Of a stretch of 40,289 nt of DNA, positions 1-40,289 are shown one piece after another. A program made the position numbers and the translations under genes. The notes below the pieces were generated by a model. The model did not search any database and had not been told where the DNA came from. It saw only the letters and a program-made list of their open reading frames with translations. Source of the stretch: Saprospiraceae bacterium (GTDB lineage Bacteria; Bacteroidota; Bacteroidia; Chitinophagales; Saprospiraceae); the NCBI GenBank assembly GCA_012031785.1, contig JAAUTG010000007.1, positions 1 through 40,289 on the forward strand. The letters run 5' to 3'. Within the stretch, counting starts at the first letter, position 1. Every line of letters starts with the position of its first letter.

Positions 1-551
1 GGATTAAAAGGCAACTGCTCATTATCTAACGCCCAAAAATTCATTACTCCCTTGTATAAATTCTCCCGATGGAATAGTAATAGCATGACCGATCGTTTCT
101 GCAGGATTTCTGGCGGGATTCCTGTAACCTCCTGTCCCATCATATGCAGGATAAAGGTAATAATTTCGCGGTGTTGGCTTTCGTGTTGTAATAAAAATGC
201 TAACAGCTTATTTTCAGTTTGATTCCCTAGAGTGTCTAACACTAACTCCCGTACTTGTTGGCAATACAATAAAATCCGATCGGGGTCTGGCAAATTCACT
301 CGATTAGTTTTAGGTAAATTCTCTACAGCAAAATAGGATTGGGGATTTTTTATCCCTAAGTTCTGCTGATATTCTGGCTTTAGTAACCAGAGAGATTCTG
401 TATAGGCAATGTGTCCCAAATGCCAACCGATCGGGCTAAATTCTGGATGTGCCAGTACAAAATAAAGACTAGCTTCGATTTGACTCAAAAGACCGATCGT
501 TTGTTTGCGGCATTCAGTCATTTCTTTTATTAGTTGTTCAGTTGTAATCAT
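1..551 (-). CDS. EgtB-like DinB/FGE-sulfatase protein, N-terminal part, cyanobacterial type
   Basis: My own translation from ATG at 551 (not in the ORF track). It reads as a DinB-like four-helix domain: EFSPIGWHLGHIAYTESLW near residues 40-60 and LLQHESQHREIITFIL near 125-140. These are the His motifs that bind iron in EgtB and related proteins. The gene runs off the left edge before the FGE-sulfatase domain. The start of that domain (IPSGEFIQGSNEF, then WALDNEQ) is split between two frames, which implies two compensating indels. One is at the A5 run at 35-39 and the other is in the linker near 60-150. CGATCG sites and style are cyanobacterial and unlike the rest of the window. The family is clear; the exact substrate (ergothioneine or another thiol compound) is not. 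Confidence 0.7.
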   Translation of the reverse strand, partial: MITTEQLIKEMTECRKQTIGLLSQIEASLYFVLAHPEFSPIGWHLGHIAYTESLWLLKPEYQQNLGIKNPQSYFAVENLPKTNRVNLPDPDRILLYCQQVRELVLDTLGNQTENKLLAFLLQHESQHREIITFILHMMGQEVTGIPPEILQKRSVMLLLFHRENLYKGVMNFWALDNEQLPFN

Positions 552-817
552 ATTCTTAGATTTAGGTTTTCAACTTTATTTCTAGCAGAATATTTGCCTG
601 GTTGGAAGTTTGCAGACATAATTCTAAAGGCTAGTTAACAAACTTTAAGATTAAGTGAGATTCTAAACTATGGCAATAATCAATAACCCCTTGCTTTTAT
701 CAGAATGCTATAAAACTTATCGAACTTATTGAACTTATTGAACAACTGTGTGATGACGTAAGTATTTAAGAATGAGTTGTGATGGCATAAAATTTAGATA
801 ACCTTCCAGAAATACCA
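552..817. other. Intergenic region of the cyanobacterial-type segment
   Basis: AT-rich spacer between the divergently oriented EgtB-like gene and the ligA fragment. It has a short direct repeat (aacttattgaacttattgaac near 723-742) but no ORF or hairpin that I can support. It probably holds both promoters. Confidence 0.4.
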
Positions 818-922
818 ATGTCTCGCCTTGCAGAGTTGCGCCTACTTCTAAATCAAGCTAGTTATGCTTACTATGTCCTCGATCGTCCTGTTATGTCTGA
901 CGAAGTCTACGATCGGTTTTAA
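818..922 (+). CDS. ligA: NAD-dependent DNA ligase LigA, first 34 codons only
   Basis: ATG at 818 gives [20 protein letters not shown] and then a short stretch ending MSDEVYDRF before a TAA at 920. This matches the start of the adenylation domain of bacterial NAD-dependent DNA ligase (LR.LLN.A..AYYV.D.P.MSD..YD), in its cyanobacterial form. A real LigA is about 670 residues, and YDRL/YDQL would normally be followed by YRELQ. Identity ends within a few bases of 916 and the DNA then becomes Bacteroidota-like. So this is a fragment cut at a sequence junction rather than a functional gene. It is too short for the ORF track. Confidence 0.8.
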
Positions 923-1002
923 GCTATAATTTTCTTATTGACTAAGAGCATTACCCATAAAAGATATGGAAGATATAGACGTAACATCTAAAAATAATAT
1001 TG

Positions 1003-1763
1003 ATGAAGATAGTTTCTTACAACGTCAACGGCATTAGAGCCGCTCAAAAAAAGGACTTGTACAATGGCTGGAACCTTACCAGTTCGACTTCCTCTGCTTT
1101 CAGGAAACCAAAGCAGCGCGCAGTCAGGTAGAACTTACTGATTTTGAATCACTTGGCTATCAATCTGTTTGGCATAGTGCCGAAAAAAAAGGATATAGTG
1201 GCGTGGCTACCTTTTTTAAAACAGTTCCCGATAAAGTGGTAGTGGGAATGGGTATTCCAAAATACGATAGCGAAGGCAGGGTGCTGAGAACTGATTTTGG
1301 GGATTTGACCCTTATCAATACATACTTCCCGTCTGGCACCACTGGAGATGTTCGGCAAGGTGTGAAAATGAATTTTTTAACTGATTTTTATGACTGGATA
1401 CAGGAACTGCGCAAGGAGCGTCCACACTTAATTGTAGTGGGAGACTATAATATTGCGCATCAAGCCATAGATATTCACGACCCTGTTAATAATAAAAATA
1501 CATCGGGTTTTTTACCAGAAGAACGCACTTGGATGAGCAAGTGGCTAGAAAGCGGCTTTGTAGATGGATTTAGACATTTGAACCCCGAAAAAGTGGGATA
1601 CAGTTGGTGGAGTTTTCGAGCTGGCGCAAGAGAAAGAAATAAAGGTTGGAGAATTGACTATCAGTCTGTTAGTAACACTTTAGCGGATAGACTTCGATTT
1701 GCAGACCATTTACCTGAAGCAGTACACTCTGATCATTGCCCAGTCTATTTGGAAATAGACTGA
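1003..1763 (+). CDS. xth: Exodeoxyribonuclease III / AP endonuclease (one frameshift)
   Basis: Mg-dependent 3'-5' exonuclease and apurinic-site endonuclease of base-excision repair. The ORF track starts at 1203, but the true start is ATG 1003 (MKIVSYNVNGIRAAQKK). The frame then breaks at an A7 run (1046-1052); one more A restores GLVQWLEPYQFDFLCFQETK and a 253-aa protein, the normal family length. Catalytic residues are present: N7, the metal-binding Glu of QETK (E35), GDYNIAH (Asp/Asn pair) and C-terminal SDHCPV (Asp-His). The 3' end overlaps the convergent lysozyme gene by 19 bases. It lies about 80 bases after the foreign segment, so its natural promoter may be missing. Confidence 0.93.
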
Positions 1764-2479
1764 TGAGGCAAAGGTGCTGCTAGAATGGTAAGTGGCGTCG
1801 TTTCTTTGATGCAAAACTGGTTCAAAGCATCCAAAGAACCATGAAATACATTGAAATCTACATCCCCGCGAATACCATGGAGTTTACCTTTGCTCCCGTA
1901 CTGCCAAAAATGCCAAGCGGCATTGTTGGCTAGAACGGGTTTTCGACTGCTATATCTTGCTATCCAAACTGGGTAATCGTCAAAATGTCCAGCCAGATAT
2001 TTATTGTAGAACTTTTGATAAGTGTATATAATAGGCTTTACGTTATAAGCTGCCTCAAAGAGCGCGGCTAATTTAGTAAGCCGATCTACTAATTCTTTAG
2101 GGCTGACTCCATCCACCACTTCCGCATCCAAGACGGGTGGCAGATCGCCTGGCTCCAAATGAACATTTCTTAAATAGTTAGAGGCTTGCAATTCGATGGA
2201 AAGAGATGGTCTAAAAAAGTGATAAGCACCACGTTTCATTCCCGTTTGCTTGATAGATGCCCAATTAGCACAAAAAAGACTATCTGTGTACGTTTCTCCT
2301 TCTGTCGCTTTAACATAGGCGAAATGGATATTTTGATTGGCAATTAATTGCCAATCCACAGCAGATTGATAATGAGATACATCAATACCGTGTACCTCGA
2401 ATTCATTTAGGCGAGTAGTGGTACTGTTGCAAGCAACTACCAGCAGCGCGATGCTTAATAATCCAAAGAGTCCTCGCAT
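1745..2479 (-). CDS. GH25-family lysozyme lipoprotein
   Basis: Predicted peptidoglycan muramidase anchored by a lipid. Residues 1-17 are a signal peptide ending in the lipobox LVVAC (Cys17). The GH25 domain follows at about 28-225. HGIDVSHYQ carries the N-terminal Asp (D33), YVKATEG is the second strand motif, and PPVLDAE carries the DxE pair (D118, E120) used in catalysis. WHFWQYGSKGK and DVDFNVF are the usual C-terminal strands of the barrel. Length 244 aa is normal. It overlaps the 3' end of xth tail to tail. Likely role is cell-wall turnover or lysis of other bacteria; the sequence does not decide between them. Confidence 0.9.
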   Translation of the reverse strand: MRGLFGLLSIALLVVACNSTTTRLNEFEVHGIDVSHYQSAVDWQLIANQNIHFAYVKATEGETYTDSLFCANWASIKQTGMKRGAYHFFRPSLSIELQASNYLRNVHLEPGDLPPVLDAEVVDGVSPKELVDRLTKLAALFEAAYNVKPIIYTYQKFYNKYLAGHFDDYPVWIARYSSRKPVLANNAAWHFWQYGSKGKLHGIRGDVDFNVFHGSLDALNQFCIKETTPLTILAAPLPHQSISK

Positions 2480-2722
2480 AATAATCTTTTTTTCTTACTA
2501 GCGTAGCTAAAAGCCATCGTTTTTTTAGCAATTTTGATAAGTAACTCAAGTTTGTACCAGTATGAACGTAAAAATCGTAAAAAGGGACGAGAAAATAAAA
2601 TTATTTTCTGATTTTAAATTTTTGATAACAATTAACAGGTCAGGAGCATCGCAGCAAATATTTTATTTTTCAATAGAGATAAAAACAATATGATACACTT
2701 TAGCGACTATCAAAATTAGCAA

Positions 2723-3331
2723 CTAAACCCAAAAGCGATTACCATATTCTTGATAATCTTCAGGCGTGTCAATATCTATAAAATAATGCGGATGAATAGT
2801 CATCATTGAAAAACATGTTGCGGATGACCGTTGCATGATTATTTTCCCGTTTTCTGCATCTGTAAGTGCTAAAAAATCAGGGATGAATTGACGATGAAAT
2901 AAGACAGGGTTTCCTGGACGTTTTCCGCTGTTGGGAACAATAATAGGATAAGTTAAGACTGGTAAATTATGGTCAAATACGCGAATTACCTCTTCATAGT
3001 GGTCAGAAGTTAAAAACGGCATATCCGAAAGGCATATCATAAATCCTGTAGCATCATCACTAAGTGACTGAATACCAAACTGAACAGAAGTTATTTGTCC
3101 CCTCTGGTAGTTTGGATTATAAACTACTGTTATTTTTTCAGAAGGCGGAGGAATGGTTACAATTTTTTCGTGCTCAAAACCTGTTACCACAATAATTCTT
3201 TGAATACTTGTGTCAATTAGTTCTTCTAGCACGCAGCGTAACATGGGCTGATCACGAAATGAAAGTAAGAGTTTATTTTGTGCGCCCATACGATGAGAAA
3301 AACCAGCAGCTAATACGATTGCTTCTATCAT
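2723..3331 (-). CDS. MocA-like nucleotidyltransferase (molybdenum cofactor cytidylyltransferase family)
   Basis: NTP-transferase fold of the MobA/MocA type. The nucleotide-binding signature IVLAAGFSHRMGAQNKLLL lies at the N terminus, and CLSDMPFL supplies the metal-binding Asp. The track starts at 3355 (MLKVNQFF), but the family begins with M-I-E-A-I-V-L-A-A-G, so I prefer the ATG at 3331 (202 aa). The usual substrate is CTP plus molybdopterin, giving molybdopterin cytosine dinucleotide for xanthine-dehydrogenase-type enzymes. No molybdoenzyme genes are in the window, so the substrate is inferred from family only. Related enzymes act on other sugars or cofactors. Confidence 0.8.
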   Translation of the reverse strand: MIEAIVLAAGFSHRMGAQNKLLLSFRDQPMLRCVLEELIDTSIQRIIVVTGFEHEKIVTIPPPSEKITVVYNPNYQRGQITSVQFGIQSLSDDATGFMICLSDMPFLTSDHYEEVIRVFDHNLPVLTYPIIVPNSGKRPGNPVLFHRQFIPDFLALTDAENGKIIMQRSSATCFSMMTIHPHYFIDIDTPEDYQEYGNRFWV

Positions 3332-3375
3332 AAAAAATTGATTGACTTTTAACAAGTAGCGGTTAGTAGATGATG

Positions 3376-3506
3376 TTGGTCTTTGGTCTTTGGTTATTTG
3401 GTCTTTGGTCTTTGGTTATTTGGTCTTTGGTTATTTGGGCTTTGGTCTTTGGGCTTTGGTCTTTGGTTATTTGGGGCTTTGGTTATTTGGGGCTTGGGGT
3501 GTTGGT
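3376..3506. repeat. Low-complexity TCTTTGG/TTATTTGG imperfect tandem repeat
   Basis: About 130 bases built from three interleaved units (TCTTTGG, GCTTTGG, TTATTTGG) ending in GGGG-rich copies. It lies between the MocA-like gene and the 3' end of the unknown gene to its right. The track shows a 73-aa plus-strand ORF and a 66-aa minus-strand ORF here; both are products of the repeat and I do not call them genes. Strand asymmetry is extreme (G/T on plus, A/C on minus). Confidence 0.85.
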
Positions 3507-3520
3507 AAAGACGAACTGCT

Positions 3521-5029
3521 CTATAAATTATCCAACGCCATTTCCCATAGGGTCTCGTAAGGAAATACCTCAATTTCAAAAGATTGGGTAGCAAATTCCA
3601 TTTCTCCCGAATTAAGTTTGGTTAGGTATTTTTCTGCTCGACGCTGCACAGCAACTCGATTAAAATTTCCTGCTGGTATTTGCAGCAGCATTTTGATGAA
3701 ACAGTTACTGCGAAAATTATTGCTACGCCTCAAATGTCGAGTGCAATATTGTTCTATGGCATTGATGCGGTCAATTGCTTCATCCTGTTTTTGAAGGATT
3801 TTTTTTGGCAGCGTGCAACAAAAGTAAAATCTGCACAATCAAAATAGGAATATTAGTCACTCGTTTATCTTTTGAAAATTCAGGAACTTCATTGATGAAC
3901 TTAGTGACTCGAAAATTTCTTTGCGTTTGAATTTCTGTTCGGTAAGTTGTATTAAGGTAGTAAAGATAGGCTTCTACAATTTTCCAAGATTCTTTGGCGT
4001 GCTGCGTGGCTAACTCTCCAAATCCTTCTGCCGCACTTACTTCTTCAAAAATACTTTGTGCTTGTTGATAATCTCCCGAATGAAAGCACAGTAGTACGTA
4101 TGCGTGGGTATGCCAAAACCAATTACCAGATTTAACCGTGTACATGTCAATACACCTTACAATATGCTCTTTACCTTCGTCATAACGTTTTAATTGAAGG
4201 CAGGCAAGTGCTTTTTGAAAAAGAAAAATTTGTAAAGAAAAAACATACTTTATTTCTAAGGATTCAAAAAAAGTGATGGCTTTGTCGCAAGCCACTAATA
4301 ATGCCTTAACGTCTCGTTGAAGAGAAATACAAAAAAGTTCTAGTAGCCTTCCCGTCAAATGCAGACGATACGTACTATATTGTTCTAAAAATGGTGCTAT
4401 TTCATCATAGTAGGTTTTGGCAATCTGATAGGTTTTTTGCAGATTAATCCGGTCATTTTTGTAAGCAAGTAATACTCTGGTGTAATATTCTTGAGATAGT
4501 TCTTCTATATCTAGTAATTGTCGGTAATAATTCGCAGTGTTACAATAATTTTCATACTCTTTCGATTAAATTCTATAGTTCCATAGTATTTACCTAATAA
4601 TTTAGCAGCATCATAAGCAAATTCCGTGAACCCGTAAGTGACTGCCTTTTTCAAACATCGTTGTAAAATTTCGACACTTAATTGATGAATACCTCTGGCA
4701 GTAAATATCTTACAGGCGGTAATTTCTCTAAGCAATTGAAAATAGACGCGCTGTTCTACCCTCAATTCATTACTTCTATAGTCAATAAAGAAAACGGTAT
4801 TCAGTAAATTCGCCTCAAATCTTTTTTTTAGAATTTGATAATTCCTACTTTTACCATCAGTGCCAAAGAAATATTGCGCAGCCTCATCATCGTCTTTAAA
4901 CTCGTCTTTAAGGAGTTTATCGTAAAATTCATCAGATTTATTTCTCCTACGATACCGATTACCTACAATTTGTATTTGGTTCACTTTCAGCTTACTAATA
5001 ATGCTAACTAGCTCTTTTAATCTCTTCAT
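3521..5029 (-). CDS. Unknown helical-repeat (TPR-like) protein, about 502 aa, broken by two frameshifts
   Basis: Three track ORFs (4511-5029, 3780-4358, 3521-3838) are pieces of one gene. Adding an A at the AAA run (4560-4562) continues the protein as EYENYCNTANYYRQLLDIEE. Removing an A from the A8 run (3799-3806) joins HAAKK to ILQKQDEAIDR. The merged 502-aa protein is almost all amphipathic helix, with Tyr/Leu/Ala-rich pairs of helices of TPR type, no signal peptide, no membrane segment and no recognisable catalytic motif. The N terminus is basic (NRYRRRNK). I do not recognise a named family. It is probably a cytoplasmic helical scaffold, and function is unknown. Confidence 0.75.
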
Positions 5030-5394
5030 CGCTTAAAATGTAATTCGTTTACTTTTATTCATTAAATCGTTTTTATAACAAATTAGTTTTTAGTATTTTA
5101 TAAATTTTAGATAAAAAATAGAGGCTTAAAACGGTATGCTAATTCGGTGTGCGAGTGAGGAAAAAAAGATTTTTCCCCCACCTATCTTTGTGCTATCAAA
5201 AAGCGATGTGTTGGCGTGTAAAAAAAGGGTATTTTAGCAGCGAATTGTCAATATAATTTCCTAATAATTAAGGAAGTATTTTTTCTTTGAGTGATTTTAC
5301 ACCCAAAAGAGCGTATGTATATTTGTCTATGAAGTGATAAAGACCTCAACTTCAAGTCGTCATAACTTTGTGTCATAATCAAAAACAAAGTATT

Positions 5395-5460
5395 ATGAGC
5401 TTGAATGATTTAATGATGTTGTTGAATGTGATTGGAGATTCTGACATTCTTGGAATCTAA
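5395..5460 (+). CDS. Possible 21-aa small ORF
   Basis: ATG at 5395 encodes MSLNDLMMLLNVIGDSDILG plus Ile, then TAA. A TAACTTTG promoter-like box ends 25 bases upstream, which is why I list it. There is no strong ribosome-binding site (normal for this phylum) and no family match that I know. It may be a chance ORF. Confidence 0.25.
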   Translation: MSLNDLMMLLNVIGDSDILGI

Positions 5461-5583
5461 AGTATTAAGTACCTGCACATTTTTTTTAGCAGATGACCAG
5501 ACATTAGCGCCTAGAACGACGTTCTAGTAAGGATTAAGATTTAAGGCTACTTCAGAGTAGCGAACAAACAAATAACAAAAAGG

Positions 5584-5626
5584 CATGTAACTAAGTTAAG
5601 GTATATTGATGAAACTACGTTACATG
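5584..5626 (-). terminator. Terminator-like hairpin after the enoyl-CoA hydratase gene
   Basis: Perfect arms CATGTAAC (5584-5591) and GTTACATG (5619-5626). Read on the minus strand, the second arm is followed by CCTTTTTG. It starts 18 bases past the stop of the minus-strand gene at 5645. Confidence 0.55.
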
Positions 5627-5644
5627 ATGTTTTAATTTCAGGAA

Positions 5645-6430
5645 CTATGCTCCTTTAAAGTGAGGTTTTCGCTTCTCAATAAAAGCAGCAGCACCTTCCT
5701 GAAAATCTGTAGTGCCAGCAGTAATACCGAACTTTTGAATTTCTGATTCAAATCCATTGGTATCACTTTGGAAGTATGCGTTGACGGATTCAATTACTTT
5801 GGTAATTGCGACAGGTCCTTTCTGTGAAATTTTTTGAATTAGATTTATTGCTTTACTTATTGCTTCGGCTTTGGTAGGTAGCACGTAATTAACTAGACCC
5901 AATTTGAAAGCATCCTCAGCGTCAATCATGTCGCCTGTAAGCATTAGTTCTATAGCTTTTGTTTTACCGATGTACTGAATCAAACGCTGCGTACCGCCGT
6001 ATCCTGGAATGATGCCTAAATTGACTTCAGGTTGTCCAAACTTTGCGTGTTCAGTTGCTATTCTAAGATGGCAAGCCATAGCAAGTTCGCAACCTCCCCC
6101 TAAAGCGAATCCATTTACAACTGCTACTACTGGTTTAGAGAATTGTTCGATGCGGAAAAGGACATCTTGCCCTTTTCTAGAGAGCATTTCACCAGCAGTA
6201 GCATCTAGTCCGACAAATTCTTTAATGTCTGCGCCAGCGACAAAGGCTTTTTCCCCTGCACCTGTCAGGATAATCCCTTTCAGTTTCGGGTAATTAGCAG
6301 CATCTTGACCAAAGAAATAATTAATTTCGTCAAGTGTTTGATGGTTGAGTGCATTTAAGGATTTTTCTCGATTGATGGTGAGCGTTAAAATGTCGTCTTC
6401 TTGTTCAAGTTGTAGGATATTGTATGTCAT
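5645..6430 (-). CDS. Enoyl-CoA hydratase/isomerase (crotonase) family protein
   Basis: Adds water across 2-enoyl-CoA in fatty-acid or butanoyl-CoA metabolism. The 261-aa length is typical. The oxyanion-hole region AFVAGADIKEF (about 62-72), GGGCELAM with Glu115 and PEVNLGIIPGYGG with Glu135 reproduce the two catalytic glutamates with the usual 20-residue spacing, so a true hydratase is likely. C-terminal PHFKG is standard. It is the last gene of a minus-strand run after mqnA (257-base gap) and may have its own promoter. Exact chain-length preference cannot be read from sequence. Confidence 0.9.
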   Translation of the reverse strand: MTYNILQLEQEDDILTLTINREKSLNALNHQTLDEINYFFGQDAANYPKLKGIILTGAGEKAFVAGADIKEFVGLDATAGEMLSRKGQDVLFRIEQFSKPVVAVVNGFALGGGCELAMACHLRIATEHAKFGQPEVNLGIIPGYGGTQRLIQYIGKTKAIELMLTGDMIDAEDAFKLGLVNYVLPTKAEAISKAINLIQKISQKGPVAITKVIESVNAYFQSDTNGFESEIQKFGITAGTTDFQEGAAAFIEKRKPHFKGA

Positions 6431-6687
6431 TTTAATTTTAGTTTAGTTGCTATCACAGAAAGGTAGTTCCATACCCCATGCCTCATATACCAAAACATGA
6501 GGTTTGCTCTCGTATTAATACAATTAACAATATAACCCTATCTTTTAAGAAATAGTTTTATTGCTCTCTACTTTTTTTAGGCAGTTTGAATATTGTGAAG
6601 CTAGATTAGCATGCTCCATTTACAATAATATTTGAATAGAAAACAGCAACCTAGCCTCTACCCAAATATTATTTTGCAATTTTCTTA

Positions 6688-7470
6688 TCAAACCATCATT
6701 TTCGATGTAGGCTTGGTCAGTGCGTTCACTGCTATTTTTGATAAGAATAATTGAAGTGCTTCCCGCTTTTTTTCATTAAAAGTATAGCTGATATATTGAT
6801 TGAAGTAGCGGTCTAAACTAAAGTTTGGATCGGGAGACTGAAGTAGATAGAGTAGCTGTGGAATAGAGTCTAAACCCAGTTGAAGTGCTTGATTAAATTG
6901 CTGAATAAAGGTATCTGATAGCGGTACTGTACTCACCCAAGCTGCGAATACAAATGGCAAACCTGTCAAATCGTGCCATGCAGCACCAAGGTCATAAACG
7001 AAGGGATACTTGTCCTCCAAACCAATTGTTCTATCGCCAATAATTAGCCCACCTACACTGCCTCCAATTTTCTGGATGTAGTCCGAGCCAGCAGGCAACA
7101 ACTTTGGTGTCACTCCCCAATATTCACGCAACAAAATTTTTGTTAACTCTACAGAAGTCCGAGAGTGAAAATCCAAATATAAGTGGGTCAACGCTTCAAT
7201 TGGATAATCACTGTAAAGGCATACGGTTTTTACTTCGTTCAAAGTACCAATACAATAATCAGAGATAATTTGGGCATTGTTTAGTTCTGGAATAGCTGCC
7301 ACAGGAATTAGTCCAATTTGAGCGGCTCCAGAAGCTAGTTTTTTGGCACATTGAGAAGGAATATCCAGTTCAAGCTGAATTTGTGCATCAAAACCTGACT
7401 TAACAATTCCATATAAAAATGGCTTTGTGTTCAAATAAGTGACCGCTGTGACGGTTAGTTTATGATTCAT
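6688..7470 (-). CDS. mqnA: Chorismate dehydratase MqnA (futalosine menaquinone pathway)
   Basis: Converts chorismate to 3-enolpyruvyl-benzoate, the first step of menaquinone synthesis by the futalosine route. It has the periplasmic-binding-protein-like fold of this family: N-terminal VTAVTYLNTKPF, then CAKKLASGAAQIGLIPVAA and a second lobe with HSRTSVELTKILL. At 260 aa it is normal length, with no signal peptide. The neighbour 0.8 kb upstream on the same strand is mqnE, the enzyme that uses its product. The pair, with the phosphatase between them, forms a probable operon. Confidence 0.9.
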   Translation of the reverse strand: MNHKLTVTAVTYLNTKPFLYGIVKSGFDAQIQLELDIPSQCAKKLASGAAQIGLIPVAAIPELNNAQIISDYCIGTLNEVKTVCLYSDYPIEALTHLYLDFHSRTSVELTKILLREYWGVTPKLLPAGSDYIQKIGGSVGGLIIGDRTIGLEDKYPFVYDLGAAWHDLTGLPFVFAAWVSTVPLSDTFIQQFNQALQLGLDSIPQLLYLLQSPDPNFSLDRYFNQYISYTFNEKKREALQLFLSKIAVNALTKPTSKMMV

Positions 7471-7523
7471 GATGATTTTTGTTTGTAATTTTTGATTCTT
7501 TGGTAATTTTTGTAAATGCTCAT

Positions 7524-8143
7524 CTATACTAACAATTTCTCTAAATGGCGAACATCGTTTTCTAAATAAAGTCGAAAAACATCACCCTCAAGCGTTAAAT
7601 GGTATAATCCAGTATTATCCTGTGAATATTTTTCCATTGCAGTCAAAGGTTCATTAAGTAGTACACAAACTAGGCAACGCATCAAACGTCCATGCGAACA
7701 AACCAAAATTGTCTTTTCGGCTCTTTGCTTCAGATGAGCTACGAACACCGCACAACGATCAGCTACATCTTGTGCGCTTTCTCCACCTTCTAGTTTAGCT
7801 TGAAAATCACCTATATTCCAAGCATCCATAACCAACTGATACTCGTCTTTCATGGCTTGTGTTCGCTCAATACCTTCATGCCAGCCCCACGACATCTCGT
7901 TGATTTCTGCAAACTGATACCAAGGCAACCCATTTCTACGAAAGGCGCTATTGTTTCGTGGGTGCGTTTCAGCTTAGAAGTTAGTACCACTTCAAAAGGC
8001 AGGTGGCGATAGGTTTCAAAGAACGCACCTGACTGTGCCAAACCTGTCTCGTTCAAGCTGGTATCTACGCTACTTCCTTGTACTTTACCCAAACGATTAT
8101 AGTCTGTTTCGCCATGCCGGATAAGATAAATTTGTTTGTCCAT
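7524..8143 (-). CDS. Histidine phosphatase (phosphoglycerate-mutase-like), one frameshift
   Basis: Two track ORFs (7850-8143 and 7524-7928) are one 206-aa protein. One more T in the coding strand at about 7927 turns VEMG-CLGIS into VEMG-LPWYQFAEINEMSWG. Motifs of the histidine phosphatase superfamily are intact: YLIRHGETDYN (phospho-acceptor His), the TSKLKRTHET strand, the MSWGWHEG proton-donor region and VCSHGRLMRCL (second His). The gene sits between mqnE and mqnA with gaps of 107 and 53 bases, so it is probably co-transcribed with them. Substrate unknown; related proteins act on alpha-ribazole phosphate, sugar phosphates or phosphoglycerate. Confidence 0.85.
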
Positions 8144-8250
8144 TGAACAGTCGGTATTAAAAATAAGTGATTGATGTTAAGCTATTTATCTTTGAACTTA
8201 AGGGTTGAAGTCAAAAATCGTCTTTCAACCTTCTAGGTATTCCATTTGAC

Positions 8251-9462
8251 CTACACCACAGGTAATGCCAAGTAGCCTTTGAATGCTTTGTCTTCTTCAA
8301 ATTCATAATTTGAGTAATCTTGCAACACATGATAAAGTGTGTCTCTTTCTATTGGTTTTCTCCCTACCCTTCTGACCATTTCTACCAACTGTTGCGTAGA
8401 AAGAGAAGGATGTTGCTCTTCTGAACCTGCCATAGCGTATATTTTGGTGGTATCATCAATCGTTCCATCAATGTCGTTTACGCCAAACGCTAGAGACAAT
8501 TGAGCAGTATCTCGACCAATCATGGGCCAATAGGCTTTTAGATGATCAAAATTGTCCAAATAAATCCTGCTAATCGCATAGTTTTTCAAGTCTTCTATCA
8601 CAGATACTTCTGGTAAATGTGACATTTGATTATCTTGATTTCTGAATTTAAGTGGAATAAAAGTCTGAAAACCACTTGTTCTGTCTTGCAATTGTCGCAG
8701 GCGCTCCAAATGATCTACGCGGTGCACATAACGCTCAATATGTCCGTACAACATAGTGGCGTTTGACCTTCCTCCCATTTCATGCCATATTTCATGAATG
8801 CGCAGCCATTGTTCTGCGTTGCATTTTCCACCAGCAATTTGATCTCTAATTTCTGGATGAAAAATTTCTGCACCACCACCTGGCAAAGAGTCTAGCCCTG
8901 CTTCTTTCATCATTTGCATACCTTCTTCATAGCTAATTTTCGCTTTTTTGAAGATGTAGTGATACTCCACAGGGGTCAAGGCTTTAATATGTAACGCTGG
9001 ACGATGCGCCTTGATGCGACGAAACAACTCTACATAAAATGGTACATCGTATTGAGGCAATACCCCACCAACAATGTGTACTTCAGTTACAGGTTGCTCG
9101 TCATATTTTTTAATAATGTCCATAATATCTTCCATCGTGTACTCCCAACCTTCTGAACGCTGTTTAATCAAGCGCGAGTAAGAGCAAAATGTACAAGTAT
9201 AGACACAAATATTAGTTGGTTCAATGTGAAAATTTCTATTAAAGTAAGTGGTATCGCCATGTTTTTGTTCGCGTACAAAATTCGCCAAAGCACCCAAATA
9301 AGCTAAGTCACCTTCTTCGTAAAGCAAAAGCCCTTCTTCGGGAGTGATTCTTTCGTGGTGAGCTACTTTCTCAGCGACTTCTTTCAGCGAAGATTTTAGC
9401 TTAGTATCATTCAATATGGTAGAAATAGAAGGTGATTTCATTTTTTGATTTATTTTTGACAA
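8251..9462 (-). CDS. mqnE: Aminofutalosine synthase MqnE (radical SAM)
   Basis: Radical-SAM enzyme joining 3-enolpyruvyl-benzoate to S-adenosylmethionine to give aminofutalosine. The cluster-binding motif C-x3-C-x2-C is CVYTCTFC (Cys86, 90, 93). Following elements GLDSLPGGGAEIF, SNATMLYGHIERYVHRVDHL and GFQTFIPLKF match MqnE rather than the later enzyme MqnC, which normally has TTATMMFGH. Length 403 aa is usual. The start may be the second Met (MKSPSIS, 9441), because the first seven residues are dispensable. It heads the mqnE-phosphatase-mqnA run. A CAAATGTA site (TACATTTG on the minus strand) at 9485-9492 is a good -7 candidate. Confidence 0.92.
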   Translation of the reverse strand: MSKINQKMKSPSISTILNDTKLKSSLKEVAEKVAHHERITPEEGLLLYEEGDLAYLGALANFVREQKHGDTTYFNRNFHIEPTNICVYTCTFCSYSRLIKQRSEGWEYTMEDIMDIIKKYDEQPVTEVHIVGGVLPQYDVPFYVELFRRIKAHRPALHIKALTPVEYHYIFKKAKISYEEGMQMMKEAGLDSLPGGGAEIFHPEIRDQIAGGKCNAEQWLRIHEIWHEMGGRSNATMLYGHIERYVHRVDHLERLRQLQDRTSGFQTFIPLKFRNQDNQMSHLPEVSVIEDLKNYAISRIYLDNFDHLKAYWPMIGRDTAQLSLAFGVNDIDGTIDDTTKIYAMAGSEEQHPSLSTQQLVEMVRRVGRKPIERDTLYHVLQDYSNYEFEEDKAFKGYLALPVV

Positions 9463-9484
9463 ATGTTTTGTTTGAATTTTGAGT

Positions 9485-9492
9485 CAAATGTA
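9485..9492 (-). promoter_or_regulatory. Bacteroidota -7 promoter-like element for mqnE
   Basis: TACATTTG on the minus strand fits the TAnnTTTG consensus, 22 bases before the annotated mqnE start. I see no clear TTG at -33, so the match is partial. Confidence 0.4.
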
Positions 9493-9582
9493 TAACAAGT
9501 TTCGGAACTTTCAGTTTTGATTGAAAGTAAAAAAACTCGCATAGCAAACATTTTATTTTATAATTCTAGTTTTTTTTCCTGA

Positions 9583-10467
9583 ATGCTGTCAATTTTAATA
9601 CCAATATACAATTTTGACTGCCGCGCTTTGGTGCAGACACTTGATCTACAATGCCAAAAGGCGAACATACCGTATGAAATTATTTGCCTAGACGATGCGT
9701 CAAATCCTGATTTTCAGCAAGTTAATAGTCATTTAAACGAACTCTCGCCACAAATAAAATATCAGTATTTAAGCACCAACATTGGTCGAGCAAAAATAAG
9801 AAACCAACTGACGAGACTAGCAAGCTATGATTGTTTGTTGTTTATGGATTGCGATGCTAAAGTAGGAAGTGAGGATTATATTAGTAACTACTTAAAAATG
9901 ATAAACGAGGACAGTGTCATTTGTGGAGGACGCATTTACAGTTCATCACCCCCTGATAATCAAGAACTTAAATTGCATTGGCTTTACGGAAAGCAACGCG
10001 AACAACTTCCAGCACCTGTACGCCAGCAGCAACCTTACACGAGTTTTATGACCAATAATTTTCTGATTGCTAAGCACTTAATGTTGGCTCATCCATTTGA
10101 AGAAACTTTAATACAGTACGGGCATGAAGATACTCTTTTTGGATTAGCGCTACAGCAGAAAAAAATTGCGATACAACACATTGATAACCCTTTGCAACAC
10201 ATAGGCTTAGAGCAAACATCTACCTTCCTTCACAAACAAAACCAAGCTATAAAAAACTTAATCCAACTATTAGATGCTGGACATCCCATTTCTACTAAAC
10301 TAATAAGGACTCATCAACGACTGCGCTACTGGGGATTGATTCTTCTCCTGAAACCTTTCCAAAAAAAAATACAGCAGCTAGCTTACCAACAATTGTTACG
10401 AGGTAGCGAAAAACTGCTATGGCTGGATGTCTGGAAATTAATGGTATTTCTTAATTTTCGTAATTAA
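9583..10467 (+). CDS. Family 2 glycosyltransferase
   Basis: GT-A fold sugar transferase, 294 aa. SILIPIYNFD at the start and CLDDAS bind the nucleotide sugar. FMDCDAKV supplies the DxD metal site near residue 90. YGHEDTLFG near 185 is the acceptor-side ED motif of this family. There is no clear transmembrane anchor. It is divergent from mqnE (120-base gap) and overlaps the next gene tail to tail by four bases. Acceptor and sugar are unknown; no polysaccharide cluster surrounds it. Confidence 0.85.
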   Translation: MLSILIPIYNFDCRALVQTLDLQCQKANIPYEIICLDDASNPDFQQVNSHLNELSPQIKYQYLSTNIGRAKIRNQLTRLASYDCLLFMDCDAKVGSEDYISNYLKMINEDSVICGGRIYSSSPPDNQELKLHWLYGKQREQLPAPVRQQQPYTSFMTNNFLIAKHLMLAHPFEETLIQYGHEDTLFGLALQQKKIAIQHIDNPLQHIGLEQTSTFLHKQNQAIKNLIQLLDAGHPISTKLIRTHQRLRYWGLILLLKPFQKKIQQLAYQQLLRGSEKLLWLDVWKLMVFLNFRN

Positions 10468-12991
10468 AAGTAAAAATTCACACCTAAACGCAAATTAAAT
10501 CTTTTAGCTTGTGGATTGTCCAAGTAATTTAGTCGCCACAAAGTTTCAATACGAAATACTTTTAAGATATTTTCTATACCAATCCCAGCTTCTAAATAAG
10601 GTTTTTGAGATGGTGTAATAAATCCTGTGTAGGTATTTTCTTCTGATGCTTCAAAGGCATTAAGTTGATTCGCTTGTTGATTCGCCTCTGACATATAGCC
10701 CATGACCGCTTTGAAAGTGGCAACCTCCCTGAACTGTAATTTGCGCAACAAAGGAATTTTATTGAAAAACAATCCTTCAAAATGGTGTTCCAGTTGTAAA
10801 CTTGCGTAAGTATCACTAGCAAATTCATAGCGGTTCATGGTATTGAAAGCGTTGGCATCGTAAAACAAACCCTCGTTTCCAGGATGCACTTCTAAAAGTA
10901 AAAAAGGCAATGTACCAAAGGTTCTACCCACTTTAGCTTTGTACGAAAGCCAACCAAATGGATTGATGTAGAAATAATGTTCGTAACTAAAAGCAACTTT
11001 ATGATAAGTATAGTTGCCACCAAGTGCTTGAAAACCAAGTGTATATTGCAGTTCAATAATTGGACGAGGTGACCCTAAGCTGTAACGATTGAAGTAACTT
11101 TCCAAAAATCGCTCTCCTGGCGCAAAGCGCGTTTTTAGTACAAACTCCGTAGTAGAAATAGTGGTATCTATTTTTGTTGGATTTTCAGGATCAGGTAAAA
11201 AGCCATAGTTGAAGCCTCTCCCCTCTGGAAATATACCACCGTAGGGATCTAAAGTGCGATGTAATAACACAAAGCGGTTAGAAACTGCTTGATTCCAAAA
11301 TTTTTCATAGTAAATTTTACTTTCCTCTACTGCAATTAACTTTTGTAAAATCGGTCGGCGAAATACGCCCGTAAAAAAGTTCCCTTCCTGAAAGGATTCG
11401 CTGCTTTCACTGTTTAAACTTATATCTTTTCTATAAGAAACCCCCAATTGAGTGCGTAAATGTGTATTTATATTCCATTTAAAATCAGCACCATATTTTA
11501 GACGCTCATCCCTAGTACCGTAAGCAAGATAGCCACCTAAATAATAGGTTTTACTCCATTCTGGTCTCGTATTGACACCCATTCTAAAACGCTTTCCTTC
11601 CACGGGGTTAACACTAAAAATAGACGAGTAAGGACCAATTTCTACTAAACCGAGGTCTTTGTAGCCAATAAATACGGTGTAAAGCACATCAATATACGTT
11701 TTGTAGATTGGGACATTGACAATGCTATCAATCATTGGATAAATTTTCGCTTCGGTACTAGTGAGTGGCTCGTGCCGCACTTGTTCCCAAAAGGCTGGGT
11801 CTTCTTTGTTAACTTCTTCAAAACGATAATTGGGGTCAGAAGTCTTGTAAAATTCGCTAATATCTTTTGGTTGATTCTGTAATCTTTGTACGTCGAGGTG
11901 CTACGTCCTATGAAGCCTGTGGCATTTTCTTTGGTGGGTATAAAATCAACAATCAACTTTTCTTTGTAAGGCAACCAACGATCTTGTTGTAATTGTGCTT
12001 CTTGATAAATAATTATTCGCTTGACAAAGTTGATATTTACGTCTGGACTCATACGCATGTTGACGCGCTGAACGGCAAAACTGCTATCTGCTACCCAAAA
12101 ATCGCCGTAGAACGTAGGTTCTTGTTTTCGTTTTGGCTTGAACTTGAGTTTGTAACTCCATTTTCCTTGAATATAGGTGCTATCAACAATATAATATTCG
12201 TAGTAAAATAAACCCGAATTAGCAAAAGGACTCACGAATGCCTTGTCCAAAATATAAATCCAGTTGTCGTATAGGCTGTATTCGCCTTGTATTTGCTTAA
12301 TAAATTCAGTAAAAGACTTATTCGTCTCATTAACAGATATTTTTTGTGCTTTTATCACTGCTTTTGCCTTTCCACCTGATTTAGAGTGGTACAAATTAGC
12401 TAGAGACTCATTCAGATAAATCGGTAGAAACGGTTTTTCGTCAGACAAAGTGTCTATATTGTCAAAAATGAAGTCGAAGGGCTTTAACACTTTTCTATCT
12501 TTCCAACCTTCTGGTAAATTTTCTAAATCAATCTCTAATTTACTATATCGTTCGCACTGAAAAGTTTCTAATTCTTCTACTCGGTTGTTTGGTTTGTTCT
12601 CAATAATAGCACGGACGATACGATTAGCAGGATTCTCACCAGCCAGCACTACCACTTCTTTCAGATTCAAAGAAGCAGAAGACAAATTAAAGTTAATAGT
12701 TTGGGAACTTTCTTTGCTAATTGCTTTGCGTTGCACTTCGTAGCCCACTGCGGAAACGACAAGGCTATCTGCCTGAGTAGTAAGTGTAAAAGTATAAAAT
12801 CCATCCAAATCTGTGGATACTCCTAAAGTAGTTCCCTCAATATACACATTACAAAATGGGATGGGTTCATTTGTATCAGCATCCCAAACATAGCCAGAAA
12901 GTGTAAAAGATTGAGCGAAACCTAAACCACCTATTAACAATAAAGCAACAGTAGCAACGTATCTATGGAGAAATAACATAATAATAGACAA
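10464..12991 (-). CDS. DUF5686 outer-membrane protein with CarboxypepD_reg-like domain (one frameshift)
   Basis: Two track ORFs (11732-12991, 10464-11780) make one 842-aa protein. One more T in the coding strand at about 11882 continues STYKD as LQNQPKDISEFYKTSDPNYR. A signal peptide (residues about 5-26, ending GFAQ) is followed by a carboxypeptidase-regulatory-like beta-sandwich (SGYVWDADTNEPIPFCNVYI, about 31-110), then the long DUF5686 region. The C terminus is rich in alternating aromatic beta-strands and ends NLRLGVNFYF, typical of an outer-membrane barrel. Family members are common in Bacteroidota but lack an assigned function. The start could also be Met5 (12979). Confidence 0.85.
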
Positions 12992-13119
12992 TTAGAGCAA
13001 TAAAGAATACGTAACACTTTAGGAAGTAAGTTGGCTCAATAAGTAAATGTTAAGAAATGTTATGTAGGCATTAAATACTGTTACCATATCATGGAAGTGC
13101 CTAATAGAGCCAGTTAAGA

Positions 13120-13166
13120 CCGTAAAAAAAAACGTACAACTGGAGATACTTATCCAACTGCACGTT
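13120..13166 (-). terminator. Strong intrinsic terminator after ftsH
   Basis: Minus-strand reading: a stem ACGTGCAGTTGGA pairs over 13 positions (three G-U) with TCCAGTTGTACGT, then runs into a long T tract. An A tract on the other side means it could also stop plus-strand transcription. It sits just past the ftsH stop at 13185. Confidence 0.75.
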
Positions 13167-13184
13167 TTTTTGTAAGAACTGATA

Positions 13185-15153
13185 TTAAATATTTTCAACT
13201 TGCACAGCTTCTTCCAAAGTTCCATTTCGTTTAGCCTTAGTCTCAATGTCTATTGGACGTTGCCCGATTAGTCGCTCTACATCTGACTTTAGAAGCACCT
13301 CTTTTTCAAGAAGTTGTTGCGCTAAAATATTAAGTATGGCACGTTTATCTCGCAGCAGTTCTTTGGCACGTTCGTATTGACTATCCAATAGTTTTCTTAC
13401 TTCATCATCAATCAGACGGGCAGTTTCGTCCGAATATGGTTTGCTAAAAGAGTCTTGCGACAATCCATAAAATGATACTTGACCTACTTTAACGTTCATT
13501 CCGAAAACGGATACCATACTGTAAGCCATCTTTGTAACTTGATCAAGGTCATTTTGGGCACCTGTGGAGACTTTACCAAAGACAATATCTTCGGCTGCAC
13601 GCCCTCCAAAGGTCATACAAATTCGGTCTAGCAACTGCTCTGTCCTAGTGATATATTCTTCTTTTGGAAGATACTGTGCATAGCCCAGCGTTCCAATACC
13701 TCGCGGAACAATAGTTACCTTTACAAGTGGGGAAGCATGTTCCAAATACCAACCACAAATAGCGTGTCCTGCTTCATGGAAGGCAATAATCTCTTTTTCT
13801 TCAGGCGAAATAAGTTTATTTTTCTTTTCTAAACCGCCAATCACTCTATCAAGGGCATGGTTAAAGTCATCCATGTCCACCATTTTCTTGTTCCGCCTTG
13901 CAGCCACTAGAGCCGCTTCATTACACACATTCGCTATTTCAGCTCCTGCAAAACCTGGTGTCATTTCTGCTAATGCCCAAGGATTTACGTCTTCAGCGGT
14001 TTTTGATGTTTTTTAAGTGTACTTTAAAAATCGCTTCACGTCCCTTCAAGTCAGGTGGATCAATTCCAATTTGACGGTCAAATCGTCCAGGACGCATCAA
14101 CGCACTATCTAACACATCTGGTCGGTTAGTAGCTGCCATCAAAATTACACCCTTATCTGTGCTGAAACCATCCATTTCTACAAGCAATTGATTAAGCGTG
14201 TTTTCGCGTTCGTCATTGCCACCCGTAAAACTATTTCTACCTCTGGCTCTACCAATTGCATCAATTTCGTCAATAAACACAATACAAGGTGCTTTTTCTC
14301 TAGCTTGTTTAAATAAATCGCGGACACGAGAAGCACCTACACCAACGAACATTTCTACGAAATCTGAACCTGATATGGAAAAGAAAGGCACACCCGCTTC
14401 TCCTGCTACTGCTTTGGCTAACAAGGTTTTACCTGTACCTGGAGGTCCTACTAATAAAACACCTTTTGGAATTTTTCCACCTAAAGCAGTATATTTCTTA
14501 GGATTCTTCAGGAAGTCCACTACTTCCATCACTTCTTCTTTTGCTTCGTCCAACCCTGCCACATCTGCGAACGTGACATTGACTTTGGAGTTTTGGTCAA
14601 ACAAAGTAGCTTTCGATTTCCCAATATTGAAAATCTGCGCACCAGGTCCACCAGCCGCGCCTCCCATTCTGCGCATAATCACTATCCAAAGTACGACCAA
14701 CAAGAGTAATGGTACGATCCATCCTAGTACCATACCTGTCCAATCACGTTCCTTAATGTAGGAAGGACTGAGCTTTTTTGCGCCCTCTGGTAAGGTCTCA
14801 TTAATTTCTTGAGTAATTTCGTGAAAGATTTTCACATCTGGGAAAATAAATATAAAATGAGGACGAGATACAAAATCACCATCTTTAAATTTATCGAACT
14901 CTCCTTTTCCCAAACGATCTTTCTTGATAAAGATGCGTGCAAACTCATTATTGACCACCGTCACTCGGTCAATATCTCCCTTATTTGCCATCTCTCTGAA
15001 CCTTTCCTCACCTATTTTTTCTGTGACAGAGCTAGAAAGTACCCAAAAATTGATACCAATGAGTGCAGCCGCAATAAGAATATATACGCCATACGAGCCA
15101 ATTCGATTTGGCGGTACGGAACGATTGTTTTGCTCGTTATTATTCGTTTCCAT
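13185..15153 (-). CDS. ftsH: ATP-dependent zinc metalloprotease FtsH (one frameshift)
   Basis: Membrane-bound AAA+ protease that degrades damaged membrane and short-lived regulatory proteins. Two ORFs (13993-15177 and 13185-13964) join when one A is removed from the A5 run at 14000-14004, turning NIKNR-stop into [13 protein letters not shown]. Numbered from the longer start at 15177: TM1 about 29-49, periplasmic domain 50-146, TM2 147-168, Walker A GPPGTGKT (244-251), Walker [10 protein letters not shown], second-region homology ATNRPDVLD and arginine-finger region MRPGRFDR. The second half carries HEAGH (zinc site). The family start fits METNNNEQ at 15153 better than MGFIKKGL at 15177; length is about 655 aa. 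It follows rsfS on the same strand. An essential-type gene broken by one base suggests sequence error, not loss. Confidence 0.95.
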
Positions 15154-15266
15154 TAACCCTTTTTTAATAAAGCCCAAACTTTATAAGAAAATAAAATATT
15201 AAATGAACATGAAACAACAATGTTGCCAACAGGTTGGAATAATTTATACGAAGTTTCGTCAATTTT

Positions 15267-15659
15267 CTACAAATTGTCGTAAGTAGTAAAAGAAGCGTCA
15301 CTCCAAAGTTCTTCCAATTCGTAAAATTTTCTTGCCTCGTGATAAAATATATGTACCACTGTGTGAAAATAATCTAAACAAACCCAATAGGCATTTTTCA
15401 TCCCTTCTGTGTTAGAGGCAAACGTCTTAGCCTCTTGTTTAAGTCGCCTTTGAATATTTTCTGCAATGGCACGGACTTGAACGTGCGATTCTCCTTCACA
15501 GATGATAAAATAATCAACTGGAGAGTCGTGCAACTTTTTTAAGTCCAATTTCAAGACATTTATTCCTTTAATGTCCTGAATGCTGTCAATAATCAAGTCG
15601 TTTAGCTCATCTACCGAGAGCTTAAGTTGTGGTGTAATCTTTGATGCTGTTGTATTCAA
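15267..15659 (-). CDS. rsfS: Ribosome silencing factor RsfS (Iojap/YbeB)
   Basis: Binds ribosomal protein L14 on the large subunit and blocks subunit joining when nutrients are short. At 130 aa the length is normal. Family features are DYFIICEGESHVQVRAIAENI, then GMKNAYWVCLDYFHTVVHIF and FYELEELWSDA. It lies 113 bases upstream of ftsH and is divergent from birA. Rsf-ftsH next to birA is a recurrent arrangement in Bacteroidota, so rsfS-ftsH is probably one transcription unit. Confidence 0.93.
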   Translation of the reverse strand: MNTTASKITPQLKLSVDELNDLIIDSIQDIKGINVLKLDLKKLHDSPVDYFIICEGESHVQVRAIAENIQRRLKQEAKTFASNTEGMKNAYWVCLDYFHTVVHIFYHEARKFYELEELWSDASFTTYDNL

Positions 15660-15802
15660 GCTGTGATTTATTAGTTCTCGAATAAAGTTTTCAAATTGTG
15701 GTCTCGTTTTCTGCTACGATAAAACCCCCAAAATGACTAGAAAAAATGCGAACCATTCTGTTTTTTGCAATTTGCAAATAAAATATAAAAATACGAGTAA
15801 TT

Positions 15803-16573
15803 TTGAATATTCATAACACACAGTTTATCGGTAAAGTTCTTTTATATTTTTCATCTTTGGCTTCTACCAATGAGTATGCCATGCAACTCCTTGATGATGA
15901 GCGTATTGAAGAAGGAACTATTGTAGCAACCGCCCATCAATTTTCTGGTAAAGGGCAGATGGGAAATGTTTGGGAAAGTGCGCCAACAGAAAATATTGCG
16001 ATGAGTATAATCATCAGACCATTATTTTTGAAAGCACGCCAACAATTTTTTTTGAATATTATTGCTTCCTTAGCTGTTCGAGAAGCACTGTTTAATTTTA
16101 TTTCTCAACCTGTTCAAATTAAATGGGCGAACGATATTCTGATTAACTCTAAAAAAACTTGTGGCATCTTGATTCAAAATATCTTGGCGGGAGAACAAAT
16201 TCAAGCTAGCGTGGTGGGTATTGGAATTAACGTCAATCAATTGCATTTTGGAGAACACTTACCGCGAGCTACTTCCATGGCTCTAGCTACTGGCAACCAG
16301 TTTGAAGTTGCATCCGTGATGAATGAAGTTTGCCAGCAGTTTGAACGGTATTATCTACTTTTGCAAGAAGGTAATTTTAAATCTTTAGAAGCCACTTACT
16401 ATCAACATCTTTATCAGTATCAAATTTGGTCGTGGTATGAAACCTTAGAAGGACAGAAGATAAAAGGGAAAATTGTAGGTATTTCTGAGCACGGAAGACT
16501 CGTAGTAACGCATGAAGACGAAACCAAAACTTATGATCTTAAAGAGATAAAACAACTTTTCACAGCTTTGTAA
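15803..16573 (+). CDS. birA: Biotin-[acetyl-CoA-carboxylase] ligase BirA, without DNA-binding domain
   Basis: Attaches biotin to the carrier protein of acetyl-CoA carboxylase through biotinyl-AMP. Family motifs: SSLASTNEYA at the N terminus, the nucleotide/biotin loop GKGQMGNVWES (49-59, usual form GRGQxGxxW), IKWANDI (KWPND in most members), KTCGIL with the expected active-site Lys118, and GIGINVN. Length 256 aa and the absence of an N-terminal helix-turn-helix show a ligase-only (class I) enzyme that does not act as a repressor. The start given is TTG at 15803; a stop lies close upstream in another frame and no ATG gives a better fit. Confidence 0.93.
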   Translation: MNIHNTQFIGKVLLYFSSLASTNEYAMQLLDDERIEEGTIVATAHQFSGKGQMGNVWESAPTENIAMSIIIRPLFLKARQQFFLNIIASLAVREALFNFISQPVQIKWANDILINSKKTCGILIQNILAGEQIQASVVGIGINVNQLHFGEHLPRATSMALATGNQFEVASVMNEVCQQFERYYLLLQEGNFKSLEATYYQHLYQYQIWSWYETLEGQKIKGKIVGISEHGRLVVTHEDETKTYDLKEIKQLFTAL

Positions 16574-16597
16574 AACTAACTAATCTTATCCTAATTT

Positions 16598-17639
16598 ATG
16601 CCAACTGTACCGTAACCCACACGATGAATTTTTCAAAGCCTTGATGAACGAAAAGGCTATGGCGAAGACCTATTTCCAGCATTTTCTTCCTGCCGATATT
16701 GTAGAACACCTCAATTTTGAGCAATTAGAACTAGATTCTAATTCCTATGTCACTCCAGAGTTGGAAGACCGTTATTCTGATATTGTTTATACCTGTACTT
16801 ATAAGGATTATCCTGTGGATTTGCCTTTATTATTGGAGCATAAAAGTTCTCCCGTAGAATACCCTCAATTACAGCTCTTGCGTTACATGATAGAAATTTG
16901 GCAAAATAGGATTAATGCCAATCAAGGACTTCGACCCATTTTGCCGATTATATTTTATCATGGAGAGAAATCGTGGAAAGTCAAAGCATTTCATGAGTAT
17001 TTTGAGTGGATGGAAGATAGGTTTCTGCCTTATGTACCCAATTTTAGCTACATCTTGACTGATTTATCAACATATAGCCACGAGGAACTTTTTAAAATAG
17101 AAGCTAGTTTTTTTATCAATGCTTTATTAGTGTTGAAGTACAGAGGAAATTTTAGTTTCATAGAACAGCAAGTTTGAATTTATAGTCATGGATGATTCAA
17201 CGATAAAACAAAACTTTTTCACCAGTTGTTAGTATATGTGTTCCGAAACACGAGAGCTAGTAAGGAGCAAGTTACCCAATTCATAGACAAGTTATTAGAG
17301 TTACCAAAAACAGAGGATATGATGACGATTTATGACCAACTCATAGAAGAAGGTAAACAGTTAGCCAAAGCTGAACATTTGAGGGAATTAAAGTCCATCA
17401 GACGCATGGTACGACGTAAGGAAATGAAAATGGAATCCAAAATAGCAAAAGAAAAAGCCAAAGCAGAACAGGAAAAAGCCAAAGCAGAACAGGAAAAAAT
17501 AAGAGCAGAACAAGTACAAGTACAATTTTTAAATAGTATTCAAGCAATGCTAAAAAACGGCTTGTCTGCGGATTTGGTGGCGGAGACTTTGCAACTAGAT
17601 ATTGATTTTGTAAATCAAATAGCTAGTAAAATTAAATAA
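16598..17639 (+). CDS. Rpn family recombination-promoting nuclease/putative transposase (three frameshifts)
   Basis: PD-(D/E)XK-fold nuclease of the Rpn/YhgA-like family. The track gives 16641-17177 and 17226-17639. Removing one C at 16601-16602 restores the start MQLYRNPHDEFFKALM, the classic family N terminus. Catalytic-region strands DIVYTCTYKDYPVDLPLLLEHKS show the D...ExK pattern. One extra base near 17170 and one missing T at 17215-17219 then separate FIEQ from FHQLLVYVFRNTRASKEQ. The repaired length is about 346 aa. The C-terminal third is a charged coiled coil built from a 21-base repeat (KAKAEQE units). Three indels in one gene are more than in its neighbours, so real decay is possible here. 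Members are linked to DNA mobility. Confidence 0.8.
17451..17513 (+). repeat. 21-base tandem repeat inside the Rpn gene
   Basis: Two identical copies of GAAAAAGCCAAAGCAGAACA+G and a third degenerate copy encode (E)KAKAEQ heptads. The unit is a multiple of three, so copy-number change would keep the frame and only lengthen the coiled coil. Confidence 0.85.
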
Positions 17640-17688
17640 ATTTAAGGTTAAATTAGTTTACTTTCTTCTCTTGTAGCTTTGTGTAAAA

Positions 17689-17752
17689 ATATCATGGGTG
17701 GAAAAGTTATGTGCTTATTTCTTAAGAGAGTAAACATTTCCTCCCATGATAT
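17689..17752 (-). terminator. Long inverted repeat, probable terminator between convergent genes
   Basis: Arms ATATCATGGGTGGAAAAG and AACATTTCCTCCCATGATAT pair over about 18 positions with two mismatches around a 28-base loop. On the minus strand the stem is followed by TTTTTAC, so it fits as the terminator of the NlpC/P60-like gene. It also lies downstream of the Rpn gene on the plus strand. Confidence 0.55.
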
Positions 17753-17916
17753 AGTCAGCTATTTACCCACTGGCATTGCGCAGTTAGCTATTTGTCATTC
17801 GCTTCTTGCTCGTCTCAAAGGCTAGTGGGGTAGTCTTGTTAACACTTGCCAGCACTTAACTTCCAAAAACTCGTATCTAGGCAAAAGCCAATAATTAATA
17901 AATAGCTTAACATCGG

Positions 17917-18788
17917 TTACTTGTTCTTTGCTATTGGCGCAACTGCCATCCACTGTTCAGTACCATTACCATAAGGATAAGGCTTGGAACTCGCACCATA
18001 AGGCTCTCTAGATGATACTTTGTAATACCAATTCCTCTTTTAGGGTTTTGTCCATGAAATAGAAGATAGTTTTTAACCACACCTGTAGTAGGATCGCGCT
18101 CCACACTATACACTACGCCCACATGGTTTACTAAAGACTGCATATTTTGTGGCGTAATTTCTAGTTTTCCACCTCTGCCGCCATGCGTATAAAACATCAC
18201 AGCTCCAGGTTGAATTAAACTATCGCTATTTATCGGCGTTTTGATGAAAACAAGCTGTTTCGCATCGTGATAATATTTTACCAAATCACGAGTGGAACGC
18301 ACCACTTTGAAAGAAGGAAACGAACTTTCAGGACAAAATTTATTCAAATACTCATTCATTCGGATAAATGTCCCTGAACAATCATTGGCGGTAGCTTGAC
18401 TGTAAGGTATCTTCTTGGCATGAATCGAATCTGCATAGTACAGAATATGCTCCAGTAGCTTTACTTCTTTCTTATCACAAATTAGGAGGTTACCGTAATT
18501 ACCTGCTAAAACCGCTACTGGATTACTCCAATCAATTTTGTTTTTTTTAGGGACTGACTTTTCTTCTGTCATGGGTGGTTTTGGCGTTTCTATTGTAGGT
18601 GCTGACTCACTTTTTGGTGTTCCTTTAGGTACTTCTGTCACTTTAGTTGAGGGAGGTGGATTTTTTTGTGAGGTACTTGAACTTATAGCTTTGGGGGTTT
18701 TAATATCACAGGACGTAAACACAAAAAATAAAGAAAGGGGAATAATTATCCATTGTAATTTACTGATACAGAACACACTTGTCTTCAT
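17917..18788 (-). CDS. NlpC/P60-like lipoprotein (C-terminal frameshift)
   Basis: Probable cell-wall-associated cysteine peptidase or amidase at the membrane surface. Signal peptide with lipobox FVFTSC (Cys27), then a Pro/Thr/Lys-rich linker (30-85), then the catalytic domain. QATANDCSGTF gives the nucleophile Cys137, NHVGVVY gives His222, and LLFHGQN gives a third polar residue near 245. The track ends the ORF at 17931 with an odd hydrophobic tail. Adding one T near 18010 yields REPYGASSKPYPYGNGTEQW and a stop at 17917, which looks like the genuine end (about 290 aa). Confidence 0.8.
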
Positions 18789-19142
18789 AACGAGTAAGAT
18801 AATTGTGAAAAAAAATTGCTATTTCCGGACTTTGAACGTCAGCTGCTTGCTCAACAGAACATAACAATAGAGTGATTAAAAAAACCTTTACGCAAAAAAA
18901 ACGGATTTATTTTAATGGGATAAGCGTAAAAATACCTATTTTCAAAAACTTGTGTTTTAATTTGTATTGTGGAAAATGCGGCTGAATAGCTACGAAAAGA
19001 TACTTTTGCATTTGGACTGCGCAAATTCTATTTTTGCAATCAATTGAAAATCAGTTCTTGTTCAAGATGCTAATTACTTAAATGTGGTATAATCGAAAAC
19101 ATACAACACGTATTCATACATTCAAAAACACTCCTTTTTCTT
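18789..19142. other. 354-base divergent intergenic region
   Basis: AT-rich spacer between the NlpC/P60-like lipoprotein (minus) and trmH (plus). It contains a TACTTTTG box at 19001-19008 that fits TAnnTTTG on the plus strand, about 135 bases before trmH. No ORF or hairpin is worth calling. Confidence 0.45.
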
Positions 19143-19778
19143 ATGAATGAACGACGAGCGGAAAAAATAAAAACAGTTGTAGAAAAGCGACAGAAAGACT
19201 TTACGATAGTATTGGAGAACATTAGAGACCATCATAATATCGGTGCGGCGCTTCGTTCCTGTGATTCAGTAGGTATTCAAGAAATTTTTGTTCTCCAAAG
19301 CGATCCTGCCTTACAAACTTCTAATGTCGTTTTGGGAAAACGCACTTCTGCTGGTACGCGCAAGTGGGTGGATACTCACTATTTCACCAATACAGCAGCC
19401 TGTTTTGCAGCTATCCGCACGAAATACGAATTTATTTTCACTACACACTTAGAAGAACAATCAAAATCGCTGTATCAACTGGATTTGACGCAATCCATAG
19501 CTTTATTTTTTGGGAATGAAGAAAAAGGAGTTTCGGAAGAAGCCCTGCAACTAGCAGACGGCAACTTCATTATTCCACAAATGGGTATGGCAGCCAGTTT
19601 AAATGTTTCTGTGGCTTGCGCAGTAGCAGTTTATGAAGGATTTAGGCAACGCTATTTGAAGGGGTTTTATGACAACCAGCCACAATTAACTTTGCTGGAA
19701 CAAGCAAGTTTGATTGAAACCTACACAGAAAGACATCTCCAAAAACAACAGCGAAAGAAGTCAGCGCGGCTAGATTAA
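19143..19778 (+). CDS. trmH: tRNA (guanosine-18-2'-O)-methyltransferase TrmH / SpoU family
   Basis: SAM-dependent ribose methyltransferase with the trefoil-knot SPOUT fold. Motif 1 ENIRDHHNIGAALRSCD contains the catalytic Arg (R38) and Asn32. Motif 2 is LFFGNEEKGVSEEAL (about 121-135), and motif 3 IPQMGMAASLNVSVACA (144-160) forms the knot. The basic C terminus (QKQQRKKSARLD) could contact tRNA. At 211 aa it lacks the N-terminal extension seen in RlmB, which supports TrmH over the rRNA enzyme encoded at 34069. Confidence 0.88.
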   Translation: MNERRAEKIKTVVEKRQKDFTIVLENIRDHHNIGAALRSCDSVGIQEIFVLQSDPALQTSNVVLGKRTSAGTRKWVDTHYFTNTAACFAAIRTKYEFIFTTHLEEQSKSLYQLDLTQSIALFFGNEEKGVSEEALQLADGNFIIPQMGMAASLNVSVACAVAVYEGFRQRYLKGFYDNQPQLTLLEQASLIETYTERHLQKQQRKKSARLD

Positions 19779-19796
19779 GTGAATTGTCTGTGCCAC

Positions 19797-20189
19797 TCAC
19801 AGCGTTATTTCGTTAGCCATGTCACTCAAAGACTGAAGTTGAGTGTATAGTTTTTTTAAAAAAGTGGTTTTATCGTTGTTGTTTAGTGCATTTTCAGCAA
19901 GTAAGGATTTGAATTGCGTGTAGTTCTGTTGCCAAGCGTCCCAAGGTTGGGTCAAACCCTCTATTTGCGCGACTAACTCTATTTCGTCCATTGTGAGGGT
20001 ACGCCCCTGAACGTTAATGCTAGTGGCAATTTGCTGGATAGTTTCCATTTGTTCCGATACCTCTGGCAGCAGTTGTTCAATATTAGCTGCTATGTCTTGT
20101 GGTAGTTGTTGTTTTGGATTTTCTTGTGTTTGGCATCCTATGAAGAAGGCTGACAAAAAAGACAGTAGTACAAATTGGTAATGTATCAT
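19797..20189 (-). CDS. Small lipoprotein of unknown function
   Basis: 130 aa. A signal peptide (about 1-18) ends in the lipobox AFFIGC (Cys19). The mature part is Gln/Leu-rich and predicted helical, with heptad-like spacing (IEQLLPEVSEQMETIQQIA), so a coiled coil is likely. I know no family. It lies 135 bases downstream of the Fur-family gene on the same strand and may be read from it. It is convergent with trmH (18-base gap). Confidence 0.65.
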   Translation of the reverse strand: MIHYQFVLLSFLSAFFIGCQTQENPKQQLPQDIAANIEQLLPEVSEQMETIQQIATSINVQGRTLTMDEIELVAQIEGLTQPWDAWQQNYTQFKSLLAENALNNNDKTTFLKKLYTQLQSLSDMANEITL

Positions 20190-20324
20190 ATTAGGTATTT
20201 TTAATGATGTTGATGATGTATAATTGAGGACGTGTGCGATGTAATTTTCATTCGATTTTGGCTTTTTACATTATGCAACGTAGCGAATTGAGAATAATAA
20301 ATTGAATTGGATAATCTCAAAGAT

Positions 20325-20738
20325 TTACTGACAAGTTTTGCAAGTGCCGGAAAGCAGCAGGTGAATTTGATGAACTTGATAGCCTAAAGGATTCGTAATA
20401 TGCGGTATAGGAATCTGTTCCATACAAACCGTTTTGTTGCAAACTTCACAATGAAAATGAGCATGGCTATCGTGGTGCGCGTGTTCGTCACAGTTAGCTT
20501 CACAAAGGGCATACTTCATTTTACCTGTTCCATCAATAGCTTGATGAATGATGCCTTTCTGCTCGAAAGTACGCAGCGTGCGATATACAGTAATTCGGTC
20601 TGCTGTATCCATTTGTAGTTCTAATTCTTGCTGACCAAGTGCTTGATTAGCGTTTAAAAACAGCTCTAGCATTTGCGCCCGAATTGGGGTCTTTCTCAAG
20701 CTGTATGTATGAAGTATTTCCATGATTCTATTGTCCAT
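20325..20738 (-). CDS. Fur-family metal-dependent regulator
   Basis: Winged-helix repressor of 137 aa. DNA-binding part about 1-82 (RITVYRTLRTFEQKGIIHQ is the recognition-helix region). The dimer domain has a His-rich metal loop HAHHDSHAHFHCEVC, with structural zinc ligands Cys97-x2-Cys100 and Cys133-x2-Cys136. Both CxxC pairs are kept, as in Fur, PerR and Zur. The sequence does not decide which metal it senses. No obvious target operon lies next to it; only the small lipoprotein follows. Confidence 0.88.
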   Translation of the reverse strand: MDNRIMEILHTYSLRKTPIRAQMLELFLNANQALGQQELELQMDTADRITVYRTLRTFEQKGIIHQAIDGTGKMKYALCEANCDEHAHHDSHAHFHCEVCNKTVCMEQIPIPHITNPLGYQVHQIHLLLSGTCKTCQ

Positions 20739-20851
20739 CTGTGAAGTTTCTTTCTTGCTGACCAGTTTTACAAAAGTTAACTTGCCTGTTCCTAAATAAA
20801 TTATCTAACGTTTAGTATTTATTCTAGTTGTAGGATTTAGGTACAAAAACA

Positions 20852-20900
20852 ATTTCCTGTTTGATCGTTGCACTTGCGTCAAGCGACCAAAACAGGAAAT
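20852..20900 (-). terminator. Terminator of the TPR lipoprotein gene
   Basis: ATTTCCTGTTTGATCG pairs with CGACCAAAACAGGAAAT (one bulge) around a 16-base loop that itself has a short stem. On the minus strand it is followed by GTTTTTG. It lies 138 bases past the stop at 21038. Confidence 0.65.
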
Positions 20901-21037
20901 GTAACAGAAGGACAATTTTTACAACAGAAATACAAACACTTTAAGCGTTAGCACTGGGTTTGGACAATAAAGTAGATAGCATGGCCTAGTCTTTTCTAAT
21001 TTGTATTTTTACAAAATAATTGAGGTAGATGTCCCTT

Positions 21038-22255
21038 TTATTGGTTTAAAGAAGTTTGAATGGCAAGCAATTCTGGATGCTGACTATTCGTAATCTTGGC
21101 TTGCTGGAGATACGAAACTGCGGCTTCCGTTTTCCCTTGTTTCGATAGAATTGATGCCATCAATTTATTCAAGTCAATATTATTTGGGCGTTTTTCGTAT
21201 TCTGCTTGTGCATATTTCAAGGCTTCTTCATAGTTCTCCGTCAAATCGCGATGTATAACAGCATATTCCAAGTTCATATTATGACCGTGCATTACGTCAT
21301 CTTCCAGCATTGTAAAAATCTCTTTGATGGTGCTTTTGGCTTCTGCCATTCGGTTGGTTTTTTGGTATAAATGCGCTAATTGCTCGTAAAAACCAACTTC
21401 GGGGATGATGTTCTTAGCCTCATTCAACAGGCGCTCTGCTTCTTGATAATTTTCTTTTGCCATTTCCACTTCTGCTAGAGCAGCAATAGCAAATGGATAG
21501 TTGGGTCTTTCTTGTAAAATAATTTGATACTCTTGGGCTGCCTGTTCTAAGTTACCATAAGTTTGATATAAGTTACCAAGTGTTAAGCGCGTCCAAGCGG
21601 TTTGTTCTTGTCCAGGCGCACCTGCTGAAACTGCCAATTTCATAGCTTCAATAGCACCATCTATTTTTCCATAAATTTCCCTCAAATAAGATACCCTAGA
21701 GTAAGACCGCAAATCTGGGCGAATGGATACCATTTTATCTGCTACTTCTACGGCTTTGGTGTAATTACCTAATTCCACATGAGCATCTACTAATGTACCG
21801 TAAACTTGTGCGTTATAAGGATTAAGCGTCAGTGCTTTTTCTCCTGTTTCTAATGCTGCTGCAAAGTCGTGTTGAGACAGTTGTACGCCCGCTTTGGTCA
21901 CCAAAGTCATGAAAAGAATGTCTTTATCGCTTGGCGTAAGTTGTAGAATCTCATCTGTCATGCGCAAAGCGGCAGGATAATAATGTCCATGTTCGCCTGT
22001 AATGCGTGCTTCCTGCACAAAAAGCTGTGCCAATTCCAGTCTCGCTTCCAAGTCATCTGGTTTTTCGCTAAGTTTTAGCCGATTTTTAGCGTAATAATTT
22101 TGTATGGTCTCCCATTCTTTACCGTTTTGGATGGCTTCATTTCTGTTCAATAATTCTGGTAATGTACTATCTTGGGTTGTAGAGGTACTGTTTTTTTCCG
22201 CGCAAGAAATTAAACCTAAAAAAGCCGCTAGGATAATGTATTTGATAGCTTGCAT
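21038..22255 (-). CDS. Tetratricopeptide-repeat lipoprotein
   Basis: 405 aa with signal peptide and lipobox LGLISC (Cys18), so it is probably anchored to a membrane facing the periplasm. The rest is stacked TPR helices, for example YNAQVYGTLVDAHVELGNYTKA, LTLGNLYQTYGNLEQAAQEY and HLYQKTNRMAEAKSTIKEI, about eight units. A conserved insert EARITGEHGHYYPAALRMTDEIL precedes the repeats. It lies 71 bases downstream of the DUF4331 gene with the sorting domain and is probably in one operon with the DUF4331 pair, which suggests a partner role. No catalytic motif. Confidence 0.85.
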   Translation of the reverse strand: MQAIKYIILAAFLGLISCAEKNSTSTTQDSTLPELLNRNEAIQNGKEWETIQNYYAKNRLKLSEKPDDLEARLELAQLFVQEARITGEHGHYYPAALRMTDEILQLTPSDKDILFMTLVTKAGVQLSQHDFAAALETGEKALTLNPYNAQVYGTLVDAHVELGNYTKAVEVADKMVSIRPDLRSYSRVSYLREIYGKIDGAIEAMKLAVSAGAPGQEQTAWTRLTLGNLYQTYGNLEQAAQEYQIILQERPNYPFAIAALAEVEMAKENYQEAERLLNEAKNIIPEVGFYEQLAHLYQKTNRMAEAKSTIKEIFTMLEDDVMHGHNMNLEYAVIHRDLTENYEEALKYAQAEYEKRPNNIDLNKLMASILSKQGKTEAAVSYLQQAKITNSQHPELLAIQTSLNQ

Positions 22256-22326
22256 AGTATAATTGTTTGATATTGAATTGAATAAAAAACGAGGTTGGGT
22301 GTTAATCCCCCAACCTCGAAGGTGCT

Positions 22327-24393
22327 TTACTTGGATTTGATTAGTTTTAAAATCTGTAATACTTCATCTTCTGCACTTGCCTTCGCAAAGTATGTTCCTG
22401 CTGGCAAGTGTGTTGCGTTCCATCTAGCTTGGTGCAAGCCTTCTGATTGCTTACTATTTACTAACGTTGTAATCAATTTTCCATTTTGATCAAACACCTG
22501 CACGGTTACGTCCATTTCCTTTTCCAACTGGTAATTAATGGTCGTTTCCGTTTGGAATGGATTCGGATAGTTTACCATCATCACCTTACCCACGCTTTGT
22601 GCGCTCAAGCCCAAAACTGTATTGGAAGTAGGTGCAACTTTTGCTACACTTTGTTCACCAACAATTTCACCACTACACTTGCTCGTACCGCTCCAAGGAC
22701 GTTGCACGTAAGGGAAAAATCCTAAGAATGAAGTATCATAGCTTCTACACCAGTTGTGTAGGTCAATACATCCAACAAATCTTGTGTCACTGGACTAGCA
22801 CTAGTGGCAGGATCGAAATCATCGTACCACAAACCAATTGCCGCCAATACTACACCCGATACCGCTTGTAATTCAATGCGCGTCACATCATCTTCTAAAC
22901 GACGACCATTCGGAAAACCATCCATATTAGGAATGAATTGCAATTCAGCCGTTCGATTAAAACGTGGATCAGTTAAGCCCAATACGGCTGCTTGTATTAA
23001 ACCAAGTGAGCTAAAGTCTTTTGACCTACGCTTTGTGACAGGTACTGCCATATTTAAGCGCAGCATATCGCCGCCATTGGGTAAAAAGTTATTCACGAAT
23101 GGTTTACCTGCTGCCAATGGGTTGCCATTTTTACCTGTTGCCAATTGGTAAGGAGTCACATTTGGAACGCCTGTATGGAAAGCGGGCCACAAATCTACTG
23201 AACGTGGTTGACCTGGACCAGGCAATAAGAGAGTACCAAATACTGCATCGTCTAACGCTGTCCCTGCTACTGCTGCTGAACCTTTCAAGGCAAACAAGCC
23301 ATCTGCGCCATTCGTAAAGTCAAAAGCACCTAATGATTTTGTTTGTATGCGCAAAGGTGCAAAAGCAGGCACCGCAGAGCCAAATAAATCATCATCCATG
23401 TACAATGCCAATTCTGGATTGTAGAAAAACGGGTCTAAACTGGTGTCCGTAATTTCGTCATAAGGCGTAATTGCATTCCAATAGTCTTTGAATCCAATTG
23501 GAATAACTGCTTCATTTGTCAAAGGCATTCCCAAACGAGATACTTGTACCCAATCACCAGAGTAAGTTTCCTTACCTGCTTCCAAAGTACGAATTTGAGG
23601 ACGACTTGCAGAAGCCCAAACACCAATCACATAATCTGAATCTAAAATGTCACGCGGTTGTGCTGGCGCAGTTGCTTTTTTCAACAAATCAATAGATAAT
23701 TGAAGGGCAATCACACTGACGTTCTTACAAGCTACTCCGTCAATGGCGGCTCCGTTTTGACGTGGAGAATCACCTAAATCAAAAATACCGCCTAAATCTA
23801 CAAAGAAAGGATCATCAGCAGAACCTACCCACACGCGCTCTTGGCGAGTCGCAAAGCGAACTTCCTTGCGCGCTACGTTTTCGTAGTTTCCGATTCTCAA
23901 ACCTACTGGTGAATTGATGGAACGTGGACCAACATTATATGGTGTCACTCTTCCATTTGCAAGTATTGTACTAAAAGTGCGTCCACCATCCAAGCTGCGT
24001 TCTACGATATAGGTCGTCTTTTGGTTTTCCTTACCTAAACGCATTGGAAAGAAGGTTGTGGGGTCTTCATTTGTGATTTTGAACGTAAAACGATACACAA
24101 TTTCATCACCCGGTATGGAAGCATCGTTATCCACATGAATTTCATAGCGAACGTTCTCTCCAAAAGTGTAGTAATTCGGTCCACCATGCGGCAATTGCAA
24201 AGGCACATAAGTGGCAATGATAGTTACAAAATTAGGATTTTCTGGACTGCGAAAAGCATATAAATCCACATTATCAGCTAAAGGATCATCCGAAATAAGC
24301 GGTGCTTCTCTATGGCTGGAAGCGAACAGCGCGCCACAGATACTTACACTTAGTAGTGTCGCGGCAAAGTATTTTAATATTCTTTTTTTTCAT
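22327..24393 (-). CDS. DUF4331 secreted protein with T9SS type A sorting domain (two frameshifts)
   Basis: Merges track ORFs 22722-24269 and 22327-22707. The true start is ATG 24393: removing one A from the A8 run (24383-24390) gives MKKRILKYFAATLLSVSICG and an Ala-Ser-Ser-His-Arg-Glu-Ala-Pro mature start. Adding one T near 22740 joins TTGVEA to YDTSFLGFFPYVQRPWSGTS. The repaired length is about 688 aa. DUF4331 (about 27-555) carries SSHREAPLI, DLYAFRSPENPN, FFYNPELALYMDDDLFG and GLWYDDFDPATS. The last 80 residues (VNYPNPFQTETTINY ... LPAGTYFAKASA) are a T9SS C-terminal domain, so the product is exported by type IX secretion. DUF4331 function is unknown. It is a tandem paralogue of the gene at 24457. 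Confidence 0.88.
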
Positions 24394-24456
24394 CACAAGG
24401 ATTGTTTTTTAAATTGAAATAAATTTTAAAAATGAATCAGGTTTACAGTCAAAGTA

Positions 24457-26202
24457 TTAATTACCTGACTGATTCACATCTGTACCTCTCCAAGGCATCG
24501 CCAAATAAGGGAAAGTAGCTGTGAATGGTGCATCATTCTTATCCACTCCTGTGGAGTAAGTCAATACATCAATTAAATCCTGTGTTACGGGGCTTGTACT
24601 GGTTGCTGGGTCAAAATCATCGTACCACAAACCAATAGCCGCTAACACTACACCTGATACTGCTTGCAACTCAATACGAGTTACATCATCTTCCAAACGA
24701 CGACCATTTGGGAAGCCATCCATATTTGGAATGAACTGCAAATTAGTATTGGCATTGAAACGAGCATCCGTCAATCCTAACACTGCTGCCTGCACCAAGC
24801 CCAATGCGCTAAAATCTGGACTGTTGCGCGGGGTGACGGGTACCGCCATATTTAAGCGCAACATATCGCCACCATTAGGTAAAAAGTTATTCACAAAAGG
24901 CTTCCCGGCTGCTAATGGATTACCATTTTTGCCTGTTGCTAATTGATAAGGAATCACATTTGGAACACCTGTATGGAAAGCGGGCCACAAATCCACAGAG
25001 CGAGGCTGACCAGCTCCTGGTAACAATAAAGTACCAAAAACAGCATCATCCAAAGCTGTACCTGCTACTGCACTTGAACCTTTTAAACTGAACAAACCAT
25101 CTGCACCATTGCTAAAGTCAAAAGCACCTAATGATTTTGTCTGTACGCGCAAAGGGGCAAAAGCAGGCACCGCAGGTCCAAACAAATCATCATCCATGTA
25201 CAAAGCCAGTTCAGGGTTGTAAAAGAATGGGTCTAAAACAGTGTCTGTGATTTCCTCATAAGGTGTAATTCCATTCCAATAGTCTTTGAACCCAATCGGA
25301 ATCACTACTTCGTTTGTTAAAGGCATTCCTAATCGAGATACCTGTATCCAGCTTCCATTTTCGTCTGGTGTGCTTCCGTCTGTTTGCAACGTTTTGGTAG
25401 CTCTTCTGCTTGCGGAAGCCCAAATACCTATTACATAGTCTGCATCCAAAATGTCGCGTGGCTGAGCCGGCGCACCTGTCTTCAATAAAGTGCTGATAGG
25501 GACTTGAATGGCAATAGAATGCACATTGTATTTTGCTAAACCATCGCGGCTTGGACCGTTTTGACGTGGTAGATCCCCCAAATCAAAAGCACCACCTAAA
25601 TCTACATAGAAAGGGTCATCCGTCGGTCCGCAGAAAACGGTTTCTCCTGTGCTGGCATTGGTAATAGCATTTCTGAACAATTCCTCATAAGTAGTTCCTA
25701 ATCCTACACCAGATTCGATGGAACGTGCTCCGATGTTGTACGGTGGCACAATACCGTTCAACACGATAGGAATAAATAAATTTCCTCCATCCACACTACG
25801 CTCCAAAGTGTAAGTGGTCTTGATGTTCTGCAAGCCCAAGCGAATATTGAAGAAAGTAGATGGATCTTGGTTCTCCCGCTTGAAAGTAAACCGATAGACA
25901 ATTTCGTCGCCTGGTTTGCTGGCATCGTTGTCAATGTGAATTTCGTAGCGGATGTTCTCTCCAAATGAATAGTAATTCGGACCGCCAAAGGGCAACTGTG
26001 CTGGAATGTAGCTTGCGATAATCGTAATCATGTTTGGATTGTCTGGACTGCGAAACGCATACAAATCCGTGTTGTCCGCAAGTGGGTCATTGGCAATTAG
26101 TGGAGCCTCTCGGTGGCTGGAAGCCCAAGCACCGTTACTCATCACACCTAGCAAAGCCAACACCACCCATAAGCGGAAGTGCATACAAAGATAGAACTTC
26201 AT
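24457..26202 (-). CDS. DUF4331 secreted protein, paralogue without sorting domain
   Basis: 581 aa from ATG 26202 (MKFYLCMHFRLWVVLALLG). The track's longer start at 26280 adds 26 residues before a normal signal peptide and is unlikely. After cleavage at GAWA, the mature protein begins SSHREAPLIANDPLADNTDL. Its whole length parallels the neighbour at 22327; the part after VIPIGFKDYWN is nearly the same, while the middle (about 150-280) differs more. It ends at DVNQSGN with no T9SS C-terminal domain, so it should stay in the periplasm or leave by another route. The reading frame is intact. The 63-base gap to the next copy suggests co-transcription. Confidence 0.9.
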   Translation of the reverse strand: MKFYLCMHFRLWVVLALLGVMSNGAWASSHREAPLIANDPLADNTDLYAFRSPDNPNMITIIASYIPAQLPFGGPNYYSFGENIRYEIHIDNDASKPGDEIVYRFTFKRENQDPSTFFNIRLGLQNIKTTYTLERSVDGGNLFIPIVLNGIVPPYNIGARSIESGVGLGTTYEELFRNAITNASTGETVFCGPTDDPFYVDLGGAFDLGDLPRQNGPSRDGLAKYNVHSIAIQVPISTLLKTGAPAQPRDILDADYVIGIWASASRRATKTLQTDGSTPDENGSWIQVSRLGMPLTNEVVIPIGFKDYWNGITPYEEITDTVLDPFFYNPELALYMDDDLFGPAVPAFAPLRVQTKSLGAFDFSNGADGLFSLKGSSAVAGTALDDAVFGTLLLPGAGQPRSVDLWPAFHTGVPNVIPYQLATGKNGNPLAAGKPFVNNFLPNGGDMLRLNMAVPVTPRNSPDFSALGLVQAAVLGLTDARFNANTNLQFIPNMDGFPNGRRLEDDVTRIELQAVSGVVLAAIGLWYDDFDPATSTSPVTQDLIDVLTYSTGVDKNDAPFTATFPYLAMPWRGTDVNQSGN

Positions 26203-26614
26203 AATAAGAATAAATTTGGTTAAAAAAATAAAGCACTCTGTTGGATTTTGGAGGTAACACTTTGGTGCTTGCTTTTTCAAGCTATCGCACTGTATCTGTT
26301 TTAGTAAGAAAGTGAGCGTGATTCACACTTATTGAGCATTTACGAAATGGAAGGTGAGTTTGGATTTTTGATTAAGGCAGTTTTTTTATTTCTCTTTCAG
26401 TTTTTTGTATTGTGTAGGGAAAAGAACCAAATACATAGCAAATAGAGTATCTGGCTTTGCTTGACTTCATGAGCCAAGTAAGCGTTACAAAAGTGATTAG
26501 CGTAAGAGACAAATGAGTTAACAATTTTCGTCTGCAACTCATTCATTATCAGACAATAAACTGATAACCTATCACCTACAATTTACAAATCACTGCTGAA
26601 ATATCTTATTTGTT
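26203..26614. other. 412-base intergenic region
   Basis: AT-rich DNA between the PorT-like gene and the first DUF4331 gene, both on the minus strand. I see no supported ORF, hairpin with T tract, or clear TAnnTTTG box here. It presumably contains the promoter of the DUF4331-TPR run. Confidence 0.35.
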
Positions 26615-27295
26615 TTACAGTACGTAAATGATACCAATTGAAAAATGATACCCTAATAATCTTACGAATCGTTCATCGCCTTCGGCAGGCGTGTAAAGCG
26701 GAATGGTAGATAAAGTATGTTGAAAATTCAAACCCCAATGGGTATCAAAATTTATAATGCCACCAATAATCCAAGTTACATCCAAGTTAGAAAAATCTTG
26801 AACCACGCTGTTGAGTTCCAAAATTGGATAATCCTCTACATTTATACCATTAGTTTTGATATCTGTACTCACAATCCTACCCAGTGAAGTCCCTGTAAAA
26901 AAGGTGAAGGGATAAAAATATTCTTTGTTTTTCTTGCCTTCTTCTTTTGTGGTTCGTTGACCAGTATGAATGTGATACAAAAAAGGCATTTCGGCGTAAT
27001 TTAAGCGGATGTCCACATAATTAAAATTGGCTGCTGAACGCTCCCTGTCGCTTGGTTTGCCGCCTCTTTGACTAAAAAGGATGCCAACACTAAGGTATTG
27101 TTTCGTTGTTAATTGTGCAATTCCTCTCAAGCCACCTTCCAAACCTAGTTTTCGATAGCCAAAATATTTGTCGCCATCAATCTGTGCCACATTAAAACTT
27201 AGGGAAGCTCCAGCGTTGAAGCGTTGCTTAACCTGCTGTGCTAGTAATGGTAAGGTCAAGAGAGATAGTAAACTAGTAAAGATTAATCTTCTCAT
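26615..27295 (-). CDS. PorT-like outer-membrane beta-barrel protein
   Basis: 226 aa with signal peptide MRRLIFTSLLSLLTLPLLAQ. The mature protein is alternating beta-strands with aromatic girdles (YLSVGILFSQRGGK, YAEMPFLYHI, ITWIIGGIINF-like, GYHFSIGIIYVL), the pattern of the outer-membrane beta-barrel family related to PorT. FSQRGGK followed by YAEMPFL is the most typical pair. It sits upstream of the DUF4331 pair on the same strand with a 412-base gap, so a shared function is possible but not shown. Confidence 0.8.
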   Translation of the reverse strand: MRRLIFTSLLSLLTLPLLAQQVKQRFNAGASLSFNVAQIDGDKYFGYRKLGLEGGLRGIAQLTTKQYLSVGILFSQRGGKPSDRERSAANFNYVDIRLNYAEMPFLYHIHTGQRTTKEEGKKNKEYFYPFTFFTGTSLGRIVSTDIKTNGINVEDYPILELNSVVQDFSNLDVTWIIGGIINFDTHWGLNFQHTLSTIPLYTPAEGDERFVRLLGYHFSIGIIYVL

Positions 27296-27651
27296 ATTCT
27301 TCTTTTTTTTATTGGTGTACTAAATAAAATAGTTGCAGATGTCATGCAGTTCGCTATTTGCTTTTTAAAAAGATTTTCTCCCACCTACTGGAAAGCCTAT
27401 CAATTCAGTTGATCCCAAATAGTTGTATTTGGGTAAACAGCGAATAGCAAAATGCACGTAGCGTAACGTCAGTTATGTTTTTATTGATAGATTCAGTGTT
27501 AAAGTTTACATATTTTACATAGAAAACTTTTTTTTACTACATGGTATCATTAACTGATGAACACTAGTACAATTGAAAAACTACCAGTATTTATGACGCT
27601 TACGTTTTAGAGGTGTCGCTTTAATAGCCACACCTTCTTATCAAAGTCAGT
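27296..27651. other. Intergenic region with dispersed repeat copy A
   Basis: No gene. It contains a repeat (about 27345-27460) whose 32-base core is 28/32 identical to one at 29152-29183, and an internal hairpin CCCAAAT-AGTTGT-ATTTGGG. Confidence 0.5.
27345..27460. repeat. Dispersed intergenic repeat, copy A
   Basis: Core agttgtatttgggtaaacag+cgaatagcaaaa (27421-27452). Partner at 29100-29187. Both start with a CTATTTGCTTTT-like motif and end with CGAATAG(C/T)AAAA. Neither codes for protein. Confidence 0.6.
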
Positions 27652-28572
27652 TTAAATCAGAAATAATAAAATAAGTCCTGTCAACATAATGAATTTGGCA
27701 ATGGTGCTTAACTGATGAAACGCTTGGTCACTTTGAGCTTGTTGCAGCTTGAAAAAAGAGTAGAGCAACGGAGCTACAATTGCAAGCAGAACGAATAATA
27801 GTGCAATATAAGATTGTTTTTCAATAAGTTGAACAGCAGAAATAAAAAGAAAAAAGAGTAACCCCATGCCACAAATAAATGCAACCCATTTTGAGATGGT
27901 TACGCCGTATAAAATAGGTAAGGTCTTACAAAAATAAACACGATCACCTTCTCGGTCTTCTATATCCTTAATTATTTCGCGGTACATAGTGGAAAGAAAG
28001 GCAAATATTAAGTAAAGGGAAAGCAAAAACTGCAAGTGCGACCCATCCAAAGCGTTTTGTCGCATCAAATCAGCAAAAGTATAACGCTCTGCAAACCAAA
28101 CGATACCAGCTACAAATGCACAAAACAATGCGACGATGACATTTCCGATAATGACACGCTGTTTAAAAAACTTTGAATATAAAAAAAGCAAGACTACTGC
28201 GCTTGGATAAAGCAGCAAGAGTGGTAGATTTTTTACATAGATTGCCAAGTATAATGAAATGATAAATCCAATCAAAGTCAACGTACCATAACACCAATAA
28301 GCGGTCGTTATAGGTATTTGCTGATTGATAATGACTTTGTCAGGCTTATTAATTTGGTCAATAGGATAATCCAAAATATCATTGATAATATAGCCACCTG
28401 CTGCAATGATGACCGTGGAAAGCACGAGCAAAGAAAAATGAAGTACGTCCAAATCAGGTGTGATTAAGTTGCGCTCAAAAATAGGCACCAGCAGTAAGTA
28501 CTGTAATAAATACTGCGTTATAACCACGATTAGTAAATTGGGAAAACGTGTCAAACGAAGGAAAGCGATCAT
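27652..28572 (-). CDS. UbiA-family prenyltransferase
   Basis: Integral membrane enzyme, 306 aa, about eight to nine hydrophobic helices. The two metal-diphosphate motifs are present: NDILDYPID (64-72, NDxxDxxxD) and DIEDREGD (203-210). The family moves prenyl groups onto aromatic rings or glycerol phosphate. The closest Bacteroidota group is usually annotated as geranylgeranylglycerol-phosphate geranylgeranyltransferase. MenA-type activity (menaquinone) is an alternative, worth noting because mqnA and mqnE are in the window. Substrate is not decidable from sequence. Its upstream region holds the tandem leader/terminator units described below. Confidence 0.85.
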   Translation of the reverse strand: MIAFLRLTRFPNLLIVVITQYLLQYLLLVPIFERNLITPDLDVLHFSLLVLSTVIIAAGGYIINDILDYPIDQINKPDKVIINQQIPITTAYWCYGTLTLIGFIISLYLAIYVKNLPLLLLYPSAVVLLFLYSKFFKQRVIIGNVIVALFCAFVAGIVWFAERYTFADLMRQNALDGSHLQFLLSLYLIFAFLSTMYREIIKDIEDREGDRVYFCKTLPILYGVTISKWVAFICGMGLLFFLFISAVQLIEKQSYIALLFVLLAIVAPLLYSFFKLQQAQSDQAFHQLSTIAKFIMLTGLILLFLI

Positions 28573-28643
28573 TACTGTAATTGCTTAGGTATGTAAAAAA
28601 AACTGGCGTTTATCAATATTCTAGCGCAAAAATCGTCAAACAA

Positions 28644-28718
28644 TTACAAATGAGCAGAAAAAAAATTGCCTCGCTTTTTCAAGCAGAGGCAACGTACACA
28701 CACTATGAGAACACCCAT
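28644..28718 (-). CDS. Leader-type small ORF b (24 aa)
   Basis: ATG at 28718 encodes MGVLIVCVRCLCLKKRGNFF+SAHL. The first 22 bases are identical to ORF a. Its codons run through terminator 2. Rich in Val, Leu, Ile and Cys. It may be a leader peptide or an RNA element with a chance ORF. Confidence 0.4.
   Translation of the reverse strand: MGVLIVCVRCLCLKKRGNFFSAHL
28658..28692 (-). terminator. Intrinsic terminator 2, upstream of the UbiA gene
   Basis: Minus strand: TTGCCTCTGCTT pairs with AAGCGAGGCAA (one bulged T) across a GAAA loop, then T8. A textbook intrinsic terminator placed 86 bases before the UbiA start codon on the same strand. Confidence 0.85.
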
Positions 28719-28766
28719 TATTAATTCTTGTAGCTCGTAGATTACTTTAGGGTCATCTAATTGAGA

Positions 28767-28786
28767 AAAAACTTAATTAAGTTTTT
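28767..28786. repeat. Perfect 20-base palindrome
   Basis: AAAAACTTAATTAAGTTTTT, directly after terminator 1 on the minus strand. It could be a protein-binding site or an AT hairpin extending the terminator. Confidence 0.6.
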
Positions 28787-28818
28787 AAAAGCTACCCCAC
28801 GTTGTTGCCAACGCAGGG
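28787..28818 (-). terminator. Intrinsic terminator 1, GCAA tetraloop
   Basis: Minus strand: CCCTGCGTTG pairs with CAACGTGGGG (10 pairs, two G-U) across a GCAA loop, followed by TAGCTTTT. It overlaps the end of ORF a. Confidence 0.75.
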
Positions 28819-28845
28819 CAGTCCACACACTATGAGAACACCCAT
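28792..28845 (-). CDS. Leader-type small ORF a (17 aa)
   Basis: ATG at 28845 encodes MGVLIVCGLPCVGNNVG and stops inside the descending arm of terminator 1. The first seven codons equal those of ORF b. Placement of the ORF over the hairpin would let ribosomes influence termination. Confidence 0.4.
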   Translation of the reverse strand: MGVLIVCGLPCVGNNVG

Positions 28846-28856
28846 TTTAATCGTGA

Positions 28857-28872
28857 CGCTGACGAATCAGCG
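28857..28872 (-). promoter_or_regulatory. UUCG-loop hairpin in the leader
   Basis: Minus strand CGCTGA-TTCG-TCAGCG, six perfect pairs with a UUCG loop, 12 bases before ORF a. Confidence 0.55.
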
Positions 28873-28909
28873 AACATTCGTTTTTCTGCAATTACTTCTT
28901 TTTGACGCG

Positions 28910-28938
28910 CAAATATAGAAAAGTATCAAAGTCACAAA
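28910..28938 (-). promoter_or_regulatory. Promoter for the tandem leader units
   Basis: Minus strand TTTG, 17 bases, then TATATTTG. This fits the Bacteroidota -33/-7 consensus (TTTG and TAnnTTTG, usual gap about 19) and would start RNA about 60 bases before ORF a. Confidence 0.55.
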
Positions 28939-29099
28939 TTAATTTTTTTAACAATTTACCAGATTTTTTTACAAATTAATTGCTTCTACAAGATTATTAC
29001 TTCTTAGCCAGAAATTGAGCTTTGATAATCAATATTTTAGAATGTTAAATTTATCAATAGAACTATACAGCATTTTAAGGATTATATTTTAACTGACGC

Positions 29100-29187
29100 T
29101 GCGCAGTGCTTTATTTGCTTTTAAAGAGGGTTTCTCAAATTTACCTGAAATAATTGTGTTTGGGCAAACAGCGAATAGTAAAAGCGC
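29100..29187. repeat. Dispersed intergenic repeat, copy B
   Basis: Core aattgtgtttgggcaaacag+cgaatagtaaaa (29152-29183) differs from copy A at four of 32 positions. The outer parts are less alike. Confidence 0.6.
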
Positions 29188-29474
29188 AACATGCCCAACT
29201 CACTACTTCTTGTTAGGTTTAAAGATTTATTCATCTTAGCATATTCAAATAACAATCTAATTATCAATACTTTAGATTAATAATAGAAAACTAATGTAAA
29301 AATTCATTCAACAAAATCTTTTTTGATTGGCTTATTGAATAATGAATAGCCTAAGCAGCATAGGTTAAGTTTTGACTGTTAACTTAGCTGGTGGGTTTCT
29401 GAGCAATCAATTCAGTGATTTAATATTTCGATGTGTGATTGCGCATCATCACGATTTAAAACAAACTAACTGCT

Positions 29475-30404
29475 ATGAAAAACAAATTTTTATTACTGTT
29501 TATCAGCGTATTGTTCTTATCGTCTTGTGTAAGCAAGAAAAGTTTTTTATCCAAGCAAGCAGAATTAGATGCCTTTCGCGTGGAGTGTGAGGAGCGTGCA
29601 GCTTCTATCACCTCTGAAAATGAGCGGTTGAAGCGCGAAAAAATAGCTCTAGAAGCTGAAATTCGTCGCTTAGAAAGCGAATTAGCAGTAGCGAGAACTG
29701 CCTTTCAGAGTGAGCAAAGTAAGACTAAAACCCTTGAATCTCAGGTGAATGATTTGCGTGGCACAAACGCTAGTTTGCTAGACCGTTTGGCGGATCTTTC
29801 AGTAGTGAGTCAAACTGGTGCAGAAAGCATCAAAAACTCTTTAGCTGCGATTAGTCAACAAAATAAGTATATTCAAGACTTGACTTCTACCATTCAACGC
29901 AAAGATTCAGTTAATCTCAATTTGGTGATGAATCTAAAACGTTCCTTAGCTGACGTGAACGACGAGGATGTGACCGTAGAGGTGAAAAAAGGAGTAGTGT
30001 ATATCTCGTTGTCCGACAAGATGTTGTTTAAATCGGGTAGTGCCGAGATTAGCCCTTCAGCAGATGGCATATTGGCTAAAATTGCAAAAGTGGTGAATGA
30101 CCATGCGGAGTTAGATATTTTAGTGGAAGGCCACACTGACAATGTACCTATCAAAACGGCGAGTATCAAAGATAATTGGGACTTGAGCGCTTTGCGAGCT
30201 ACCGCAGTGGTGCGTATGTTGCAAAGCAAGTACAACGTGAAGCCTGAACGCATGACTGCTGGCGGACGTTCAGAGTTCGTACCTAAAGTGTCGAACGATT
30301 CTGTAAAAAACAAAGCCATTAATCGTAGAACTGAAATTGTGATTTTACCAAAGCTAGACCAGTTTTTTCAGTTAGCTGCACCAAGCACGAAGGAAGGAAA
30401 ATAA
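29475..30404 (+). CDS. OmpA-family lipoprotein with coiled coil
   Basis: 309 aa. Signal peptide and lipobox LFLSSC (Cys18). Residues about 30-105 form a charged coiled coil (ENERLKREKIALEAEIRRLESEL). The OmpA C-terminal peptidoglycan-binding domain spans about 175-290: DKMLFKSGSAEISPSADGIL, ILVEGHTDNVPI with the peptidoglycan-contact Asp, LSALRATAVVRML with Arg, and NRRTEIVI. It tethers the outer membrane to the wall. It has its own terminator-like hairpin. The reading frame is intact. Confidence 0.92.
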   Translation: MKNKFLLLFISVLFLSSCVSKKSFLSKQAELDAFRVECEERAASITSENERLKREKIALEAEIRRLESELAVARTAFQSEQSKTKTLESQVNDLRGTNASLLDRLADLSVVSQTGAESIKNSLAAISQQNKYIQDLTSTIQRKDSVNLNLVMNLKRSLADVNDEDVTVEVKKGVVYISLSDKMLFKSGSAEISPSADGILAKIAKVVNDHAELDILVEGHTDNVPIKTASIKDNWDLSALRATAVVRMLQSKYNVKPERMTAGGRSEFVPKVSNDSVKNKAINRRTEIVILPKLDQFFQLAAPSTKEGK

Positions 30405-30413
30405 AAGACTAAA

Positions 30414-30456
30414 ACTATGGAGGAGGATTGCTACTTACTAGCTCCTCCTCCACAGT
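30414..30456 (+). terminator. Hairpin after the OmpA gene
   Basis: ACTATGGAGGAGGA pairs with TCCTCCTCCACAGT (14 pairs, one G-U) around a 15-base loop, starting ten bases past the stop. No T tract follows, so it may act as an mRNA 3' stabiliser as well as a terminator. Confidence 0.55.
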
Positions 30457-30477
30457 TGATGTAGCTAAATTGTCCTC

Positions 30478-30639
30478 CTAATTTCTTCTATCTCTTCTGT
30501 TCTCCCGACGGCGTGACCCGTTCTCGTGGCTATCGCGCTTATTTTCACAGCGAATTTGAATTTTATCTGACATTGAGGCTTTGACTATTAGAATCATACC
30601 GCATTTACTGCGCTTTCTACCTTTAACAAGATTTAACAT
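30478..30639 (-). CDS. Possible 53-aa basic small protein, weakly Com-like
   Basis: ATG at 30639, too short for the track. It starts MLNLVKGRKRSKCGMILIVK, continues SDKIQIRCENKR, and has an Arg-rich tail (RRRENRRDRR). KCGxxLxxKA followed by IxIRC resembles the zinc-ribbon protein Com of Mu-like phages, but each knuckle has only one Cys, so metal binding would be lost. It may be a decayed copy or chance similarity. It is convergent with the OmpA gene. Confidence 0.35.
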   Translation of the reverse strand: MLNLVKGRKRSKCGMILIVKASMSDKIQIRCENKRDSHENGSRRRENRRDRRN

Positions 30640-30725
30640 TTTTATCCTTTTTAGTCCTGAATTTTAAATTGAATTACAGACGCTTTAATTTCATTAATTT
30701 ATCTACTTAAACAACTAATTATCAG

Positions 30726-30893
30726 TTACATATCCACACTACTCAAAGCATAAACATCTGCCTTGTTGAGTTCAAACAATGACTCAATCCTGAAACTTAA
30801 AATTTGGTATCCATCTGTTTTTTTGTAGTTTAGCGTTTTAATACCTAGTATAACTTCAAATTCGTAAGGCTTCAAGTAGTTTATACGTTTCAT
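30726..30893 (-). CDS. Possible 55-aa small protein
   Basis: ATG at 30893, stop TAA at 30726. It starts MKRINYLKPYEFEVILGIKT and continues with a soluble-looking mix of charged and aromatic residues. It lies 86 bases upstream of the 53-aa ORF on the same strand and is divergent from the T9SS gene. I recognise no family. Confidence 0.35.
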   Translation of the reverse strand: MKRINYLKPYEFEVILGIKTLNYKKTDGYQILSFRIESLFELNKADVYALSSVDM

Positions 30894-30955
30894 AATCAAT
30901 AATTTATAGCTAAAAGCCGATAAAACTAATCACAATGCACAAATTACACAACGGT

Positions 30956-33798
30956 ATGAAAATGAGGTCGTTCATTTGTGGAATCATCCTTTCTTTTTTG
31001 TTGTACTTGCCAATGCACGCACAGGTACTTTGCGATTATCGCTTAGAATTATTTGATTCTTTCGGCGATTCATGGAATGGGGCAGCTTTATTGGTTTTTG
31101 TAAATGATTCTTCGGAAGTTTACTTCTTAACTACCGCAGACGGTAGAAGAAAAAGTTTTCCTTTTTTTATATCAGACGGAGATTCGATTCGTTTGGAGTT
31201 TTTTGGTGGAAGCTTTGATAGTGAAGTTAGCTACGCGCTTTATGATACGGAGAATAATATTGTTTTTCAAGATGGTCCTTCTCCTGACGAAGGTACTGTG
31301 TTTACTGGAACTGCGAAATGTCCATCTTGCCCACCACCACCTGTTAGCTCTATTGTTTTGGATAATATTCGAGCGGAATTTATAGAATTATCTTGGTTAG
31401 CTACGGACGTTAATGGAAGATATGGGATTCAAATAGACACCGCAGGGTTCGATCCTTTAAATCTTCCTTATGATTTGATCACGCGCACTCCACAGGCACG
31501 AGTGGGTGGTTTAGCCGAAAAAACTAGATACGATATTTACCTCACCAGTCTTTGTGCAAGTGGCGATACGAGTTTAGCCGTTGGACCAATTACTTTTGAA
31601 ACTGTTTACAAAACTGATGTAGGGGTTGTAGGTATCGTTTCACCAGTTACTGCTTGCGGCTTAGAAAGTTTAGCATCTGTGGAAGTAACCTTGAAAAATT
31701 TTGGGGCTAACCCTCAAACTTTAATTCCTTTCGATTTCAGTATCAACGGCGTGCCAGGTGGAGTGAGTATGCCTTTTGATGGCGTTTTTACTGGGGTATT
31801 AGGAAAGGATAGTACGTTCACTATTACTTTTGACACCCGTGCTATGGTGGGAGAACCTAATATCTATGACATTTTGGCTTGGACTGCCTTTGAGGGCGAT
31901 AGCGATGTGGAGAACGATACCTTCGCAATTAGCATTATCAATATTCCTTTAGTGACTAGCTATCCTTATTTCACGGATTTTGAGGACTGGTTTGGCGGTT
32001 GGCGTATTGACGACACGCTGAGTAGAAACGCAAGTTGGTCGTTTGGAGTGCCTAATTACCGTAACTTGCTGCAAGCAGCAAGTGGCGAAAACGCTTGGGC
32101 AACAGGCTTGGATACTTCTTATAACAATAACGAATTGTCTTATTTGGTCTCACCTTGCCTAGATTTTTCAAGTTTGACAGAGGACCCTATCATTTCTTTC
32201 TCGCTGTTTTTTGATTCAGAGGCTTGCTGCGATAAAGGATGGTTGGAGATGAGCTTGGATGGTGGAAAAACTTGGGAAACCGTTGGTACAGAGGGCGGTG
32301 GCATCAACTGGTACAACGACACGAGCAACGACTGGTGGGAAGGTAATTTTACGTCTGGAAATTGGTTAATCGCTTCCAATACCTTAATAGGAGCAGCAGG
32401 AGTTAGCGATGCCTCACTGCGCTTTGTGTTCAATTCCGACTTTGCTACGACCGCTACGGGGATGGGAATTGACAATATATTCATCTCACCGCCTCTGGTG
32501 AATAATTTGGTGGCACTTGCTGTTAATAATACCAGTGAGGAAGAGTGTGGCTCTGCCAGAGATGCCGTTGCCATGTCACTCACCAACTTGGGAACTGCTC
32601 CACAGTTCGGGTTCACCCTTACTTACCAAGTGAATGGCGGACAAACGGTGGTGGAGACTTTTCCAGATACGGTAGCAGCTGGACAAACCGTAAGTTACGA
32701 ATTTGATATTCCTTTTAATTCCACTAATCAAAACCAATACAATATTGTAGCTTGGGTTTCTGCTGCTAATGAGCAATTTAGATTGAACGATACCGTGTCC
32801 GTTACTTTCACAATTATTAATAACGTTCCCTTCATCGAAGATTTTGAAGGCGGTACTTTACCAGCCGGTTGGGAGAGTGATGAAACTGTGCCTGTCACCG
32901 ATGGACGCGACCTGACTTCGTTCGCACTTTCTGATAATTTGTGGGCACAAGACCGATTTTTTGAGGTGACTTCTCCCGTGTTTGGTCAAATTGAGGTAGG
33001 AGATAGCTTGAATTTTGATTATCGTTTTATTAATTTCGGAGGCGCAGACGGATCACCAAAAATACTAGCAAGCGGAGATTCTTTATTGATTCAAATTTCT
33101 AAGGACTGCGGCGAAACTTATCAAACCATACGTAAAATTGATGTAACCAACCACGTTGCCAGTAATGGTTTTGCCACATTAAGCATCGCGTTAAACAACT
33201 ACGAAGGAGAGAATATCAAACTGCGGTTTATTGCGTTTTGGGGAGCAGGTGACTACTATTGGATATAGATAACGTCAACATTCTGCGCTGTCCAGCAAGC
33301 CTTGGCATCACTTTCAATGTGGTAGATGAAACTCGTTCGGGAGCTAAAGACGGAAGTATTGGCTTAGATGTGCTGGCGGGACTGGCACCATTCACTTATA
33401 AATGGAGCAACGATGCGACTACAAAAGGCATTAGAAATTTGGAAGCAGGCACGTACCAAGTGACCGTGAGCGATGCAATAGGCTGTTCAGAAACCATTGA
33501 AATTCAGGTAGGTAGAACAGTCGCAGTACAAGATATTGACGCGCTAGTAGCTATCAATTTAGCACCTAATCCAAGTAGCGGTCAAGCAACTTTGTTCCTC
33601 ACATTCCAGCAAACTCAAGAAGTAGAAGTATTAATTTTCAACACGATAGGGCAGTTAATACAATCTTTTCCGAAACAGCCAATGAAAGAGGGTCAGTATG
33701 AGCTTCAATTAAATGGTTCGCCAGAAGGGCTTTATTTTGTACAAGTGGCTGCAAATGGTCAAGTCCACACCCAGCGTTTACTGTTGGTCAAGGATTAA
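30956..33798 (+). CDS. Large multi-domain T9SS-secreted protein (one frameshift)
   Basis: Track ORFs 30935-33268 and 33259-33798 join by adding one G at 33261-33262 (YYW-DIDNVNIL), giving about 947-954 aa. The signal peptide is MKMRSFICGIILSFLLYLPM with cleavage near HAQ. I prefer ATG 30956 over 30935. Next comes a DSFGDSWNGA beta domain (about 30-115), a fibronectin-III-like domain, CARDB-like segments (LKNFGANPQTLIPFDFSING), a MAM-like jelly-roll (SYPYFTDFEDWFGGW ... LSYLVSPCLDFSS), a second similar pair, an SprB-type repeat (PFTYKWSNDATTKGIRNLEA) and the T9SS sorting domain (NLAPNPSSGQATLFL to the end). Likely an adhesin or surface protein; no enzyme motif seen. Confidence 0.85.
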
Positions 33799-33807
33799 TA
33801 CAATACA

Positions 33808-33860
33808 ACAGCACGATTTTTCAGGTTTAATTTACCAAAGTTCGTGCTGTTCAGTTTTGT
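33808..33860 (+). terminator. Terminator of the T9SS protein gene
   Basis: Perfect arms AACAGCACGA and TCGTGCTGTT (10 pairs), then CAGTTTTGTTTC, nine bases past the stop codon. Confidence 0.7.
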
Positions 33861-34068
33861 TTCTAATTATCAAATAGCCAATGATTAACTCATGTTATGT
33901 AGTTCAATCACTGGCTATCAGCGTATTTGAAAGCACATTATTGCCATCGAAGAATAAATAAAAAGGATTTAGTCTTAAACAGCTAAAACCCAAAACAAAT
34001 AGCTAACAAGTTTAACCCTTCAAGCAGCACCACAAACGCAGTTACAAATTTTCTAACTATCTCCATAC

Positions 34069-34826
34069 ATGGAAGAAAAAGTACAAAGGACTTCCCTTAT
34101 TTTTGGAAGACACCCCGTGATAGAAGCCATAGAAGGCGGGCAGCCTATTGATAAAATCATGTTGCAACAAGGCATCAAAGGTGAATTTGAAAAACAAGTT
34201 CGCTATTTAAGCAAAGTGAATCAAATTCCATTGCAATATCTTCCAAAAGAACGCATGGAAAAACTCACTAAAGGCAACCACCAAGGTATTATTGGATACC
34301 TTTCTCTAGTCCAGTATTTTCGAGTGGAAGATATTCTACCTACTATTTACGAAAAAGGAGAAACGCCTTTGTTACTCATTTTGGATAGCATTACGGATGT
34401 CCGCAACTTTGGTGCTATTGCGCGTTCTGCGTCTTGTTGTGGCGTGCATACTATTATCACGCCAGCTAAAGGCAGTGCGCAAATCAATGCAGAAGCCATC
34501 AAAGCCTCTGCTGGTGCGCTCAACAACATTCCAGTATGCAGAGAAAACAGTTTAAACAATATTGTAGAATGGTTGCAAACGCTGGGTGTGCAAGTGTTGG
34601 CGAGTGACTTACAAAGTAAAGCACCTTTATTTGACATGGATTTAAGATACCTACTGCAATTATCATGGGCGCAGAGGACGTGGGCGTAAATCCAGCTTTA
34701 CTACAAAAAGCAGACCAGCGATTCGTCATCCCGCAATACGACGCGACCAACTCATTCAACGTATCTGTGGCAACTGGCATTATACTGTATGAGACGCTTC
34801 GACAGCGTGGGGTTACGTCAGCTTGA
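34069..34826 (+). CDS. rlmB: 23S rRNA (guanosine-2251-2'-O)-methyltransferase RlmB (one frameshift)
   Basis: SPOUT methyltransferase with the N-terminal L30e-like substrate-binding domain (IFGRHPVIEAIEGGQPIDKI) that separates RlmB from TrmH. Motif 1 is LDSITDVRNFGAIARSA. The track ends at 34689 with a wrong tail. One more C at 34650-34651 restores PTAIIMGAEDVGVN (motif 2) and IPQYDATNSFNVSVATGI (motif 3), ending at 34826, 252 aa in all, the normal size. Confidence 0.92.
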
Positions 34827-34922
34827 CTTTAAAACTCGTAGTTGACGACTTACTCATTCAGAAGTGTGTCATTTACTATCTATAAAAAAACAAAAGCAAC
34901 TGCTTTTCATTTGGCTAATCTA

Positions 34923-34930
34923 TATCTTTG
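34923..34930 (+). promoter_or_regulatory. Bacteroidota -7 promoter-like element for metF
   Basis: TATCTTTG fits TAnnTTTG and lies 45 bases before the metF start codon. No TTG at the ideal -33 distance. Confidence 0.4.
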
Positions 34931-34975
34931 TGTTTATTTGGCAAGAACTTTTACGTAAAAGTCTTTAACAACAAT

Positions 34976-35932
34976 ATGAAAGTTACAGAATACTTTAAAA
35001 AAGCAGAAGGCAATACACTAATTTCCTTTGAGGTATTGCCTCCACTGAAAGGTGGCAGTATGAAATCTATTTTCGATGCTCTTGATCCGTTGATGGAGTT
35101 TAAGCCCCCTTTTATTGACGTGACTTATCATCGAGAGGATTTTATTTACCGAAAAAAGTCAACAGGCTACTACGAAAAAGCAGCTATCAGAAAACGTCCT
35201 GGCACCATCGGTATTTGCGCTTCCATCATGCACCGCTACGGCGTGGATGCTGTGCCACACCTTATCTGCGGAGGCTTTACGAAGGAAGACACCGAGAACG
35301 CACTAATTGATTTGAATTTCCTGAATATCCAAAACGTACTTGCTTTACGTGGAGATGCCCGTAAAATTGAAGGACAATTCATAGCAGAAGAAGGCGGAAA
35401 CGATTACGCTATTGATTTAGTAACTCAGATTGCGGAAATGAACAAAGGGAAATATTTGGACGACGATATCGAAACTGGTGAAAAGACAGATTTTTGTATC
35501 GGTATTGCAGGATACCCTGAAAAGCATTTTGAAGCACCGAATTTAGAATTTGACTTAAAATGGCTGAAAGCCAAGGTGGACGCAGGCGCTCACTACATTG
35601 TCACTCAAATGTTTTTCGACAATAGCAAGTACTTCAAGTTCGTAAAAGATTGCCGTGCTGCTGGCATTGACGTACCGATTGTGCCAGGCTTGAAGCCTAT
35701 CACTAAAAAGCATCAACTCACTACATTGCCCAGAATCTTTCATCTTGATTTGCCAAGTGACTTAGTGAAAGAAGTGGAAAATGCGACTACTCCCAAAGCG
35801 AAGGAACAAGTAGGTATTGAATGGTGTATTCAGCAATCCAAAGAGTTGAAAGAAGGTGGCGCACCTTGTTTGCATTATTATACAATGGGCGATTCCAAAA
35901 CATTTAGAAAAATTGTGGAAGCAGTATATTAA
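34976..35932 (+). CDS. metF: 5,10-methylenetetrahydrofolate reductase MetF
   Basis: Flavin enzyme reducing methylene-THF to methyl-THF for methionine synthesis. TIM-barrel motifs: ISFEVLPPLKGG (N-terminal Glu), FIDVTYHR, VPHLICGGFT, NVLALRGD, IGIAGYPEKH, YIVTQMFFDN and PIVPGLKPI. I place the start at ATG 34976 (MKVTEYFKKAEG, 318 aa). The track start at 34928 adds 16 residues that cross the probable promoter region and are absent from the family. No SAM riboswitch is recognisable in the 150-base upstream gap. Confidence 0.94.
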   Translation: MKVTEYFKKAEGNTLISFEVLPPLKGGSMKSIFDALDPLMEFKPPFIDVTYHREDFIYRKKSTGYYEKAAIRKRPGTIGICASIMHRYGVDAVPHLICGGFTKEDTENALIDLNFLNIQNVLALRGDARKIEGQFIAEEGGNDYAIDLVTQIAEMNKGKYLDDDIETGEKTDFCIGIAGYPEKHFEAPNLEFDLKWLKAKVDAGAHYIVTQMFFDNSKYFKFVKDCRAAGIDVPIVPGLKPITKKHQLTTLPRIFHLDLPSDLVKEVENATTPKAKEQVGIEWCIQQSKELKEGGAPCLHYYTMGDSKTFRKIVEAVY

Positions 35933-36272
35933 CATCACTCGTCATTAATAATGAGCTACTCGTTCCTTAGTTATTAGCTAATGTGACGCAAATGGTCAAT
36001 TACTGGCTTCGTTATTTGGTTATTCGTTAGCGTGATTAATAGTTAATGACACCGTTAGCTATTGGTTACGCTACAATAAACCCTTCAAAAGGTTTAAAAG
36101 TAGAACCCTACTAAATAAGCAAATAGCCATTCAAGCCAATTAAACTCATAAAACTTATGTATATATGAAAAAACTACTTTAATTTCGCGCTTGCTGGTTA
36201 GCAGCTTTTATAAAAAATAATCAGGAGAACCGCTGCTCATCCGCCTAATAAGCATATACCAAAGATAAAATT
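35933..36272. other. 340-base intergenic region with short AT repeats
   Basis: Contains several loose copies of TTAGTTATTAGCTAATG and TTAGCTATTGG-type words (about 35965-36070), like the dispersed repeats elsewhere. It ends in the manC leader. No ORF or clear promoter. Confidence 0.4.
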
Positions 36273-37354
36273 ATGACAAACCATTACGTAGCTATCATGG
36301 CAGGTGGCGTTGGAAGTAGGTTTTGGCCCGCAAGTCGTACACAACGTCCCAAACAATTCTTAGATATTATGGGAGTAGGTAAATCGTTGATTCAATTGAC
36401 TTATGAACGATTCCTAAAACTTGTGCCCAAAGAACATATTTTCATTGTCACCAATAAGATGTACCGCGAATTGGTGAAAGAACATTTACCAGACCTGACG
36501 GATAATCAAATTCTTTGCGAACCCTCGCGCAACAACACTGCGCCTTGTGTGGCATACACGGCGTTCAAACTTCATGCACTTGATCCTAACGCGAACTTCA
36601 TCGTTGCGCCCTCCGACCATGTTATCTTAAAAGAAGAGGCTTTTTTGCAACAACTACAAAAAGCGCTTGAATTCACCGCGACCTATGATGCACTGGTAAC
36701 GCTAGGTATTTCCCCTACTCGACCGGACACAGGATATGGTTACATCAATTACATCAAAGCGCAGCAACCAGTGGAAGGCATATTTAAAGTGGATGCCTTC
36801 AAAGAAAACCAGACTTGGAAACAGCTCAACTCTATATAGAGCAAGGCAATTACCTCTGGAATGCAGGTATTTTCGTATGGAAAGCAGCGTCCATTCTAAA
36901 TGCTTTTGAGCAATATGCTGCTGAGATTTATAATATACTAGGGACAAATACTGCTGCCTATAACACCGACGAAGAACAAGCGTTTATTGACGAAATGTAT
37001 CCTACCACACCTAATATTTCTGTGGATTACGCCATTATGGAAAATGCCCAAAATATTTATACTTTGCCTTCTGACATTGGCTGGTCGGATTTGGGGACTT
37101 GGGCATCCTTACATGCCGAATCGGATAAAGATGATAGTGCAAATGTGTTAAGGTCTGCCAAAATCATACTCGACGATACAAGCAATTGTTTGGTTAAAGT
37201 AGCTGACCACAAATTAGTAGTAATTAAAGGATTAAGTGATTATATCATTGTAGATGAGGACGATGTATTACTCATTTATCCAAAAGCTAACGAGCAAGAA
37301 ATAAAAGCTATTACTAAAAAGCTAGAAGCAGATTTTGGAGATTTGTATGTATAG
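36273..37354 (+). CDS. manC: Mannose-1-phosphate guanylyltransferase ManC (one frameshift)
   Basis: Makes GDP-mannose from mannose-1-phosphate and GTP. Track ORFs 36273-36839 and 36815-37354 join when one A is added to the A4 run at 36805-36808 (FKEKPDLETAQLYIEQGNYLWNAGIF). N-terminal nucleotide loop MAGGVGSRFWPASR with PKQFL, EPSRNNTAPC and VAPSDHVI are all present. Repaired length is 360 aa. There is no C-terminal cupin isomerase domain, so it is monofunctional. GDP-mannose would feed cell-surface sugars. Confidence 0.93.
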
Positions 37355-37397
37355 GTGGTTTGATTGAGCAGCATCAACCTTAGATTAGTGGTTTAAT

Positions 37398-37428
37398 AAG
37401 ATACTTGCAGTACCCTATCAAGTATCTT
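37398..37428. terminator. Hairpin between convergent manC and OstA-like genes
   Basis: Perfect arms AAGATACTTG and CAAGTATCTT with an 11-base loop. It is centred between two genes that end toward each other, so it can serve both. T tracts are weak. Confidence 0.5.
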
Positions 37429-37512
37429 CAATTTACAAGATTTCCGTGCAAGAATGAAAAGCCTTTTTTAAAAGCAAATAGCAAAAACCAAGTAACTGGC
37501 AAACAAATAACC

Positions 37513-39449
37513 TTACTTTTTAGGCTCTTTGGATTCCAAGGTGGCTTCTAAAGTTGGTATTACTGCTGCTTGTCGTTTTGGAGTGAGTACATCCGCCATC
37601 GCGCGTGGACGTTTCTCAATTTGCCAGTTGAAGCCCTCCAATTTCAATGCACCATGATCTGCTTGTCGCATAGGTTCTAATTTGGCAGTAGGTTGTGTAT
37701 AAAATTTTATACGCTCTATCTCGTTATTGCCAAAATAAAGTAACATTCTGCTACATACTGTTTTGTTTACACCCACGTAAGCTTTTGTTTCATCCAGTGC
37801 ATAATACACAGATTCTGCACTTCCATCTACTGCCATTTGCCTCAGCTCGCTTTCTTCAAAAGAGGCAACAATATTTTTCCCCTTAATTTGGTTAAAATAA
37901 ATCTCGTCAGGACTATTCAGGATAAAGGATTTATTCAATAAGTAGATATGGTCAATTTTTTCATTTTTCAAAGATAGTAAAATAGTATCTGCTGAAAACT
38001 GCGAAGTGTCAGACCAAATAATAGGAGCTACAAAAAATCGAAAAATCGAATCTCTAGTGCTGTAAATCAAAGAATCGCAAATAGCTTGTAAGTCGCTTTT
38101 AAACACGCGCACGTCAGGATAGGCAATCAGCACCCTGCTTGTATCCACGCGAACAGTGCTATCTAAATCCACCGAATCGCGACGACTCAACGCCAGCAAT
38201 GTATCCGCAGCCAGAAAAAGCGAATCTCCATCTACAATACTAATCATCATCGGTCTGCCACCACTGGCTTTCAGATAATCCGATTTTTTTTCATACCGTG
38301 CCAGTTCAGCTCTAATAGTAATTTGCTCTGTGGTATCGCGCCAAATTACATTCCCTATTGCTACTCCAAAGCCAGTTTCGCTTTCGTAGTCCACTTGGTC
38401 AGCTTCTAAAATTTGTGGAGGGTCACTGATATAAGAACGACCTCGCGTTCTGTAAACATCATTTTTAGAATCATAGATAATTTTTTGAGCAGTAATAGTT
38501 TGCGTAGAATCTTGATAGCGCGCATTTCCGATTAAAAACGTCTCTTCTGTTCGTTCATCGTATTCAATCGTATCTGCAGTAGCTTTGCGATCATTTTCTG
38601 AAAAGTAAGCATTCCCCGACAAAGTGTAACGCCCAGTGATGCCATCGTATCGAATGATGTCTGCTTTGGCTTTCTGTTCTTTTTTTTCAAACTGAGCATT
38701 GACGCGAAACTCTGCTATTTCATTTGCCGTATCGTAAAATCCTTCTTCACAATAGACCTGCACAGAGTCGCTTTTTATGAGGGTTGGACTAAGAAAAGTG
38801 GCTAGTTGCAAGCGCGTGTTGTACTTTAAACTATCCGTAAGTAAATTAAATTTGGGGTCAATCACCACTACACTATCCTTAAAAAACACCTCATCGGTTT
38901 GTGTATAAAAGTACCCTTTTTACTAGTCAACTGGGTAGTATCGTTGGTAAGTAAAGCACCTGTGAAATAAGTCGCTACTTTTGTTTGAAGGTCATAATTT
39001 AATTGCTCCGTGAAGAGTTTTTGCCCCTTACTATTTAGCACCACTTCGCTGAACAGCGTTGCCAACTTCAACACGCCGTCATACTCCACTGAATCCGCAA
39101 AAATACTTAAAGAATCGCCTTGCTGAATAATTACATGACCTTGCGCCAGCACTTGGGTATTGTTAGTGATGGTTGCCGAATCGCAGTACATAAAGATACT
39201 GTCTTGACTCAATTCTACACTCCCTGCGAGTTTCTGCACCAGCGTATCCCTTTGCTGGAGGACAATAAACTCGTCCGCGTAATCAATTTTAACTCTACTT
39301 ACCGTGTCTTTTAAACTCGTCACACTTGGACTTGGAGACTGCGCCACCGTTTGGGTAGTATTTCCAACGCACAACACTACTACTAGCGCAAACAGGTAAA
39401 ATATATTTTTGTGAAGGATGCGTAGAACCGATGAATTGCAAACTTGCAA
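37513..39449 (-). CDS. OstA-like/LptA-type periplasmic protein (one frameshift)
   Basis: Track ORFs 38868-39449 and 37513-38889 join by adding one A at 38917-38921 (SKKGYFYTQTDEVFFKDS), giving about 645 aa. The signal peptide spans residues about 13-37 (ends TVAQ). The body is a long series of OstA-like beta repeats (QDSIFMYCDSATI, ADSVEYDGVLKLA, AQKIIYDSKNDVYR), the beta-taco fold that binds lipid A in lipopolysaccharide transport proteins LptA/LptD. There is no obvious C-terminal barrel, so it is not full LptD. It probably acts in lipopolysaccharide transport across the periplasm. Confidence 0.82.
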
Positions 39450-39971
39450 AATTGTGTCATTAGAAAAGATTATAATGCTAGATATAGCTTTACACTGTTA
39501 GCTACTTACTTGGTAAATAGTCATTAGGAAACAACTTAAAAAGCGGTAACATTAATACCTAAAAATTAACGTACAGCGAAATTAAAAGTTGTATCACAAA
39601 ACGGCTCGTCAGATAACAGCTATTAGAAAACAATAAAAAAAATGGCTATAATCACATCCCAAGGAACTTTTTTATCCAAAAAAAACGTTGTAAGTGTTCA
39701 AGACTAAAGTGTACTTGTAAGTAAATCGCGAATAACACAAAAAATTATATGGTTGACTATTGCGTAGCATCAAAAATATTTGTACCTTTATATTACTTTT
39801 AAGACTTGCTTGTTGGTTAGCGTATTTTAGACCGTATTTTCGCTAGAATTTTCGTTCCACAATGAGTTTATCGAAATATAAGTGGGCAGCCTCTGGGCTA
39901 GGCAGTGTTCATTCTTATTTCAACTAGAGTTATTTGGTTTTTAGTTCTTTTTTTTCATTTTACCATTATTT
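39450..39971. other. 522-base divergent intergenic region
   Basis: Between the OstA-like gene (minus) and the RRM gene (plus). It holds a promoter-like pair TTG (39760-39762), 20 bases, TACCTTTA (39783-39790, one mismatch to TAnnTTTG), a 21-codon ORF at 39862-39927 (MSLSKYKWAASGLGSVHSYF+N) and a T8 run just before the RRM start. The left part is AT-rich with nothing clear. Confidence 0.45.
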
Positions 39972-40289
39972 ATGAATCTTTTCGTAGCTAAACTGGATTT
40001 CAATACTTCCAGTGATGACCTTAGAAACGCATTTGAAGCGTTTGGAGAGGTTTCTTCCGCAAAAGTAGTTTTTGATCGTGACAGCGGACGATCTAAAGGA
40101 TTTGGCTTTGTAGAAATGCCTAACGACGACGAAGCTCGACAAGCAATTGATGAACTTAACGAATCAGAACTAGACGGACGTACTATTGTAGTTAAAGAAG
40201 CTACACCAAAAGAAGACCGTGGTGGCGGTGGTGGTGGCTACAATCGCGGCGGCGGCGGCGGTGGTGGTTACAATCGCGGCGGCGGCGGC
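39972..40289 (+). CDS. RRM-domain glycine-rich RNA-binding protein, 3' end cut by the window
   Basis: Not in the ORF track because it runs off the edge. ATG 39972 gives MNLFVAKLDF (RNP2), then DRDSGRSKGFGFVEM (RNP1 with the two aromatic RNA-stacking residues) in one RRM (about 1-78). A Gly-rich tail with GGYNRGG repeats follows. This is the small RRM protein type common in Bacteroidota and cyanobacteria, linked to cold response and RNA folding. The DNA here is a GGC/GGT repeat, where assemblies often stop. Confidence 0.92.
   Translation, partial: MNLFVAKLDFNTSSDDLRNAFEAFGEVSSAKVVFDRDSGRSKGFGFVEMPNDDEARQAIDELNESELDGRTIVVKEATPKEDRGGGGGGYNRGGGGGGGYNRGGGG

Follow-up and report, generated by a model that had tools for sequence, protein, structure and literature searches.

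The locus considered here raises the question of why two identical short sequences stand on the minus strand of a Saprospiraceae contig, each followed by a hairpin of its own. We analysed a 40,289-nucleotide stretch of contig JAAUTG010000007.1 (hereafter the window) and compared it with related genomes. Judging from this comparison, the window repeats most likely form the conserved front portion of a small RNA that had not been described before. It is likely a free-standing, lineage-specific, multicopy small noncoding RNA that is particular to Saprospiraceae and present here as a tandem pair, and not a switch for the neighboring UbiA gene.

The repeat is an exact 22-mer, ATGGGTGTTCTCATAGTGTGTG, found at 28824-28845 and 28697-28718 of the minus strand, 127 bases apart. 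Such a pair is not expected by chance (expectation 0.00; 0 of 100 dinucleotide shuffles), and a search of the genome from which the window comes (G000) found no third copy. The initial annotation had pointed to these identical heads, each with its own differing hairpin and T-run, and to a UUCG hairpin ahead of the units, and all of these are borne out (Table 1). The GC-rich hairpins themselves were placed at 28791-28822 and 28666-28693, and the AT-rich hairpin 3' of the first at 28768-28787. The 267-nt stretch with both units folds more stably than 200 of 200 shuffles (z = -4.3). Neither terminator was reported by the terminator scan of the window, probably because of that scan's simple rules. 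The promoter-like site that had also been described is present; however, the sigma-70 patterns of the scan are no more frequent than chance, and assignment of the site is ambiguous. Elsewhere in the window, two adjacent related genes on the minus strand (22722-24269 and 24457-26280, the second including ASSHREAPLIANDPLADNTDLYAFRSPDNPN) share near-identical stretches and are probably a tandem duplication.

Table 1. Positions of features in the window and of the related loci discussed in the text.
Feature	Position	Strand	Basis or remark
Candidate promoter ATACTTTTCTATATTTGCGCGTC (ECF-like AC-N-CGTC)	28904..28926	-	Motif scan against shuffles, 93 loci; assignment ambiguous
TATATTTG, Bacteroidota -7 like	28910-28917	-	Overlapped by ECF-like ATAC-N-CGTC site 28904-28926
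5' leader hairpin, UUCG loop (CGCTGA-TTCG-TCAGCG)	28857..28872	-	Fold
A/U-rich linker 5' of head 1	28843..28854	-	Positional composition, 116 units: A/T-rich at -12 to -1
Conserved head, unit 1, GGTGTTCTCATAGTGTG	28826..28842	-	Repeat; near-invariance over 73 aligned units
Terminator hairpin 1, GC-rich, T-run only TTTT	about 28787..28823	-	Fold z = -3.2; stem covaries across units
AT-rich hairpin after terminator 1, longer T-run	about 28766..28787	-	Fold
Conserved head, unit 2, GGTGTTCTCATAGTGTG	28699..28715	-	Repeat; near-invariance in aligned units; covariance-model match
Terminator hairpin 2, GC-rich, 8-T run	about 28658..28693	-	Fold z = -2.7
UbiA-family prenyltransferase	27652..28572	-	Pfam PF01040, E 3.7e-32
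OmpA-family protein, divergent neighbor on 5' side, outside the element	29475..30404	+	Pfam PF00691
Viral unit	L256:5729-5790	+	Just past tail-fibre module, within tail and baseplate module
Viral unit	L258:2131-2190	+	Contig has DNA methyltransferase matches
Viral unit	L261:4306-4360	+	Contig with Mu-like transposition genes
Sigma54-like loci	L038, L039, L044, L048-L050, L059, L084, L085, L087, L088, L092-L094		
ECF-like loci	L052, L054, L055, L057, L058, L064, L066, L104, L119, L120, L123		
GGATATGTTCATGGGATTATAATTTGTT loci	L411-L433, e.g. L419:1384-1620	-	
GGATATGTTCATGGGATTATAATTTGTT locus, further example	L415:1500-1930	+	
GGATATGTTCATGGGATTATAATTTGTT in own genome	G000:C231:8051 and C388:375		

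The initial annotation proposed a search for the head with a terminator 3' of it in Bacteroidota genomes. We searched 199 Saprospiraceae genomes for the head, allowing up to three mismatches, and listed units from the surroundings (up to 8 kb) of some 95 head sites. The head, GGTGTTCTCATAGTGTG, is present in 95 of the 199 genomes, compared with roughly 22 for a reversed control pattern. Units occur singly or as tandem arrays of two to five, giving 1-5 copies per locus. Among 73 diverse aligned units, 13 of the 17 head columns are fully identical. The hairpin and T-run 3' of the head are strong, yet their sequence differs by clade and by copy. Selection on the head, as first proposed from the window alone, is well supported. 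Window unit 2 scores 52.3 bits (E 2.6e-9) against the covariance model, with the window units being part of that model's training set.

Terminators of family units have a mean energy of -21.6 kcal/mol versus -10.0 in shuffles. RNAalifold on a MAFFT alignment of the units detected no stem because the terminators are unalignable between units. Covariation was instead counted on a stated stem, and the outer terminator stem exceeds both shuffles and slid registers in percentage paired and in covariation score. Note that units share a phylogeny and are not independent, and the shuffle P values therefore overstate significance. A variable short hairpin is often found 5' of the head (90 of 115 leaders are more stable than shuffles), with an A-rich linker between it and the head (116 units compared). 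T-runs average 5.2 in internal units, 6.6 in last units, and 6.3 in single units, and the shorter internal runs would fit read-through from one shared promoter. One of the two options in the initial annotation was a small-RNA locus having two 3' ends, and this option is well supported.

In each unit, a variable 5' hairpin and an A-rich linker precede the invariant 17-nt head GGUGUUCUCAUAGUGUG, which an intrinsic terminator follows. The RNA is predicted to be transcribed from its own promoter. Its head would be a trans-acting, single-stranded seed for imperfect pairing with mRNAs, possibly across start codons as in Bacteroides FopS, or would be held by an RNA-binding protein. Tandem copies may serve to raise dosage, or may yield transcripts of various lengths via read-through of internal terminators. 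In folds, the openness of the head barely exceeds that of shuffled heads (0.45 versus 0.43). Among the few substitutions within the head, some clades have C to T at positions 7 and 9. These would keep pairing to G and are a weak hint of base pairing.

The search for targets gave negative or at best borderline results. Across 30 carrier genomes, perfect 12-nt complements of the head center outside heads were no commoner than those of a reversed control, and complements of the other two head 12-mers lying outside heads included no recurring gene. The reverse complement of the head, CACACTATGAGAACACC, includes a start codon. The best head duplexes in one genome (G006) fall at the starts of genes that resemble, by eye, lipoprotein or secreted-protein genes, and in a duplex-energy test with 100 flank-shuffled controls the mean of the six best reached the top 4, which is borderline. 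The start-codon signal was absent in a replicate (G062; 400 kb, 249 genes) and in neighbor genes. Among about 14 non-head complements, five are start codons of secreted-protein-like genes (by eye; P = 0.02-0.13, heads excluded from the baseline). We rejected a strong start-region match in L090/L198 as a chance head-like sequence within homologous DNA that has no unit. Start-codon targeting may be regarded as a lead.

The missing complement is equally compatible with a protein-binding role, and the partner of the head could instead be an RNA-binding protein that holds it. In its full form, this alternative makes the head a protein-binding site through which the tandem RNA would titrate such a protein or carry it, acting as a sponge of the CsrB kind or as a ligand for an RRM protein, with no mRNA pairing. 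Near-absolute conservation of 17 nt for which no conserved complement was found in 30 genomes speaks for it, as does repetition of the motif within one locus, and the weaker internal terminators could yield one long multi-site RNA. However, many genomes have a single unit only, the head is placed in no specific conserved hairpin loop across units, and no candidate binding protein was identified. We regard an exclusively protein-binding head as unlikely, while continuing to favor a small RNA whose head would pair with mRNAs or be held by a protein.

Gene neighborhood bears on the remaining alternatives. The other option in the initial annotation was a double ribosome-controlled transcription attenuator, in which leader peptides (MGVLIVC...) would control UbiA in cis. 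Both window copies do start with ATG, their open reading frames overlap the terminators, and the UbiA gene is on the same strand, starting about 85 bases past the final T-run. However, among 116 units the triplet before the head is ATG in 52, TTG in 25, TAG in 22, and others (GAT, TAA etc.) in 17. ATG is thus replaced in 64 of them, and a stop triplet (TAG or TAA) lies immediately 5' of the head in 26. The ATG-initiated frames end at 6-73 codons with no conserved peptide tail, and the common peptide MGVLIVC, on this comparison, merely mirrors conserved nucleotides. The gene 3' of the array belongs to 51 different clusters among 83 loci and is antisense in 54 of these, and no other array examined had a relative of the window's UbiA, OmpA, or beta-barrel genes next to it. 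We therefore rejected both the leader-peptide reading and attenuation of UbiA. With neither a conserved open reading frame nor a conserved same-strand 3' gene, leader-peptide attenuation is untenable as a general explanation, and a double attenuator is very improbable here. The UbiA gene is an incidental 3' neighbor outside the element.

On the 5' side, the next gene is dnaG (identified as DnaG by a TIGR01391 match), divergently transcribed, in 57 of 89 loci. Because the array is divergent from dnaG, the RNA cannot be the 3' untranslated region of the upstream gene there. The dnaG-adjacent site is the common position of the array and perhaps the ancestral one; the array adjoins dnaG in one congener (G067) and lies away from it in this window and in another congener (G160). 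By layout, the array is an independent intergenic unit, divergent from dnaG and closed by an intrinsic terminator, with a candidate promoter assigned by motif. The array's conserved placement next to dnaG at most loci could point to a DNA-level element (a transcription-factor site or a replication-linked site) with an incidental terminator, a reading made highly doubtful by the fixed, strand-specific order of head, hairpin, and T-run and by conservation in arrays away from dnaG, this window included, and in viral contigs. Comparison across genomes shows that the family exists, that its units have this architecture, that it is independent of the 3' gene, and that no open reading frame is conserved in it; any doubt left would concern whether the units are transcribed and how they work.

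We scanned for promoter motifs 5' of the first heads in 93 loci, with shuffles for comparison. Sigma54-like TGGCAY-N-TTGC was found 7 times versus 0.1 in shuffles, ECF-like AAC-N16/17-CGTC 10 times versus 1.2, and a Bacteroidota -33/-7-like motif 9 times versus 1.3. Different groups of loci appear to place the same RNA under different promoter-like motifs. rpoN was detected in 75 of 78 unit-bearing genomes; being present in nearly all carriers, it does not discriminate for sigma54.

The family is narrowly distributed. In named contigs, the exact 17-mer occurs almost only in Saprospiraceae, including cultured Neolewinella, Lewinella, Phaeodactylibacter, and Flavilitoribacter. Matches outside the family (Clostridia, Pseudomonas, Elusimicrobium etc.) are few and at chance level for a 17-mer in 257 Gb. 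Neither a sample across the phylum nor an order-level search with the covariance model gave anything convincing beyond Saprospiraceae; both yielded chance matches only. The inspected family genomes without the head, and those of other families, have other sequence 5' of dnaG and no divergent head there. Furthermore, three unrelated viral contig sets from IMG/VR (L256/L260, L258, and L261), likely from viruses of Saprospiraceae, have the head with a hairpin, although no structural phage match was found on the L258 contig. In viral contigs matched only by a wobble pattern, no similar terminator lies close to the head, and these matches are probably due to chance.

The unit matched no Rfam family at the gathering threshold. 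The nearest described kind is the multicopy small RNA in which a terminator follows a conserved 5' seed, represented in Bacteroidota by FopS (PMC11697453). That paper describes FopS as a multicopy, lineage-restricted family of Bacteroides thetaiotaomicron with a related sequence reported in a phage, and states that its covariance model was deposited in Rfam (PMC11697453). On that description, the two families are alike in being multicopy, lineage-restricted, from Bacteroidota, and in having related sequence in viral DNA. The Saprospiraceae units also share with FopS and GibS a conserved 5' part followed by a terminator, in multiple copies. A small RNA of the FopS/GibS kind would be expected to pair over the start codons of mRNAs from outer-membrane or PUL genes and to be bound by the RRM protein RbpB; for the units, start-codon pairing was borderline in G006 and absent in G062 and in neighbor genes. 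In contrast to this likeness, the units gave no FopS-type match up to E 10, where presence of the FopS model in the Rfam copy rests on the paper's deposition statement, and their frequent tandem layout at a dnaG-linked locus is not part of the FopS description in the accessible text. MasB/BTnc201 (PMC10994844, Rfam RF04177) is likewise a Bacteroidota small RNA gene of about 100 nt; however, the unit scores 18.7 bits against its gathering threshold of 105 (E 1.2), which is chance level. Listeria LhrC1-7 is named as a paralogous small RNA set in PMC11697453. Like that set, the Saprospiraceae units place several near-identical seeds within one genome; they have no known sequence relation to it, and in them a nearly unchanging head is joined to terminators that are completely divergent. 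Paralogous small RNA sets such as LhrC1-7 may also be arranged in tandem.

Close inspection of four loci revealed a second tandem head-plus-terminator family, with head GGATATGTTCATGGGATTATAATTTGTT. Of 112 Saprospiraceae genomes, 92 contain its core, at 1-9 exact copies each, and 2 contain a reversed control. Copies are spaced at about 115-330 nt; a hairpin usually comes after each, and the hairpins differ. In a class-wide sample, GGATATGTTCATGGGATTATAATTTGTT is confined to Saprospiraceae except for two single-mismatch matches, and an Rfam search gave no match for this family. At five loci (L065, L067, L121, L130, and L242), a unit resembling the first head lies antisense to a unit of the second, with one hairpin common to both strands. 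A transcript of the second head would therefore carry a near-complement of the first and could possibly be an anti-sRNA or sponge. A broader conjecture, which we hold to be quite unlikely, is that Saprospiraceae have a distinct regulatory layer of at least two unrelated tandem head-plus-terminator RNA families, also borne by viruses. Interchangeable terminators, leaky internally, would yield a ladder of RNAs from one promoter, and the invariant head would bind one shared partner, either a protein or some core RNA, rather than individual mRNAs.

Saprospiraceae are abundant in activated sludge and in the sea, and our literature searches found no small-RNA work on them. The likely small RNA described here, together with the second family, provides two conserved, clearly bounded RNA families in multiple copies, some of them phage-borne, in a group for which cultured type strains are available (Neolewinella, Phaeodactylibacter, Lewinella cohaerens, and Flavilitoribacter). 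The near-constancy of a 17-nt putative seed against the turnover of promoter-like motifs and terminators is a natural experiment on small RNA constraint.
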